DNA of 64,000 bases from Austwickia chelonae NBRC 105200. Its GTDB lineage: Bacteria > Actinomycetota > Actinomycetes > Actinomycetales > Dermatophilaceae. The notes below the pieces were generated by a model, which saw only the letters and a program-made list of their open reading frames with translations, was not told where the DNA came from and searched no databases. A program made the position numbers and the translations under genes. Below are positions 1 through 64,000 of this stretch, piece by piece; position 1 is the first letter of the stretch; each line of letters starts with the position of its first letter. The DNA lies in NCBI RefSeq assembly GCF_000298175.1, contig NZ_BAGZ01000005.1, positions 186,001 to 250,000 on the forward strand, given 5' to 3'.

Positions 1-497
1 TGGTCACGGACCCGGATCGGAGAACCTACAAAGGAGTCCACAGGGGGATGCCCCGGCGGCAGGACGTCGACAGCGAGAGGATGCTCGGCGACATTGGCGA
101 TTCGTTGCGGGCGAGGATCTTGTAACAGCAGCCCTAAAATGCCGTGTCCGGTCGGAAGCTCACCTTGAACACCACCGGGAATATCTCCGTACGTGATGAA
201 TTCGACCAGATGTTGACCGGACTCGTCGATGATGCCCAATGCGCCGTAGCTAGCGTCGACCAGGGAGCACGCCGAGGCCACGATCTGGGACAGCACTGTG
301 GGGAGATCCAGGTTGGAACTTACCGCGACCACCGCGTCAAGCAGACCTGCCAGACGCTCCTGAGACTCCTGCGCCCCCGCGGCGCGTGCCCTGATCTCTG
401 CGAGCAGATCATCGATGTCGAGAGCTGCGACACGCGCCAGCGCGTGGGCCGGCCTAGATTCCTCGAGGTCACTCACCTGTCGATGGTAACGAACCAC
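1..497 (-). CDS. DevS/DosS-like GAF sensor histidine kinase, N-terminal part (cut by window edge)
   Basis: The minus strand from a GTG at 497 is open to the window edge (about 165 codons seen). The start follows a GGGGAG ribosome site six bases upstream, and an in-frame TAG lies just before. Residues from about 50 on read as a GAF domain of the DevS/DosS type: LLDAVVAVSSNLDLPTVL, then ACSLVDASYGALGII, LPTGHGILG and GHPPVDSFVGSPIRVRD. In the family this domain binds heme or senses redox state, and later HisKA_3/HATPase parts phosphorylate a NarL-type regulator. Those later parts are outside the window. It lies 80 bp downstream of the stress protein and in the same direction as the DevR-like regulator, so it is the likely cognate kinase. 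Confidence 0.85.
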   Translation of the reverse strand, partial: MVRYHRQVSDLEESRPAHALARVAALDIDDLLAEIRARAAGAQESQERLAGLLDAVVAVSSNLDLPTVLSQIVASACSLVDASYGALGIIDESGQHLVEFITYGDIPGGVQGELPTGHGILGLLLQDPRPQRIANVAEHPLAVDVLPPGHPPVDSFVGSPIRVRD

Positions 498-576
498 GAG
501 CTACTCCCCTGCCTCGGCGGCTTCGAACCGGGACAGCAGCCGCCATGCAGTCTGAACAGGATGATCTCAATTTCCG

Positions 577-1020
577 TTATCGAGGAATCCGACTCGCCGT
601 TTCAGGGTGGACGGTCAGCACATCGCATTCGGCGTGGGTGAAACAGTAGTTCGCGACGCCGTGTTCCTCACCCGGAAGATCATGCCCCACGACAAGCACA
701 CTGGCGGTAGCGCTCCGTGAGCAGAGAATCTCGCCAGGATCACCATCGACCACTTCGAAGGTGACCGGAAGGCGAGGCGCCTCACGCAGGGCCCGCAAGG
801 CAGCGGCAAAGGTGGATTCGTCACAGGCAGCGCGTTCCTCCGGAGTCAACCCGCTGGGTAATACCTGGAGGAATCGCACGCGCGCGCCTCGGGAGACTGC
901 TTCTCGCACAGCAGCGCGCGCTACGGCAGACGTTGATCCATCGCCTGCGAGTAGGCCGGCGACGACATCGCCCACGGAGGGCCTCCTGGCCGAATGATGC
1001 GGCCACCTAGTCGTCGTCAT
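577..1020 (-). CDS. Universal stress protein-like protein (147 aa)
   Basis: A single-domain UspA-type fold: a helix with RAAVREAVSRGARVRFLQVLP, a second alpha/beta unit, and a C-terminal VLVVGHDLPG plus CDVLTVHPE, which matches the last strands of Usp proteins. The usual ATP-binding G-2x-G-9x-G(S/T) loop is poorly preserved, so nucleotide binding is uncertain. I chose the ATG at 1020. A longer reading from TTG at 1056 would run through a DosR-like box (1057-1070), and no ribosome site precedes 1020, which fits a leaderless mRNA. The setting between a DevR-type regulator and a DevS-type kinase suggests a member of a dormancy regulon; that role is inference. Confidence 0.7.
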   Translation of the reverse strand: MTTTRWPHHSARRPSVGDVVAGLLAGDGSTSAVARAAVREAVSRGARVRFLQVLPSGLTPEERAACDESTFAAALRALREAPRLPVTFEVVDGDPGEILCSRSATASVLVVGHDLPGEEHGVANYCFTHAECDVLTVHPETASRIPR

Positions 1021-1026
1021 GGGAAC

Positions 1027-1070
1027 ATGATTGGTCGGGGCAGAAGGGCTGGGCAAGGCCCAAAGTCCCC
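1027..1070 (-). promoter_or_regulatory. DosR/DevR-like box and putative leaderless promoter of the Usp gene
   Basis: On the minus strand, 1070 to 1057 reads GGGGACTTTGGGCC, which fits the core of the mycobacterial DosR box (GGGACTTNNGNCC). Its centre is about 43 bp upstream of the ATG at 1020. If transcription starts at that ATG, the box is at the -40 position typical of DosR activation. A weak -10 (AATCAT, 1032-1027) is six bases from the ATG. The box match is seen in the sequence; regulation is inferred. Confidence 0.5.
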
Positions 1071-1183
1071 TGACAGCAGGTACTCTGGGCGGATGCGCCG
1101 AGCGACCCTCATGGGCGCGACGAGCGGTCGTTTCATGCGTTCAACAGCACCATTTCGCGTCCTGCGGTGGTCAGGGAATAACC

Positions 1184-1834
1184 TCAGGGGCGTTCCTGGA
1201 GCTGGTCGGCATGCGTTGCTGCAAAGACCGCAGCCTGGGTGCGTCGCTCCATGCCCAGCTTGGCCAACACCGCAGTGATGTAATTCTTCACGGTCTTCTC
1301 GGCCAGGAAGAGCTCCTGACCGATTTGGCGATTGGTCATTCCCTGCGCGACGTGGAGAAGGATCCGACGCTCCTGAGGGGTGAGACTCCGGAGGCGAGGA
1401 TCCGTGGTGACCGGCAGGCTCAAGGATTCTTGGAATCCTGCGATGTCCTCGTCGCTGAGCAACCGCTCACCACGTGCCACAGCACGGACAACCTCGACGA
1501 GATCAGATCCGTGGATGTCTTTCAACAAGTATCCGGCGGCCCCTGCCAGGACCGCCGAAGCCAGGGCCCGCTCGTCGTCGAAAGATGTCAGGATCAGGCC
1601 GGCGATCGTCGGGTCGACGGCGCGCACATGGCGACAGACCTCGATACCTGAGCCATCGGGAAGCCTGGCATCCAGGATGGCGACATCGGGACGGAGCGCA
1701 GGAATACGTCGTTCGGCTTCCTCAGCCGAGCTCGACTCACCCACGATCTCGATGTCCTGTTCGAGCTCCAAGAGTTCACGTAGACCTCGCCGCACGATCT
1801 CGTGATCATCCAGCAGATATACGCGCACGGTCAT
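1184..1834 (-). CDS. devR: DevR/DosR-type response regulator (NarL/FixJ family)
   Basis: This 216-aa protein has a receiver domain (about residues 3-120) with acidic pair D9/D10, phospho-acceptor D55 in ILDARLPDGSG, and conserved lysine in YLLKDIHG. A LuxR/NarL helix-turn-helix follows (about 150-210) with LTPQERRILLHVAQGMTNRQIG and the DosR signature FLAEKTVKNYI followed by LAKLGMERRTQAAVF. These C-terminal motifs are nearly identical to Mycobacterium DevR/DosR, which controls the hypoxia/NO dormancy regulon. The ATG at 1834 follows GGAGG at a six-base distance. It is in the same direction as the Usp and the GAF kinase downstream. Confidence 0.9.
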   Translation of the reverse strand: MTVRVYLLDDHEIVRRGLRELLELEQDIEIVGESSSAEEAERRIPALRPDVAILDARLPDGSGIEVCRHVRAVDPTIAGLILTSFDDERALASAVLAGAAGYLLKDIHGSDLVEVVRAVARGERLLSDEDIAGFQESLSLPVTTDPRLRSLTPQERRILLHVAQGMTNRQIGQELFLAEKTVKNYITAVLAKLGMERRTQAAVFAATHADQLQERP

Positions 1835-1958
1835 GGTCTACCTCCAGTCGCACCGACGGGAGAGCCCCCGTCCATGGTCCCCAAGGTTACGTCGCCAGGA
1901 GCCTCACACCGAATGCGCACCGCCTCAAGGCCATTCACTGGAGATCTCCACCACGGAA

Positions 1959-4952
1959 TCAGCTGTCGTCACGTCCGTAGAAGACACGCTCGGTCACCGA
2001 GCGGGCACGCCGCGCCGTACGGACATGGTCGTCCCGGAGGGAGAATCCACGGTCCGCGTCCCTCCCGAGGATCCGTGAGACACCTTCGCAATCACGGACG
2101 TCCGTCGGAATCACATCGCTGGCACGGCCCCTCCAGAGAAGATTGGCGTCTCGCATCCGCGAAGCCGCGGTCCATGCCTGGCCGAGCACCTCAGCGTCCC
2201 CGACGGACAACAACCCAGCCTCTGCCTCCGCGGACAAGGCCTCCTTCGTGCGGGTCGTCCGCAGACCTGGCGAACCGCCGGCGTGGGCCAATTGCAGGAA
2301 CTGCACCGTCCACTCCACGTCGGACAGCCCCCCGGGCCCCAGCTTCACGTGGGTTCTCGGATCGGCGCCACGCGGAAGCCGCTCAGACTCCATCCGCGCC
2401 TTCAGGCGGCGGATATCGCGCAACGCAGATCCCGACAGCCCCTCGGGTCGGTACCGCAGCGGATCCACCAAGGCCATGAATTCCTCACCGAGAGCGCAAT
2501 CACCAGCAACGACCCTGGCGCGGAGGAGCGCATGGAACTCCCAGGGCTGCGCCCAGCGGGAGTAGTAACCCTCGTATCCGTCCAGCGTCCGCGACAACGG
2601 CCCAGACTTTCCCTCAGGTCGCAGGTCCCCATCGATCTCCAGACTCGGGTCGGGCCCTGGAAGAGCCAACATTCGACGTAGCTCGACCACCACGGCAGAA
2701 ACCGCGTCACAGGCCGCCTGTTCCAGGACCCCCTGATGCGCCCGGTGCACGAAGAGAACATCGGCATCGGACCCGTAGCCCATCTCGTACCCTCCGAGAC
2801 GTCCCATACCGATCACCGCGACATCCGCAGGAAACGGTCTGCCCGGCTCTTCTCCCCACCAATGGACCACCGCGCCCAACGTCGCTTCGAGGAAGGCCTC
2901 GGTCAACTCGGTCAGGGCCTCTCCCGCAGCGTCGCCGTCGACGATCCCAGACAGATCAGCGGCGGCGATCCTGAACAATTCCAACCGACGGATGACCCTC
3001 GCTGCTTCCACAGCGCCCGCAGCATCGTCCTTACGTGCCATCGCCGAACGCATCGTCGAGACGAGAGACTCCCGACGGCGAGGAAGGAGCCCCTCCGGCT
3101 CGCCAAGCAGTCGGACCGCCTCCGGGATACGAACCAACAGATCACCGGCAAAACGGCTCCGGGCCAGCACATGGGCCAGCCGCTCAGCGGCCTCTCCGGA
3201 ATCTCGTAGCATCTTTGCGTACCACGGCGTCGCACCGAGGGATTCGCTCACCCGACGATAGGCCAGCAAACCCGCGTCCGGATCCGCCTCATCTGCGAAC
3301 CAACCCAACATCACCGGCAGCAGCTGACGATGAATGGCCGCCGTCCGGCTCACCCCCTGGGTCAAGGCCTGAAGATGCCGCATCGCGCCTGCCGGGTCCC
3401 CGAACCCCAAGGCCTTCAAACGTTCGTTCGCCGCTTCCGGGGTCAACCGGACATCGTCGGAGGACAATCTGGCAGCGGCGGCCAACAACGGGCGATAGAA
3501 AAGCTTCTCGTGGATCCGGCGAACCTCCCTCGTCTCTTCCTGCCATGCCGTTGTCACGTCCCGGACCGGATCTGCTCGCATACCCATCGAGCGACCCAAA
3601 CGTCGCAGATCTACCTCACCGGTCGGCATCAAATGAGTACGCCGCATCCGATGGACCTGCACTCGATGCTCCAAGGAGCGCAGAAATCGATAAGCCGAAT
3701 CCAGACGTGCAGCGTCCTCCCTGCCGACGTACCCCCCAGCCGACAGAGCAGCCAAGGCAGCCAAGGTGCCCGACAACCTCAGCGACTCGTCCGCCCGTCC
3801 GTGTACCAGCTGCAACAGCTGCACGCAGAACTCGATGTCGCGTAAACCACCGGGCCCGAGTTTCAGCTGGCGCCGAGCTTCAGCCGCCGGGACATGCCGT
3901 TCCACCCGTCGGCGCATCGCCTGGACGTCGTCGACGAAATGCGGACGACCTGCGGCCTCCCACACCAAGGGCGACAGCGCGCCCATATAGGCACGCCCCA
4001 AGTCGGGATCTCCCGCTACCGGCCGAGCTTTCAACAGGGCCTGGAACTCCCAGGTCTTCGCCCACTGGCGGTAGTAGCGCACATGGCTCGCAAGTGTCCG
4101 GACCAACGGACCTTGTTTCCCCTCCGGTCGCAGCGCGGCGTCCACCTGCCACAGGCTTCCTTCGGCTGTCGACGACGAACAGGCTCGCATCAGGGTCGAA
4201 GCCAATACGGTCGCCGCTGACAACGCATACTCTTCCGACATCCCCGCTCCTGGCTCTGCCACGAAGATGACGTCGACGTCGGAGATGTAGTTCAGCTCGC
4301 GGCCACCGCACTTACCCATGCCGATCACCGCGAGCCGGACGTCCGCGGCCTCGGGATGTTCCTGTCTGGCTACGTCCAGTGCCGCTTCGAGAGCAGCCGA
4401 CGCCAGATCGGCCAGTGCCGCTGCGATCGAAGGCAGGATTTCCCCCGGCTCCGGACATATCACGTCATGTGCGGCGATAGCCAGCATCTGGTCCTGATAA
4501 GCGACCCTCAAGGCATCGTAAGCAGTGCGTTCTCCTCTGTTTTCCACCGAGACCGCAGCAACCAGACGATCAGTGCATTCCTGCGGAGTCGGCAGACCCG
4601 CATACGCGGCATATCGCCAGTGCGCCGGATGCCGTGTCAGATGCTGCGCCAACGCACCGGAAAATCCCAGAACACCCAACAAACGGTCGCGGGGCATTCC
4701 CGGGGACCTCAACGTCTCGAGCAACTCGACATACACCTGCGCGTCTTCAGCTGCGGACTCCAGAACAGTGATCGCGCCGAGCACCGCCAGATCCGGGTCC
4801 GCGGTGCGGGCCAAGGCGCGCAGCAGGTCGTTGCCATCCTCGGCGGACATCGGCACGAGTAGCTCGGATCTGGCCAACATCTCAGCGATTTTTCGCGGTT
4901 CGCGAAAACCCAGCCGTGCCAGGTGTGCCGTCGGTGAATTCTGCCTCTCCAT
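1959..4952 (-). CDS. glnE: Bifunctional glutamine synthetase adenylyltransferase/deadenylase
   Basis: At 997 aa this is full-length GlnE, which adds or removes AMP on a tyrosine of glutamine synthetase according to nitrogen status. Two nucleotidyltransferase halves are present. The N-terminal adenylyl-removing half carries GMGKCGGRELNYISDVDVIFV-type residues, and the C-terminal adenylylating half has GMGRLGGYEMGYGSDADVLF. Both keep the paired aspartates (SDVDV, SDADV). Each is followed by a helical GlnE/GlnD-type region with RPEGKQGPL/RPEGKSGPL and KLGPGGLRDIEF/KLGPGGLSDVEW. It starts only 10 bp downstream of glnA2, so the two are very likely co-transcribed, as in mycobacteria. Its main target, a GlnA1-type synthetase, is not in this window. 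Confidence 0.97.
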   Translation of the reverse strand: MERQNSPTAHLARLGFREPRKIAEMLARSELLVPMSAEDGNDLLRALARTADPDLAVLGAITVLESAAEDAQVYVELLETLRSPGMPRDRLLGVLGFSGALAQHLTRHPAHWRYAAYAGLPTPQECTDRLVAAVSVENRGERTAYDALRVAYQDQMLAIAAHDVICPEPGEILPSIAAALADLASAALEAALDVARQEHPEAADVRLAVIGMGKCGGRELNYISDVDVIFVAEPGAGMSEEYALSAATVLASTLMRACSSSTAEGSLWQVDAALRPEGKQGPLVRTLASHVRYYRQWAKTWEFQALLKARPVAGDPDLGRAYMGALSPLVWEAAGRPHFVDDVQAMRRRVERHVPAAEARRQLKLGPGGLRDIEFCVQLLQLVHGRADESLRLSGTLAALAALSAGGYVGREDAARLDSAYRFLRSLEHRVQVHRMRRTHLMPTGEVDLRRLGRSMGMRADPVRDVTTAWQEETREVRRIHEKLFYRPLLAAAARLSSDDVRLTPEAANERLKALGFGDPAGAMRHLQALTQGVSRTAAIHRQLLPVMLGWFADEADPDAGLLAYRRVSESLGATPWYAKMLRDSGEAAERLAHVLARSRFAGDLLVRIPEAVRLLGEPEGLLPRRRESLVSTMRSAMARKDDAAGAVEAARVIRRLELFRIAAADLSGIVDGDAAGEALTELTEAFLEATLGAVVHWWGEEPGRPFPADVAVIGMGRLGGYEMGYGSDADVLFVHRAHQGVLEQAACDAVSAVVVELRRMLALPGPDPSLEIDGDLRPEGKSGPLSRTLDGYEGYYSRWAQPWEFHALLRARVVAGDCALGEEFMALVDPLRYRPEGLSGSALRDIRRLKARMESERLPRGADPRTHVKLGPGGLSDVEWTVQFLQLAHAGGSPGLRTTRTKEALSAEAEAGLLSVGDAEVLGQAWTAASRMRDANLLWRGRASDVIPTDVRDCEGVSRILGRDADRGFSLRDDHVRTARRARSVTERVFYGRDDS

Positions 4953-4962
4953 CGGCGCAGGC

Positions 4963-6300
4963 TCACAAAACTGGCAGGAGTCGGTTCAGTTCCACCGGGG
5001 TGACCTGCGCGCGATACTCCTTCCACTCCGCATGCTTATTCCGCAGGAAGACCTCGAAGATCTGTTCCCCCAAGGTCTCCGCGACCAGTTCGCTACGTTC
5101 CATCACCGAGATCGCCGAATGGAGTGATGTCGGCAAGGGCTCGATACCCAGAGCAGCTCGTTCCGCAGGCGTCAGACTCCAGACGTCGTCCTCCGCCTCC
5201 TCACCGAGTTCGTACTCGTTCTCAATACCTTTCAACCCGGCGGAAAGCAATACAGAAAAAGCGAGATAAGGGTTGCACGCAGGGTCGAGAGAACGCACTT
5301 CGATGCGCGTGCTGTTTCCCTTCATCGGCTTGTACATGGGCACCCGGACCATGGCGCTGCCGTTGTTGTGCCCCCAACACAAGTAGGCAGGAGCCTCATC
5401 TCCGGCCCACAAACGTTTATAGCTGTTGACCCACTGATTAGTCACTGCGGTGATCTCAGCGCCATGCCGGAGGATACCGGCGATGAACTGCCTCGCAACC
5501 TTGCTCAGTTGATAGCGGGAACCAGCTTCGTAGAAGACATTCTTGTCTCCCTCGAAGAGCGAGAGATGGGTGTGCATCCCTGAACCAGGTACATCCTGCA
5601 GGGGTTTGGGCATGAAGGAGGCGAAGACCCCCTGTTCCAGAGCAACCTCCTTGATCACGGTACGGAAGGTCATGATGTTGTCCGCGGTCGACAGGGCATC
5701 GGCGTAACGCAAGTCGATCTCGTTCTGTCCCGGCGCCGCCTCATGATGGCTGAATTCAACCGAGATCCCCATCGACTCCAACATAGTGATAGCGCGTCTG
5801 CGAAAGTCCTGTCCTGCGGCATGGGCCGCATGATCGAAGTACCCGGCGTGGTCTATCGGCACCGGGGGACGTCCTTGTTCGGTGTCCGCACGGAAGAGAA
5901 AGAACTCAATCTCCGGATGGGTGTAGAAACTGAACCCCATGTCGGCGGCCTTAGCCAACGTCCGGCGCAGGACATAGCGAGGGTCGGCCAGACTGGGCGA
6001 TCCGTCCGGCAGGAGCACATCGCAGAACATCCGCGCCGTCCCAGGAGGGCTGTCCCGCCAGGGAAGGATCTGGAAAGTTCCCGGATCCGGTTTCACGAGC
6101 ATGTCCGACTCGGTGACCCGGGCAAACCCTTGGATGGCGCTTCCGTCGAACCCGAGACCCTCCTCGAATGCGCCCTCCAGTTCGGCCGGCGCCACTGCGA
6201 CCGACTTCAACGTTCCCAGTACGTCGGTGAACCACAGCCGCACGAAACGGATGTCGCGCTCCTCGAGGGTGCGCAGAACGAATTCCTCCTGACGATCCAT
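4963..6300 (-). CDS. glnA2: Type I glutamine synthetase-like enzyme, GlnA2 type
   Basis: A 445-aa GSI-fold protein, similar in length and position to mycobacterial GlnA2. The N-terminal beta-grasp (RFVRLWFTDVLGTLKSV), GFDGSAIQGF, metal-binding EIEFFLF, the ATP region KPMKGNSTRIEVR and NPYLAFSVLL are all present. The family ligates ammonia or another amine to glutamate with ATP; some actinobacterial GlnA2 proteins act on polyamines. Where GlnA1 enzymes carry the adenylylated tyrosine (NLYDL-type segment), this protein seems to read DDVWSLTPAE, so the tyrosine looks absent. Start chosen at 6300, where AGGA precedes the ATG and family homology begins; the reading frame is open upstream. Confidence 0.9.
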   Translation of the reverse strand: MDRQEEFVLRTLEERDIRFVRLWFTDVLGTLKSVAVAPAELEGAFEEGLGFDGSAIQGFARVTESDMLVKPDPGTFQILPWRDSPPGTARMFCDVLLPDGSPSLADPRYVLRRTLAKAADMGFSFYTHPEIEFFLFRADTEQGRPPVPIDHAGYFDHAAHAAGQDFRRRAITMLESMGISVEFSHHEAAPGQNEIDLRYADALSTADNIMTFRTVIKEVALEQGVFASFMPKPLQDVPGSGMHTHLSLFEGDKNVFYEAGSRYQLSKVARQFIAGILRHGAEITAVTNQWVNSYKRLWAGDEAPAYLCWGHNNGSAMVRVPMYKPMKGNSTRIEVRSLDPACNPYLAFSVLLSAGLKGIENEYELGEEAEDDVWSLTPAERAALGIEPLPTSLHSAISVMERSELVAETLGEQIFEVFLRNKHAEWKEYRAQVTPVELNRLLPVL

Positions 6301-6540
6301 GACTCGATCCTGCCCCATCCGGGCCGACACCGGCAGCAGCGAGGCCCCTCGGTCGAGAGAACTCCCCGGGAACAGCCACGATGCGGACACCTTACGGTGA
6401 CAAGCAGACCCGAAAACGTGCCGTTCGTCAGCAGAACTCACCGAACCCGTTGTATCCGGGCCCGGAAAGTGATGAGGTGATCACACGCGCAGTTCCCGCC
6501 GTGGCGACCTGCCCGGCGGACATTGATCTGAGGAGACAAC

Positions 6541-6948
6541 ATGACTCTTCCGAACGAGATCGCCGAGGCCGACGCCAAGCCGACCGATTCCATCCAGGTC
6601 GTCCAACACGTACCCCGTCCCATCGGAGAGGTATGGGAGCGTCTGACCCAACGGGAAGGTATCGAAGCTTTCCTCGGCGAAGGCGCCATGCTGGGCGGCA
6701 AAGGAGATTCTTGGCATGCTGCCGACGGGACCTACGGCGTTACCCGCAGCTACCACCCAGAACAGCAGGTCCGCGTGTCCTGGCATGCTGATGCGGAGGC
6801 ACCGAAGACCATGGTCGACCTTCAGATGGAACCGGAAGGAGAGGGCACCCTCCTGACCCTGCGCCATGAACAGCTCACCGACGAGATGGACCGAGACGAC
6901 CTGAGCCGACGCTGGGACGCGGCGATGCACCGTCTGACCCAGATCTGA
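6541..6948 (+). CDS. SRPBCC (START/AHSA1-like) domain protein, 135 aa
   Basis: The sequence begins with IQVVQHVPRPIGEVWERLTQREGIEAFLG, a common opening of activator-of-Hsp90/SRPBCC-fold proteins, followed by the beta strands GTYGVTRSYHPEQQVRVSW and EGEGTLLTLRHEQL. The fold forms a hydrophobic cavity for small ligands, but no catalytic residue or ligand can be read from the sequence. The ATG has a good ribosome site (GAGGAGACAAC). It is transcribed alone, divergent from glnA2 and convergent with the 73-aa gene, with a long hairpin between them. Function unknown. Confidence 0.8.
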   Translation: MTLPNEIAEADAKPTDSIQVVQHVPRPIGEVWERLTQREGIEAFLGEGAMLGGKGDSWHAADGTYGVTRSYHPEQQVRVSWHADAEAPKTMVDLQMEPEGEGTLLTLRHEQLTDEMDRDDLSRRWDAAMHRLTQI

Positions 6949-6953
6949 AGAAC

Positions 6954-7006
6954 CCGTTGCGGGGTGGAGACGGCGGACTTGCCCTGCCTTCTCCACCCCG
7001 CAACGG
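6954..7006. terminator. Bidirectional terminator between SRPBCC gene and 73-aa gene
   Basis: Arms 6954-6970 and 6990-7006 form a perfect 17-bp inverted repeat (CCGTTGCGGGGTGGAGA and its complement) between two convergent genes. No long T run follows. Confidence 0.75.
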
Positions 7007-7011
7007 ACGTA

Positions 7012-7233
7012 TCAACGCCAGAGCTTGCCGAGCATCCCCCCGGAGCCGTCATCACCCTCCCGCTCAGCTTCCTTACGGCCCTCTTCGTCCCAGGCCAATG
7101 TGCGCGCGCGAGCTCTGTCCAGAGCATGCTCAGCCGTAACGGCGTCGTCGTAAGGCCCCATCAGATCGGCTTTCCGAGAGGTATTCGGGTCCTGCTCAAC
7201 CTCACCTGTCCGCAGGTTGTACCAGTACGACAT
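7012..7233 (-). CDS. Conserved small actinobacterial protein beginning MSYWYN (73 aa)
   Basis: A short acidic protein starting MSYWYNLRTGEVEQ, then LMGPYDDAVTAEHAL and a charged tail. Actinobacterial genomes carry similar 60-80 aa proteins with the pattern MSYWYNxxTGxVE and GPYxT(R)xEA, of unknown function. The ATG at 7233 has an excellent ribosome site (AAGGAGGATAC). The longer frame open to 7677 is antisense to the map gene and was not used. Probably cytoplasmic: no signal or membrane segment. Confidence 0.75.
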   Translation of the reverse strand: MSYWYNLRTGEVEQDPNTSRKADLMGPYDDAVTAEHALDRARARTLAWDEEGRKEAEREGDDGSGGMLGKLWR

Positions 7234-7404
7234 GTATCCTCCTTCGTGACAGCGGGCGTCCAATGGCGTGCGCCGGCCGTCTTTTTCGCCGCCGGTGCCG
7301 CAGCTTTGGATCACGCTAACCGGAGAGCACCCTGTTGTCCTGCTCGCGCACCGGGATCGTCGGCGATGCGCGAGTGACGCGCGATCTTTGACACAATCGC
7401 CACC

Positions 7405-8274
7405 ATGCCCAGCATCCCTGAGTTCACGCCCTTGCTGCCTGGACGGATCGGACCCACGCGGCCGGTTCCTGCCCATATCGCCCGGCCCGAATACGTCGGC
7501 AAACCTGCTCCTGCCCCTTTCGAGGGCACGGAGATCAAGGACGCGGAGACGATCGAGAAGATGCGTCTCGCAGGCCGTCTGGCCGCTCAGGCGCTCCAAC
7601 TCGGTGGGGCTGCAGTCGCTCCCGGTGTCACCACCGACGAGTTGGACAAGGTCGTCCACGAGTTCCTCTGCGACCACGGCGCCTATCCCTCACCCCTCCA
7701 CTACCGAGGCTTTCCGAAGTCACTGTGTACCTCGGTCAACGAGGTCGTCTGCCACGGCATCCCCGACGATCGTCCCCTCCGCGAAGGGGACATCGTCAAC
7801 CTTGACGTCACCTGTTTCATCCACGGGGTCCACGGCGACACGAACGCCACGTTCGCGGTCGGCGAGATCGACGAAGAGTCCGCCCAACTTGTCGAAGTCA
7901 CCCGAGAATCACTCCGTCGGGGGATCAAGGCGGTCCGGCCGGGACGAGAGCTCAACGTGATCGGCCGGGTGATCGAGAGCTACGCCAAACGTTTCGGCTA
8001 CGGCGTCGTCCGGGACTACACCGGGCACGGCATCGGAACAGTCTTCCACTCCGGCCTGATCGTGCCGCACTACGATGCAGCTCCCGAGTACGCCACCGTG
8101 CTCGAAGAAGGCATGACCTTTACCATCGAACCGATGCTCAATCTCGGCACACCGGATTGGAACCTGTGGGACGACGACTGGACAGTAGTCACCGCTGACC
8201 TGCGCCGTTCGGCCCAGTTCGAGCACACGATTCTGGTCACCGCGGGTGGGGCCGAGATCCTCACCCTCCCCTGA
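7405..8274 (+). CDS. map: Methionine aminopeptidase (type I, N-terminally extended)
   Basis: A 289-aa protein that removes the initiator methionine from new proteins. The catalytic M24 domain starts at about residue 45 and shows the metal ligands in order: D in NLDVTC, D in GDTNATF, H in [10 protein letters not shown] in FTIEPML and E in QFEHTIL. The first 40 residues are a proline-rich extension ([21 protein letters not shown]), as in actinobacterial MapB-type enzymes. No clear ribosome site precedes the ATG; CACAAT lies seven bases upstream and could be a -10 of a leaderless mRNA. Monocistronic or leading into ppgK 48 bp downstream. Confidence 0.95.
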
Positions 8275-8321
8275 TCCTGTTTGCCCTCTGCTCGGTTTCG
8301 ACCGGCGCGTAGAAAGGACCG

Positions 8322-9095
8322 ATGATGGTCAGGCTCACACACCCTCTCGGTATCGATATCGGTGGTAGCGGGGTCAAAGGCGCGCCGGTGGAACTCGAGA
8401 CAGGCGCTCTGACGACCGAACGCCTGCGCATTGATACCCCCCGGCCGGCGACCCCACATGCCGTGGCGGAGGTAGTGGCTCAAGTTGCGGCATCCTTCGA
8501 ATCCCAGACCGGGGATTCTCCTGTGGGGATTACCATTCCCGGTATCGTCCGTCGCGGGGTCATGTACTCGGCCGCGAATATCGACAAGTCATGGATCGGT
8601 GTCGACGTCGAACATCTCTTCAGTGAACGGTTAGGTCGGCCGGTCTGCGTCCTGAACGACGCCGACGCCGCAGGTGTCGCCGAGATGCACTACGGCGCAG
8701 CGAAAGATGTTCCCGGAACTGTTTTTCTCGCCACTTTGGGAACAGGCATCGGAACTGCGCTCATGGTCGACGGCGTCCTCGTGCCCAACACCGAGCTGGG
8801 CCATCTGGAGATCGACGGGCACGACGCGGAGAGTAGAGCTTCGGCTGCCGTCCGCGATCGGGAAGATCTCGACTGGCCTGAATGGTCGGGACGGCTCCAA
8901 CGGTATTTTTCCCATATCGAGATGCTGCTGTCCCCCGACCTGATCGTCGTCGGAGGAGGCGTCAGCCGACGTGCTGACAAGTTCCTTCCGCTGCTCGAAC
9001 TGGCGGCGCCGGTCATCCCGGCCGCCCTGCGCAATTCAGCCGGAATCGTGGGCGCAGCCTGGTTTGCCACACAACGGAGCCGCTCAGCGGTGTGA
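8322..9095 (+). CDS. ppgK: Polyphosphate glucokinase
   Basis: A 257-aa ROK-family kinase that phosphorylates glucose using polyphosphate (or ATP). The phosphate-binding loop [17 protein letters not shown] is at the N-terminus, and catalytic D in [11 protein letters not shown], the second phosphate loop [12 protein letters not shown] and the motif [13 protein letters not shown] follow in the order of characterised actinobacterial PpgK enzymes. C-terminal [16 protein letters not shown] closes the nucleotide site. The start is ATG at 8322 or the adjacent ATG at 8325, after AGAAAGGA. It lies 48 bp after map in the same direction. Confidence 0.95.
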
Positions 9096-9111
9096 TCCCC
9101 GGTCCGGTCGA

Positions 9112-11349
<2,238 letters not shown>

Positions 11350-11403
11350 ACACCTGGAGGAACAGACAGGTGAACAGATGATCGGTTCGGCGTACAGGCT
11401 AGG

Positions 11404-11797
11404 CGGATGAGTCGGCCTGTACGCCGGGTTCTGTCATGAGCGGCCATCCATCTCGGGTGACTGTTGCCAGGCACCTCTAGCGACCTACCCGTGCACTCGG
11501 GCGGGCAGCCCTCTAACGTGCACTGTCTGGTCTTGCTCCGGGTGGGGTTTACCAAGCCACGCCAGTCACCTGGCGTGCTGGTGGTCTCTTACACACACCG
11601 TTTCACCCTTACCTGTTCTTCTCCGGGTCACCGGAGGAGAACAGGCGGTCTATTCTCTGTGGCACTGTCCCGCGGGTCACCCCGGGTGGCCGTTAGCCAC
11701 CACCCTGCCCTGTGGAGCCCGGACGTTCCTCGGCGGCAGACCCTACCGGTTTATACCGGGGGTGGCTGCCGACGCGACCGCCTGGCCGACTCATCCG
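11404..11797 (-). ncRNA. rnpB: RNase P RNA (bacterial class A)
   Basis: The ends pair as helix P1: GGATGAGTCGGCC at the 5' side (11796-11784) and its complement at 11405-11417. Inside are the universal RNase P RNA elements: the 3' part CATCTCGGGTGACTG region as complement, the J-region seen on the plus strand as GGGTGGGGTTTACCAAGCC, and the 5' conserved block complementary to CGGCGGCAGACCCTACC. The length of about 394 nt is normal for an actinobacterial type A RNA. It processes the 5' ends of tRNAs together with RnpA. TACACT eight bases upstream could be its -10. Confidence 0.95.
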
Positions 11798-11805
11798 CGT
11801 CAACA

Positions 11806-11837
11806 GTGTACGCATACGTTCGCTTCTATGCGTATAC
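11806..11837. repeat. Inverted repeat at the rnpB promoter
   Basis: GTGTACGCAT (11806-11815) and ATGCGTATAC (11828-11837) are inverted with one mismatch and a 12-base gap. The left arm overlaps the probable -10 (TACACT) of rnpB. It could be an operator or the end hairpin of the upstream HAD gene. Confidence 0.4.
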
Positions 11838-11839
11838 GG

Positions 11840-12820
11840 TCATCTTCCGGACGACCAGGTACGCAAGGCCTCGGCTACGGCTTGAGCCACCCCGTCGTCG
11901 TCGTGATGAGGAACGACCGCCGTCACGCACTCGGTGACCTGTCTATGAGCATTGGCCGGCGCGAAAGCGGTTCCGGCCCAGGAGAGCATCGACAGGTCGT
12001 TCGGCATATCTCCGAAAGCCCATACCTGCGAAGCCGAAAAACCTCGCTGTTCACACCATTCACTCAAGGCACGTGACTTCGTCGCCTGCGGAGCAGTGAT
12101 CTCCAGTAGTCCGACCGCCCCGGAATAGGCGAGGCATCCGTCGACGCCCACTGCATCCTCAGCCCTGCGGTACAGAGTGTCCTGATCCAGCTCAGGGCAC
12201 CGGCCGACGAGCTTTCCCACGGGTCTTGCGTTCTCGGAGGAGAGCCATCCTCCGATGTCCTCGACTACCGTGCCCGAGTCATCACCGATATCAGTCACGA
12301 ATGTCTCCTCACGCACGATGCACCCTGCCGTTTCCACAGCCAAACTCACAGCGGGCAGCGCGGAACGGAGCGAACGGACGACGTTCACGGCACCTTCCTT
12401 GGAGAACACCTGAGCATCGATCACTTCCCCTGATCCTGCATACACGACGAAGGCTCCGTTACCCGACAGGATGACGCCCCCAGGTTCGACCATGTCCGCC
12501 ACGGCGGACAACCAACGTGGCGGACGAGCAGTCACCATGACGTGGACTCCACCTGCGGCCACATACTGCTCGAAGATCCGCCTGGTGAAATCAGAGACGA
12601 AGCCTTGCGAATTCAGCAAAGTTCCGTCGAGGTCGGTGGCGACCACCGCAGGAAAAGGCAGTTCAGCGATAGTTTCTCGCCAACGCGGCGAGGCCCGACG
12701 GATGGCGGTGGGTGCCTCTTGGCTGCCTTTGCTCTTGCCAGCGCATTCGAAACGTCGACGATGTTCTCTTCGGATGCAGTTGTCCGCGGAGTCCTTCTCT
12801 TGGTGTCGTCCCGCTGCCAT
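11840..12820 (-). CDS. HAD-superfamily (Cof/IIB) hydrolase
   Basis: A 326-aa protein with HAD motif I VVATDLDGTLLNS (about residues 57-69), motif II in VMVTAR, conserved lysine in ATKSRAL, and motif IV AFGDMPNDLSML. A Cof-type cap domain lies between motifs II and III. Such enzymes dephosphorylate sugar phosphates or similar metabolites; the substrate is not evident. The first 50 residues are a charged tail absent from typical members, but the ATG at 12820 has a good ribosome site (GGGAGGATAGTTCC), so I kept it. It is divergent from yaaA. Confidence 0.85.
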   Translation of the reverse strand: MAAGRHQEKDSADNCIRREHRRRFECAGKSKGSQEAPTAIRRASPRWRETIAELPFPAVVATDLDGTLLNSQGFVSDFTRRIFEQYVAAGGVHVMVTARPPRWLSAVADMVEPGGVILSGNGAFVVYAGSGEVIDAQVFSKEGAVNVVRSLRSALPAVSLAVETAGCIVREETFVTDIGDDSGTVVEDIGGWLSSENARPVGKLVGRCPELDQDTLYRRAEDAVGVDGCLAYSGAVGLLEITAPQATKSRALSEWCEQRGFSASQVWAFGDMPNDLSMLSWAGTAFAPANAHRQVTECVTAVVPHHDDDGVAQAVAEALRTWSSGR

Positions 12821-12864
12821 GGAACTATCCTCCCAGCAGAGAAGGGCGTTCCAGCACCACGACG

Positions 12865-12870
12865 TAGCAT
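12865..12870 (+). promoter_or_regulatory. -10 box of yaaA (leaderless)
   Basis: TAGCAT with seven bases to the GTG at 12878. It supports that GTG over the ATG at 12869, which overlaps the box. Confidence 0.4.
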
Positions 12871-12877
12871 GTCCGAC

Positions 12878-13627
12878 GTGCTCATCCTGCTACCGCCGTC
12901 AGAAGGGAAGTCCGCGAGCAAGCGAGGACGACCCATGGACCTCACAAAGTTGTCCTTCCCCTCGCTCACGCCCACTCGCGAAAAGATCTTGTCCGCCCTG
13001 ATCGATACGAGTGCCAGGCCGGATGCCTTGTCCTTGCTGAAGTTAGGTCCATCACTTGCTGACGAGCTGGCGCGTAATCTACGGCTCGAGGAAAATCCTG
13101 CGCTACCGGTCGCTGAGCTGTATTCCGGGGTGTTGTACGACGCCTTGGACCTGGATTCCCTCGACTCGGCTGCGCGGCGTCGAGCAACGCGATGGGTCGT
13201 TGTCGCTTCTGCGCTCTACGGAGCTCTGCGGCTGACCGACCGGGTCGCTCCGTACAGGTTGTCCATCGGAGGTTCTCTTCCCGGGTTACCTAAGCTCGCC
13301 CGAGTATGGCGGGAACCACTGCAGAACGCGCTCGCGCCTGTCGCCACACGGGGTGTCGTCGTGGACTGCCGCTCAGCGGTCTACCAGGCGGCGTGGCCGG
13401 TCGATGCAGAGTTAGCAGACAGATGGGTTCAGGTACGAGTACCCGGGGCGTCACATCATGCCAAATACGCCCGCGGTCTCGTGGCCCGAGCGATCTGTGA
13501 ATGCGGGATCGATGCGGAGGCCCCGGCCGACCTTGCCACTCACCTTTCGGGTCATTTCGACCTGTGGCTCACAGCTCCGACCCGATCTCGGGCCCCGTGG
13601 CTGCTAGACGTGCACCGTCCGAGCTGA
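12878..13627 (+). CDS. yaaA: YaaA family peroxide stress protein (DUF328)
   Basis: About 249 aa with the family opening LILLPPSEGKSASKRG and later ELYSGVLYDALD, ASALYGALRLTDRVAPYRLSIG, VVDCRSAVYQAAWP and HHAKYARGLVAR, matching YaaA/UPF0246 along its length. In E. coli YaaA lowers free iron and limits oxidative DNA damage; a DNA-binding fold has been described. The GTG start at 12878 agrees with the family N-terminus and with a -10 box seven bases upstream. ATG at 12869 would add three residues. Confidence 0.85.
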   Translation: MLILLPPSEGKSASKRGRPMDLTKLSFPSLTPTREKILSALIDTSARPDALSLLKLGPSLADELARNLRLEENPALPVAELYSGVLYDALDLDSLDSAARRRATRWVVVASALYGALRLTDRVAPYRLSIGGSLPGLPKLARVWREPLQNALAPVATRGVVVDCRSAVYQAAWPVDAELADRWVQVRVPGASHHAKYARGLVARAICECGIDAEAPADLATHLSGHFDLWLTAPTRSRAPWLLDVHRPS

Positions 13628-13662
13628 GAAGAACTCGTCGGAGGCTGACGATACCGGACCCG

Positions 13663-14892
13663 TCAGGAAAACCGGAGGTGATGGGTGTCGTTGACGACGT
13701 CGATCGCACAAACCCCGTCTTGCCAACGACGTAGTCTGGTCAACGACGCCGGGGCCAGGGTCAAGGACCAGGGAGATCTCAGGCCCAGAACATGGTCCAA
13801 CACCGTCAGCATGGCGGCGCGGTGACTCACCACCACCACGGCCTTTCCCTGGGTCTCCGGTCCGGAGGTGAGCGCTTCGTAGGATTCGAGAACCCGAGCG
13901 GCCAGCTGCGCGCGGGATTCTCCCCCCGGTCGGGCGTACGAGGGGTCGCGGCGTAAAGCTTCATACGCGTCGCTGTCTTCACGGCACGCCCTAGCGACCG
14001 TGTATCCCTCCCAATCGCCGAAGTGTTGTTCGTCCCATCTGCCGTCGGTGGTCAAGGGCACACCGAATTCCGCGGCGATGATCGCCCCGGTCTGTTGCGC
14101 TCTCGTCAACGAAGAAGACACGATCTGAATCTGACCGTCCAGAAAACGACCGGACAAAGCCTTCGCCAGCAGGCTGGCCTGCTGCCTACCTTCTGAGGTC
14201 AAAGGCGCATCGCTGCCGCCGCGGCCATCCAGAAGCCCGGCACTGTTCGACTCGGTGATCCCATGTCGAACCAGGAAAATCTGAGTCGGCGGGGCGAGAT
14301 CGGGTTCGGCGTCTCTGTGCGCACGAACAGCATCCCGAGCGGCTTGTGCTGCTGCGCTCCGACCTTCGGGCCGTGACACCACGATTTCGTCGGAACCGGC
14401 CACATCCTCCAGCGGGATGCATTTCTCGCGCTGATCCGACGAAGAGTGGACCCGGTCGACGCTTTTCCCGTCCATGGCCACATTCGACAACGCGTCAGCA
14501 GCTTTGTTCCTCTCTCGGGGGATCCAGGCGAATGTGACCTTCCCACCCGCCGTTTTTCGGGCAGCCACGAGCAGGCGTGCTTCGTCGGCGAGCCGTCGCA
14601 TGTCCTCATGTTTGATCTTCCATCGGCCGGACATCTGCTCTACGACCAGTTTGGAATCCATCCGCACATCGACATCGGCAGCAGGATCCACCTCCGCAGC
14701 AGCCTGGAGGCCTGCGATCAGTCCTGAATATTCGGCGACATTGTTGCTGGCTTTGCCGAGAGGCTCCGCGCGTTCTCTCAGAACACGGCCGGTCTCCGCA
14801 TCGCGGACCAGTGCGCCGTAACCGGCAACACCGGGATTGCCACGCGAACCCCCGTCCGCTTCGACGACGAGCATGCGGGTCACCTTCGTCAC
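13663..14892 (-). CDS. Bifunctional RNase HI / histidine (acid) phosphatase
   Basis: A 409-aa fusion. Residues 5-135 are RNase HI (EADGGSRGNPGVAGYG with the first catalytic Asp, NVAEYSGLIAGLQAA with Glu, RMDSKLVVEQ with Asp). Residues about 200-400 are a phosphoglycerate mutase/CobC-type phosphatase (LVRHGITESNSAG with phospho-His, SSSLTRAQQTG, EQHFGDWEGYT, VSHRAAML). The same architecture is known from M. tuberculosis Rv2228c, which degrades RNA in RNA-DNA hybrids and has acid phosphatase activity. Its ATG overlaps the zinc-ribbon stop by four bases (ATGA), so translation is coupled. Confidence 0.95.
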   Translation of the reverse strand: MTKVTRMLVVEADGGSRGNPGVAGYGALVRDAETGRVLRERAEPLGKASNNVAEYSGLIAGLQAAAEVDPAADVDVRMDSKLVVEQMSGRWKIKHEDMRRLADEARLLVAARKTAGGKVTFAWIPRERNKAADALSNVAMDGKSVDRVHSSSDQREKCIPLEDVAGSDEIVVSRPEGRSAAAQAARDAVRAHRDAEPDLAPPTQIFLVRHGITESNSAGLLDGRGGSDAPLTSEGRQQASLLAKALSGRFLDGQIQIVSSSLTRAQQTGAIIAAEFGVPLTTDGRWDEQHFGDWEGYTVARACREDSDAYEALRRDPSYARPGGESRAQLAARVLESYEALTSGPETQGKAVVVVSHRAAMLTVLDHVLGLRSPWSLTLAPASLTRLRRWQDGVCAIDVVNDTHHLRFS

Positions 14893-15626
14893 AGACCGGA
14901 ATCAGCTGTACGGACCATGATGCGTCCGCACTCTTCACAGCGGATCACGTCGTCAGCCGCTGCTGCGGCGACCCTTGCGATATCTGCTCCGAGGAGCTCC
15001 AAACGGCAGCCTTCGCACCGACGATGGACCACGGCGGCTGCGCCCATTCCAGTCTGAGCCCTGACCTTCTCGTAGAGCTTCATCAGCGATTCGTCGACCG
15101 AAGGTACGATCTCAGCCCGCTTCAGCTCCAACTCATCCGCCTCTGTGGACAATACGGACAATGCTGCATCTCGTACCCGGCGTGCTTCGCGGACGGACTG
15201 CTCGAAACGCGCCGCTTCGGCCTCGAGAGAAGCCACCATGAGATCAACAGCCTCGGCTCGCTCCATGATCTCGAGTTGTTCCTCTTCCAGGACGTCCTGA
15301 CGCCGACTCAGGGAGTCGAGTTCGTGCTGGAGGGACTGCAGCTCCTTGGGCGAGCCGATTCCGCTGTTGAGACGAGCCTGATTGCGGGCAGCCCTGTCGC
15401 GGACGAGCTGCACGTCGTCCTCTGCCTTCGTGACATCGCGTTGCACGTCCGTCTGCTGCATACGGGCCCTCACCAGATCGGAATCTGCTGAGGTCTTCTC
15501 AGCCGAAGCCACGTCCAAGATCTGCTGCTCGGGGAGATGCGCGCGGCGGTGGGCTATCTGCGCCAACCGCGTGTCCAGCGCCTGCAGGTCCAACAGACGC
15601 ATCTGGTGTGCGTGGTCGGCTTTCAC
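14889..15626 (-). CDS. Coiled-coil protein with C4 zinc ribbon (CT398/Rv2229c-like)
   Basis: About 245 aa. Residues 1-170 form a long charged coiled coil (heptads through QHELDSLSRRQDVLEEEQLEIME). The C-terminal part has two CxxC pairs, CEGCRLEL and CEECGRI, a zinc ribbon. It is the middle gene of an actinobacterial trio (Nif3, zinc ribbon, RNase H-phosphatase); in other bacteria such proteins have been tied to membrane-associated or secretion complexes, but the role here is unknown. The GTG start at 15626 overlaps the Nif3 stop as GTGA; the longer frame to 15788 lies inside Nif3. Confidence 0.88.
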   Translation of the reverse strand: MKADHAHQMRLLDLQALDTRLAQIAHRRAHLPEQQILDVASAEKTSADSDLVRARMQQTDVQRDVTKAEDDVQLVRDRAARNQARLNSGIGSPKELQSLQHELDSLSRRQDVLEEEQLEIMERAEAVDLMVASLEAEAARFEQSVREARRVRDAALSVLSTEADELELKRAEIVPSVDESLMKLYEKVRAQTGMGAAAVVHRRCEGCRLELLGADIARVAAAAADDVIRCEECGRIMVRTADSGL

Positions 15627-16531
15627 CCGTTCATTCCCTCCTGGCCCTGGACGATGTCGGGTCCGCTGTTCCCGATCACGAAGGTCCACGGGTCCGTCAC
15701 GATCTGACTGACATAGGTCTCGACGGACCCGCCGCTGGCGCCCAAGCCTGCGACGACACGACGAGACGCTTCCTCGAGCCACAGCCACTCCGTGGCGAAG
15801 TGACCCGCATCGATGAGATATGGCGTGCCGCCCCGTGATTCCTCACGGCTCTCCAGGACGGGATGGTGGCGCAGGTCTGCGGTGACGTAGACATCGGCAC
15901 CACGCCTGCGGGCCACATCGATCAGGGAGTCACCGGCTCCGCCCAACACAGCCACGGAGGACACTGGAGCGTGGGCAGGTCCGGCGACGCGGATGCCGAC
16001 CGGAGCGCTCGGGAGCGCCGAGGACAGTCTCGCCGCGAAATCGCGCAAGGAGATCGACTCGCTGAGACGCCCGAAACGCCCCATCGCGCGACCTTCCTCA
16101 GTGGTCAGCGGCTCACTCTCATGCACTCCGCAGGCCTCGGCCAATGCGGTACAGACGCCAGGCTCGGCGACATCGGCATTGGTGTGTGCCGCGAAGAGCG
16201 CGATGTCGGAAACGATCAGTGAGGTGACCGCAGCGCCTTTGGCTGTGTTCGTCCCTACCCCGTGCACGCCCTTCATCAGCAGCGGATGATGGGTGATGAT
16301 CAGATCTGCTCCGGCGCTACGGGCCTCTTCGATCACGGAGATCGTTGGATCCACCGCGAAATGAATGCGGCGGATCGGTTGCTGGAGGTCTCCGGTCACG
16401 AGCCCTACATGGTCCCAGGACTGAGCGGTCTCCGCTGGGTAGAGGCGCTCCAGGACCTTCAGAACGTCACACAGCAAGACATCCGCTTCATCATCCGGCA
16501 CGCCTAGGGGAAAACCCGGTGTGTCGTTCAT
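15623..16531 (-). CDS. Nif3-like dinuclear metal centre protein
   Basis: A 302-aa member of the Nif3/YbgI/YqfO family. The metal-binding pattern is visible: SWDHVGLVTGD, then ITHHPLLMKGVHGV with the paired histidines, FAAHTNADVAEPGV, and C-terminal DAGHFATEWLWLEE with a further His and Glu. The family forms a hexameric toroid with two metals; some members act in GTP cyclohydrolase-like or hydrolytic roles, but the function is not settled. First gene of the coupled trio with the zinc-ribbon and RNase H-phosphatase genes. Confidence 0.92.
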   Translation of the reverse strand: MNDTPGFPLGVPDDEADVLLCDVLKVLERLYPAETAQSWDHVGLVTGDLQQPIRRIHFAVDPTISVIEEARSAGADLIITHHPLLMKGVHGVGTNTAKGAAVTSLIVSDIALFAAHTNADVAEPGVCTALAEACGVHESEPLTTEEGRAMGRFGRLSESISLRDFAARLSSALPSAPVGIRVAGPAHAPVSSVAVLGGAGDSLIDVARRRGADVYVTADLRHHPVLESREESRGGTPYLIDAGHFATEWLWLEEASRRVVAGLGASGGSVETYVSQIVTDPWTFVIGNSGPDIVQGQEGMNG

Positions 16532-16532
16532 G

Positions 16533-16605
16533 TGGGCCCGGCCGGGTTCGAACCGACGACACCCGCGGTGTAAACGCGGTGCTCTACCAACTGAGCTACA
16601 GGCCC
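16533..16605 (-). tRNA. tRNA-Val (anticodon TAC)
   Basis: Cloverleaf on the minus strand: acceptor GGGCCTG/CGGGCCC, D-arm GCTC..GAGC, anticodon loop with TAC, T-loop TTCGAAC, discriminator A. 73 nt, no encoded CCA. Confidence 0.95.
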
Positions 16606-16782
16606 TTGCCGCAAAAATCTCCGGCAGGTGGGCCTATTGTGCCAGTCATCGGCCGCCACCACGAAGTCGCCCACCTGGTGTGGGCGCCACAGGCCCTCCT
16701 CTACGCCTATCACGATGCTGGCCGCTTCAGTCTGACTCGAGGTCTGCCACCTACCGGAGCAATGCTTTTCAGCAAGTTACCT

Positions 16783-17826
16783 TCATGGTTGGACGAGTAT
16801 CCGGATGGGATTTCCCCTCCGTTCCCGCAGAGCACTGATCCCTTCGTGAATATCGGAAAGAGCGATGATCGAACTGACCGACTCACTGAGATCGAGACGG
16901 CCACGGCTCACCATCTCCGCCAGGGATGCCACGTCCTGGGTCTGATACCCCAGATGCCCCAGGAGCTGTTTACGCCGCAGGTTGAAGTCCAGGATCGGGC
17001 CGATCTCGATTTCAGCGTCACTCATCCCAACACTGACCGCTCGCCCCTCCGTGTCCAGCCAGGCCACGGACTGCCGCAATGTGGCCGGGATCCCGACGGC
17101 ATCGAAAGCCACGTCCAGCATGCGTCCGCTCGTCAGCTCGGCGATCTGCCGACCCAGTTGCGGATCGTCACTGCGCAGTGCAGCATCTGCGCCGAGCCGC
17201 AGGGCCCGCTCCAGCGCATGGTCATCGATGTCGACCGCGATGATCGGCATCCCACCCGCGAGCTTGGCCAACTGCACCAAGTGGCTTCCTACGCCGCCCA
17301 GACCCCAGATCCCTACCGATTCCCCCAGACGCACCTGGGCCGTCCGGACCACAGCTGCGTACGGAGTTGATACGGCATCGGCGAGAAGCGCAGCCTGCTC
17401 CATAGGCACACCCTCCGGGATCCGAGTCAGACCAGTGGCCTTCGCCAAGTGGTATTTCGCCCAGGCACCGTCGTAAGCAAAAGCCATCAATCGCTTGTCG
17501 AGACAGTTCGCCAAAGCCCCCCGCAGACAGGCGCGACAACGAAAACACGCTTGACCTGCCGCCGGGATGACCCTGTCCCCCACCGCCCATCCGAACACCT
17601 GGGAGCCGACCTCGACAATCGTCCCCGAGGCTTCATGTCCCTGCGTCACCACCGGCAAGAGTGCAGGGAAATGGCCGTCGATCAGAGAGATGTCCGAGTG
17701 GCAGATCCCGCAGTAGGCCACCTCGATGAGCACCTCGCCGGGTCCGGGCCTGGGAACGGGTACTTCTTCGAGCCGCGTGACCTTCTCTGCGGAGTGGAAA
17801 CGTGCTGCCAACATCGAATCGACCAT
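16783..17826 (-). CDS. Zinc-dependent alcohol dehydrogenase (MDR family)
   Basis: A 347-aa medium-chain dehydrogenase: catalytic zinc ligands C and H in YCGICHSD and QGHEASGTIVEVG, the structural zinc set ACFRCRACLRGALANC, and the NAD site GIWGLGGVGSHLVQLAK. It oxidises primary alcohols or reduces aldehydes with NAD(H), resembling AdhA/AdhP. The ATG at 17826 follows AGGATGGGGCA; the frame is open for 67 more codons upstream but without homology. It stands between tRNA-Val and the peroxiredoxin gene and may follow the latter. Confidence 0.9.
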   Translation of the reverse strand: MVDSMLAARFHSAEKVTRLEEVPVPRPGPGEVLIEVAYCGICHSDISLIDGHFPALLPVVTQGHEASGTIVEVGSQVFGWAVGDRVIPAAGQACFRCRACLRGALANCLDKRLMAFAYDGAWAKYHLAKATGLTRIPEGVPMEQAALLADAVSTPYAAVVRTAQVRLGESVGIWGLGGVGSHLVQLAKLAGGMPIIAVDIDDHALERALRLGADAALRSDDPQLGRQIAELTSGRMLDVAFDAVGIPATLRQSVAWLDTEGRAVSVGMSDAEIEIGPILDFNLRRKQLLGHLGYQTQDVASLAEMVSRGRLDLSESVSSIIALSDIHEGISALRERRGNPIRILVQP

Positions 17827-17920
17827 TGCCCCATCCTGGCCCTGAGAGCGACAGCCGTCCAGGACGAATGATGCACGCAGGAAAGTGATCCCGGTCACCG
17901 GCCGGACGGAGGCCTCGGAC

Positions 17921-18400
17921 TCAGCGCTCGCGGGACAACTCGCCCACCACGAGATCGACCGCGGAGAAATCCCTACGGGAAGAGCGGTCCTGCACCGACG
18001 ACCATCTGATCCGCAGATCCCGGTCAACCAGGAAGGTGCCGCGATGGGAAGCGCCGTCAGAAGGGTCGAAGACTTGATAGGCCTCAGAGACAGCCCCGTG
18101 CGGCCAGAAATCGCTCAACAGCGGGAAGAAGAAAGCCTCTGCGTCGTCCCAAGCACGCAATGACGGCACTGGGTCACAGGAAAGGCCGACCGGATGAACT
18201 ACGTCATTGTCGAACCGGCCGCGGTCGTCCCTCAGCTCACGAAGCTCACCGGTGCATATCCCGGAGAAGGCGAAAGGAAAGAACACCAGCAGCACCGCCC
18301 TGTCCGATACCAGGCATGACAAAGTCGTCAACCGCCCGAACTGATCGGGAAGCGTGAAATCCGGCGCCGGAGCGCCGACCTGGAAACGCTGCGCAGTCAT
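17921..18400 (-). CDS. Peroxiredoxin, AhpE-like
   Basis: A 159-aa thiol peroxidase. It opens with VGAPAPDFTLPDQFG, and the peroxidatic cysteine is C49 in FFPFAFSGICTGEL, close to the AhpE active site (FPLAFTGICQGEL). Arg in the C-terminal part and DRDLRIRW complete the thioredoxin fold. No obvious resolving cysteine pair, so a one-Cys mechanism with an external thiol such as mycothiol or mycoredoxin is inferred. The order AhpE - DUF3052 - AceE is shared with M. tuberculosis (Rv2238c, Rv2239c, Rv2241). Confidence 0.9.
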   Translation of the reverse strand: MTAQRFQVGAPAPDFTLPDQFGRLTTLSCLVSDRAVLLVFFPFAFSGICTGELRELRDDRGRFDNDVVHPVGLSCDPVPSLRAWDDAEAFFFPLLSDFWPHGAVSEAYQVFDPSDGASHRGTFLVDRDLRIRWSSVQDRSSRRDFSAVDLVVGELSRER

Positions 18401-18420
18401 ATGGTCACTGTGCCAGACAT

Positions 18421-18470
18421 CCCTGATGAGACGGGAGACGCCCTGGGGGAGTCACCCGCTCTCATCAGGG
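18421..18470 (-). terminator. Hairpin downstream of DUF3052 gene
   Basis: CCCTGATGAG and CTCATCAGGG (18421-18430, 18461-18470) form a 10-11 bp stem just after the DUF3052 stop and before the peroxiredoxin start, so the two minus-strand genes probably have separate or attenuated transcripts. Confidence 0.5.
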
Positions 18471-18477
18471 AGAACGT

Positions 18478-18960
18478 TCAGCGTCGACCGGACTTGGGCG
18501 TCACCAATCGCGTTGCAGACCAGTGCTGGGTGAGGTTCAGGCAAGCCGCCGCCTGCAGACCTGCGGTCGAAGCCGCTTCGGCGACATCGCTCGCATCGAC
18601 CTCCCCGGGTAAGCCCACCTTCGGAGTGAGTAGAGCGATGAAACCCTCGTCCTCCAAGGTCGTCAGGGCATCGACCAGCGCATCCGTGAGATCGCCATCG
18701 TCGTCTCTCCACCACAGCAGAACGGCGTCCACCACATCGCCGTAGTCTTCGTCCTCCAGGGGGACACCGAGAACGTCTTCGATCTGATCTCTCAGCTCGT
18801 CGTCGACATCGTCGTCATACCCCAACTCCAGCACCACCTGCTTCGGCGCAAAGCCGAGCTTGGCCACCGCACTGGCATTGGCCGCGGTCTGGCCCACGCG
18901 GACACCTCCCTCACCTGCGGCATCTGTCGATGCCGGTCTCTGTCGTGTCGTTAAGTTCAT
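18478..18960 (-). CDS. DUF3052 family protein
   Basis: About 160 aa, matching the actinobacterial DUF3052 family: [27 protein letters not shown], then [21 protein letters not shown] and [14 protein letters not shown]. The function is unknown. The start at 18960 (MNLTTRQRP) is the first ATG before the homology, and a GTG nearer to [10 protein letters not shown] is possible. The minus-strand frame continues far upstream through aceE, but that part is antisense shadow. It is divergent from aceE, as in mycobacteria. Confidence 0.88.
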
Positions 18961-19122
18961 CTGTTCACAGCCAATTCTGCAAGCACCACCAGGTTCATAG
19001 TGGCGCGTCGTACCCCCATCGGACGACTTCAAGCATCTCCGTCGCCGAACCCGCATGTGACCTTTGTCCTCAATAGGTGCGAGGATGGGTTGACGCCAAT
19101 CTTGCTGGAGGAAGGACCCCAC

Positions 19123-21891
19123 GTGCCGATCGAGGACGCCGGCCCTATTATCAACGGCCTGCCCAGTCGTTTCCCGGACATCGACCCCGAGGAGACGCAG
19201 GAATGGCTTGAGGCACTCGACCTGCTCATCAAGGAAAAGGGTGAGCAGCGAGCCCGATACATCATGCTCAGCCTGCTGCAGCATTCGCGTGAGCAGCATG
19301 TCGGCGTGCCCTCCTTGACCACGACCGACTATGTGAACACGATTCCCGTCGAGGCCGAACCGTGGTTCCCGGGCGACGAAGACCAGGAACGAGCTTTCCG
19401 TCGTCTCATTCGCTGGAACGCCGCGGTCCTCGTGCACCGTGCGCAGCGTCCCGGGGTCGGGGTCGGCGGGCACATCTCGACGTATGCCTCGGCCGCGACC
19501 CTCTACGAGGTGGGGCTCAACCACTTCTTCCGCGGACAGGACCACCCCGGCGGCGGAGACCAGGTCTTCTTCCAGGGGCATGCCTCCCCCGGCATGTACG
19601 CCCGCGCCTTCCTGGAAGGTCGCCTGAGCGAAGCCCAACTGGACGGTTTCCGCCAGGAGCACAGCCACATCGTCGACGGCAAGGTGCAGGCCGTTCCGAG
19701 CTACCCCCATCCCCGTCTGATGCCGGAGTTCTGGCAGTTCCCGACGGTCTCCATGGGGCTGGGCCCGATTAATGCCATCTACCAGGCGCAGTTCAACAAG
19801 TACTTGCACAACCGGGGCATCAAGGACACCAGCGAACAGCGTGTGTGGGCTTTCTTGGGCGACGGTGAGATGGACGAGGTCGAGAGCCGTGGCGCCTTGC
19901 AATGGGCGGCCAATGAAGAGCTCGACAACCTCACCTTCGTCGTCAACTGCAACCTGCAGCGGCTGGACGGGCCGGTCCGTGGCAACGGCAAGATCATCCA
20001 GGAGCTGGAAGCGTACTTCCGCGGAGCCGGATGGAATGTCATCAAGTGCATCTGGGGCCGAGGCTGGGACGAACTGCTCGCCGCGGATGTTCAGGGCGCC
20101 TTGACACATCTCATGAACAACACCCCTGACGGGGATTACCAGACCTTCCGCGCCAACAACGGCAAGTTCGTCCGGGACAACTTCTTCGGACGCGACCGAC
20201 GTACTCTCAAAATGGTCGAGAAGTGGTCCGACGAGGACATCTGGTGGAAACTCAAGCGAGGCGGTCACGACTACCGCAAGGTCTACGCTGCCTATGACCG
20301 CGCCATCCGCCACACCGGTCAGCCGACGGTCATCCTGGCCAAGACCATCAAGGGATATACGCTCGGCGAGCACTTCGCCGGACGCAATGCCACCCACCAG
20401 ATGAAGAAGCTGGCCATCCAGGACCTCAAGGACCTGCGCGACACCCTGCACATCCCGATCAGCGACGAGCAGCTCGAGGCAGACCCGTACCGTCCGCCGT
20501 TCTACCACCCCGGGATGGACGACGAGCGTATCGACTACATGATGGAGCTGCGGCAGAAGCTCGGTGGATCCGTTCCGGAACGGCGGGTCAAGAAAGAGAC
20601 CATCCACCTGCCCGACTCCTCAGCCTACGCTGCAGTGAAGAAGGGGTCCGGAAAGCAGCAGGTCGCCACCACGATGGCCTTCGTCCGTCTCCTCAAGGAG
20701 CTCATGCGGGACAAGGAGTTCGGGAAGCGCGTCGTTCCGATCATTCCTGACGAGGCGCGTACCTTCGGGATGGATTCCTTCTTCCCGACCAGCAAGATCT
20801 ACAACCCGCACGGGCAGAACTACACCTCGGTCGACGCCGAGCTCATGCTGGCGTACAAGGAATCCCCGCAGGGCCAGATGCTGCACCTGGGGATCAACGA
20901 GGCCGGTTCAGTGGCCGCGTTCACCGCTGTCGGTTCCTCGTACGCCACGCACGGGGAGCCCATGCTCCCGGTCTACGTCTTCTACTCGATGTTCGGTTTC
21001 CAGCGCACCGCCGACGCGATCTGGGCCGCGGCCGATCAGATGAGCCGCGGATTCCTCATCGGCGCCACCGCTGGACGTACGACCCTGGCAGGTGAAGGTC
21101 TCCAGCACATGGACGGGCACTCCCCCGTCCTCGCAGGTACCAACCCGGCCATCGTTCACTACGACCCGGCCTACGGTTACGAGATCGCCCACATCGTGCA
21201 GGACGGGCTTCGTCGGATGTACGGCGAGAACGCCGAGGACGTCATCTACTACCTGACGGTCTACAACGAGCCGATCGTGCAGCCGGCCGAGCCGGAGAGC
21301 GTCGATGTCGACGGCATCCTCAAGGGGATGTACCTCCTGAAGGAGGGGCAGCTCCCTGAAGGTGCAGACCCGGCGCAGACCCCCCGGGCGCAGCTGCTCG
21401 CATCGGGCATCGGGGTGCCGTGGGCGCTGGAGGCCCAGGACCTGCTCCGTAGCGACTGGGGAGTCGCAGCCGATGTCTGGTCGGTGACCAGCTGGAACGA
21501 GTTGCGCCGCGAAGCATTGGAATGCGATGAGGCCAATTTCCTCACACCGTCGGATGCTCCTCGCGTTCCCTATGTGACCCAGTGTCTGGCCGATCGTCCC
21601 GGCCCTGTGGTCGCCACCAGCGATTACATGACGCAGGTCCAGGATCAGATCGCACAATGGGTCCCCGGCGACTTCGCTGCTCTCGGCGCCGACGGCTTCG
21701 GCTTCTCGGACACTCGGCCGGCGGCTCGCCGCTACTTCCACATCGACGGTCCGTCGATGGCGGTGCGCGCACTGCAGCTCCTTGCCGAGCAGGGCAAGGT
21801 CGACCCGCAGCTTCCCCAGGCTGCAGCCGAGAAGTACCGCCTGCTCGATGTCACCGCAGGAACGTCGGGTAACGCAGGCGGCGACGCCTGA
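19123..21891 (+). CDS. aceE: Pyruvate dehydrogenase E1 component, homodimeric type
   Basis: About 922 aa, the usual length for single-chain E1. It decarboxylates pyruvate with thiamine diphosphate and passes the acetyl group to the lipoyl E2. Seen: the N-terminal [19 protein letters not shown], substrate region [23 protein letters not shown]/Mg motif GDGEMDE ending in [14 protein letters not shown], and the C-terminal transketolase domains with [19 protein letters not shown]. The GTG at 19123 has a strong ribosome site (GGAGGAAGG); the open frame to 19000 lacks one. Cytoplasmic. E2 and E3 genes are not adjacent. Confidence 0.96.
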
Positions 21892-21930
21892 GTTCACCGA
21901 TGACGCCGAGCTGAGGTAGCAACACGAATT

Positions 21931-21963
21931 GATGCCGGGATCCCCGTCGGGGATTCCGGTATC
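21931..21963 (+). terminator. Terminator of aceE
   Basis: 15-bp stem (21931-21945 with 21949-21963) including two G-T pairs and a three-base loop, 40 bp after the aceE stop. Confidence 0.75.
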
Positions 21964-22673
21964 AATGTTTCTCCATACGGTTTTCGACCTCGACGCTTTT
22001 TGGAGAGACCGCCCGGCAGGAGCTGATAATTTAGAATCAAGTAATGCATCCGCAGGCAATCCGCACCATATTTTTATTTCGAATCATCAAAGGGATTTCT
22101 CCTTGATGGAACAAGCCCATCCAGCCATTCAGCAGCGAGCACACAGAGCTCCACCTGGCGGGTAAGTACAGAAAGCTCTTCCACTACGAATTCGCCACCT
22201 AGTCGGCCATTCATCACTCCGTCCGAGATCCTGGACAGAAGTAGCGTCGATAAGATCGGATGCTGGAGCCCAGCCTTCAGTACACGGCCGAGAATGCAGC
22301 GCTGGGGCGGAGATCGACTCTTCCGAGGCATATCCCTCCAGGGCCGATGTTCCATTTTAAGCGAGGACTTCTCGAGTGAAAACATGGCCAGAGCAGGCTC
22401 CGTGGCCACAATGTCGTCAACAAGATGGCAGTTCTCGTGAACGCGAACGAAAGAACGCCCGCTCCGATTAATCACCCCAGGCATACCCCGGCCCATCAAC
22501 GTGCACGAGAACTACAAGGTGCCTCCGGAAGAGCAGGTAGAGCATGCGCACGCAAAACAGTCGAGACAATCATGAAGGAAGTGCGGTGGGGTGTGCCGAC
22601 GTAGCGGGTACTGGATTGCCGCCTCAACCGGGCGGAGTCGTGAACTTAGTACGTCCCAAGCCTGGTGAACCCC
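21964..22673. other. AT-richer intergenic region between aceE and fasR, with one orphan ORF
   Basis: This 700-bp stretch is visibly richer in A and T than its flanks (for example around 22020-22090). The only sizeable frame is on the minus strand, 22074-22499 (141 codons), which would encode a protein ending in a helical segment (SRISDGVMNGRLGGEFVVEE). I recognise no family, see no good ribosome site, and its codon bias is weak. It may be a decayed or foreign gene, or non-coding DNA. Confidence 0.5.
22074..22499 (-). CDS. Doubtful hypothetical ORF (141 aa)
   Basis: Open frame in the AT-richer gap between aceE and fasR. The middle and end look like possible amphipathic helices (LSTLLLSRISDGV, LSVLTRQVELCVLAAEWL). 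There is no recognised domain, no convincing ribosome site, and no third-position GC bias like the neighbours. It could equally be a random frame or a gene remnant. Confidence 0.2.
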   Translation of the reverse strand: MMGRGMPGVINRSGRSFVRVHENCHLVDDIVATEPALAMFSLEKSSLKMEHRPWRDMPRKSRSPPQRCILGRVLKAGLQHPILSTLLLSRISDGVMNGRLGGEFVVEELSVLTRQVELCVLAAEWLDGLVPSRRNPFDDSK

Positions 22674-22679
22674 TAAAAT
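22674..22679 (+). promoter_or_regulatory. -10 box of fasR (leaderless)
   Basis: TAAAAT, nearly the full consensus, ends six bases before the GTG at 22686. No ribosome site exists, so fasR is probably translated from a leaderless mRNA. Confidence 0.6.
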
Positions 22680-22685
22680 CGTGCA

Positions 22686-23870
22686 GTGACCTCAGGGCGC
22701 GCATATGAAGGAACCATCCGAGCGGTTGAACGGTCAGCCGGATGGTTGACCACTGCTGCTTACCGGCACATGGAGGAGAATCTTCCTTGGTACAAAGCAC
22801 TCTCTGCCAAGGAGAAGGCCTGGGTCGGCACCGCCGTCCAGGCTGGATTCGCTGCCTTCGTCTCCTGGTACGTCAACACTGAGCGAGGGGAGGAAGCGAC
22901 TGCGGATATCTTCACCACGGCCCCTCGGGCATTGATCAGGGCGATGTCCTTACGCCAGACGCTGGATCTGTTGCGCACAGTGGTGGACGTGGTTGAAGAG
23001 CATATTCCTGAGCTCGCGATGCCTGGCGAAGAAGGCGCACTGAGAGAAGAGGTCCTGCGTTACAGCCGCGACATCGCTTTCGCGGCTGCACAGGTCTACG
23101 CCGGGGCAGCAGAGGCGCGAGGCGCCTGGGACGCGCGGCTGGAATCCCTGATCGTCGACGCTGTGCTCCGCGATGAGGGCAGTGATCTGGTGACCAGCCG
23201 CGCTGCTGCCTTGGGTTGGGACCAGGTCGAGGATGTCGCCGTCATGATGGGGTCGGTTCCTTTCGATCGGGACGGACATGACATCGAACGGTTGCGCGCG
23301 CTGGCCGCGCGGCTGGAGATCGAACTCCTGGTATCGACTCAGGGAAACCGCCTGGTGCTCTTTCTCGGAGCGGTCGGTGAGATCGATCCGGTGGCGCAGG
23401 CCTTGGTCGAGGCTTTCGGGCCCGGGCCGGTGGTGGTAGGTCCGATCGTCGCTGGGCTGAGTCTGGCGGGGATGTCCGCGAGCGCTGCTGCGGCAGGATT
23501 ACAGGCGGCTCCGGCCTGGGCGGGTGTTCCGCGTCCGGTATCGAGTGCGGAGTTGCTGCCGGAAAGGGTCCTCGTCGGGGACGGCCAGGCGCGGGATGAG
23601 CTGGTGAGGCGGGTCTACGCGCCTTTAGTGCATTCCGGGGGAGGTGCCCTGTTGGAGACCTGTACCGCCTATCTCGCATGCGGTCGGTCCTTGGAGGCTG
23701 CTGCCCGGTTGCTCTTCGTGCATCCGAATACGGTCCGTTACCGTCTCGGCCGGATTGCCCAGACCATCGGATATGACCTTGCTCAGCCTCGTGAGGCCTA
23801 TGTAGTGCAGGTGGCTCTGGCGGTGGGCCGACTCGCGGAGAGAAGCGATTCCATTTCGGCAGAGTTGTAG
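22686..23870 (+). CDS. fasR: PucR-family transcriptional regulator of fatty acid synthesis (FasR-like)
   Basis: A 394-aa protein with a GGDEF-like/PucR middle region and a C-terminal PucR helix-turn-helix: LLETCTAYLACGRSLEAAARLLFVHPNTVRYRLGRI. In Streptomyces coelicolor the PucR-like regulator FasR precedes fabD-fabH-acpP-fabF and activates that operon; the same order is seen here (73 bp to fabD), which is the main reason for the name. The start is GTG at 22686, directed by a TAAAAT box six bases before it. It is not the TetR-type FasR of mycobacteria. Confidence 0.88.
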   Translation: MTSGRAYEGTIRAVERSAGWLTTAAYRHMEENLPWYKALSAKEKAWVGTAVQAGFAAFVSWYVNTERGEEATADIFTTAPRALIRAMSLRQTLDLLRTVVDVVEEHIPELAMPGEEGALREEVLRYSRDIAFAAAQVYAGAAEARGAWDARLESLIVDAVLRDEGSDLVTSRAAALGWDQVEDVAVMMGSVPFDRDGHDIERLRALAARLEIELLVSTQGNRLVLFLGAVGEIDPVAQALVEAFGPGPVVVGPIVAGLSLAGMSASAAAAGLQAAPAWAGVPRPVSSAELLPERVLVGDGQARDELVRRVYAPLVHSGGGALLETCTAYLACGRSLEAAARLLFVHPNTVRYRLGRIAQTIGYDLAQPREAYVVQVALAVGRLAERSDSISAEL

Positions 23871-23896
23871 GAAGGGTACAAAAAGTTCTTTCACTT

Positions 23897-23940
23897 CCTG
23901 TCGATCTCCCGAGTGCGGGAGATGTGTCCCCTGCGACAGG
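23897..23940 (+). promoter_or_regulatory. Nested inverted repeats immediately upstream of fabD
   Basis: The outer arms CCTGTCG (23897-23903) and CGACAGG (23934-23940) enclose the inner arms ATCTCCCG (23904-23911) and CGGGAGAT (23916-23923). The right outer arm ends three bases before the GTG at 23944 and contains the only ribosome-site-like stretch (ACAGG). It can be a DNA operator (FasR is the obvious candidate) or an RNA hairpin masking the fabD start. Confidence 0.55.
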
Positions 23941-23943
23941 CTG

Positions 23944-24903
23944 GTGCTCGTGCTCGCAATCGTCTGCCCTGGACAGGGCTCCCAGTCCCCCGGTTTTCTC
24001 ACCCCATGGTTGGAGATACCCGGCGTCGCGGCGCGTCTGGATCGGCTCTCGTCGGAGGCCGGCTTGGACCTGAGACTGCACGGTACGGTGTCCGATGCGG
24101 ACACCATCCGGGACACCGCGGTGGCCCAGCCGTTGATCGTCGCAGCGGGGTTGCTGATTGCTCCGATGTTGGTCGGGGAGGACATGGGGAGCAGCTCGGC
24201 TCTGCCTGAAGTCACCGATCTGGTGGCCGGGCATTCCGTGGGTGAGCTGACGGCAGCAGCTATCGCAGGGGTGTTCTCCTCTGCTCAGGCCATGCGTCTG
24301 GTGAGGGCGCGCGGGCAGGCCATGGCTGCAGCAGCCGCGCGGAGGAAGACCTCGATGAGTGCTGTGCTCGGCGGCGATCCCGAGGAGGTGTCCACTGTTC
24401 TGGGACGGTTCGGTCTGGCTCCGGCGAATGTCAACGGAGCCGGACAGGTGGTTGCCGCGGGGACGGTGGAACAACTCGCCGGGTTGGCGGAGCATCCTCC
24501 GGCACGTTCTCGGGTCGTTCCGCTCGACGTCGCGGGGGCCTTCCATACCGAGTGGATGGAACCGGCATCAGCTGTCCTGGCGAGGGCAGCCGCCGACATC
24601 ACTCCCGATGACGCTCGGATCACTTATGTGTCGAATCAGGCAGGGCAGTCGCTCAGGGACGGCGTGAAGATTCTCGATCTCGTCGTGGGCCAGGTCGTCC
24701 GTCCGGTGCGTTGGGACAAGGTCATGGAGAGCATGCTCGCTGCCGGGGTGACCGGGCTAGTCGAGTTGGCGCCGGCAGGCACCCTTACCGGGCTGGCCAA
24801 ACGGGCCATGAGGGGCGTGGAATGTGTCGCGGTGAAAACTCCTGGAGATCTTGACGGCGCTCGGGCCCTTATCGCTCGTCACCAGACGAAGGCGATGGCG
24901 TGA
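23944..24903 (+). CDS. fabD: Malonyl-CoA:ACP transacylase
   Basis: A 319-aa acyltransferase that moves malonyl from CoA to acyl carrier protein. Catalytic serine in VAGHSVGELTAA, the N-terminal CPGQGSQ loop, conserved VNGAGQVVAAG and the catalytic histidine in GAFHTEWMEPA are all in place. The start may be GTG 23944 or GTG 23950; the second has better spacing from ACAGG. It is the first gene of the fabD-fabH-acpP-fabF operon and is coupled to fabH by a four-base overlap. Confidence 0.95.
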   Translation: MLVLAIVCPGQGSQSPGFLTPWLEIPGVAARLDRLSSEAGLDLRLHGTVSDADTIRDTAVAQPLIVAAGLLIAPMLVGEDMGSSSALPEVTDLVAGHSVGELTAAAIAGVFSSAQAMRLVRARGQAMAAAAARRKTSMSAVLGGDPEEVSTVLGRFGLAPANVNGAGQVVAAGTVEQLAGLAEHPPARSRVVPLDVAGAFHTEWMEPASAVLARAAADITPDDARITYVSNQAGQSLRDGVKILDLVVGQVVRPVRWDKVMESMLAAGVTGLVELAPAGTLTGLAKRAMRGVECVAVKTPGDLDGARALIARHQTKAMA

Positions 24904-25964
24904 GGACGGTCCGCACCGTCCGTGGGCCCGAGTTCACCCGGATCCTGGGGATCGGTGATTACCGTCCGGGCCGGGTCGTCGGCAATGTCGAGTTGTGCGA
25001 ACACATCGATTCCTCGGACGAGTGGATCCGTTCCCGATCGGGCATCCGACAGCGGCGGCAGGCCGAGCCGCACGAATCCGTGGTGGATATGGGTGTGGCT
25101 GCTGCACAAGCTGCTCTCGATCAGGCCGGGTTGCCCGGCGAGAAGGTTGATGCCGTCATCTGTGCGACCATCACACATCCCTGGCAGACACCTGCTGCCG
25201 CGCCGCTGATCGCTCACCGGCTGGGCGCCGGTGCGGCTGGTGCCTACGATCTTTCAGCTGCCTGCGCCGGGTACTGCTACGGCATCGCCAACGCCGATGA
25301 TCTGATCCGCGCAGGCCGGGCACGACATGTCGTGGTGGTCGGGGTCGAGAAACTTTCCGATTATCGGAATCTCTCCGATCGTGGCACCGCTTTCGTCTTC
25401 GGGGATGGCGCCGGGGCCGCTGTGGTGGGGCCTTCGGACACTCCGGGGATCAGCGTGACCACCTGGGGTTCCGACGGCAGCGGACATCAGTTGATCACCC
25501 AATCGGCGAGCTGGTCGGAGATGCAACGTCGTTATGCCCCTGAATCGACAGGTCTGGTAACGGAACCGGAAGAGCTGTCGGACGCGGAGTCCAGTGATGT
25601 CTCGCGCTGGCCTTTCATCGACATGCAAGGCCCTTCGGTCTTCCGCTGGGCGGTCTCGCGGATGGGTCCGGTGTGTGAGCAGGCCTTGGCCAACGCCGGT
25701 GTTCGGGTGGACGACCTGGACGTCTTCATTCCGCATCAGGCCAATAGCCGCATCATCGAGGCGATGGCCAGACGCCTTGATCTGCCGCAGCGGGTCGTCG
25801 TCGCCGATGACATCACCGATATGGCGAATACGTCGGCGGCCTCGGTCCCCCTGGCCACAGCAGCTCTTCTACGAGACCGCCGAGCCAAAAGCGGTGACCT
25901 AGCTCTTCAGATCGGATTCGGGGCCGGTCTCAGCTGGGCGGCTCAGGTGGTCGTCCTGCCCTGA
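24900..25964 (+). CDS. fabH: 3-oxoacyl-ACP synthase III
   Basis: A 354-aa KASIII that starts fatty acid chains by condensing an acyl-CoA with malonyl-ACP. The triad is readable: Cys in LSAACAGYCYG, His in IPHQANSRII, Asn in MANTSAASVPLA. In actinobacteria FabH usually accepts branched primers as well as acetyl-CoA. The GTG start overlaps the fabD stop (GTGA). The loop before the His contains an acidic stretch (EPEELSDAESSD), as is common in actinobacterial FabH. Confidence 0.95.
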   Translation: MRTVRTVRGPEFTRILGIGDYRPGRVVGNVELCEHIDSSDEWIRSRSGIRQRRQAEPHESVVDMGVAAAQAALDQAGLPGEKVDAVICATITHPWQTPAAAPLIAHRLGAGAAGAYDLSAACAGYCYGIANADDLIRAGRARHVVVVGVEKLSDYRNLSDRGTAFVFGDGAGAAVVGPSDTPGISVTTWGSDGSGHQLITQSASWSEMQRRYAPESTGLVTEPEELSDAESSDVSRWPFIDMQGPSVFRWAVSRMGPVCEQALANAGVRVDDLDVFIPHQANSRIIEAMARRLDLPQRVVVADDITDMANTSAASVPLATAALLRDRRAKSGDLALQIGFGAGLSWAAQVVVLP

Positions 25965-26071
25965 AACTTCCCGTTGGCCGGCGGGTGATTCGGCTGCATC
26001 GTCAACATCCTTGGCATCCCTTGGCTCTCCCCTCATGGGGACAGACACTCACCGAGAAGGAGCACAACATC

Positions 26072-26320
26072 ATGGCTATCAGCACTCAGGACGTCCTCAC
26101 CGGCCTGGCCGACATCGTCAACGAGGAGACCGGCGTGGACACCGCCGACGTCCAGCTGGACAAGTCGTTCATCGAGGACCTCGACATCGATTCGCTGTCG
26201 ATGATGACCATCGTGGTCAACGCCGAGGAGAAGTTCGGGGTGACCATCCCTGACGAGGAGGTCAAGAACATCCGCACGGTGGGAGACGCGGTCTCCTTCA
26301 TCACCGCAGCCCAGAGCTGA
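26072..26320 (+). CDS. acpP: Acyl carrier protein
   Basis: 82 aa, acidic, four-helix ACP. Ser in DLDIDSLSMM is the 4'-phosphopantetheine site. The ATG has a good ribosome site (GAGAAGGAG). It carries growing acyl chains for FabD, FabH and FabF, between which it is encoded. The gap of 107 bp from fabH could hold an internal promoter, as ACP is needed in excess. Confidence 0.96.
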   Translation: MAISTQDVLTGLADIVNEETGVDTADVQLDKSFIEDLDIDSLSMMTIVVNAEEKFGVTIPDEEVKNIRTVGDAVSFITAAQS

Positions 26321-26467
26321 AATCGCGGTCATTACACCGGCAGGGGCTGCCCGGGGACTGGTCTTCCGGAGTCCGGGCGCCCCGCCGCCGTGAACCGTTT
26401 GACACGACTTCATCTCCCCGTCCGTCTGATCCGCGTCCACCACCGTTCGCCCTTGCAGGAGTCATCC

Positions 26468-27721
26468 ATGGCCGTCCACGCACTCAAACGCGTCGTCATC
26501 ACCGGTATCGGTGCCACCACTCCGCTCGGAGGCGACGCCCCCTCCACCTGGGAAGCTCTCCTGGCCGGGCGTTCCGGGGCCCGGAGACTCCCCTACGAGT
26601 GGGTGGTCGAGTACGACCTGCCGGTGCAGATAGGTGCGCCCTTGGCGGTGTCTGCTTCCGAGAGCCTGTCCAAGGTGGAGCAGCGTAGACAGGATCCCTG
26701 TGCCCAGTACGCGTTGATCGCTGCCCGAGAGGCGTGGGCCGACGCAGGCAGTCCCGATGTCGCTCCCGAACGGCTTGCCGTGTCGATCGGGTCGGGTGTG
26801 GGCGGGGTGCAGACCCTGGTCAACCAGTGGGAGAACCTGCGCACCAAAGGGCCTCGTCGGGTCTTTCCTCTGTCCGTTCCCATGCTGTTGGTGAACAGCC
26901 CGACGGCGACGGTCTCGCTGGAGCTCAACGCCCGGGGAGGAGGACACACTCCGGTCAGCGCGTGCGCCTCCGGCGCCGAGGGTATCGCCATGGGGCTGGA
27001 CATGATCCGTCAGGGACGTGCCGATGTGGTCGTCGCAGGAGGGACCGAAGCAGCGATCCACCCTCTTCCGATCGGCGGATTCGCTGCCATGCAAGCGCTT
27101 TCAACCCGCAACGGGGATCCTGAGCGAGCTTCGCGTCCTTACGACCTGAACCGGGACGGTTTCCTCATCGGCGAAGGCTCCGCCCTCATGGTCCTGGAGT
27201 CCTACGAATCAGCGCTCGCTCGTGGGGCGAAGATCTACGCGGAACTGGTGAGCGCCGGGATCACCACGGACGCCCATCACGTGGCTGCTCCGGAGCCGGA
27301 CGGTGCGGGCGCCGCCGCAGCCATCTCCTGGGCATTGACCGCCGGTCGAATCTCACCCGATGAGGTGGCCCATATCAACGCCCACGCCACCTCGACCCCG
27401 GTGGGCGATCTCGCCGAGGCGAAAGCCATCCGCTCCGCCCTGGGGCCGGTGGCTTCCCGGATCCCGGTGAGCGCCACCAAATCGATGACCGGGCATCTCC
27501 TCGGAGCTGCAGGATCGTTGGAAGCTATTTTCACCGTGCTCGCACTGCGTGACGGTCAGGCTCCGGCGCAGATCAACTTGGACGATCCTGACCCGTCGAT
27601 TGAGCTGGATATCGTCTCCGGAGCCTCCAGAGAACTTCCAACCGGTGACATCGTCGCATTGGACAACAGTTTCGGATTCGGTGGGCACAATGTGGTCCTC
27701 GCGTTCCGACGGTGCAGCTGA
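26468..27721 (+). CDS. fabF: Beta-ketoacyl-ACP synthase II
   Basis: A 417-aa elongation condensing enzyme. Active Cys in VSACASGAEG, His in NAHATSTPVGD and His in SMTGHLLGAAG form the Cys-His-His triad. It ends with NSFGFGGHNVVLAF. Start ATG at 26468 after the ribosome-like GCAGGAG; the open frame to 26390 has no homology. Last gene of the fab operon; followed by a hairpin. Confidence 0.95.
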   Translation: MAVHALKRVVITGIGATTPLGGDAPSTWEALLAGRSGARRLPYEWVVEYDLPVQIGAPLAVSASESLSKVEQRRQDPCAQYALIAAREAWADAGSPDVAPERLAVSIGSGVGGVQTLVNQWENLRTKGPRRVFPLSVPMLLVNSPTATVSLELNARGGGHTPVSACASGAEGIAMGLDMIRQGRADVVVAGGTEAAIHPLPIGGFAAMQALSTRNGDPERASRPYDLNRDGFLIGEGSALMVLESYESALARGAKIYAELVSAGITTDAHHVAAPEPDGAGAAAAISWALTAGRISPDEVAHINAHATSTPVGDLAEAKAIRSALGPVASRIPVSATKSMTGHLLGAAGSLEAIFTVLALRDGQAPAQINLDDPDPSIELDIVSGASRELPTGDIVALDNSFGFGGHNVVLAFRRCS

Positions 27722-27738
27722 CCTCTGCACTGACAAAC

Positions 27739-27773
27739 GGTGGGGCATCGGTGGTCGGCGCCGGCGCCCCACC
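27739..27773. terminator. Hairpin between fabF and DUF3145 gene
   Basis: GGTGGGGC (27739-27746) pairs with GCCCCACC (27766-27773), after fabF and facing the convergent DUF3145 gene. Confidence 0.65.
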
Positions 27774-27832
27774 AATTGTGTCTGTCGTCGAAACGGACCG
27801 CCCAGGTCTGCTGTCCTGATCAGGTTCATCGT

Positions 27833-28342
27833 CTAACCCACCTGGTGAAGCCATCGGACGGAACCGGTGTCACCGGCGTGCCGGAAGGGTTCCAGCTCGC
27901 AATCCCAAGGCTCCCCCAAGGCGATCTCGATCTCCCGCCGGACCAGGGCATGGCCTCCTGAACTGAGTGCTGCTCGTAGGCGGTTCTCGCTCACCAGTAT
28001 GTCTCCCGTGGTGGACACGACGGTGTGATGGACGCCCAACGAGGGGGTGTATGCCCAGCGTGATCCGTCGATCCCGTCACTGGGTTCTTCGACGACCTCG
28101 AAACGGATCGTCCGGAAACGACGTAACGCGCTGGCCAGATGAGCCCCGGTTCCTGGAGACGCCGCCCAGGAGAGCTCCATCCGCACGAGGTGCCGTCCCA
28201 ACGGCTGTGCCGTCCATCCGATGTCGACCTGCTGCTCGAAAACAGCTTCCAACGCCCACCCGATATGCGGGCATAGTGACGACGGCGTCGAGTGGATATA
28301 CACCACGCCCTGGGTCAGCGCAGAGCGCGTCTTCATAGACAT
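27833..28342 (-). CDS. DUF3145 family protein
   Basis: 169 aa, matching the actinobacterial DUF3145 family: RGVVYIHS-like opening (LTQGVVYIHSTPSSLCPHIGWALEAVF), VDIGWTAQPL, RMELSWAASPGTGAHLASALR and C-terminal EPWDCELEPFRHAGDTGSVRWLHQVG. The function is unknown. It lies next to the fab operon in Streptomyces too. The ATG at 28342 has an AGGAGG ribosome site five bases upstream. Confidence 0.9.
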   Translation of the reverse strand: MSMKTRSALTQGVVYIHSTPSSLCPHIGWALEAVFEQQVDIGWTAQPLGRHLVRMELSWAASPGTGAHLASALRRFRTIRFEVVEEPSDGIDGSRWAYTPSLGVHHTVVSTTGDILVSENRLRAALSSGGHALVRREIEIALGEPWDCELEPFRHAGDTGSVRWLHQVG

Positions 28343-28800
28343 CCGAACCTCCTGTGTTCTGCTGAAGGACGTCTTCCCCAACGCCCGATCAGCTCTCGTG
28401 CAGGTGGTCGCCTGTCCAAGTTCAGTTCGCCCTTAAATACATTTAATACTTACTGCCCGCCCTCTCCCTTTTAGCTTGCGCTGCAAGCGCTTTGCGGCCA
28501 TTCTGCCGCAGCCATGCCCCTTCGCCAAGAAGTACTGACGAGATCTTTACACACACTTTTTCCTACTGACGGATTCCTGATGCCTGACAGTCCTACCTGC
28601 CCAGATGCCTCACGAGTGCCACGGGAGCGCCTCAACTGGCCGTTTTTCTCGACGAATACGACTGTCCTGCAAACAGTTGGACATATGCCCAGCAAATAAA
28701 GTTCACTGTTCCCACTGGGGAAGAACAGTCGATCGCTTGGTGCGCGGTGGGACGCGGCTGCGGGGCGAATCGACGTAAAGATTTCTTTTGGGGGAATTTC
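28343..28800. other. Non-coding stretch with AT-rich pocket
   Basis: 458 bp between two divergent genes. It contains an AT-rich pocket (28430-28465) suitable for promoters of the DUF3145 gene or the 88-aa gene. No gene or repeat was recognised. Confidence 0.5.
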
Positions 28801-29067
28801 ATGAACGAACACGTACATCTGCCTGCCCCCGGCATGCAGAGCGCCATGGCCATCCTGACGGCTCGTGTACAGAGCATGGACGGTGGCTGCAGCGTGAACG
28901 AATACGTCGATGTGTTGCGCAGCGAGATGAGCGGCCAGGATCCGCTGATCCTGGCCAGCGCCATGGCCAGTCTCGCCTCGGCTCTGCTCGCGATCGCATC
29001 GGGGGGGACGAAGATCCCTCCTTACGAGCTGCTGTCGACGATCGGTCTTACCCTGGCAGACGCATGA
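28801..29067 (+). CDS. Hypothetical protein, 88 aa
   Basis: Unrecognised. The N-terminal part is polar (HVHLPAPGMQSAMAILTARVQSMDGGCSVNEYVDVL); the C-terminal half is an alanine/leucine-rich helix (ILASAMASLASALLAIASGG) that is too short and mixed to call a membrane segment. GGGGGA lies before the ATG at 28801, and a strong terminator follows, so this looks like a self-contained transcription unit with a long 5' region. It could be a small helical structural or regulatory protein. Confidence 0.55.
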   Translation: MNEHVHLPAPGMQSAMAILTARVQSMDGGCSVNEYVDVLRSEMSGQDPLILASAMASLASALLAIASGGTKIPPYELLSTIGLTLADA

Positions 29068-29099
29068 TCGTGTGACAGTCGGCCGCTATGCGGCTAAAG

Positions 29100-29136
29100 G
29101 GGCGCCTGGAATCCTCGTGGAGGTTTCCAGGCGCCC
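29100..29136 (+). terminator. Terminator after 88-aa gene
   Basis: GGGCGCCTGGAA (29100-29111) pairs perfectly with TTCCAGGCGCCC (29125-29136), 33 bp after the stop. Confidence 0.8.
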
Positions 29137-29251
29137 TCGTATATCTATCCCTGCCGTGGTGCTGATCGGGGGTCGGTCGACAACTCGAGGACCTGCCCCG
29201 GTTACACTCTGCGAGGAGCGAGGCGCAGGAACCCCGGTTCGGCACTCGTGA

Positions 29252-29325
29252 GGGCCAGTAGCTCAGCCGGTCAGAGCAGCGGACTCATAATCCGTCGGTC
29301 GTGGGTTCAAGCCCCACCTGGCCTA
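29252..29325 (+). tRNA. tRNA-Met (anticodon CAT, probably elongator)
   Basis: Acceptor GGGCCAG/CTGGCCT, D-arm GCTC..GAGC, anticodon stem CGGAC.. with loop CTCATAA, T-loop TTCAAGC, discriminator A. The CAT anticodon could also mark tRNA-Ile2 or initiator; the anticodon stem lacks the three G-C pairs of an initiator. TACACT at 29203-29208 may be its -10. Confidence 0.85.
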
Positions 29326-29363
29326 CCCTTCACCTGACATGGATCTGCATGTAAGGACATGAA

Positions 29364-29383
29364 CCGTAGAGACGACTCTACGG
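29364..29383. terminator. Hairpin after tRNA-Met
   Basis: CCGTAGAG (29364-29371) and CTCTACGG (29376-29383) with a four-base loop, between tRNA-Met and the convergent marR gene. Confidence 0.55.
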
Positions 29384-29419
29384 TGTTCGGGCGCGAGCCT
29401 TCCTATCGATGCCCTGCCT

Positions 29420-29926
29420 TCACGCTTCCGCGTCGAGCGCGGATGCCCAGCTCCGGAGCGCCTTTTCCAGAGATGCCTGGTCGCCGGAGCCGAGTAACGC
29501 GATGAGTCTCGATTCGTTGGCCATGTGATCGGTGAAGGCTGCGTCGATCACACGGAGACCCGTCTCGGTCAGCCGCGCCATTTTGGCCCTGCCGTCGCCG
29601 GAGGATGAGGGAGCACGCTCCACCAGCCCTGCCGCCTCGAGCCTGTCCAGGCGCTTGGTGAGTCCACCTGTCGTGATCATCGTGGTCCGGGCCAGCTCGG
29701 CGGGCTGCCGCTCGTAGGGCGCACCTGCCCGTCGCAAGGCGCAGAGCACATCGAACTCGCCTTCGGTGAGCCCATGTGCCTCATGGACTGCCGAGATCCG
29801 CGCGGAAAGAGTGGCTGTGAGTCTGAAGAGCCGCCCGAAGACGCCTTGCGGTGAGGGATCGATGTCGGGCCGCTCTCGACGCCATTCAGCCTGGATACGA
29901 TCGACGTGGTCCGCTCCACAGGTCAC
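29420..29926 (-). CDS. MarR family transcriptional regulator
   Basis: A 168-aa winged-helix repressor. Helices FGRLFRLTATLSARISAV, then GLTEGEFDVLCALRRAG, PAELARTTMITTGGLTKRLDRLEAAGLVER, and the wing RAPSSSGDGRAKMARLTETG fit MarR. It starts with GTG at 29926 and has TATTTT six bases upstream, so it is probably leaderless. It is divergent from an EamA exporter 60 bp away, with three phased palindromes between. The inferred role is local repression of the exporter and of itself, relieved by a small ligand. Confidence 0.9.
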   Translation of the reverse strand: MTCGADHVDRIQAEWRRERPDIDPSPQGVFGRLFRLTATLSARISAVHEAHGLTEGEFDVLCALRRAGAPYERQPAELARTTMITTGGLTKRLDRLEAAGLVERAPSSSGDGRAKMARLTETGLRVIDAAFTDHMANESRLIALLGSGDQASLEKALRSWASALDAEA

Positions 29927-29932
29927 TATCTC

Positions 29933-29997
29933 AAAATATCACTTCCCGGGAAGTCTCATTGCTTCCCAGGAAGCTATATTGCTTCCATGGAAGCAAT
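29933..29997. promoter_or_regulatory. Shared marR/eamA promoter with three phased palindromic operators
   Basis: Three palindromes sit exactly 20 bp apart: TTCCCGGGAA (29943-29952), TTCCCAGGAA (29963-29972) and TTCCATGGAA (29983-29992). The third extends to a perfect 20-bp palindrome (29978-29997) that contains the ATG of eamA. The -10 of marR is at 29938-29933 (TATTTT) and that of eamA at 29975-29980 (TATATT), each six bases before its start codon. The MarR protein is the likely ligand; this is inference. Confidence 0.75.
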
Positions 29998-30940
29998 GCG
30001 CCTACGCGATGTCCTCACCACGGCTGTCGCACCTACCGCCTGGGGGTCCACCTATTTCGTCATCCGACACTGGCTGCCCGCCGGTATCCCGCTGACCGGA
30101 GCGGCACTGCGCGCCCTGCCGGCCGGCCTGCTGCTGATGCTCCTCGCCCGCCAGCTCCCCCGAGGGTCCTGGTGGTGGCGCACCGCCCTCATCAGTGGAC
30201 TCACCGTCGGTGGCTTCTTCGCCTTGATCTACGTCGCCGGTCAACGACTGCCCTCAGGTGTCGCGGCCACGCTGATGGCCAGCTCCGCCATCGTCCTGCT
30301 CGTCATGGGGCAGGTACTTCTCGGTGAGAAAGCACCCCTACGCAAATATGTCGGAGGGTTCGGCGGGATCATCGGCGTGGGGTTACTCGTCGGCGGAGCT
30401 TCCCTCACTCTCGACCCGATCGGCGTCGCTGCTTCTCTCCTCGCAATGACTTCGTCTTCACTGGGCTTCGTCCTCACCAAACGGTGGCAGCCTCCCGTCC
30501 CGCCCCTGACCTTCGCCGCGTGGCAGCTCACCGCAGGAGGGCTCATGATCGCGCCGGTCGCGCTGATGATCGAAGGCAACCCGCCGCCGTTGGAAATGAG
30601 CGCTGTGGTCGCTTTCACCTACCTCGTCATCATCGCCACCGCTCTGGCCTACGCCGTCTGGTTCCACGGCCTACAACGCCTTCCCGCAGGCACGGTAGGA
30701 CTCATCGGACTACTCAACCCACTTTCCGGGACACTGATCGGACTTCTGGCTGCCCACGAGAAGCTGAGCACGCTCCAGGTCGCCGGCACCGTGATCATCC
30801 TCGCCGGTGTGACTGCAGGCATCGACCGCAAACCCGAGGAACGCGGAGAGATTTCTATGGAATCCACTGGAGAGAAACCAGCTGTGCCACACGCAGAGAA
30901 AACTCCTTCGGATTCAGAACTGCTCTGCACGAAGCAGTAG
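29987..30940 (+). CDS. EamA/DMT-family membrane transporter
   Basis: A 317-aa protein of two EamA repeats, about ten membrane helices (for example TAWGSTYFVIRHWLPAG, AALRALPAGLLLMLLA, VGLIGLLNPLSGTLIGLLA, AGTVIILAGVTAGI). The family exports amino acids, metabolites or drugs. Polar cytoplasmic tail of about 40 residues at the C-terminus. The ATG at 29987 lies inside the third MarR-type palindrome and six bases after a TATATT box; ATG 29996 is an alternative. Control by the divergent MarR protein suggests ligand-induced export. Confidence 0.9.
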   Translation: MEAMRLRDVLTTAVAPTAWGSTYFVIRHWLPAGIPLTGAALRALPAGLLLMLLARQLPRGSWWWRTALISGLTVGGFFALIYVAGQRLPSGVAATLMASSAIVLLVMGQVLLGEKAPLRKYVGGFGGIIGVGLLVGGASLTLDPIGVAASLLAMTSSSLGFVLTKRWQPPVPPLTFAAWQLTAGGLMIAPVALMIEGNPPPLEMSAVVAFTYLVIIATALAYAVWFHGLQRLPAGTVGLIGLLNPLSGTLIGLLAAHEKLSTLQVAGTVIILAGVTAGIDRKPEERGEISMESTGEKPAVPHAEKTPSDSELLCTKQ

Positions 30941-31559
30941 GATCGGCGTCAAGACAATCCTTCGACTTGAGCACACCATAAAAATTCCACGGCCGCAGGC
31001 GTACATCTCTTCGGGTTGCACTAAAGCGAGTCGCAGAGCCTTGCGTCGGCATGCGCAGAACTCCGTGAGCGCGTACCCCAGCTCACTCGGCTGGTCATAA
31101 ACCGGCGAGTCCAGAAGGGGCGAGCCAGGCATGACCTCCGACGACCTGACGACCGACGGATGGCGCATTCAGTAAGGACGGTTGGTTGTCGGGGTGAATC
31201 GTACCCCAGAGCGTGTCGTCCGGCTGCGCCGGCAGCTCACGGACGAGTCGTTGCCGGGCTGGGGCAGCCACTATCTCGTCGAGCAGCGGGATCATGACGC
31301 ACACCATCTCCGGCAAGGCAGTCCGCCACCGCCCGGATGGCCCACCCGATGCCACATCAGGACAGGTCAACGCGGCGTCAGCACTTCCTACAAGAACTCG
31401 ATGATCCACAGGGTGTCGATCTGTTGAGGCCTGTTTCGGCAGGGAACATCCACCGAATATCGCCTTGTTCTGTGGTGATACTAATGGCCGGCCGGATTCG
31501 GAATCACGCCTTTCATGACAATAGAACTCAGATATCGAGCCGATCTCGAAATAAATGCC

Positions 31560-31778
31560 TCATCGCTTCTCCTCCTGCTTTCTGCCAATGTAGTTGAATA
31601 ACTTCGCAGTCCCCATTGCGACAAGAGAACTCAATAGGAAGATAGATATGGCGAGGAGGACATTTTTGAGGCTCAGCTTTTCGCTGCCCACCCCAGAAGT
31701 CCATAACACTAATATCGCAAGTAAGACCGCAGTGACCACCTGCTCCCCAGGTGATATTTTCCAGTGATCATTCATCAT
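31560..31778 (-). CDS. Hypothetical two-helix membrane protein (72 aa)
   Basis: A short polar start (MMNDHWKISPGE) is followed by two hydrophobic helices, QVVTAVLLAILVLWTSGV and NVLLAISIFLLSSLVAMGTA, then a basic end (YIGRKQEEKR). GGAG lies about ten bases before ATGATG (31778/31775). A longer start at 31796 would overlap the stop of the upstream ORF. Unknown function; the layout (small soluble ORF then small two-helix ORF) recalls toxin/immunity or lipoprotein/anchor pairs but nothing more can be said. Confidence 0.5.
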   Translation of the reverse strand: MMNDHWKISPGEQVVTAVLLAILVLWTSGVGSEKLSLKNVLLAISIFLLSSLVAMGTAKLFNYIGRKQEEKR

Positions 31779-31792
31779 CTGATGACACTCCA

Positions 31793-32011
31793 TCAATAAT
31801 TCCCCGAGTCGCCGATCCCGAGCTCCGAAACAATATATTCTTCCGGAAGGTTCAAGGATGTAAAATCTCCGTCGGAACCGTTTGCGTCCTTGACGTCCAC
31901 TCCGAATGGAGCATTGAGGAGATTCTTGACCTTGCCCCCATCGATCCCGATATCTTGAGCTGAATCTGATCCCATCGTTGCCCCGAAGCCTACCTTCGCC
32001 GCATCATGCAT
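31793..32011 (-). CDS. Hypothetical ORF upstream of the two-helix protein (possibly a fragment)
   Basis: 72 codons from ATG (MHDAAKVGFGATM). The C-terminal half is acidic and well formed (GVDVKDANGSDGDF, EEYIVSELGIGDSGNY), unlike a random frame, yet there is no ribosome site and the frame continues upstream to 32176 with proline-rich low-quality sequence. It may be the surviving C-terminal end of a larger gene. Its stop overlaps a possible ATG of the next ORF (TGATG). Confidence 0.35.
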   Translation of the reverse strand: MHDAAKVGFGATMGSDSAQDIGIDGGKVKNLLNAPFGVDVKDANGSDGDFTSLNLPEEYIVSELGIGDSGNY

Positions 32012-32705
32012 GGGTTGGATGCGACACGGCCCGGGGAAGTCGCGCAGCCCTACTACGCCAGCGGGGCCCGGTGCTGAACAGCTCGGAGGTCGGCGCCCAT
32101 CCGTAAACGCCTCGATAGGCTCCGGCCCCTCAGCGTGTGGCCATTCCGCGGGTGCGGACGCCACCCCGCAGGACATCGACCCACTCAGGGGCAGGGAGTG
32201 CCGCTCCCCCGGCCCGACGATCAGCCTCGCGGCGATGTGTGACCTCGTTCAAGGAGACACAACAAGTACTGGCGGCTGTCCCCGGTCGACATCACCTACA
32301 TCGACACTGCCACCTGAACCGCCCCTCACCTGTCCGGCGGACGGCCGGAGTCGCCCCTCTTCCCGATCTCGATCTGCACGTCACGGAGTAGCTCGACCAG
32401 CCTGAGGCTACGGAACAATGCGCAATGGCCGGACAAGCAAGGTGACTCGATCTACCCCTGTTCGGCATCGACACAGAAAACGCGTTAGGCACCGGCCGCG
32501 CCTCGCGCACAGGCATATCTGCCTGGGAAAGCCTCATCCAGCACACGACGTCCCACCGATAATGGAGCATCGTGGGGGCACGGAAAACGATCTCGACGAT
32601 GGATGCTAGACCGGCGGAGTGACCGATCAGGAATGGGCCTTCACCGTTACCTCGCACCGCTGGCATCCGATCGGCGCTCTAACGTGGTTCCTACACGGCA
32701 CAGCA

Positions 32706-32755
32706 ACAAGGCCCGAACCTTTCCACTTTTTAGTGGTTCCAGGTTCGGACCTTGT
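32706..32755 (-). terminator. Terminator after tRNA-Val(CAC)
   Basis: ACAAGGcCCGAACC (32706-32719) pairs with GGTTCGGaCCTTGT (32742-32755), just 3' of the tRNA on its strand. An inner CCAC/GTGG pair strengthens it. Confidence 0.7.
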
Positions 32756-32762
32756 GTGCGGG

Positions 32763-32836
32763 TGGACGTAAAGGGACTCGAACCCCTGACCTTTCGCGTG
32801 TGAAGCGAACGCTCTAACCAACTGAGCTATACGTCC
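32763..32836 (-). tRNA. tRNA-Val (anticodon CAC)
   Basis: Acceptor GGACGTA/TACGTCC, anticodon stem TTCGC/GCGAA with loop TTCACAC, T-loop TTCGAGT, discriminator A. 74 nt. Confidence 0.95.
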
Positions 32837-32920
32837 GTACTCGACATGTTGACGAGTGCAGAAGCGACTCTATCAAACTGTCGATTTGAGTGACCTGAAA
32901 GGAAACTCACAGCAATCTCA

Positions 32921-32966
32921 ACTTCGAGAGGGACTCGCATCAGCTGATGCGAGTCCCTCTCGAAGT
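32921..32966. terminator. 46-bp perfect palindrome between tRNA genes
   Basis: The segment equals its own reverse complement over all 46 bases, centred on CAGCTG. It follows the 3' end of tRNA-Val(GAC) by nine bases and is probably the end of the Gly-Cys-Val(GAC) transcript. Such a perfect palindrome, without a real loop, is unusual for a terminator. Confidence 0.7.
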
Positions 32967-32974
32967 ACTGCTGG

Positions 32975-33048
32975 TGGGCGATACAGGACTTGAACCTGTG
33001 ACCTCTTCCGTGTCAAGGAAGCGCGCTAGCCACCTGCGCCAATCGCCC
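32975..33048 (-). tRNA. tRNA-Val (anticodon GAC)
   Basis: Acceptor GGGCGAT/ATCGCCC, anticodon stem CTTCC/GGAAG with loop TTGACAC, T-loop TTCAAGT, discriminator A. 74 nt. Confidence 0.95.
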
Positions 33049-33062
33049 AAGATAAAGAGTGG

Positions 33063-33133
33063 AGGTGGAGACGGGATTTGAACCCGTGTACACGGCTTTG
33101 CAGGCCGTTGCCTCGCCTCTCGGCCACTCCACC
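33063..33133 (-). tRNA. tRNA-Cys (anticodon GCA)
   Basis: Acceptor GGTGGAG/CTCCACC, anticodon stem ACGGC/GCCGT with loop CTGCAAA, T-loop TTCAAAT, discriminator T. 71 nt. Confidence 0.95.
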
Positions 33134-33175
33134 GTGAGAGCTCCAATACCCTCTTTTAAAGGCCTGGGGCCTTCG

Positions 33176-33248
33176 AGCGGACGACGGGACTCGAACCCGC
33201 GACCCTCACCTTGGCAAGGTGATGCTCTACCAACTGAGCCACGTCCGC
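33176..33248 (-). tRNA. tRNA-Gly (anticodon GCC)
   Basis: Acceptor GCGGACG/CGTCCGC, anticodon stem TCACC/GGTGA with loop TTGCCAA, T-loop TTCGAGT, discriminator T. First of the tRNA cluster; Gly, Cys and Val(GAC) are 14-42 bp apart and likely one transcript. Confidence 0.95.
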
Positions 33249-33703
33249 TTGCTTTTCCCGCTGACTTGCTGTCCCCGGGTGCCCCATGACATTAACGCAT
33301 TGGATGCACCTCGTCCAACTCGGCGAGAGAGTTCCCGCACCAGAGGCCTCGCGACACCCCCTAAAACTCTTGTTAAAAAAGGAAATTCACAGATGGAACG
33401 GCTTCCGAGGGGCTCGTGGTGGCCGCTCCACGCGGTCCAGCCAGCCGCGATACTCCCTTAGAACCGTCGCCAGCGCGCGTCCCGCATCGCTCATCCATCG
33501 CTCAACAACCCGATGACGCGCCGCAGACCTCGACCCACCCCACGAACAGACCGGTCTCAGCAACACATGTCATCCCAGCGACAAAGCCCATTCGCAGCGG
33601 GGTCCGGTTCCCTGAAGCGGAGTATCGTTGCCGCTCGCGTGGCTTCGTCTACGCACGGCACCGGACGGACACTCCGGCCGGCAGGATCGACGAAGTGGGA
33701 CAC
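33249..33703. other. Intergenic region between tRNA-Gly and glgX
   Basis: 455 bp holding the divergent promoters of the tRNA cluster and glgX. The glgX frame is open back to 33416, but the encoded stretch is proline/arginine-rich with no homology, so I consider it non-coding. AT-rich patch at 33361-33390. Confidence 0.5.
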
Positions 33704-35941
33704 ATGGACATCTGGCCTGGCAAGGCATACCCCCTGGGCGCCACCTATGACGGCTCCGGCGTCAACTTCGCCCTCTTCTCGGAGATCGCCGACAAGGTCG
33801 AGCTCTGCCTGATCGACGGTTCCGGCGTCGAGGAACGCCTGGAACTCACCGAGGTCGACGGCTACGTGTGGCACGGATATGTGCCCAACCTCCAGCCTGG
33901 TCAACGCTACGGATATCGAGTGCACGGCCCCTACGAGCCAGAACAGGGGCACCGCTGCAATCCCAGCAAGCTTCTTCTCGATCCGTACGCCAAAGCCATC
34001 CACGGGGCCGGGAGCGGAGACGAATCGCTCTTCTCCTACAAGTTCGGTTCCCCGGAGACCTTCAACGACGCCGATTCCCTCGGACACACCATGCTGTCCG
34101 TGGTGATCAATCCCTTCTTCGACTGGGGACACGACAGGCCGCCGCGGCACGAGTACCACGAGACCGTGCTCTACGAAGCCCATGTCAAAGGCCTGACGAT
34201 GACCCACCCGGAGGTTCCCGAAGACATCCGCGGAACCTATGCTGCGATCGCGCACCCGGCGATCATCGGATATCTCCAGGATCTCGGTGTGACAGCCATC
34301 GAACTCCTCCCCGTGCATCAATTCGTGCAGGACACCCACCTGCAGGAAAAGGAACTGCGCAACTACTGGGGATACAACACCATCGGGTTCCTCGCACCAC
34401 ACAACGAATACTCGGCGACCGGAACACTGGGCCAGCAGGTCACCGAATTCAAATCGATGGTCAAAGCACTGCACGAAGCCGATATCGAAGTCATCCTCGA
34501 TGTGGTCTACAACCACACCGCCGAAGGAAACGAATTCGGTCCGACCATCTGCTTCCGAGGTATCGACAACTCCGCCTACTATCGCCTGGTCGACGACAAC
34601 AAAGAGCACTATTACGACACCACCGGAACCGGAAACAGCCTCCTCATGCGGCACCCCCACGTCTTACAGCTGATCATGGATTCGCTGCGTTACTGGGTGA
34701 CGGAGATGCACGTCGACGGCTTCCGCTTCGATCTGGCCGCCACGCTGGCACGCCAGTTCCACGAGGTCGACAAATTGTCAGCATTCTTCGACCTCATCCA
34801 ACAGGACCCGATCATCAGCCAGGTGAAACTCATCGCCGAGCCCTGGGATCTCGGCGACGGCGGATACCAGGTCGGTAATTTCCCCCCGCTGTGGACCGAA
34901 TGGAACGGGAAATACCGCGACACTGTGCGCGACTACTGGCGCGGAGAAGCGGCCGCCCTCTCCGAATTCGCTTCCCGGCTCACCGGAAGCAGTGATCTCT
35001 ACGCACATTCAGGTCGTTTCCCGATCGCCTCGGTGAATTTTGTCGTCGCCCACGACGGATTCACCCTGCGTGATCTGGTCTCCTACAACGAGAAACACAA
35101 CGACGCGAACGGTGAAGGGAATGCCGACGGCGAGAGCCACAACCGTTCCTGGAACTGCGGGGAGGAAGGCGACACCGAGAACGCCGACATCCTGGCACTA
35201 CGCCGCCAACAGGTTCGCAACATGCTGACCACACTGATGCTCAGCCAAGGGGTACCCATGCTGGCCCACGGCGACGAACTCGGCCGCACCCAGCAAGGAA
35301 ACAACAACGTCTACTGCCAGGACAACGAACTGTCCTGGATCGACTGGGAACTGTCCCGCGAACAAGAAAGTCTGCTGCAGTTCACCCGGTCGTTGATCCA
35401 GCTCCGACAGGAACACCCGGTCTTCCGTCGACGCCGCTTCTTCCGCGGTAACGCCGACCACGGCGGCGAGTCCGAACTACGGGACATCGTCTGGATGGGG
35501 GTGAACGGCGAGGAAATGCGCGAAGAGGACTGGCAGACCGGCTACGCCCGCACCTTGGGGGTCTTCCTCAACGGAGACGGCATCCAAGCCCCCGACGCCC
35601 TCGGCCGACGAGTCCTCGACGACGACTTCATCCTCATGTTCAACGCCCACAGCGAAGCCGTCGAATTCACCATCCCCGACCCGTTGGAACACGCCGACCT
35701 ACGGTGGCAGGTCGCGATCAACACCGCCCTCGCCACAGGGCTCCCCGACCCTAATGCAGCCCTGCTCACCCCCGGTGACTCCGTACCGGTGGCCGGTCGA
35801 TCCGTCCTGGTGCTGCACAGCATCCCGATGCCCGAAGAACCGGACGACATCGAAGAACTCGCCATGGCCAATGCCACCTCGTCGGCCTTGCCCGGGGCGC
35901 CGGAATCCCTCTCCTCGGCCCGGACGGAAAAGCAGGACTGA
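33704..35941 (+). CDS. glgX: Glycogen debranching enzyme (isoamylase type)
   Basis: A 745-aa GH13 enzyme that cuts alpha-1,6 branches from phosphorylase-trimmed glycogen. N-terminal CBM48 (about 1-110: [17 protein letters not shown]), then the barrel: VVYNHTAEG (region I), DGFRFDLA with nucleophile D343, AEPWDLG with acid E379, and VAHDGFT with D451. [15 protein letters not shown] near residue 540 is typical of GlgX/TreX. The ATG at 33704 is where homology starts; the weak GTGGGA lies before it. It is convergent with the hydrolase gene across a strong hairpin. Confidence 0.95.
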
Positions 35942-35967
35942 GGCCCCTCCACGCCGTCACCGACATC

Positions 35968-35998
35968 GTGGGGCCGGGAGATCCTCTCCCGGCCCCAC
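35968..35998. terminator. Bidirectional terminator between glgX and hydrolase
   Basis: Perfect 14-bp stem (GTGGGGCCGGGAGA with its complement) and a three-base loop between two convergent genes. Confidence 0.85.
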
Positions 35999-36045
35999 AT
36001 ATCGAGCTGGTAGCCGCACCGAACCTGTGCACCCACCGAGTCGGC

Positions 36046-37245
36046 TCACGAACTACGCGGAACTCCTCCGTCGCCCTCGGCCAGGAATTCCTCAACAACC
36101 CGTTCCCACCGCTCCGGATCGGTATTCCACTCCTTCGTGTGTCGAGCCGTAGGCCATTCCACGAAAGTCACCAGGTCCGGTCGCGCCTCCGCCAGCGCAC
36201 GAGACGGCCCGATCGGAACGAAATCATCTTCCACCGAATGGATCAGCAGGATCCGGTGGGTGAGTTCGTCGGCCCGACTCGACCAGTCGGCTTCCGCGAT
36301 GTCTAACGGGCGGGAGATGCCGATCAGCTGTTTGGCACCCCGTGAACGCAGCACGTGAGGTGCCGAACGTGCCACGGCCTCGGGTAGCCCACCCAGGCGA
36401 GAGTGATGGGAGATGACGTCCCGCCAGTCGACCACCGGACCGTCGAGGATGACATCGGTGACCAGGTCCGCGCGAGGGGAACGTGCCAAGGTCTGGAAGA
36501 CGATCGCGCCGCCCATGGACCATCCGGCCAGGCAGATCCGGCGAGCGCCCCGGGACCGGGCGTATTCCAACGCGGCGTCGACATCGGCCCACTCGGACAG
36601 GCCCAAGGCGTACAGGCGGTCCCGGCTGGCCGGCGCATCATCGTCATTGCGGTAGCCGACGATCAGACAGTTCCATCCCAGACGTCGCAGCGCAGGTACT
36701 GCACGTAGGCATTCGGTACGGAAAGCGCTACGGCCATGGACGAGGACCGCCCATTTATCGTCCGACCCGACGCCGTCCTCCGGCGGGACATGCCAGGCCG
36801 GAAGATGACCGAGAGGGCCTTGCACACATACCTCGTGGTACTTCAGGCCGAGGGAAGTAGCCGGATTCCCACCGTGGTAGTAGCCGTTCCAACGAGCAGA
36901 CCCCGGTTTCAGGGTGCCCGAGTCGACACCCTCCAGGATGCGGCGGACGGTCCCGGCCTCCTGGTCGTGTTCGATGATCTCGCCCACTCGGGCATGGCCT
37001 CGCCCGCGATCCAGCCACAGTCCGTACCGGCCGGGGACCACCGTGTCGACATTGGCGCGCAAGGTGACTTCGTCGACACCGACGGCGAGGATCTCGATAT
37101 TGTCCGGTCTGTCCCTGTCCGGGGTGAGCATGAGACGCAGCGCGTAGGAAGCGACCGCGACGACTCCCATGGCGACCGCTCCGACGCCGGTCATGACACC
37201 GGCTGCGTAAACCGCAAGATGCTTGTGTTGAACAGGTGATTGCAC
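36046..37245 (-). CDS. Membrane-anchored alpha/beta hydrolase
   Basis: 399 aa. One N-terminal membrane helix (VYAAGVMTGVGAVAMGVVAVASYAL, residues 12-36) anchors an alpha/beta-hydrolase domain (about 165-385). Nucleophile Ser in LAGWSMGGAIVF, acid in HSVEDDFVP, His in TARHTKEW. Before it is a region of about 100 residues (NIEILAVGVDEVTLRANVDT, GRYGLWLDRG) seen in several actinobacterial hydrolases of this type. Substrate unknown. The GTG at 37245 follows AGGATGGGGA. Confidence 0.85.
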   Translation of the reverse strand: MQSPVQHKHLAVYAAGVMTGVGAVAMGVVAVASYALRLMLTPDRDRPDNIEILAVGVDEVTLRANVDTVVPGRYGLWLDRGRGHARVGEIIEHDQEAGTVRRILEGVDSGTLKPGSARWNGYYHGGNPATSLGLKYHEVCVQGPLGHLPAWHVPPEDGVGSDDKWAVLVHGRSAFRTECLRAVPALRRLGWNCLIVGYRNDDDAPASRDRLYALGLSEWADVDAALEYARSRGARRICLAGWSMGGAIVFQTLARSPRADLVTDVILDGPVVDWRDVISHHSRLGGLPEAVARSAPHVLRSRGAKQLIGISRPLDIAEADWSSRADELTHRILLIHSVEDDFVPIGPSRALAEARPDLVTFVEWPTARHTKEWNTDPERWERVVEEFLAEGDGGVPRSS

Positions 37246-37450
37246 TCCCCCATCCTGTCAAAGAGCCGCTGAGCAGACGCATCAGATCCCGTTCCTCCGC
37301 TCCGGTTTCGTCGCGTCAGGGGGTAGTTATTTCTCGAAACGGACCAGTCACCGGGAGTTGGCCACAGGTTTTGAGCAACGCCACCCCCGTAGCAGGTAAC
37401 GGCGGTTACCTTCGGTTCACCGCTCAACTTTTCGTCTGAAAGTCGAAGCA

Positions 37451-39895
37451 ATGCAACGCTACCCAGTCAAGCTGCTCGCGCTCACGCTTCCCCTCGCGCT
37501 GAGCCCCCTCGCGATGTTGCCTGCCAGCGCATCCGCCGCCAGCCGCACCCTCGTCATCTCCGAGGCCTACGGCGGTGGAGGCAACGCAGGCTCCACTCAC
37601 ACCCACGACTTCGTCGAGCTCTTCAACCGTGGCACACAGCCTGTCGACCTGCACGGTTGGAGTCTGCGTTACTGGCCGGCGACCGGCGACCGGCCGGCCA
37701 GCACTCCCCTGTCCGGCCAGATCGCGCCCGGCCGCCACTTCCTGATCCAACAGGCGGCAGGACGCACCGACGACAGCGGCCGAACGTTACCGGCGCCGGA
37801 CGCCGTCGGAAGGATCGCCATCTCCGCGACCGGCGGACGGGTCGCGGTGGTCGACCCCCAAGGCACCGTTGTCGACCTGCTGGGATGGGGTGCCAGAACC
37901 CAAGGTGCCGAAGGACGCCCGGCACCTACGACGAGCAATGCAACCTCAGTATCACGTCGTCACGTCTGCACGGACACCGACGACAACGCCGTCGATTTCC
38001 ACCTCACCACTCCTTCCCCGCTGAACAGCTCCGCACCGACGGTCGCCTGCCGGAACACGCCCGTCCCCCGACCGCCGTCTGCTCCGACCCCCGGTAAACC
38101 AGCCAACCCCGCTCCGTCACGACCCGGCAGGGCTGCGCTGAGTATCGCTCAGATCCAGGGCGGCACCCATATCTCCCCCTACGCCGGAAAGGGAGTCGCC
38201 GATGTCCCCGGCATCGTGACCGCGCTGAACAAACGTGGCTTCTGGATGCAGTCGGCCCGCTCCGCCAACAACCCGTCCACCAGCGACGGTATCTACGTCT
38301 TCACCCACAGGGCGCCCGGCGTGAAGATCGGTGACGCCGTGGAGGTGACCGGGAGAGTCAACGAATTCCGGCCGAGGAACGCCCCGAAGAATCTGAGCAC
38401 CACCCAACTCGCAGCCTCGAACGTCCGTACCGTGTCCTCCGGCAATGAGCTTCCGCCACCGGTCGTCATCGGTGTCGATCGGGTCGCCCCGGCGCAGAGT
38501 GTCTACAGCGGGAACGTCGGTGATCTCGACAAGGCCAACCCGCCACTGCGTCCACAGAGCAATGCGCTGGACTTCTACGAATCCCTCGAAGGGATGAGGG
38601 TCACCGTCCGGGACGCCCGTGTCGTGGGTGCCACGACGTCCTACGGAGAGATGGTGGTCGTTCCAGGGCAGGCCCGAGGTCAGGTCGACAGTGCCCGCGG
38701 CGGCGTCGTCTATTCCGGGTACGACAAACCCAACAGCGCACGGGTCCACCTGAAGGGATCTCTGCTGCCCTCGAACTCGATGCCCAAGGCGAATGTGAAC
38801 GACACCCTGCCCGGTGAAGTCACCGGCGTCATGGACTATGACTTCGGCGTCCCGAAAATTCTGCTGACCGGCCGACCCGAGATCCGCAGCGGAGGCCTCC
38901 AACGGGAGACCACCGCGCCCGCCTCAGCCGACGAGATCGCTGTCTCTACCTTCAACGTCGAGAACCTCTCCATGTCCTCCCCCCAGGACAAGTTCGACCG
39001 GCTCGCCGCGCAGATCGTCACCAACCTGCGCAGCCCCGACGTGGTCGCCTTGGAGGAGATCCAGGACGATTCCGGCCCGGCCGACGACGGCACCGTCACC
39101 TCCACCCGCACGGTGCAACGCCTGGCGGATGCGGTGAAGGCCCAGGGTGGACCCGAATACCGCGGTCTGTGGATCGACCCGCAGGACAATGTCGACGGAG
39201 GCAAACCCGGCGGCAACATCCGGCAGGTGTTCTTCTACCGCACAGACCGAGGACTGGCACCGGCTCCTGGTAAGGCCGGGGACGCCACCACCGCCGTAGG
39301 AGTCGTTCCCGGTGAGGACGGCCAGCCTCATCTCACCCATAACCCCGGGCGCATCGCACCGGCCGACAAGGCCTGGAATCGCTCCCGCAAGCCCTTGGCC
39401 GCGGAATTCCGGATCAAGGACAAATCGCTGATCGTGATCGCCAACCATTTCGGCAGCAAAGGTGGCGACGATCCGCAGTTCGGCCGTGTCCAACAGCCGC
39501 AGCGTCGCAGCGAGACCTCCCGGCACGCCCAGGCTCGTCTGGTCCGCGGTTTCGTCGACAAATTGGTCTCCGGACGCCCCGACGCACGGGTCGTGGTCCT
39601 CGGAGACATGAACGACTTCGAGTACAGCCAGACCGCTCGGATCCTCGAAGGACGTGGCGAAGGCGCGCTGCTCTCCCTGACGAAGACCCTGCCCGTCAAC
39701 GACAGGTACAGCTACATCTTCCAGGGGAACAGCCAGATCCTCGACCAGATCCTGGTGAGCCGCAGCCTGCAGAAAACTGCCGGCGGCTCACCGGCCCTGT
39801 CCTACGACATCGTCCATACCAACTCTGAATTCGCTGACCAGGACAGCGATCACGATCCGCAGGTCGTCCGGTTGAACACCCTCGGATGGCGGTGA
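37451..39895 (+). CDS. Secreted nuclease: LTD domain plus endonuclease/exonuclease/phosphatase domain (ExeM/NucH-like)
   Basis: 814 aa. Signal peptide MQRYPVKLLALTLPLALSP...ASASA (cleavage near residue 30). A lamin-tail domain follows (about 32-145: VISEAYGGGGNAGSTHTHDFVELFNRG, LHGWSLRYW), then a proline-rich linker (near 195-220), an OB-like region (240-480), and a DNase I-like domain (490-805) with STFNVENL, EEIQDD, NHFGSKGGDDP, GDMNDFEYS and DSDHDP catalytic motifs. Members such as ExeM and NucH are extracellular DNases acting on environmental or biofilm DNA. No sortase signal is seen, so it is likely released. The ATG at 37451 fits the signal peptide. Confidence 0.9.
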   Translation: MQRYPVKLLALTLPLALSPLAMLPASASAASRTLVISEAYGGGGNAGSTHTHDFVELFNRGTQPVDLHGWSLRYWPATGDRPASTPLSGQIAPGRHFLIQQAAGRTDDSGRTLPAPDAVGRIAISATGGRVAVVDPQGTVVDLLGWGARTQGAEGRPAPTTSNATSVSRRHVCTDTDDNAVDFHLTTPSPLNSSAPTVACRNTPVPRPPSAPTPGKPANPAPSRPGRAALSIAQIQGGTHISPYAGKGVADVPGIVTALNKRGFWMQSARSANNPSTSDGIYVFTHRAPGVKIGDAVEVTGRVNEFRPRNAPKNLSTTQLAASNVRTVSSGNELPPPVVIGVDRVAPAQSVYSGNVGDLDKANPPLRPQSNALDFYESLEGMRVTVRDARVVGATTSYGEMVVVPGQARGQVDSARGGVVYSGYDKPNSARVHLKGSLLPSNSMPKANVNDTLPGEVTGVMDYDFGVPKILLTGRPEIRSGGLQRETTAPASADEIAVSTFNVENLSMSSPQDKFDRLAAQIVTNLRSPDVVALEEIQDDSGPADDGTVTSTRTVQRLADAVKAQGGPEYRGLWIDPQDNVDGGKPGGNIRQVFFYRTDRGLAPAPGKAGDATTAVGVVPGEDGQPHLTHNPGRIAPADKAWNRSRKPLAAEFRIKDKSLIVIANHFGSKGGDDPQFGRVQQPQRRSETSRHAQARLVRGFVDKLVSGRPDARVVVLGDMNDFEYSQTARILEGRGEGALLSLTKTLPVNDRYSYIFQGNSQILDQILVSRSLQKTAGGSPALSYDIVHTNSEFADQDSDHDPQVVRLNTLGWR

Positions 39896-39912
39896 ACCGA
39901 CGAGACTGAGCA

Positions 39913-39956
39913 GCCGTGGTGGGGCCCTTCCCGGAAGAGAAGGGCCCCACCACGGC
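39913..39956 (+). terminator. Terminator after the secreted nuclease
   Basis: GCCGTGGTGGGGCCCTTC and its complement form an 18-bp stem (39913-39930, 39939-39956), 18 bp after the stop. Confidence 0.85.
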
Positions 39957-40022
39957 GTTAGCCACGATGTCAGCTGCGGGGCTGCCTCATACCCGCCGAT
40001 ATCGATTCCGGAAGGCACCACG

Positions 40023-40442
40023 ATGAGTGGACACGAACGTTCAGTGCAGCGCAGCGAGGACGAATGGGCGCGCATCCTGTCTCCGCAGGAGTTCCACGTC
40101 CTACGGCGAGGGGGCACCGAACCTCCCGGCACCGGCGAGCACACCGACAACAGCGCGGAAGGGACCTACTGCTGCGCGGGATGCAGCTCGGAACTGTTCA
40201 CGAGCCGGACGAAGTTCCCGACTGGCTGCGGATGGCCGGCCTTCTACGAACCCATCGACCGGAATGCGGTGGAATACCTCGAGGACACCAGCCACGGCAT
40301 GACTCGCACCGAGGTCAGGTGCGCCTCATGCGGCTCCCACCTGGGGCACGTCTTCGTCGGCGAAGGCTACGGGACCCCCACCGACCGCCGCTATTGCGTC
40401 AACTCGATCAGCCTACGGTTCAACAGAGCCGACCAAGACTGA
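40023..40442 (+). CDS. msrB: Peptide methionine-(R)-sulfoxide reductase
   Basis: 139 aa. Repairs the R-form of oxidised methionine in proteins. Two zinc-binding CxxC pairs (CAGCSSEL, CASCGSHLGH), substrate site TGCGWPAFYEP, and catalytic cysteine in RRYCVNSISLRF. A GGAAGG ribosome site lies eight bases before the ATG. It stands alone after the nuclease terminator; its resolving Cys is probably in TKFPTGCGW. Confidence 0.95.
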   Translation: MSGHERSVQRSEDEWARILSPQEFHVLRRGGTEPPGTGEHTDNSAEGTYCCAGCSSELFTSRTKFPTGCGWPAFYEPIDRNAVEYLEDTSHGMTRTEVRCASCGSHLGHVFVGEGYGTPTDRRYCVNSISLRFNRADQD

Positions 40443-40586
40443 GCTCCAAAGGCTTTCGCGTATCAATACAGATCCGTCATCCCCTGGACACATCCTCACA
40501 AGGACGGGCCGACTGCCGATAAGCCCATCGAGATCGGGGAAGAGCAGCCAGGCCGGTGGTCGCTGCAGGCAGAGAGGACGACAGCC

Positions 40587-40868
40587 ATGATCACGCGAGA
40601 CCTGCTGGTAGCAATGCTCTCCGGGCCGGACGACGAGGGGCGGCCTCGTATCGCATACGACGACGCCTGCCGGATCGCCGACAGCTGCCTGAACCTTTTC
40701 AACGCCGAGGCGGACGAGATCCGCCGGGAGATCCTGCACACTGCGGCCGAACGGATCAGCCCGTCCCAGGAGGAGCATCTCTTCGGCGGAGCGCCCTGGA
40801 ACATGGGCTTCCACGACGGCAAGAGCGTCGCAGCCGACGCCCTGAGGCTGATGGCCAGACAATACTGA
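40587..40868 (+). CDS. Hypothetical protein, 93 aa
   Basis: Unrecognised. All-helical and acidic (ACRIADSCLNLFNAEADEIRREILHTAAERI), with a distinct C-terminal GGAPWNMGFHDGKSVAADALRLMARQY. GAGAGGA precedes the ATG by about ten bases. Codon use is like the neighbours, so it is probably real. No membrane or signal segment. Confidence 0.6.
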   Translation: MITRDLLVAMLSGPDDEGRPRIAYDDACRIADSCLNLFNAEADEIRREILHTAAERISPSQEEHLFGGAPWNMGFHDGKSVAADALRLMARQY

Positions 40869-41005
40869 CACTTCCGCCGGACGTGGTCCCCCTTCCCGCG
40901 AGCATCCAGGAGCGGTACCCCCCTGCGCCTCCGACATGTCAGGACACCACCGCCCCTGACCACGTCACCGCCCGGGCAGGGCAGATGCTCCCGGAATACC
41001 CGTGC

Positions 41006-41710
41006 TCACGGCAAGGAAGCGACGATCTGCGCCGGTGTGCGGCGGGGACCGGTGAAGAAAGGCACTTCCTCACGTACATGCATCCGCGCTCCCGAACCGC
41101 GCAGGTGCCTCATCAGATCGACGATGCGATGCAGCTCATCGGCTTCGAAGGCCAAGACCCATTCGTAGTCGTTGAGAGCGAAAGAGGCAATGGTGTTGGC
41201 TCGTACGTCCGGGAATCCTCTCGCCATCTGACCGTGCTCGGAAAGGAGCTCGCGGCGCCGGGAGTCGTCCAACAGGTACCAGTCGTAACTGCGGACGAAG
41301 GGGTACACGCAGACGTAGGCACGGGCTTCCTCACCTGCCAGGAAAGCAGGGATGTGTCCCTTGTTGAACTCGGCGGGACGATGCAGCGCAGCCGAAGACC
41401 AGACTGGTTCGAGATAACGGCCCACGCCGGAGCGCCGAAAGGCCTGATAGGCGGCCTGGAGCTGTTCGATCGTCTCGGCATGCCACCAGATCATCAGATC
41501 AGCTTCAGCTCGCAACCCGGAAATGTCGTAGCAGCCACGGACGACGACTCCCTGGTCTTCCAAACCCGCGAAGAAGGCCTCCGCCTCTTCGCACAGCCGG
41601 TCGCGTTCCTCCTCGGGCAGAGGCTCTGCCGAAGCGAAAACGGACCACATGGCGTAGCGCACAGTGTCGTTGATGGCGCGGATCTGACTCGGCGAGGGGC
41701 GACTGTTCAT
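41006..41710 (-). CDS. hemQ: Coproheme decarboxylase (chlorite dismutase-like HemQ/ChdC)
   Basis: A 234-aa Cld-fold enzyme that makes heme b from coproheme by two H2O2-driven decarboxylations, the last step of the coproporphyrin-dependent pathway. Seen: YAMWSVFAS opening, [13 protein letters not shown], the segment [12 protein letters not shown] with the tyrosines used in catalysis, proximal heme histidine in [15 protein letters not shown], and [15 protein letters not shown]. It starts at 41710 (ATG); CACAAT is six bases upstream. It follows hemE after only 90 bp. Confidence 0.94.
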
Positions 41711-41800
41711 GCGGCCATTGTGGACCATGGTCCCGACAAGGGCAGTTGCCGCCCAGTGCACAGGCATCCGGGATGGCAACAGCGCATCGTCCTCCGGGAG

Positions 41801-42853
41801 TCAGTCCTCCTCGCCCAAGGAACGCACCAGGTCGACCACCCGGGTGATGACCTCGGGATCGGTGTTCGGCAACACGCCATGCCCCAGGTTGAAGATGTGA
41901 CCGGGTGTGGTTCGCCCCTCTTCGACGAGACGCCGAACCTCCGTCTCCAGTGCCTGCCAGGGAGCGAAAAGATAGGCCGGGTCGAGGTTCCCCTGCACGG
42001 CATAATCACCGCCCAAGCGGGAGCTGGCCTCGCTCAACGGCACCCGGAAATCGACTCCCACCACCTCAGCCCCGGCCTGTCCCATGGCAGGAAGAAGCTC
42101 ACCGGTGCCCACCCCGAAGTGGATCCGAGGGACACCGGTGTGCGCTACAGCGGACAACACCGCCGCAGAATGAGGTGCGACGAACCGCTGGTAGTCACGC
42201 AGCGGCAAGGCACCCACCCAGGAGTCGAAGAGCTGGACCGCGGAGGCGCCGGCCTCGATCTGCACCTTCAGGAAAGAACCGGCGATCTGAGCGAGCCTGG
42301 CGCACAAGTCGTGCCAGAGGGCGGGGTCGCCGTACATCAGTGCCTTCGTCCGTTCATGGTTGCGACTCGGGCCGCCTTCCACCAGGTAGGAAGCCAAGGT
42401 GAACGGGGCGCCGGCGAAACCGATCAACGGAGTGGGCCCCAGCTCGGACACGAGGAGTCGCACCGACTCGGTGATGTCCGGGACGTGTTCCGGAGTGAGC
42501 GGCACCAACCGGTCCAGGTCAGACCGGCACCGGATCGGTTGGGAGATCACTGGACCCGTCCCCGGCACGATGTCCACGTCTACACCGACGGCAGAAAGAG
42601 GAACCACGATGTCGCTGAAGAAGATCGCAGCATCGACACCATGACGACGTACTGGCTGCAGAGTGATCTCGGTGACGAGGTCAGGACGTCGACACGAATC
42701 CAGCATCGACACGCCCTCGCGGACCGCCCGATATTCCGGCAACGACCTGCCTGCCTGCCGCATGAACCACACCGGAGGGCGCGAACCCGGTCGACGACGT
42801 GCAGCCCGCACAAGCAGGCTCTCCCTGGGCGTAGTGTTCGAGGAGTCGCTCAC
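41801..42853 (-). CDS. hemE: Uroporphyrinogen decarboxylase
   Basis: 350 aa. Converts uroporphyrinogen III to coproporphyrinogen III. The signatures [17 protein letters not shown] near the N-terminus and [17 protein letters not shown] are diagnostic, and [13 protein letters not shown] carries the key Asp. C-terminal [17 protein letters not shown]. The GTG at 42853 has GGGAGGA; the 34 upstream in-frame codons overlap the divergent DUF3000 promoter. Directly upstream of hemQ, without the hemY usually found between them. Confidence 0.95.
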
Positions 42854-42975
42854 CAGGGCATCCTCCCACGGACTCCGCCCACCAGGCGATCTCCGGAAGT
42901 CCGTCGCGGTGGAACCGATCCCATCGCCGGGATCTCTTACGGCGTGGCTCTTCACCGGCGGACCGCCTGCACCCG

Positions 42976-42981
42976 TAAGGT
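42976..42981 (+). promoter_or_regulatory. -10 box of DUF3000 gene (leaderless)
   Basis: TAAGGT, six bases before the GTG at 42988; no ribosome site present. Confidence 0.45.
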
Positions 42982-42987
42982 GCCACA

Positions 42988-43569
42988 GTGACCAGTCGCC
43001 ACGCCCACCGCGGAATACCGGAGCACTTCACCGCGTGTATCGGTGCGCTGGCCGACGTCCGTACCCGGCCGGAAGTCACCCTGAGCGACCTGCCTGCGCC
43101 TCGACGACTCGCCCCCTTCTCGACGGCATTGGGCGCCGAGATCCACCTCCCCGGTGAGGACGACGAAGCCGCCCAAGGACGTTTCGTCGTCCTGCACGAC
43201 CCGGACGCGCCCGAGGTATGGGAGGGCAGCTGGCGCATCGTCACTCTGTCCACCGCTCAAATCGAACCCGAGCTGGGCGCCGACCCCCTGCTCAGCGAGG
43301 TCGGGTGGTCCTGGCTCTGTGAGGCCTTGACCGACTCCGGCGTCGGGTATCGCGCACTGGGCGGCACGGTCACCCGGGTCATCTCCCGAAGTTTCGGTAG
43401 CTTGGAGAACCGGCCTGGGACCGTGGAGATGGAATTGCGCGCCTCATGGACTGTGGAGGGCAAGGATCTCCGACGGCACCTACAGCTGTGGACCGATCTG
43501 CTGTGCACCTTGGCCGGCCTTCCCCCGCTGCCCGAAGGAGTGGTCAGTTTCCCGGGTGCGCGCCGATGA
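42988..43569 (+). CDS. DUF3000 family protein
   Basis: 193 aa, matching an actinobacterial family found beside RNase D (Rv2680-like): [60 protein letters not shown] and [32 protein letters not shown]. Function unknown. The constant pairing with RNase D suggests a shared role in RNA metabolism, but that is inference. GTG start, leaderless. Confidence 0.88.
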
Positions 43570-43596
43570 GCACGACATGACATGCTGTTAGCTGGT

Positions 43597-45021
43597 ATGA
43601 GCACGAAGCCTGAAGACGAGTCCAGCGGCACCGACACGACGAGCCGATTCACCGAACTCCCCCCGGAGGTCACTGCGGGGGCAGTATCGAGCGCGGAAAA
43701 ACAAGGGACGCTCCGACGGCGCACCCGTGCTGGCCGTGCGCCCTTCCGGGACGAACTCGCCCGACGCCGCGAGAAGAAGCTCCAGGAACAGCCGCCCGTC
43801 GTCGTCACCGAGTCGACGACACCCGAAGACCTGGGGATGCCCCGGCTGATCGATTTCCCGGCCGAGGGTATCCCCGAAGTGGTCGACGACGAACAGGGTC
43901 TGGCCGAGGTCGCCGCGGCACTCCGGCGCGGTGCCGGACCGATCGCTGTGGACGCCGAACGGGCATCCGGATACCGCTACGGTCAGCGGGCCTACCTGGT
44001 CCAGCTCCGACGCGAAGGGGCCGGGAGTTTCCTGATCGACCCGGTGGCCTGCCCCGACCTGACTCCGTTGAACCCGACCTTGGCCGACGCGGAATGGGTT
44101 CTGCACGCCGCCACCCAGGACCTTCCCTGTCTGGCCGAACTCGGGCTGCACCCCACCCGACTCTTCGATACCGAACTGGGCGCACGACTCGCAGGACAGC
44201 CCCGGGTCGGGCTCGCTGCCGTGCTGGAGCACTACCTCGGGGTGACTCTCGCCAAAGAGCACTCGGCAGTGGACTGGTCGACCCGGCCGCTGCCTGAGCC
44301 CTGGCTGCGATACGCCGTCCTGGACGTCGAAGTCCTCGTCACGCTCCGCGACGCCGTGGAAAAAGACCTTCACGATCAGGGCAAGTCCGAGTGGGCCCGT
44401 CAGGAGTTCCACGCACTCACCTCCTTCGCGGGACCCGCTCGCCGGGTCGACCCCTGGCGGAGGCTGTCCGGGCTGCACAAGATACGTGACCGTCGGACGA
44501 TGGCCGTCGCCCGCGAACTGTGGTTCGCCCGTGACGACGTCGCCCGGTCCCGGGACATCTCGCCCAGCCGGGTCATCCCCGATGCTGCGCTGCTCGATAT
44601 CGCCCACGCCCTGCCACAAAGTCTGTCCGAAGTCGGCGCAGCCACCACGAACCGGGCCGCCCGCCGTCACGCGAGCGCATGGCTCGCCGCGGTGGCTGCG
44701 GGGCGGGACGCCCCGGAGGACCAGTTGCCCCCATTGGTGCTGCCCTCTGATGCACCTCCGCCGCAACGGGCGTGGACGGACCGTGCGCCGGACGCTGCGG
44801 CTCGGCTGGCAGCCGTCCGAGAACGTTTGCACGCCTTCGGGGCCGAACATTCCGTCCCGGTGGAGAATGTGCTGACCCCGGACACCCTGCGTCGGGTGCT
44901 GTGGTCTCCGCCGGAGGCCACCGAGGAAGCTGTCGGTGCCGTGCTGGCCGATCGGGGTGCGCGTCCCTGGCAGATCGAGATCGTGGCGCCGATGATCGTG
45001 GAGTCATTGCACGCCCACTGA
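43597..45021 (+). CDS. rnd: RNase D-like 3'-5' exoribonuclease with HRDC domain
   Basis: About 474 aa. The DEDD exonuclease domain (about 75-290) shows DxE in AVDAERASGYR, Asp in HAATQDLPCLAELG, and Asp with the spaced Tyr in LRYAVLDVEVLVTLRD. An HRDC domain follows (about 285-365: WRRLSGLHKIRDRRTMAVARELWFARD). It trims 3' ends of stable RNAs. The family has a disordered acidic N-terminus, as here (STKPEDESSGTDT). The ATG at 43597 is preferred; ATG 43582 is also in frame. It is 27 bp after DUF3000 and probably co-transcribed. Confidence 0.92.
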   Translation: MSTKPEDESSGTDTTSRFTELPPEVTAGAVSSAEKQGTLRRRTRAGRAPFRDELARRREKKLQEQPPVVVTESTTPEDLGMPRLIDFPAEGIPEVVDDEQGLAEVAAALRRGAGPIAVDAERASGYRYGQRAYLVQLRREGAGSFLIDPVACPDLTPLNPTLADAEWVLHAATQDLPCLAELGLHPTRLFDTELGARLAGQPRVGLAAVLEHYLGVTLAKEHSAVDWSTRPLPEPWLRYAVLDVEVLVTLRDAVEKDLHDQGKSEWARQEFHALTSFAGPARRVDPWRRLSGLHKIRDRRTMAVARELWFARDDVARSRDISPSRVIPDAALLDIAHALPQSLSEVGAATTNRAARRHASAWLAAVAAGRDAPEDQLPPLVLPSDAPPPQRAWTDRAPDAAARLAAVRERLHAFGAEHSVPVENVLTPDTLRRVLWSPPEATEEAVGAVLADRGARPWQIEIVAPMIVESLHAH

Positions 45022-45204
45022 CCACTCTTCGCCGTAGCACTGGCGGGGCTGGGGTCCGGTAGGCCCTGACCGGGTGCTCGTGGCTGTTGACCGTTGAGAT
45101 CTATGCCACGCCCGGGAACAGTGGTACGGCCATTACCCCTCGGTAAGAATGACAGGAATCGACCACAGCGGTGATTCCCCGTCCTTCCGACCCTGGGAGA
45201 TTCT
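45022..45204. other. Intergenic region before fadA
   Basis: 183 bp between the RNase D stop and fadA. It contains no gene; the fadAB promoter should be here, but I could not fix its boxes. Confidence 0.4.
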
Positions 45205-46431
45205 GTGTCCATTCCACGCCACGAGGTCGTCTTCGTCGACGGCGTCCGCACCCCCTTCGGTAAGGCAGGTGACAAAGGTCTGTACGCGCAGACACGCGCC
45301 GACGATCTCGTCGTCGCCTGTCTGCGGGAGATCATGCGTCGTCACCCGGAGGTTCCGGCCGAACGCATCGGCGATGTCGCCGTGGCCGCTACCACCCAGA
45401 CCGGTGACCAGGGGTTGACCATCGGCAGAACGGCTGCTCTGCTGGCCGGACTACCTCACACCGTCCCGGGATACGCCATCGATCGGATGTGCGCCGGAGC
45501 CTTGACCGCGGTGACCACTGTTTCGGCATCGATCTCCTACGGGGCCTACGACCTGGCGTTGGCCGGTGGCGTCGAACACATGGGCCACCACCCGATGGGA
45601 GCTGGCGTCGATCCGAATCCACGCTTCGTCTCGGAGAAGCTCGTCGATCCCGAGGCCCTCAACATGGGCAATACCGCCGAGAACCTGCACGATCGCTTCC
45701 CCCAACTGACCAAGGAACGTGCCGACCGTTACGCCATGGCGAGCCAACACAAGATGCAGGCCGCCTACGCCTCCGGTCAGATCCAACCCGACCTCGTCCC
45801 TGTCGCCATCAGACATGAGGAACTCGGGTGGGGGCTCGCCTCGAAGGACGAACCTCCCCGTCCCGGGGTCACCATGGAGGCTCTGGCCGAGCTGAAGACC
45901 CCTTTCCGTCCGCACGGCCGGGTCACTGCGGGGAATGCCGCCGGACTCAACGACGGCGCCACCGCCTGTCTCCTCGCATCGGAGAAAGCAGCCGCCGAAC
46001 TCGGACTACCGGTGAAGATGCGGCTGGTGTCCTTCGCCTTCGCCGGGGTCGAGCCCGAGATCATGGGATATGGACCGGTACCTGCAGCGGAGAAAGCGCT
46101 GGCCCAGGCCGGGCTGGGGATCGATGACATCGGCCTGTTCGAGATCAACGAGGCCTTCGCCGTCCAGGTCCTCAGCTTCCTCGACCATTACGGCATCGCC
46201 GACGACGACCCCAGGGTCAACAAGTACGGCGGAGCCATCGCCTGCGGGCACCCCCTGGCTTCTTCCGGGGTACGTCTGATGATCCAGCTGGCTCGCCAGT
46301 TCGCCGAGAATCCCCAGGTCCGTTACGGGATGACCACGATGTGTATCGGTATCGGAATGGGCGCTGCCGTCATCTGGGAGAACCCGCACCACAGCGATTA
46401 CATCGCCTACGACGAGGAGAACGCCCGATGA
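45205..46431 (+). CDS. fadA: Acetyl-CoA acyltransferase (beta-ketothiolase)
   Basis: A 408-aa thiolase for the last step of beta-oxidation. Nucleophilic Cys in IDRMCAGALTAV, the NEAFAVQ motif, acid/base His in CGHPLASSGVR, and the C-terminal Cys in TTMCIGIGMGA. The GTG at 45205 follows GGGAG. Its stop overlaps the fadB start (ATGA), so the two subunits of the fatty acid oxidation complex are translated together. Confidence 0.95.
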   Translation: MSIPRHEVVFVDGVRTPFGKAGDKGLYAQTRADDLVVACLREIMRRHPEVPAERIGDVAVAATTQTGDQGLTIGRTAALLAGLPHTVPGYAIDRMCAGALTAVTTVSASISYGAYDLALAGGVEHMGHHPMGAGVDPNPRFVSEKLVDPEALNMGNTAENLHDRFPQLTKERADRYAMASQHKMQAAYASGQIQPDLVPVAIRHEELGWGLASKDEPPRPGVTMEALAELKTPFRPHGRVTAGNAAGLNDGATACLLASEKAAAELGLPVKMRLVSFAFAGVEPEIMGYGPVPAAEKALAQAGLGIDDIGLFEINEAFAVQVLSFLDHYGIADDDPRVNKYGGAIACGHPLASSGVRLMIQLARQFAENPQVRYGMTTMCIGIGMGAAVIWENPHHSDYIAYDEENAR

Positions 46432-48542
46432 GCATCGACTTCACCGAGGTCTTCCCGGACGAGGTGGTCACCCGCGCCCTGGTCCGGGACATCGATCTCC
46501 CGGAGGGCGCCGGGACCATGGCCCTGGTGACCCTGGACAACGGCATGGACCACACTCGCCCGAATACGTTCGGGCCGCAGACCCTGACTCTGTTGGGTGA
46601 GGTCCTGGACGGGGTCGCAGCCCGGGCCGCTGCCGGTGAGATCGCTGCGGTCGGGATCACCGGGAAACCCTTCATCCTGGCCGCAGGTGCCGATCTGTCC
46701 GGAGTGGCCAAGGTCACACGCCGGGAGCAGGGTCGGGCGATCGCCGAGTTGGGCCACCGGACCTTCTCGAAACTCACCGATATGGGAGTTCCGACCTTCG
46801 CCTTCATGAATGGGTTGGCGTTGGGCGGAGGCGTCGAGGTCAACCTTTACTGCACCTACCGGACGATCTCTTCCGGGGTCCCTGCTCTCGCCCTGCCCGA
46901 GTGTTTCCTCGGCTTGCTCCCCGGCTGGGGTGGCACGTGGCTGCTGCCGAATCTGATCGGTATCGAACGTGCGCTCAAGGTGGTGATCGAGAACCCGTTG
47001 TCGATGAACAAGATGCTGAAAGGTCCGCAGGCCTTCGATCTCGGCATCGCCGACGCACTCTTCGAGCCCGCTGATTTCCTCGCGCAGTCGCTCGTCTGGG
47101 CCTCCCAGGTACTCACCGGGCAGGTCACGGTAGAGCGGGCACCAGTCCAGCGCGACGAATCGACTTGGGCCGCAGCGATCGACACGGCCAGATCTTTCGT
47201 GGACATGAAGACCGGTGGCCATTCTCCGGCTCCGTACCGGGCGCTGGAGCTGTTGGCCGCGTCCAGGACGAACACCCGTGAGGAGGGATTCGAAGCGGAG
47301 AACGAGGCGCTGGCCGATCTCATCATGAGCGATGAGCTCAGGGCCGGGCTCTACGCCTTCGACCTGGTCCAGAAGCGCGCGAAACGGCCTGCGGGAGCTC
47401 CCGATCGGACCCTGTCGCGGAAGGTCACCAAGGTAGGGGTCGTCGGAGCCGGCCTGATGGCGAGCCAGCTCGCGCTGCTCTTCGTGCGTCGGTTGAAGGT
47501 GCCTGTGGTGATCACCGATCTGGACGCCGAGCGCGTGGCCAAGGGCGTCGCCTACGTCCATGCAGAACTGGACAAGCTCGTCGTCAAGGGTCGTCTGAGC
47601 GCGGACAAGTGCAATCGTTTCAAGGCGTTGATCACCGGGTCCACCGAGAAGTCCGACTTCGCCGACGCGGAATTCGTCATCGAGGCAGTCTTCGAGGAGA
47701 TGGCGGTCAAGAAACAGGTGTGGCGGGAGGTCGAGGAGGTCGTCGGACCGGAGTGTGTCCTGGCGACGAACACGTCCTCGCTGTCGGTCACCGAGATGGC
47801 TGCTGACCTGGAGCATCCTGATCGGGTCGTCGGTTTCCACTTCTTCAACCCCGTGGCTGTGATGCCGTTGTTGGAGATCGTCGAAGGTGAGAAGACCGAC
47901 GAGGCGACCTTGGCGACGGCTTTCGCCACCGGCCGGGCCTTGGGCAAGACCACGATCCGGGTCAAGGACAGTCCCTCTTTCATCGTGAACCGTCTGCTGG
48001 GAAGATTCATGTCGGACATGGCCCGGATCGTCGATGCGGGAACTCCGATGGAGATCGCAGACCAGGGATTCTCCGGGGTGGCTCCGATGCCACCGTTCGT
48101 CCTGATGGGACTGGTGGGGCCGGCCATCGCTCTGCACAACAACGAGAGTCTGGCGAAGGCCTTCCCCGAGAGGTTCTACATATCGGAGAACCTCCGCCGC
48201 GTGGTGAAGGCCGGTAAGAGTAGTTATTACACCTTCGGCTCCTCGGGGATGATCGTGGATCCGGAGATCCTGGCTCTGTACGAGCTCCCGGCGGAACCGG
48301 TGGTGCTCACCGCCGAGGAAGTGCGGGAGAAGGTGTTGGCAGGACTGGCCGAAGAAGCCCGGCTCATGCTGGACGAAGGTGTGGTCGCCGCTCCGATGGA
48401 TATCGATCTGGGCATGATCACCGGCGCCGGGTTCCAGTTCTGGAACGGAGGGCTCACTCCTCTGCTGGATCGCACCGGGAAGGCCGAGCAGGTGACCGGT
48501 GCGCGGTTCCTCCCCCGCGGGGCAGCTGACGTCCCGGCCTGA
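46428..48542 (+). CDS. fadB: Multifunctional beta-oxidation protein: enoyl-CoA hydratase / 3-hydroxyacyl-CoA dehydrogenase
   Basis: 704 aa. The crotonase domain (about 1-300) keeps both catalytic glutamates (LALGGGVEVNLY, LALPECFLGLLPGWGGT) and the oxyanion region GKPFILAAGADLSG. The NAD-binding domain starts near residue 340 (KVGVVGAGLMASQLALLF), has ATNTSSLSVTEMA and VVGFHFFNPVAVMPLLEIV with catalytic His, and ends in two C-terminal dehydrogenase domains. It acts on trans-2-enoyl-CoA to 3-ketoacyl-CoA, feeding FadA. Cytoplasmic. Confidence 0.95.
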   Translation: MSIDFTEVFPDEVVTRALVRDIDLPEGAGTMALVTLDNGMDHTRPNTFGPQTLTLLGEVLDGVAARAAAGEIAAVGITGKPFILAAGADLSGVAKVTRREQGRAIAELGHRTFSKLTDMGVPTFAFMNGLALGGGVEVNLYCTYRTISSGVPALALPECFLGLLPGWGGTWLLPNLIGIERALKVVIENPLSMNKMLKGPQAFDLGIADALFEPADFLAQSLVWASQVLTGQVTVERAPVQRDESTWAAAIDTARSFVDMKTGGHSPAPYRALELLAASRTNTREEGFEAENEALADLIMSDELRAGLYAFDLVQKRAKRPAGAPDRTLSRKVTKVGVVGAGLMASQLALLFVRRLKVPVVITDLDAERVAKGVAYVHAELDKLVVKGRLSADKCNRFKALITGSTEKSDFADAEFVIEAVFEEMAVKKQVWREVEEVVGPECVLATNTSSLSVTEMAADLEHPDRVVGFHFFNPVAVMPLLEIVEGEKTDEATLATAFATGRALGKTTIRVKDSPSFIVNRLLGRFMSDMARIVDAGTPMEIADQGFSGVAPMPPFVLMGLVGPAIALHNNESLAKAFPERFYISENLRRVVKAGKSSYYTFGSSGMIVDPEILALYELPAEPVVLTAEEVREKVLAGLAEEARLMLDEGVVAAPMDIDLGMITGAGFQFWNGGLTPLLDRTGKAEQVTGARFLPRGAADVPA

Positions 48543-48601
48543 AAGCGCTCGTCAACCCCAGGATCGGTCAGCTGATTCCCAGCGTTCTGTCATATGTCTC
48601 A

Positions 48602-48637
48602 CGGTCGAGGCGCGCCCATCGGGGCGCGCCTCGACCG
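48602..48637 (+). terminator. Terminator after fadB
   Basis: Perfect 15-bp stem (48602-48616 with 48623-48637), loop CATCGG, 60 bp after the fadB stop. Confidence 0.85.
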
Positions 48638-48812
48638 CATGGGCCGCAAATTCGGGCAATCTTCTGTCTCAGTAGTTCTGAGGTCCGTGTCAACGAGAGC
48701 TCCGTCGATGTGAAAGACTTGGGCGATCGTCCTGACCCGTTCGTGGAACCTGCCACGAACGGCTCGCCGCCGCGCCTGGATACACCAGAAACACGCCGCG
48801 ACCGGCCCATAT

Positions 48813-48831
48813 CTCATATGTGAGCTATTCT
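48813..48831 (+). promoter_or_regulatory. Inverted repeat and -10 box of the XRE-MurA gene
   Basis: CTCATATGTGAG (48813-48824; CTCA/TGAG arms around TATG) sits directly upstream of TATTCT (48826-48831), which is six bases before the ATG at 48838. An operator in the spacer of a leaderless promoter would let the XRE domain repress its own gene (inference). Confidence 0.5.
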
Positions 48832-48837
48832 AGAAAC

Positions 48838-50367
48838 ATGAGTGAGGACTACTTGGCACGTATCGGAGGCCTCATCCGAGACGCCCGCCGCCACAAGGGA
48901 CTGACCCAGGCGGAACTGGCCGAAAACCTCGGCACGAGCCAGAGCGCTGTGGCCCGCATCGAGCAGGGCAAACAAAATCTGAGCCTGGAGATGCTGGCAC
49001 GCATCGGCGAGTCCCTCGATTCGGAATTCGTGTCGCTCGGCTCCTCCGGGCCCCAACATCTACGCATCAAGGGCGGCACCAAGCTGTCCGGCGCCATCGA
49101 CGTCAAAACCAGCAAGAACGCCGCCGTCGCGCTCCTGTGCGCCGCCCTGCTGAACCGGGGGCGGACCACCTTGCGCAGCATCGCGCGGATCGAAGAGGTC
49201 AACCGGATCATCGAGGTTCTCCAGAGCATCGGGGTCCGGACCAGATGGCTCCCCGGGACCAGCGACCTGGAGATCATCCCCCCCGAGCGGGTCGACCTCT
49301 CCTCAATGGACCTGGCCGCGGCCCGGCGCACCCGGACCATCATCATGTTCTTCGCGCCGCTCCTGCACGACTTCGACTCCTTCTCCCTACCGTTCTCAGG
49401 CGGCTGCGACCTGGGGTCCCGCACCATCGAACCGCACATGACCGCGCTGCGCAGCTTCGGCCTCATGGTGCAGGCCACCAACGGTTTCTACGAGGCGACC
49501 GTCGACCGCTCCGTCCGCCCGACCCGCGCCATCGTGCTCACCGAACGCGGTGACACAGTCACCGAGAACGCCCTGATGGCTGCAGCCCGTTACGAGGGTG
49601 AAACTGTCATCCGCAACGCCAGCCCGAACTACATGGTTCAGGACCTGTGCTTCTTCCTCCAGAAGCTCGGCGTCGACGTCGACGGTATCGGCACGACCAC
49701 CCTCCGAGTACGCGGACGCTCCCATATCGACGTCGACGTCGACTACGCGCCCAGCGAGGACCCCATCGAGGCGATGAGTCTGCTGGCCGCCGCCGTCGTG
49801 ACGGAATCACGGATCACCATCCGCCGGGTCCCGGTCGAATTCCTCGAGATCGAACTCGCCCTACTCACCGAGATGGGTATGAAGTACGAGCTCAGCGAGG
49901 AATACGCCTCGGCCAACGGGAAGACCCGCCTGGTCGACCTGACGACCGTGCCCGGCCCTCTCGTCGCTCCTATCGACAAGATCCACCCGATGCCTTTCCC
50001 CGGGCTCAACATCGACAATCTCCCCTTCTTCGCGCTCATCGGTGCTGTCGCCCAGGGACGCACCATGATCCACGACTGGGTGTACGAGAACCGGGCCATC
50101 TACCTGACCGAACTCACCAAAGTCGGCGTGAAGGTCCAACTCCTCGACCCCCACCGGGTCCTGATCGACGGCCCCACCCGTTGGCGAGCCGCAGAGGTCG
50201 TCTGCCCGCCTGCTCTGCGACCCGGTGTGGTCATCCTCATCGCCATGCTGGCCACCCCCGGAACTTCCGTTCTGCGTAATGTCTACGTGATCAACCGCGG
50301 ATACGAAGACCTCGCAGAACGCCTCAACGCGCTCGGCGCCAGCGTGACCACCTTCCGGGACATCTAA
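48838..50367 (+). CDS. XRE helix-turn-helix fused to a MurA-like enolpyruvyl transferase
   Basis: 509 aa. Residues 1-70 are an XRE/Cro domain (RIGGLIRDARRHKGLTQAELAENLGTSQSAVARIEQGKQNLS). Residues about 80-509 are an EPSP-synthase/MurA fold. MurA active-site features are kept: Lys-Asn in KTSKNAAVALLCAALL, Cys in SGGCDLGSRTIEPH (E. coli C115 position), Asp in LNIDNLPFFALIG, Arg in PPALRPGVVILIA and the YENR loop. So PEP transfer to UDP-GlcNAc may still occur. Fusions like this have been annotated in actinobacteria; I know of no established function. It could be a second MurA or a metabolite-sensing regulator. The ATG at 48838 fits a TATTCT box six bases before. Confidence 0.85.
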   Translation: MSEDYLARIGGLIRDARRHKGLTQAELAENLGTSQSAVARIEQGKQNLSLEMLARIGESLDSEFVSLGSSGPQHLRIKGGTKLSGAIDVKTSKNAAVALLCAALLNRGRTTLRSIARIEEVNRIIEVLQSIGVRTRWLPGTSDLEIIPPERVDLSSMDLAAARRTRTIIMFFAPLLHDFDSFSLPFSGGCDLGSRTIEPHMTALRSFGLMVQATNGFYEATVDRSVRPTRAIVLTERGDTVTENALMAAARYEGETVIRNASPNYMVQDLCFFLQKLGVDVDGIGTTTLRVRGRSHIDVDVDYAPSEDPIEAMSLLAAAVVTESRITIRRVPVEFLEIELALLTEMGMKYELSEEYASANGKTRLVDLTTVPGPLVAPIDKIHPMPFPGLNIDNLPFFALIGAVAQGRTMIHDWVYENRAIYLTELTKVGVKVQLLDPHRVLIDGPTRWRAAEVVCPPALRPGVVILIAMLATPGTSVLRNVYVINRGYEDLAERLNALGASVTTFRDI

Positions 50368-50378
50368 GGCACCTGAAA

Positions 50379-50439
50379 CATGAAGTGAGGCCTCCGGCAT
50401 TTCCCTGAAGAGGGGAAATGCCGGAGGCCTCACTTTATG
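50379..50439. terminator. Bidirectional terminator between XRE-murA and dxs
   Basis: A 26-bp arm (from 50379) pairs with its complement ending at 50439, one G-T pair, small loop. It lies between convergent genes. Confidence 0.9.
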
Positions 50440-50473
50440 TTCTCCCGGTTCGTCCGGAGATCGGCGCATCAGA

Positions 50474-52336
50474 TCAGTCAGGCAGCCTCTGCGCGATGGA
50501 CTCAGCGGTCAGGCCGATCTCCTCCAGGATCTGCCCGCGGCTCGCATGGTCGAGGAAACGCTTCGGCACGCCGAACTGCTTCACCGGGGCGGCCAGGCCC
50601 GCTTCGGAGCAGGCCAGGGCGACAGCGGCGCCGATCCCGCCTCCGACGAGGTTGTCCTCGATCACTACCACCCGTGCGGCCCCCCGAGCCACATCGATGA
50701 GCTCACCCGGGACCGGAAGACACCACCGTGGGTCGACCACCCTGACTCGACGACCACGTTCGCTCAACAACTCCGACACCTGCAGCGCGAGCGGAACGAA
50801 AGAACCCAGTCCGATCACGAGGTCGTCGACCTCGTCGTACTCGTCCGGCTCGGCCAGGATGTCCACGACACCGATACTGCGGATCTCGTCGATCGGCGCC
50901 GGCGGATTTCCCTTGGAGAAACGGATGACCGTAGGGGCGTCGTCGACCTCGACAGCGTCCTGAAGCGCCTGCGCCACCCTGATGCCATCCCGAGGAGCAG
51001 CCAGTGACAGTCCTGGCACGATATTCGCCAGGGTCATGTCCCACATCCCGTTGTGGGAGGCCCCGTCACTGCCGGTGATCCCGGCTCGGTCGAGAACGAA
51101 AGTCACCCCGGCCTGATGCAAAGCACAATCCATCAACATCTGATCAAAAGCACGGTTGAGGAATGTGGAATATACGGCCACTACCGGGTGCAAACCTCCG
51201 AAAGCCAAGCCGGCCGCCATGGTCACCGCATGTTGCTCCGCGATCCCAACGTCGAACACCCGGTCAGGAAAACGTTCGGCAAAACCCTTCAAACCAACCG
51301 GTATCAACATGGCCGCGGTCAAAGCGACCACATCGTCCCGCTCCTCGCCGATTTTCTCGATCGCCTCCGAGAAATCATCCGTCCAGGACCGGCCGGACAC
51401 CTCGAGAGGAAGACCCGTCTCCGGATTGATCACCCCCACCGCGTGGAAACGATCGTCATCGTGATTACAGGCGTGTTCGTAGCCATTCCCCTTACGGGTC
51501 ATCACATGCACGATGACCGGAGCGCCATAACCCTTCGCCTGTTTCAGCGCGACCTCGACGGCCTGGACATCATGTCCGTCCACCGGCCCGACATACTTCA
51601 GCCCAAGGTCCTCGAAGAGCCCCTGAGGGGCCACGATGTCCTTCAATCCCTTCTTCATCCCATGCAATGTCCCCAATGCGGGACGGCCCACCACCGGGGT
51701 CCGGGACAAGGTCTCCTTACCCCAACTCAGCAACTTCTCGTACTCGCGGGTCGTCCGCAGCCAAGCCAGGTGCTCAGCCAGCCCCCCGATCGTCGGGGCA
51801 TAACTACGAGTGTTGTCGTTCACCACGATCACCAGCGGCAGGTCTTTGACACTGGCGAGATTGTTCAAGGCCTCCCAGGCCATTCCACCGGTCAATGCCC
51901 CGTCACCGATCACCGCCACCGTATGCCGGTCGTACTCGCCTCGGATACGACGAGCCTGCGCGATACCGGTCGCCCAGGACAGCGACGTCGAAGCGTGACT
52001 GTTCTCCACCACGTCGTGTTCCGACTCGGCCCGCGACGGATAACCCGACAAGCCGCCCTTCGAACGGAGACGGGAGAAATCCTGGCGACCCGTCAACAAC
52101 TTGTGCACATAACTGATGTGCCCAGTGTCGAAAACAAGGGTGTCATGAGGACTGTCGAAGACTCTGTGCAGAACCATCGTGAGCTCCACGACCCCAAGAT
52201 TGGGACCGAGATGCCCGCCGGTGGCCGACACTGCCCGCACCAGGAACCCGCGGATCTCCTCCGCCAACTCCTCGAGTTGGTCGTGGTCGAGATTCCGCAG
52301 GTCCGCGGGGTTATTGATCTGATCCAGCAGGGACAC
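50474..52336 (-). CDS. dxs: 1-deoxy-D-xylulose-5-phosphate synthase
   Basis: 620 aa. Condenses pyruvate and glyceraldehyde 3-phosphate with thiamine diphosphate, the entry step of the MEP isoprenoid pathway. Motifs: [34 protein letters not shown] site [18 protein letters not shown] with [18 protein letters not shown], and in the second half [17 protein letters not shown] and [18 protein letters not shown]. The GTG at 52336 is the family start. Gene neighbours hemE, DUF3000 and rnd are also near dxs in mycobacteria (Rv2678c-Rv2682c). Confidence 0.96.
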
Positions 52337-52547
52337 TTCACGTGCGCTTTCATCCGGTCCATTTCGTCCTGAGAGAGCCTACGCCGTCTGCAGGAGAACC
52401 GTGGCAACAGCACCACCCTCGTACAGGACACAGACCGAGAAGAAAACACTCCGAGGAAAAGGAACAACCCTGTTGTTCCTGGCAATCGACGAATTCTGCT
52501 ACCTGATCCCACCAGGCTCGCCACAGACCAGAAGACCACCACCTGTC

Positions 52548-52553
52548 TAGGGT
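52548..52553 (+). promoter_or_regulatory. -10 box of HIT gene (leaderless)
   Basis: TAGGGT, six bases before the ATG at 52560. The intervening GGAGAC could also serve as a close ribosome site. Confidence 0.4.
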
Positions 52554-52559
52554 GGAGAC

Positions 52560-52994
52560 ATGACCAGTATCTTCAGCCGCATCATCGCAGGTGAGATCCC
52601 GGGCAGGTTCGTCTGGGAAGATCCCCACTGTGTCGCTTTCCTCACCATCGCCCCGCTGACCCCAGGACATGCCCTGGTCGTACCGCGCGAAGAGATCGAA
52701 CAGTGGACCGACGCGTCCTCCGAGCTGTTCACCCATCTCACCCGAGTAGCCCAGATCATCGGAAGAGCCCAACAGCAGGAATGGAAATCACCCCGCATCG
52801 GGCTGCTCGCCCAGGGATTCGAAGTAGCACACCTCCACCTGCACGTCTGGCCCGCCAGCTCCACCGCCGACTTCGACATCGACCGCGCCGACCACGACCC
52901 CTCCCCCGAACGGATGGACGACGACGCGGCACGGCTGCGTGACCGGCTCCGCTCCATGGGACACGGCAGTCATGTCCCTGACGGAAAACACTGA
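52560..52994 (+). CDS. HIT family nucleotide-binding protein
   Basis: 144 aa. Histidine triad HLHLHVWP near residue 95, N-terminal IFSRIIAGEIPGRFVWED and APLTPGHALVVPREE are typical HIT hydrolase features. Such proteins split AMP or similar groups from aminoacyl- or lysyl-AMP and dinucleotides. Substrate not evident. It is convergent with hrpA. Confidence 0.92.
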   Translation: MTSIFSRIIAGEIPGRFVWEDPHCVAFLTIAPLTPGHALVVPREEIEQWTDASSELFTHLTRVAQIIGRAQQQEWKSPRIGLLAQGFEVAHLHLHVWPASSTADFDIDRADHDPSPERMDDDAARLRDRLRSMGHGSHVPDGKH

Positions 52995-53050
52995 TCCGGA
53001 GGTCACCCCGGGCGAAGACAAAACCGTGGGAGGGCGCCCCCGCCCGGGAC

Positions 53051-56000
53051 TCACCGTGCGTGCGCGTCCTCCACCGCGTCCATCGCCTTGTAGATCCGCT
53101 TCTCCGATACCGGTCCGGCCGTACCCAACCGCTGGGCGAACAGACTGACCCGGAGCTCCTCGACCATCCACCGCAGTGCCCGGACGTCCGCAGCCCCCCG
53201 CTCACCGGCCGGCAAGGACTCGACCACCTTGACACGCTCGGCCTCCACCCGAGCCACCTGGTCAGCGCGTTCGGCATCCCGCCGCAGATCCAAGGCGCCT
53301 TTCTCGACCCGCTCGATCATCCCCGCCAGATAGCGAGGAAGATGGCGGAGCTGATCCAGCCCGGTAGCAGCGACAAACCCCTTGTAGACCAAGGCATCGA
53401 GCTGGGAGGTCAGATCCGCCTTCAACTCCGCAGCGGCAGGAGATCTCATCCGATCCAAGCTCAGACGCACCGCCAGCGCCCGATCGAGCACCGGATGCAC
53501 GAGTTCCACGATCTCGATCACCTGAGGAACGACCTCTCGACGTACCGCCGCGAGCGCCTCCTGGAAATCCTGCTCGGTACGGATCCGCCGACCGGGTTTG
53601 GCAGCGACGATCCGGGCGGCGATGGCATCGACCGCACAAGCCAGGACATCGTCCAACAGCGCAGGGACGGAACCGTGAGGATTGTGCCCCAATGCCAGCT
53701 TCTGCGCATTGGTCAGCAGACCCAGTATCCGCTGCCAGGGAGCTGTCGTGTTGAGCAACAGCAGACGCCGGACGCCCAGGCGGGTCGCGCTCTCCTGCTC
53801 CGCGGCGCTGGCCAGGACCTGGACGGCGACAGTGTCACCTTCGTCGACCAGAGCTGGAAAGCCCTGGATGGTGGTGCGGCCGCGCTCGGCCTCGAAAGTA
53901 TCCGGCAACGGGCCGAAGGACCAGGTCGTCAGGCCGTTCTTCTCCAAGGAACCTGCGGCTCGAGCCATGGTGTTGCGCACCTTCGGAGCAAGCTGTTCCT
54001 GAAGGGAAGTCAAGGACTTGCCCTCGGCGAGTCGGCGTCGCCTGGTGTCCTCGATCCGGAAGGTCATCCGTAGATGATCGGGAAGTCGTTCCGAGTCGAA
54101 ATCGGTCGGATCGACCCTGACCCCGGTATTGACCCACAGCGCACGGGCCAGTTCTTCGGCGAGCGTCCCCTCTGCGGGGTCAGCCTGGTCGAGAGCACGT
54201 CGGGCGTGGTCGGGGGTCGGGACGAAATGCTTCCGAACCGCCTTGGGCAGGCTCTTCAGCAAGGCGGTGGCCAGCTCGGCCCTCAGCCCAGGTACGAGCC
54301 AGTCGAAACCGACGTCGTCGACCTGGTTGAGCACGTCGAGAGGGATATGACAGGTCACCCCGTCGGCGTCGCTGCCAGGTTCGAACTGGTAGGTCAGCCG
54401 CAAAGCCATGTCCCCCTGATGCCATGCCTGCGGATAATCGCGGGCGAAAGCCTCGTCGATCCCACCCGAGGCCTCTGCCACCAGCAGATCCTCGGTAAAG
54501 GTCAACAGGTCGGGCCGGCGGCGGCGTTCCTTCTTCCACCAGGCGTCGAAGTGCGCACCTGAGACGACCTCCTTGGGGATGCGGTGATCGTAGAATTCGA
54601 CCAGGTCCTCGTCCTCGACGAGAATGTCCCGCCGTCGAGCGCGGGACTCCCATTCGGTGAGCTTGTCCACGAGCTTGCGGTTGTCGTGGAAGAAACGGTG
54701 TGGAGTCGTCCAATCGCCCTCGACAAGCGCATGTCGGATGAACAGGTCGCGGCTGACCTCCGGGTCGATCCGGCCGTACTGGACCGTTCGGTCCGCGACC
54801 AGGGGCACACCGTAGAGGGTGACCCGCTCGGTGGCGATCGCCGAGCCCGTCGACTTGGACCACCGAGGCTCCGAATAGCTGCGCTTGACCAGGTGCTGGG
54901 CTGCCCGTTCGATCCAGTCCGGGTCGGTGACCGCATTGGTGCGGGCCCACAGCCGGGTCGTCTCGACGAGCTCGGCAGACATCACCCAGTCCGGTTGACG
55001 GCGGAAGAGCACCGAACCGGGCTGGATGGCGAAACGGGCCCCCCGCGCGCCGAGATAGTCACGTTTCTCCGCATCCCGCAGGCCGACATGGGAGAGCAGC
55101 CCCGTCAGCAGAGCCCGATGCACGGCGTCGGTGTCTGCAGACCGGGTGTTCTCGGTCAGTCCGAGATCCCGCGCGACCGCACGCAACTCCCGATGCAGGT
55201 CCTGCCACTCACGGATACGCAGGTAGTGCAGATACTCGGCCTGGCACATCCGGCGGAAGGCGCTGCCGGATTTCTCCTTCTGAGCCGTCCGGAGATAACG
55301 CCACAGATTGAGCAAGGTGACGAAATCGGAGTGTTCGTCCTTGAACCTCGCGTGAGCCTGGTCCGCCTGGGTCTGTTTGTCCACCGGCCGTTCCCGGACG
55401 TCCTGGATCGACAACGCCGACACGATGATCAACACTTCGCGCAGCGAACCTTCCTCTGCGGCCGCGAGGATCATCCGAGCCATCCGCGGATCCACCGGGA
55501 CCGCTGCGAGCTGTCGGCCCACCGGAGTGAGTCTGCGACGAGGGTCTGGCTCGTCGGGATCGATGGCATGCAATTCGTGCAACAATCGCAGACCATCGGT
55601 GATCATCCGGTTGTCCGGGCGCTCCACGAACGGGAAACGGGCGATATCCCCCAGCCCGAGAGAGGTCATCTGCAGGATGACCGACGCGAGATTGGTCCGT
55701 AGGATCTCAGGGTCGGTGAACTCGCTGCGACCCGCGAACTCCTCCTCCGCGTACAACCGGATCGCGATACCGTCCGCCACCCGTCCGCAACGGCCCGAAC
55801 GCTGGTTCGCGCTCGCCTGGCTGATCGGTTCGATGGGCAGTCGCTGCACCTTCGTACGCTGGGAGTAACGGGAGATACGTGCGGTTCCCGCGTCGACGAC
55901 ATACCGGATACCGGGGACGGTCAACGAGGTCTCGGCGACATTCGTGGCCAGGACGATACGGCGGCCGGAATGACGGGCGAAGACCCGGTGCTGTTCCGCC

Positions 56001-57112
56001 GCGGACAGCCGCGCGAACAGAGGCAGGACCTCGGTATCCGGCAGACCCATGCCGTTCAGGGCGTCAGCGGCGTCACGGATCTCCCGCTCCCCGGACAGGA
56101 AGACCAAGATGTCATGGCCACCGTCGCCGCCGGTTCCCCCGCTACCGGCAGCACCTCCGCCCTCGGTCCACAGCTCCTCGACGGCCTCACAGATGCCCGT
56201 CACCTGGTCGACCTCGACCTCCAGCGGCGCACCGCCAGGCTTCGAGCTGGGTTCGGTGCGCACCAACGGCCGGTAACGGACCTCGACCGGGAACGTGCGT
56301 CCGGACACCTCGATGATCGGCGCGGGCCGCCCCTCGGCATCGGCGAAATGCGCCGCGAACTTCTCGGGATCGATCGTCGCAGAGGTCACGATGACCTTCA
56401 GGTCCGGACGACGAGGGAGAAGCTGCTTGAGATAGCCGAGGACGAAGTCGATGTTGAGACTACGTTCGTGAGCCTCATCGATGATGATCGTGTCATATCG
56501 GCGCAGGTCACGGTCACGCTGCAGCTCAGCCAGGAGAACGCCGTCAGTCATCACCTTGACGAGGGTGTCGCGCGTCGTGTGATCGGTGAAACGCACCTGG
56601 TAGCCGATGGCCTGGCCGATCTCGACGCCGAGCTCCTCGGCGATGCGTTCGGCGACACTCCGGGCGGCGATCCGACGCGGCTGGGTGTGGCCGATCATGC
56701 CGTTGACCCCGCGGCCCAGCTCCAGGCAGATCTTGGGTAGCTGGGTCGTCTTCCCCGAACCGGTCTCTCCGGCAACGATCACGACCTGATGGTCTCTGAC
56801 GGCCCGGGCGATGTCCTCCCTCCGGGCAGAGACGGGCAGGTCCGGATAAGTGACTGCGGGGACACTCGCGCGCCGTCGTTCACGTGCCGCCTCGCGTCGG
56901 ACGATCCGCTCAGCCCGCTGCTCGGGCGTCTCGGGGCCGCGACGACGACCACGTCGCTGGCCCGCCTCACCACGTGCCTGCTGATCGGAGGCTCTGCTGG
57001 ACGATCGGTCCCCCGACCGCCGGGGAGGCCTTCGACCTCGACCGCCACCGGTCTTGCGACTGGTCGGGTCGGCCGGTTCGTCACGGGGCGGCTGCGGCGG
57101 CTGATATGGCAC
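53051..57112 (-). CDS. hrpA: ATP-dependent RNA helicase HrpA (DEAH box)
   Basis: 1353 aa, full HrpA length. After a basic low-complexity N-terminus (1-80), Walker A AGETGSGKTTQLP, DEAH in IIDEAHERSLNIDFVLGYL, SAT motif VTSATID, and helicase C motif NVAETSLTVPGIRYVVDAG and QRSGRCGRV. Then come HA2, OB and a long C-terminal DUF3418 region (from about residue 720), specific to HrpA. It remodels RNA, and in enterobacteria it rescues stalled ribosomes. The GTG at 57112 has TATCCT (57125-57120) seven bases upstream, so it is probably leaderless. A Gly-rich insert lies near residue 325 (GGGAAGSGGTGGDGG). Confidence 0.95.
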   Translation of the reverse strand: MPYQPPQPPRDEPADPTSRKTGGGRGRRPPRRSGDRSSSRASDQQARGEAGQRRGRRRGPETPEQRAERIVRREAARERRRASVPAVTYPDLPVSARREDIARAVRDHQVVIVAGETGSGKTTQLPKICLELGRGVNGMIGHTQPRRIAARSVAERIAEELGVEIGQAIGYQVRFTDHTTRDTLVKVMTDGVLLAELQRDRDLRRYDTIIIDEAHERSLNIDFVLGYLKQLLPRRPDLKVIVTSATIDPEKFAAHFADAEGRPAPIIEVSGRTFPVEVRYRPLVRTEPSSKPGGAPLEVEVDQVTGICEAVEELWTEGGGAAGSGGTGGDGGHDILVFLSGEREIRDAADALNGMGLPDTEVLPLFARLSAAEQHRVFARHSGRRIVLATNVAETSLTVPGIRYVVDAGTARISRYSQRTKVQRLPIEPISQASANQRSGRCGRVADGIAIRLYAEEEFAGRSEFTDPEILRTNLASVILQMTSLGLGDIARFPFVERPDNRMITDGLRLLHELHAIDPDEPDPRRRLTPVGRQLAAVPVDPRMARMILAAAEEGSLREVLIIVSALSIQDVRERPVDKQTQADQAHARFKDEHSDFVTLLNLWRYLRTAQKEKSGSAFRRMCQAEYLHYLRIREWQDLHRELRAVARDLGLTENTRSADTDAVHRALLTGLLSHVGLRDAEKRDYLGARGARFAIQPGSVLFRRQPDWVMSAELVETTRLWARTNAVTDPDWIERAAQHLVKRSYSEPRWSKSTGSAIATERVTLYGVPLVADRTVQYGRIDPEVSRDLFIRHALVEGDWTTPHRFFHDNRKLVDKLTEWESRARRRDILVEDEDLVEFYDHRIPKEVVSGAHFDAWWKKERRRRPDLLTFTEDLLVAEASGGIDEAFARDYPQAWHQGDMALRLTYQFEPGSDADGVTCHIPLDVLNQVDDVGFDWLVPGLRAELATALLKSLPKAVRKHFVPTPDHARRALDQADPAEGTLAEELARALWVNTGVRVDPTDFDSERLPDHLRMTFRIEDTRRRRLAEGKSLTSLQEQLAPKVRNTMARAAGSLEKNGLTTWSFGPLPDTFEAERGRTTIQGFPALVDEGDTVAVQVLASAAEQESATRLGVRRLLLLNTTAPWQRILGLLTNAQKLALGHNPHGSVPALLDDVLACAVDAIAARIVAAKPGRRIRTEQDFQEALAAVRREVVPQVIEIVELVHPVLDRALAVRLSLDRMRSPAAAELKADLTSQLDALVYKGFVAATGLDQLRHLPRYLAGMIERVEKGALDLRRDAERADQVARVEAERVKVVESLPAGERGAADVRALRWMVEELRVSLFAQRLGTAGPVSEKRIYKAMDAVEDAHAR

Positions 57113-57119
57113 GCTGAAC

Positions 57120-57125
57120 AGGATA
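57120..57125 (-). promoter_or_regulatory. -10 box of hrpA (leaderless)
   Basis: TATCCT on the minus strand, seven bases before the GTG at 57112; no ribosome site. Confidence 0.45.
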
Positions 57126-57255
57126 GGCAGCTATACCGGGTGAGGCTTCCTTCCGGACCGGTCGGCGCATGCTGCGGTGCCAACTCTTCACCCCTCGAGC
57201 AATGAGCGCACCCGGACCCGGCATCGCTCGGCACATTCTCGACGGAGGCCGCGCC

Positions 57256-57261
57256 TAGGCT
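57256..57261 (+). promoter_or_regulatory. -10 box of ABM gene (leaderless)
   Basis: TAGGCT, seven bases before the ATG at 57269. Confidence 0.4.
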
Positions 57262-57268
57262 GACCGTC

Positions 57269-57589
57269 ATGATCCTCATCAACGTGAAGTTCCCCGTCAA
57301 GCCCGAGTATGCCGACCGGTGGCCAGAGATCTCACGCGAGTTCACCCAGGCCACGCTGGCCGAACCGAAGAATCTCTGGTTCGAGTGGAGCCGCAGCGTC
57401 GAGGACTCGAACACCTACGTGCTGATCGAGGCCTTCGAGGACGACGGCGCCGAACCCCATGTTCAGAGCAGCCATTTCGCGCAGATGCAGCAGGAATTTC
57501 CGCAGTATCTGTCCGCGACCCCGCAGATCATCAACACCCAGTTCGAGTCGACCGGATGGGGGCCTATGGGAGAGCTCACCGTCGACTGA
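57269..57589 (+). CDS. Antibiotic biosynthesis monooxygenase (ABM)-domain protein
   Basis: 106 aa, a single dimeric ferredoxin-like ABM domain: ILINVKFPVKPEYADRWPEISREFTQATLAEPKNLWFEWSRS and the paired strand NTYVLIEAFEDDGAEPHVQSSHF. Members include YgiN-type quinol monooxygenases, LsrG and heme-degrading IsdG enzymes; the Asn and Trp of IsdG are not evident. Ends with NTQFESTGWGPMGEL. Function open; a redox role is suggested only weakly by the neighbouring RclA-like gene. Confidence 0.85.
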   Translation: MILINVKFPVKPEYADRWPEISREFTQATLAEPKNLWFEWSRSVEDSNTYVLIEAFEDDGAEPHVQSSHFAQMQQEFPQYLSATPQIINTQFESTGWGPMGELTVD

Positions 57590-57608
57590 CGCGTTTGTCC
57601 CACCCGAC

Positions 57609-57652
57609 GACGGGGCCGCCCCGGACCTCCGCGTCCGAAGGGCGGCCCCGTC
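57609..57652. terminator. Bidirectional terminator between ABM gene and rclA-like gene
   Basis: GACGGGGCCGCCC (57609-57621) and its complement (57640-57652) between convergent genes. Confidence 0.8.
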
Positions 57653-57667
57653 CCTGTCGCGGACGGT

Positions 57668-59026
57668 TCAGATCAGCGGAGCGGTCGTGGCCAGAACCTC
57701 GTTGAAGGCCTCGGTGCTGGAAGGATGCGTCCAGATCCCGTCCCGCAGATCCTCCACCGTGGCGCCCAAGCGGATCGCCAGAGCCACCATGTTGATCAGC
57801 TCCTGCGAATCCGTGCAGAAGAGCGTCGCCCCTAGAACGGTGTGCTCATCGGCATCGATCAAGAACTTGATCAGCCCGTGGGTCTCGCCCAGGATCTTCG
57901 GGCGCGGCATCGCCGCGATGGATGCGACCTTCTTCTTCGCGACCACGACCGTCCGCCCCGATTCACGGGCCTCCTGTTCGGTCATACCCACCTGAGACAA
58001 CGGCGGACTGATGAAAGTACTGCTGGGCACTGCCCGACGGTCAGAGCGTCGACGCTCGCCCGAACCGGCCAGGGCGTCCCAGACGATTCGGAAGTCATCG
58101 AAAGAGATATAGGTGAACTGAGGTCCGCCGTTCACGTCCCCGACCGCGAAGACGCCCTCGGCAGTCGTGCGCAGCTGGTCGTCCACCAGCACGTAACCTC
58201 GTTCGTCGGTATCGATCCCTGCAGTCTCCAGACCGAGACCAACTGTGGCAGGCGCCCTGCCCGTCGCAACCAGCACCGCGTCCGCCTCGAAGCAGGCGTC
58301 GCCAGCCCGCACCTCCACCGAATCCCCCAGATCACGGAATTCCTCGATCTGCAGACCCTGCCGGATGTCGACGCCCCGGTCGGTCAATGTGGCGCGGACC
58401 TCCACCGCCACGTCCCGATCGACTCTGGGAAGGAACTCGGCGCCCGCATCGAGGACGGTCACCGACGAACCGAAGTGAGCGAACATGTTCGCGAACTCGA
58501 GACCGATGAAACCCCCGCCCACGACCACCAGCCGCTCCGGCATCGGATCCACCTGTTGGATCGTGCTGGAATCGAAGATACGAGGACCCTTCGACCCCGG
58601 CACCTCGATCGTGCGGGGAACCGCCCCGGTACCGATGACCACCGTCCCGGCTTCCACCGTGACCTCATCGCCGTTCCGCTCGACCACGACCCGCTTCGGC
58701 CCGACGAAACGCGCATTCCCGTCGAGCACGGTGACCGAGGACGACGAGGCCAGCAGCGCATGGTTCGCACGGTTCAACGCCCCCACCAAGGCATTCCGAC
58801 CTGCCACGGCCTCGGCGAAATAGGTGGCCGGATCGTCAGAATCACGACGCGTCTCTGCGGAGACGATCAGATCCTTCGTGGGGACGCAGCCCACATTGAT
58901 ACAGGTCCCCCCGTACATCTGCGGAGATCTCTCCACCAGCACCACCGAACGACCGGATGCGGCCAGCCGGGCAGCCAAGGTTTTCCCGGCCTTACCCCAT
59001 CCGATCACCAGTATGTCGACCTGCAC
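57668..59026 (-). CDS. rclA: RclA-like pyridine nucleotide-disulfide oxidoreductase
   Basis: About 452 aa. FAD site VIGWGKAGKTLAARLAASG, redox disulfide GGTCINVGCVPTK, NAD site VVVGGGFIGLEFANMFAHFG, and conserved GGPQFTYISFDDFRI, ISPPLSQVGMTEQEARESG and THPSSTEAFNEVL all match E. coli RclA (YkgC), a flavoprotein of hypochlorous acid resistance that reduces Cu(II). Resemblance to mercuric and lipoamide reductases is more distant. The MerA C-terminal Cys pair is absent. The GTG at 59026 is preferred, GTG 59035 possible. It is divergent from fadD, but no RclR-type regulator is nearby. Confidence 0.82.
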   Translation of the reverse strand: MQVDILVIGWGKAGKTLAARLAASGRSVVLVERSPQMYGGTCINVGCVPTKDLIVSAETRRDSDDPATYFAEAVAGRNALVGALNRANHALLASSSSVTVLDGNARFVGPKRVVVERNGDEVTVEAGTVVIGTGAVPRTIEVPGSKGPRIFDSSTIQQVDPMPERLVVVGGGFIGLEFANMFAHFGSSVTVLDAGAEFLPRVDRDVAVEVRATLTDRGVDIRQGLQIEEFRDLGDSVEVRAGDACFEADAVLVATGRAPATVGLGLETAGIDTDERGYVLVDDQLRTTAEGVFAVGDVNGGPQFTYISFDDFRIVWDALAGSGERRRSDRRAVPSSTFISPPLSQVGMTEQEARESGRTVVVAKKKVASIAAMPRPKILGETHGLIKFLIDADEHTVLGATLFCTDSQELINMVALAIRLGATVEDLRDGIWTHPSSTEAFNEVLATTAPLI

Positions 59027-59483
59027 GTCTCCCACCCATCTCTTGGTTCCCGAACCCCGGAAACGTGGATTCCCTACGGGACTCCGGACGCCACCGTGCT
59101 CGATGTCCTTGACGGGCCACGACCGGACATCCACCGCCGCCGTGGCCAGGCCCTCTCCGCGATATCAGGGAAACGGACAGGGCTGCGCGGTGAACAACGG
59201 ACCATGCCCCTGCACCATTCCCGAGCTCATGCGCAAGCCCGTCCACAGATCCGCTCTCACCGGGTCCCCGCCCTCCGGAGCACAGAGATCACCGACCGAG
59301 GCGACGATCCCGGAACAAGTCACACCCCGACAAAAGCCCCAACACGCATCCATCGATGAGAGCCTGAAAGCCAGCCCTAGAGCGGATGCACCGACGCGCC
59401 GCAGCAGCGTGCCGTCCGAGGACGAACACGATGTCGCCCACCAGGTCGTCCCGCCCGACATGGCATGGAGCGAAGGAGTCGGC

Positions 59484-61358
59484 ATGAGCAGTTCCGAAGC
59501 GACACAAGAAAAGATCGATCGAGAGATCTTGGAGAACCGCAGGCCGAGCATCGCACACGTCTTCCGCGACCGGGTCCTTGCCTCAGGAGACCTAGTCGCC
59601 TACAAGTACTTCAAGGAGGACACCCTCGTCGATGTCACCTGGGCGGAGACCAGGGATCTCGTCTGGGCTTGGGCTGCCGGCCTGCTCGCTCTGGGCGTAC
59701 GGATCGGCGACCGTGTCGCCATCGCCTCCGCGACCCGCTTCGAATGGATCGTCGCCGACCTGGCGGTGATGTGCGCAGGGTGCGCCACCACCACGGTCTA
59801 CCCCACGACGAATGCCGGCGACGTCGCCTATCTCCTGGCTGATTCCGGCTCCGGCATCGTCTTCGCCGAGGATGCCGGCCAGGTCGCGAAATTACGGACC
59901 CGACGTCACGAGATCCCCCAAGTCACCCGGGTCGTCTGTTTCGACGATGCGTCACTGTCCGACAACGATGACGGCTGGGTCATCACCGTGGACGAGCTCG
60001 CCGAGATGGGGGACGAATTCCTCCACCACCGTCCCACCGCCGTCGACGAACGCATCGACGCACTCACCTCCCGGCATCTGGCCACCATCATCTACACCTC
60101 TGGGACGACCGGGCCACCCAAGGGGGCGGAGCTCACGCACGACGCCTTCGTCTGGGCCGGAGCAGCTATCGCCTCGATCAACCTGATGACCGAGGACGAT
60201 CTGCAATATCTGTGGCTGCCGCTCTCCCACGTCTTCGGCAAGGTGCTCTTGTCCATCCCGATCCAGATCGGCTTCCCCACTGCGGTGGACGGGCGGTTGG
60301 ACAGGATCGTCGACAATCTGGCCGTCGTCCGGCCTACGTGGATGGGCGCGGCCCCTCGCATCTTCGAGAAGGTGAAAGCCAAGGTCGGCATGACCTTCGA
60401 CGAAGCCACCGGGGTGAAGGCCGCCCTCATCCGCTGGGCGCTCGGGGTCGGCCAACAGGTCGCGGTCCATCGGCAGGCAGGGCGGAAGCTACCGCCTCTG
60501 CTGCTGATGCAACATGCTCTCGCCGACGCTCTCGTGCTGAGCAAGGTCAGAGAGCGATTCGGCGGCCGGATCCGTTTCTTCATCTCCGGTTCGGCCCCGC
60601 TCGATCCTGAGGTGGGCTGGTGGTTCGCTGCTTTCGGGCTGCTCATCTGCGAGGGTTACGGGTTGACGGAGACTGCAGCGCTGACCACCGTCAACCGCCC
60701 CCATGCCGGCTGCTTCCGTTTCGGATCCATCGGTTGGCCGGCACCGGGGACCGAGGTCAAGATCGCCGCGGACGGTGAGGTCTTGGTCAAAGGGCCGGGG
60801 GTCATGTCTGGTTATCACCACAAACCTGAGGCCACCCGCGAGGTGTTCACCGAGGACGGTTTTTTCTGCACCGGTGACATCGGGGAGATCGACGACTACG
60901 GATTCGTCACGATCACCGACCGGAAGAAGGACCTCTTCAAGACTTCAGGCGGCAAGTACATCGCGCCGGCCCAGATCGAAGCCCAGTTCAAAGGACTGTG
61001 TCCCTACGTCAGCCAGTTCCTGGTCATCGGAGCCGGCAAGCCCTTCGCGAGCGCTCTGGTCACACTCGACGAGGAAGCGATCGCCGCCTGGGCTGCCAGG
61101 AACGGGATGGCAGGCTGCTCCTACGAACAGGTCGTCACCTCGCCTGCAGCGCGCGAACTGGTCCAGGGGTACATCGACCAGTTGAACGCGGGGCTCAACC
61201 GTTGGGAGACCGTCAAACAGTTCTCCCTCCTGGAGCGCGATCTGTCGATCGAGCACGAGGAGCTGACCCCGAGCATGAAATTACGTCGACGGGCCGTGCT
61301 CGAGCATTTTCCCGAGCACATCGAACGGATGTACGACGAGTCACGTCGACCCGGTTAG
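59484..61358 (+). CDS. fadD: Long-chain fatty-acid-CoA ligase (FadD15-like)
   Basis: A 624-aa ANL enzyme that activates fatty acids to acyl-CoA via acyl-AMP. AMP motif IIYTSGTTGPPKGAELTH, LPLSHVFGKVL, FFISGSAPLDPEVGWWF, ICEGYGLTETAAL, FCTGDIGEIDDYGFVTITDRKKDLFKTSGGKYIAP and catalytic Lys in SMKLRRRAVLEHF. Similar to actinobacterial FadD15/AMP-forming synthetases. The ATG at 59484 has AAGGAG; ATG 59461 is also in frame. The frame continues to 58824 but overlaps rclA antisense and is not used. Likely feeds FadAB. Confidence 0.95.
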   Translation: MSSSEATQEKIDREILENRRPSIAHVFRDRVLASGDLVAYKYFKEDTLVDVTWAETRDLVWAWAAGLLALGVRIGDRVAIASATRFEWIVADLAVMCAGCATTTVYPTTNAGDVAYLLADSGSGIVFAEDAGQVAKLRTRRHEIPQVTRVVCFDDASLSDNDDGWVITVDELAEMGDEFLHHRPTAVDERIDALTSRHLATIIYTSGTTGPPKGAELTHDAFVWAGAAIASINLMTEDDLQYLWLPLSHVFGKVLLSIPIQIGFPTAVDGRLDRIVDNLAVVRPTWMGAAPRIFEKVKAKVGMTFDEATGVKAALIRWALGVGQQVAVHRQAGRKLPPLLLMQHALADALVLSKVRERFGGRIRFFISGSAPLDPEVGWWFAAFGLLICEGYGLTETAALTTVNRPHAGCFRFGSIGWPAPGTEVKIAADGEVLVKGPGVMSGYHHKPEATREVFTEDGFFCTGDIGEIDDYGFVTITDRKKDLFKTSGGKYIAPAQIEAQFKGLCPYVSQFLVIGAGKPFASALVTLDEEAIAAWAARNGMAGCSYEQVVTSPAARELVQGYIDQLNAGLNRWETVKQFSLLERDLSIEHEELTPSMKLRRRAVLEHFPEHIERMYDESRRPG

Positions 61359-61377
61359 GTCACGCAAATTTTTCCCC

Positions 61378-61421
61378 GGAGCCTGTCCCGGGCATCAGTC
61401 GTGGTGTCCGGGACAGGCTCC
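61378..61421. terminator. Bidirectional terminator between fadD and metY
   Basis: GGAGCCTGTCCCGG (61378-61391) pairs perfectly with 61408-61421, between convergent genes; TTTTT is found at the left edge, useful for metY. Confidence 0.85.
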
Positions 61422-61429
61422 AGTCCGTG

Positions 61430-62740
61430 TCAGGCCGCAGCAGCGGCGAATCCCCGGTCGAGATCGGCAAGGATGTCGTCGATATGTTCGAGACCGACAG
61501 CCAGACGGATCAGACCCGGCGTAACTCCCGCGCCTGCCCGGTCTTCGTCGCTGCCCTGGCTGTGCGTGGTCGACGCGGGATGGATGACGAGGGAACGCAC
61601 GTCGCCGATGTTGGCGACATGGCTGTGCAGTTCCAAGGCGTCGACGAAGCGTCGGCCTGCGTCCAAGCCACCGGTGATCTCGAAGCTGAAGGCCGCGCCG
61701 GACCCTCTGGGACAGTATTTCCTGGCCCGTTCGAAATCACGGTTCCCTTCGAGCGAGGCATAGTTCACCGACTCGACCTGCGGGTGCCGGCTCAGATGTT
61801 CGACGACCTTACGGGTGTTGTCGACATGCCTTTCCATCCGGAGGGAAAGTGTCTCCAACCCGAGGGACAGCAGGAAGGAATTGAAAGGGGAGACAGCTGC
61901 GCCCGTGTCCCTCAGCAGATCGACCCGTGCTTTGAGGATGAACGACATGTTCGCGCCGAAGGGCGACCCCACACCGAGGTCACGCCCGTAGACGAGTCCG
62001 TGGTAACTCTCCGCGGGTGTATTGAACTGCGGGAACTTCTCCGGTTCCCGGGTGTAGTCGAAGGTCCCGGCGTCGACGAGCGCGCCGACGAGCGAGGTGC
62101 CGTGTCCGCCGAGGTACTTCGTGGCCGAGTGGATCACCACGTCTGCGCCGTACTCGATCGGACGGATCAGATAAGGCGTCGCGACCGTGTTGTCGACGAA
62201 CAACGGCACTCCCGCTTCGTGGGCGATCCCCGCGACGGCCTCGACGTCCAACACCTGCTGGTCGGGATTGGAGATGGTTTCACCGAAGGCGATCTTCGTA
62301 TTCGGACGGAAAGCAGCTCGCCACTGGTCGAGGTCGGCCGGGTCCTGCACGAAGGTCGTCTGGATACCCAGGCGTGGAAGCGTGTACTTGAGCAGGTTGT
62401 ACGTGCCGCCGTAGAGTGCCGCGCTCGCCACGACGTGGTCGCCCGCCTGGGCGACGTTGAGGATCGCGTACGTCGTCGCAGCCGTTCCGCTCGCCACCAG
62501 CAGGGCGCCGACCCCACCCTCGAGGGACGCGAGACGGTTCTCCACGACCTCGGTGGTCGGATTGCCCAAGCGGGTGTAGATCGGTCCCAGGTCGGCGAGG
62601 GCGAACCGGTTGGCCGCGGTCTCGGCGTCCTGGAAGACATAACTGGTGGTTTGGAAGATCGGCAGCGCGCGTGCACCCGTCGCCGGGTCGGGGCTCTGTC
62701 CGGCGTGGATCTGGCGAGTTTCGAAGGCCCAGTCGGTCAT
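61430..62740 (-). CDS. metY: O-acetylhomoserine sulfhydrylase
   Basis: 436 aa, PLP-dependent Cys/Met metabolism family. Makes homocysteine directly from O-acetylhomoserine and sulfide. FETRQIHAGQSPDPATGARALPIFQTTSYVF opening, NPTTEVVENRLASLEGG, PLP lysine in SATKYLGGHGTSLVG, and SPFGANMSFILKARVDLLRDTGAAVSPFN, which separates MetY from cystathionine gamma-synthase. The ATG at 62740 follows AAGGAG. The leader resembles a SAM riboswitch. No metX lies within the window upstream. Confidence 0.94.
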   Translation of the reverse strand: MTDWAFETRQIHAGQSPDPATGARALPIFQTTSYVFQDAETAANRFALADLGPIYTRLGNPTTEVVENRLASLEGGVGALLVASGTAATTYAILNVAQAGDHVVASAALYGGTYNLLKYTLPRLGIQTTFVQDPADLDQWRAAFRPNTKIAFGETISNPDQQVLDVEAVAGIAHEAGVPLFVDNTVATPYLIRPIEYGADVVIHSATKYLGGHGTSLVGALVDAGTFDYTREPEKFPQFNTPAESYHGLVYGRDLGVGSPFGANMSFILKARVDLLRDTGAAVSPFNSFLLSLGLETLSLRMERHVDNTRKVVEHLSRHPQVESVNYASLEGNRDFERARKYCPRGSGAAFSFEITGGLDAGRRFVDALELHSHVANIGDVRSLVIHPASTTHSQGSDEDRAGAGVTPGLIRLAVGLEHIDDILADLDRGFAAAAA

Positions 62741-62744
62741 GTCG

Positions 62745-62875
62745 CTCCTTGGGACGAGAAGTGGCACGTGCCTCGCGCACCGCGGCGGATGGTGCGGGGT
62801 CTCGAAACGTCCACGGCGGACCGTGCACCGACCAGCGAGCCGGGGATTTGTGCTGACACCTCCAGCGTAGCGAGA
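62745..62875 (-). promoter_or_regulatory. SAM-riboswitch-like leader of metY (SAM-I/IV clan), altered
   Basis: On the minus strand 62860-62829 reads GGTGTCAGCACAAATCCCCGG followed by CTCGCTGGTCGG, which lines up with the conserved half of actinobacterial SAM-IV leaders (GCCAGC..CAAGCCCCGGCTnGCTGGCCGG). The following core, normally CAACCCTCC..GCGGTGGGGTGCCCCGGGTGA, is replaced by TGCACGGTCCGCC and GTGGACGTTTCGAGACC. Either a divergent or a degenerate riboswitch. A covariance search would settle it. Confidence 0.45.
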
Positions 62876-62968
62876 AAGGTCTGGAGGCGAGGTCTCCGTC
62901 TTGGGCGGGGGCTACAGGCAGAGGCGAAGGCCCGGCAGGGTGTCATCCGCTACCGGGTATGCCCGCTG

Positions 62969-64000
62969 TTAGACCGTCTGTGCCTGTGCGGTGAACAGGC
63001 ACAAGGCGTTCACCAACCGGATCTGTTCCGGTGTCGCGGCGGCCGCATCCAGCAACGAGGGCGATCCGACCCATACCGCCAGCGCTTTCGCACGGGATAC
63101 CGCGACGTTCAGCCGGTGGACGTCGTACAGGAAGGAGATACCTCGGGGTGCATCCAGGGCGCTGGAGCTGCCGGTCGAGTAGATGACGACCGGGGCCTGC
63201 TGCCCTTGGAAGGCGTCCACCGTGCCGACTCTGATCTCGTCCGGCAGCCGTGACCTCAGCCGGGCCACGTGGGCGTTGTACGGCGCCACCACGAGGATGT
63301 CCGATGCTGTCATCGGGTGGGCCCGTCCTTGGGCGTCGGTGAACTGTCCTCGTAGCAGATCGTCGATCAGTCTGGCCACGGTCTGGGCTTCTTCGTCGCT
63401 GTCCTGAACATTCCCCTGGTGGGGCACCGGTACATGCCGTAATCCCGACCCGTGTACTGAGCCTGGGGCCTGCACCGACTGTTGTTCGCGGTCCGGTGCA
63501 GTTCGCAGACGCCCGTCGTAGCTCAGCTGGGACACGAATGCGGTGACCTGAGGGTGCATTCGGTAGGTGACATCGAGGAAGAGACCCCGGTCAGGTGGGA
63601 TGACGTCGTGTCCTCCGATGAGGTGGCCCAGTGCGGAGACCCCGGCCCCGTGCGGGTGGTCGGTCTTGGTGGGTTGGGTCAGCTGTTGGGGATCACCCAG
63701 GAGAACCACCGAATGTGCCGCGTTGGCGACCGATACAGCGTTGGCCAGGGAGAACTGGCCTGCTTCGTCGATGACCAGGATGTCCACGGAGCCGGTCATC
63801 TCCTCGCGGGCCCAGAGCCAGGCCGTCCCACCGACGAGCTGTGTCTCCCCTGCGGCGAGGGCGTTGCCGATGGCTTTGTTGTCGGCGACCTGGACGACTC
63901 CGGACGGGTCCTGCGCCCCGGTCGGGACAGTGCCGACCTTGTGCAGCGCAGGTCGTCCGATCTCGTCGAGGAGGTTGCGGATCACCGCATGGGACTGTGC
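62969..64000 (-). CDS. SF1 helicase (UPF1-like), C-terminal part; cut by window edge
   Basis: The minus frame is open to the window end (344 codons). It shows DEAx motif ILVIDEAGQFSLANAV, motif III VLLGDPQQLTQPT, motif IV region LDVTYRMHPQVTAFVSQLSYDGRL, motif V VGTVDAFQGQQAPVVIYS and VI FLYDVHRLNVAVSRAKALAVWVGS. This is the helicase 2 half of a UPF1/Dna2-like SF1B enzyme. The start SHAVIRNLLDEIGRPALHK resembles the TM0106-type proteins (RecB-like nuclease plus helicase), so an N-terminal nuclease outside the window is possible. Likely DNA repair or RNA/DNA unwinding. Confidence 0.85.
   Translation of the reverse strand, partial: AQSHAVIRNLLDEIGRPALHKVGTVPTGAQDPSGVVQVADNKAIGNALAAGETQLVGGTAWLWAREEMTGSVDILVIDEAGQFSLANAVSVANAAHSVVLLGDPQQLTQPTKTDHPHGAGVSALGHLIGGHDVIPPDRGLFLDVTYRMHPQVTAFVSQLSYDGRLRTAPDREQQSVQAPGSVHGSGLRHVPVPHQGNVQDSDEEAQTVARLIDDLLRGQFTDAQGRAHPMTASDILVVAPYNAHVARLRSRLPDEIRVGTVDAFQGQQAPVVIYSTGSSSALDAPRGISFLYDVHRLNVAVSRAKALAVWVGSPSLLDAAAATPEQIRLVNALCLFTAQAQTV

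Follow-up and report, generated by a model that had tools for sequence, protein, structure and literature searches.

The DNA analysed is a 64,000-nt window of the Austwickia chelonae NBRC 105200 genome (GTDB lineage Bacteria; Actinomycetota; Actinomycetes; Actinomycetales; Dermatophilaceae) that corresponds to positions 186,001-250,000 of the forward strand of contig NZ_BAGZ01000005.1 (assembly GCF_000298175.1). The features of the locus are listed in Table 1. An earlier interpretation of this DNA from its letters alone (the sequence-only reading) had proposed a protein with an N-terminal XRE domain joined to a complete EPSP/MurA fold, and this was borne out by Pfam, in which both HTH_3 and EPSP_synthase (residues 78-496, E 3.7e-43) were matched. 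The longest ORF opens with a GTG at 48820, which lies inside the operator described below; the ATG at 48838 (MSEDY...) is the likely start and is favoured because the N-terminus MxDDYL is conserved among orthologues.

Table 1. Position of the features identified at the XRE-MurA locus (window coordinates)
Feature	Position	Strand	Remarks
Thiolase and fadB-like fatty-acid oxidation protein	45205-48542		Upstream flank
Operator TATCTCATATGTGAGCTA	48810..48827	+	18-bp palindrome, consensus YATCTCATATNTGAGATA; conserved upstream of orthologues
Inverted repeat CTCATATGTGAG	48813-48824	+	Repeat of the sequence-only reading; core of the 18-bp operator
Putative -10 hexamer TATTCT (TAnnnT)	48826..48831	+	First two bases shared with the operator
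XRE-MurA fusion gene	48838..50367	+	509 aa + stop; MurA2-type UDP-GlcNAc enolpyruvyl transferase with DNA-binding domain
XRE / HTH_3 domain, residues 13-61	48874..49020	+	Pfam HTH_3, E 3.4e-13
Recognition helix, residues 35-42 (QSAVARIE)	48940..48963	+	Helix 35-42 in the AlphaFold2 model
Flexible linker, residues 62-70	49021..49047	+	pLDDT below 50
MurA domain, residues 73-507	49054..50358	+	NF006873, 316.4 bits (cut-off 297); Foldseek E 1.4e-38
Cys190	49405..49407	+	Equivalent to E. coli MurA Cys115; Cys in 99/101 fusions, the other two fragmentary
Residues 236-240 (ERGDT)	49543..49557	+	Align with the E. coli K160-G164 UDP-contact loop; invariantly changed in the fusion clade
Terminator-like hairpin	50386..50432	+	Strong, 20-bp stem; 3' of the fusion gene
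dxs	50474-52336		Downstream, convergent with the fusion gene

The gene looks monocistronic. A cell-wall operon was ruled out, the neighbours being thiolase, fadB-like and dxs genes with the hairpin 3' of the gene, as was a structured leader RNA, there being no Rfam match within 48400-50600. The same neighbourhood was seen again at several Dermatophilaceae loci and not in Streptomyces, where acnA is found nearby.

For the XRE part, the nearest NCBIfam model is TIGR03070 (Y4mF/HipB-like antitoxin family) with 54.4 bits, which is below the cut-off of 71.65 and indicates similarity only. The AlphaFold2 model of the whole protein as a monomer (pLDDT 87.6, pTM 0.80) retrieved solved MurA structures as all of its top Foldseek matches, followed by NikO and then by AroA. 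In the orthologue alignment, E42 of the recognition helix is invariant and Q35 and R40 are nearly so. The linker between the two domains is predicted to be flexible, so that a rigid allosteric coupling between them is not favoured.

Operator, putative promoter and their conservation

The sequence-only reading had placed the inverted repeat CTCATATGTGAG against the TATTCT hexamer and the latter six bases before the ATG. These positions are correct, with AGAAAC separating TATTCT from the start codon, but CTCATATGTGAG alone is an imperfect palindrome with arms CTCA/TGAG and the symmetric element is larger (TATCTCATATGTGAGCTA). Of the 14 half-site positions the window operator matches 13, and none of 2000 shuffled versions of the upstream stretch exceeded 11. 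In upstream regions of orthologues, the corresponding TATCTCA-N4-TGAGATA element stands directly before the start codon. When called at a half-site score of at least 11 of 14 positions (at least 12 when a 6-bp spacer was allowed), it occurs in 116 of the 120 orthologues with a recognition helix that matches a strict pattern and in two more with an intact helix that this pattern had missed, giving ca. 118 of 122 HTH-intact orthologues from Streptomyces to Nocardioides, and in none of six in which the HTH has been lost or rewritten, the orthologues behind these counts not being phylogenetically independent. Conservation of the repeat upstream of orthologues, which the sequence-only reading had put forward as a check, was confirmed. 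Members of the Ornithinimicrobium/Serinicoccus type carry a version with a longer spacer (TATCTCATATATGTGATCTA), two loci (L204 and L205) score 10/14, and exceptions are represented by L013/L186 and L018, which keep the HTH with a degenerate operator. In the subgroup formed by L013, L015, L018 and L186, all with the HTH, it is mainly the right half-site (TGATCTA or TGACCTA) that survives. No operator pattern was found in viral contigs.

In all 86 orthologues analysed, the operator overlaps the putative -10 hexamer, its right half-site ending in the TA with which TAnnnT begins, and T occupies position 6 of the hexamer. The first ATG or GTG is found 6-7 nt past TAnnnT in 79 of these 86. This geometry fits a leaderless promoter, as had been proposed, with an operator covering the -10; a search for hexamer pairs of the sigma-70 type was negative.

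Operator and HTH have also disappeared together. In four genomes of the Arsenicicoccus type, the recognition region has changed from TSQSAVARIEQGKQN to MTGTDIEQIEAGDHD or a similar sequence and the palindrome is missing, while a congener (G157) keeps both an intact recognition region and the operator. The HTH is lost and the operator absent in G164, and in G168 TQPSAV replaces TSQSAV and the operator is again absent. In a tree of the MurA domain these cases correspond to three independent HTH losses, each accompanied by loss of the operator, a number of pairs that cannot give significance alone. Eleven genomes of genus g2 have neither the fusion nor the operator. Separately, rewritten-helix genomes (L213, L214 and L215, that is G156, G083 and G158, and also G037) have another palindrome, TATCTCAACGTCGAGATA, elsewhere; in L213 it falls in the upstream part of an aquaporin-like ORF and, at the threshold used, it is missing from the congener G157.

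Genome-wide, the pattern TATCTCANNNNTGAGNTA was searched with one mismatch allowed and gave a single match in the A. chelonae genome, at the fusion promoter. Matches occurred in 15 of 17 genomes drawn from the family, Streptomyces, Brachybacterium, Nocardioides and others, mostly one each and at the fusion promoter, as compared to one match over all 17 genomes for a reversed control pattern; within the family, 139 of 188 genomes have an operator match. Since the operator occurs once in the genome, at the gene's own promoter, the predicted regulon is essentially autoregulation. The sequence-only reading had suggested repression of the gene itself or of cell-wall genes: the former is retained, the operator being conserved and lost with the HTH, and control of other cell-wall genes was rejected, the site being essentially unique with no further conserved sites save one that is genus-specific. 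The latter is found in Knoellia-type genomes, where a second operator-like palindrome (TATCTCACACGTGAGTTA or similar; L165, L216, L217 and L218) lies upstream of sdhC, at a distance of ca. 50-70 bp, in the majority of genus g7 genomes; it may be a second target peculiar to this lineage or belong to a different XRE regulator.

A divergent MurA, alone in most of the family

The fusion scores 300 bits with TIGR01072, the strict murA equivalog model, and does not reach its cut-off of 392.7; the fusion clade as a whole ranges from ca. 300 to 328. By these scores it is classed as a divergent MurA-type enzyme and not as a TIGR01072 equivalog, it has the overall MurA fold and belongs to the MurA sequence family (Foldseek, NF006873), and in the tree it groups with MurA rather than with AroA. 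Its active site was compared by alignment with that of E. coli MurA, whose length and key residue numbering were checked, and with those of 101 fusions and 42 non-fused MurA of the order. In E. coli numbering, the fusion keeps the PEP-binding and catalytic residues K22, R91, C115 (Asp in some MurA), R120, D305, R331, R371 and R397 together with N23, H125 and D231. This kept group serves PEP binding or the chemistry, while K160-G164 contact UDP in MurA structures. In that second region the fusion has E for K160 (E236) and G-D-T for S162-V163-G164 (G238-D239-T240), and it also has I for T304 and P or A for the conserved D369, replacements that are exceptionless among fusions with letters at these positions. 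The Lys-Asn, Cys, Asp and Arg positions of the sequence-only reading were found as far as PEP and catalysis are concerned, but the replacement of the UDP-contact loop, T304 and D369 means that activity on UDP-GlcNAc is not assured.

The fusion shares with classical MurA (E. coli, Listeria and Corynebacterium type) the fold and K22, N23, R91, C115, R120, D305, R331, R371 and R397, but it is only ca. 28-30% identical to them, differs at K160, S162-G164, T304 and D369, forms a separate clade on a long stem and has an additional N-terminal XRE domain. NikO, a UMP enolpyruvyl transferase that uses UMP as acceptor, has the same MurA-type fold but matches less well than MurA by both sequence and fold, and is an antibiotic biosynthesis enzyme devoid of an XRE domain. 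Asp at the Cys115 position is known to confer fosfomycin resistance (PMC4062475), and the fusion, with Cys there, is expected to belong to the fosfomycin-sensitive type, a prediction made less sure by work in E. coli (PMC4790336). Among the 42 non-fused MurA of the order sample, 32 have Asp at this position, which predicts resistance.

From Streptomyces to Dermatophilaceae the two-domain protein retains 72-87% identity, and at least 566 relatives were confirmed in a genome scan. In the A. chelonae genome (33 contigs, 100% complete), an EPSP-family profile search detected two genes, a standard AroA (TIGR01356, 364.7 bits) and the fusion, with no second MurA homologue; the four genomes of the genus likewise have two EPSP-family genes each and no MurA beyond the fusion. 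Of 188 family genomes, 186 have a TIGR01072 match, above the cut-off in only 55, the fusions listed scoring ca. 300-328 bits and ordinary MurA more than 410. By this count about 130 of the 188 have only the fusion, and many of these are single-contig assemblies; murB is above its cut-off in 177 of the 188. Named genomes with the fusion as sole MurA include Piscicoccus, Mobilicoccus, Janibacter massiliensis, Nostocoides japonicum, Knoellia, Ornithinimicrobium tianjinense, Aeromicrobium massiliense, Arsenicicoccus bolidensis and three Nocardioides. Because the genus and most of the family have no other MurA though MurB is present, the fusion is presumably their essential housekeeping MurA as well as a regulator; its standing as the only MurA had been overlooked by the sequence-only reading. 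In genomes of Streptomyces, Kitasatospora, Brachybacterium, Terrabacter and Actinopolymorpha, the fusion occurs together with an ordinary MurA, and the latter is present in 376 of 396 genomes of a phylum-wide sample, so that sole-fusion status is lineage-specific.

In the tree, a long stem leads to a single clade of the fusions (SH-aLRT 99), distinct from two further clades of actinobacterial MurA; the branching order of these clades is unsure because long branches meet at the base. The non-fused MurA of the order (L089-L118 and L149-L158) fall into two deep clades with ca. 500 and ca. 430 bits to TIGR01072. Sole-fusion status was rejected for family f20, whose low scores are due to fragments of ordinary MurA (L124 and L125, in the canonical clade), and G037, G264, G262, G239, G214 and G273 were rejected as divergent enzymes, their low scores reflecting fragmented or frameshifted fusions.

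Probable autoregulation by an enzyme and its relation to Streptomyces MurA2

We favour, with a probability of about 0.8, a reading in which a dimer of this HipB-like XRE-MurA protein represses its own leaderless promoter through a single operator and is at the same time the sole MurA of the genus and most of the family. The fusion would be the MurA of a distinct actinobacterial clade, that of Streptomyces MurA2, equipped with an N-terminal HipB-like XRE domain; its dimer would bind the single 18-bp TATCTCA-N4-TGAGATA operator over the -10 of its own promoter and, once bound, would repress its own transcription, resulting in negative autoregulation by an enzyme. As the only MurA there, it would also have to make UDP-GlcNAc-enolpyruvate for peptidoglycan in the genus and most of the family. 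We infer DNA binding, dimerisation, repression (from the overlap with the -10) and catalysis by the fusion. Since the operator overlaps the -10 and vanishes together with the HTH, self-repression is the simplest reading, and binding as a dimer is suggested by analogy with HipB, an autorepressor that binds TATCCN8GGATA, a site with the same TATC-N10-GATA spacing (PMC3376134). Beyond this spacing and the TIGR03070 match, the fusion differs from HipB/Y4mF autorepressors in that its XRE domain is below the family cut-off, is joined to an enzyme and has no HipA partner in the immediate neighbourhood. It resembles the trigger enzymes PutA, BirA and NadR in that an enzyme domain is physically fused to a DNA-binding domain (Pfam, model), and comparative genomics (conservation and co-loss) ties a specific operator to the protein; as for PutA, there is essentially one target, its own promoter (PMC8249747). 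It differs from all three in its enzyme and pathway, the first committed step of peptidoglycan synthesis. More speculatively, what occupies the active site (UDP-GlcNAc, PEP, UDP-MurNAc or fosfomycin) could alter the affinity for DNA, as in a trigger enzyme; the sequence-only reading had suggested such sensing of the UDP-GlcNAc or PEP supply.

How such regulation would operate is a matter of two main alternatives. The XRE domain may simply adjust the amount of enzyme through negative feedback from its concentration, the MurA domain sensing no ligand, for which we see close to an even chance: a one-site regulon, an operator on the -10 and a flexible linker require no ligand, and autorepression of the HipB type is known (PMC3376134), but its physical linkage to an enzyme that binds substrates, kept across a broad range of taxa, resembles trigger enzymes such as PutA (PMC8249747). 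Alternatively, and as a substantial possibility that stays short of even odds, occupancy of the MurA site by substrate or product would change operator binding and tie enzyme synthesis to the demand for peptidoglycan. The retention of the catalytic Cys/Lys/Arg set by a DNA-binding protein, an invariantly remodelled nucleotide loop and the precedent of PutA, whose binding is confined to its own promoter region (PMC8249747), are consistent with such gating; the predicted flexibility of the linker argues against it, as do the four Arsenicicoccus-type genomes, G164 and G168, which apparently manage without operator or intact HTH.

Two further explanations depart from the favoured reading. The MurA domain might use another nucleotide sugar and double as a regulator, peptidoglycan MurA activity coming from elsewhere, as could be suspected from the invariantly changed UDP-contact residues, from NikO being a detectable structural relative and from the ordinary MurA of Streptomyces; this is improbable given that ca. 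130 of the 188 family genomes have no other MurA though MurB is present, and that the sole other EPSP-family gene in the A. chelonae genome is a standard AroA. It also appears very unlikely that the palindrome is a promoter element or the site of another regulator, with the XRE domain binding elsewhere or not at all. Other factors do act on the Streptomyces murA2 promoter, namely BldM-WhiI (PMC4125116) and SigB (PMC8346170), and a DmdR1 site is predicted there (PMC12161575), but the BldM-WhiI motif is described as non-palindromic (PMC4125116), the operator is missing from relatives with no HTH or with a rewritten recognition helix and persists in the congener with an intact helix, and the g2 genomes without the fusion are also without the site.

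If the favoured reading is true, an essential cell-wall enzyme would be added to the few enzymes that control their own genes: a vital antibiotic target would seemingly control its own production, in most relatives of A. chelonae as the only MurA-family enzyme. This sole MurA of many genera is of the Cys type, in contrast to the mostly Asp type of other sampled actinobacterial MurA, and direct tests of cell-wall homeostasis and of the response to fosfomycin become possible, with an exact operator and natural relatives devoid of HTH and operator as ready-made controls.

Judged by synteny with acnA, the Streptomyces orthologue of the fusion is MurA2 (SCO5998; sven5810): a divergent acnA adjoins the fusion in 27 Streptomyces-type loci, and SCO5998 adjoins SCO5999 (acnA) (PMC12161575). 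A SigB-dependent promoter of SCO5998 (PMC8346170) and binding of BldM-WhiI at murA2 (PMC4125116) have been described; the published SigB promoter string had no match in the Streptomyces loci examined, and acnA synteny was used for orthology. The fusion gene itself is not new, since it corresponds to Streptomyces MurA2 and fusions are present in public genomes. The XRE domain, the operator and autoregulation are not mentioned in these papers on MurA2 (PMC12161575, PMC8346170, PMC4125116), and no MurA-fused regulator was encountered in the literature searched, a search with most subscription journals outside its scope; the operator, single-site autoregulation and the sole-MurA distribution appear to be unreported in that literature. 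Streptomyces loci have the same fusion and the same operator, the difference being that an ordinary MurA is also present.
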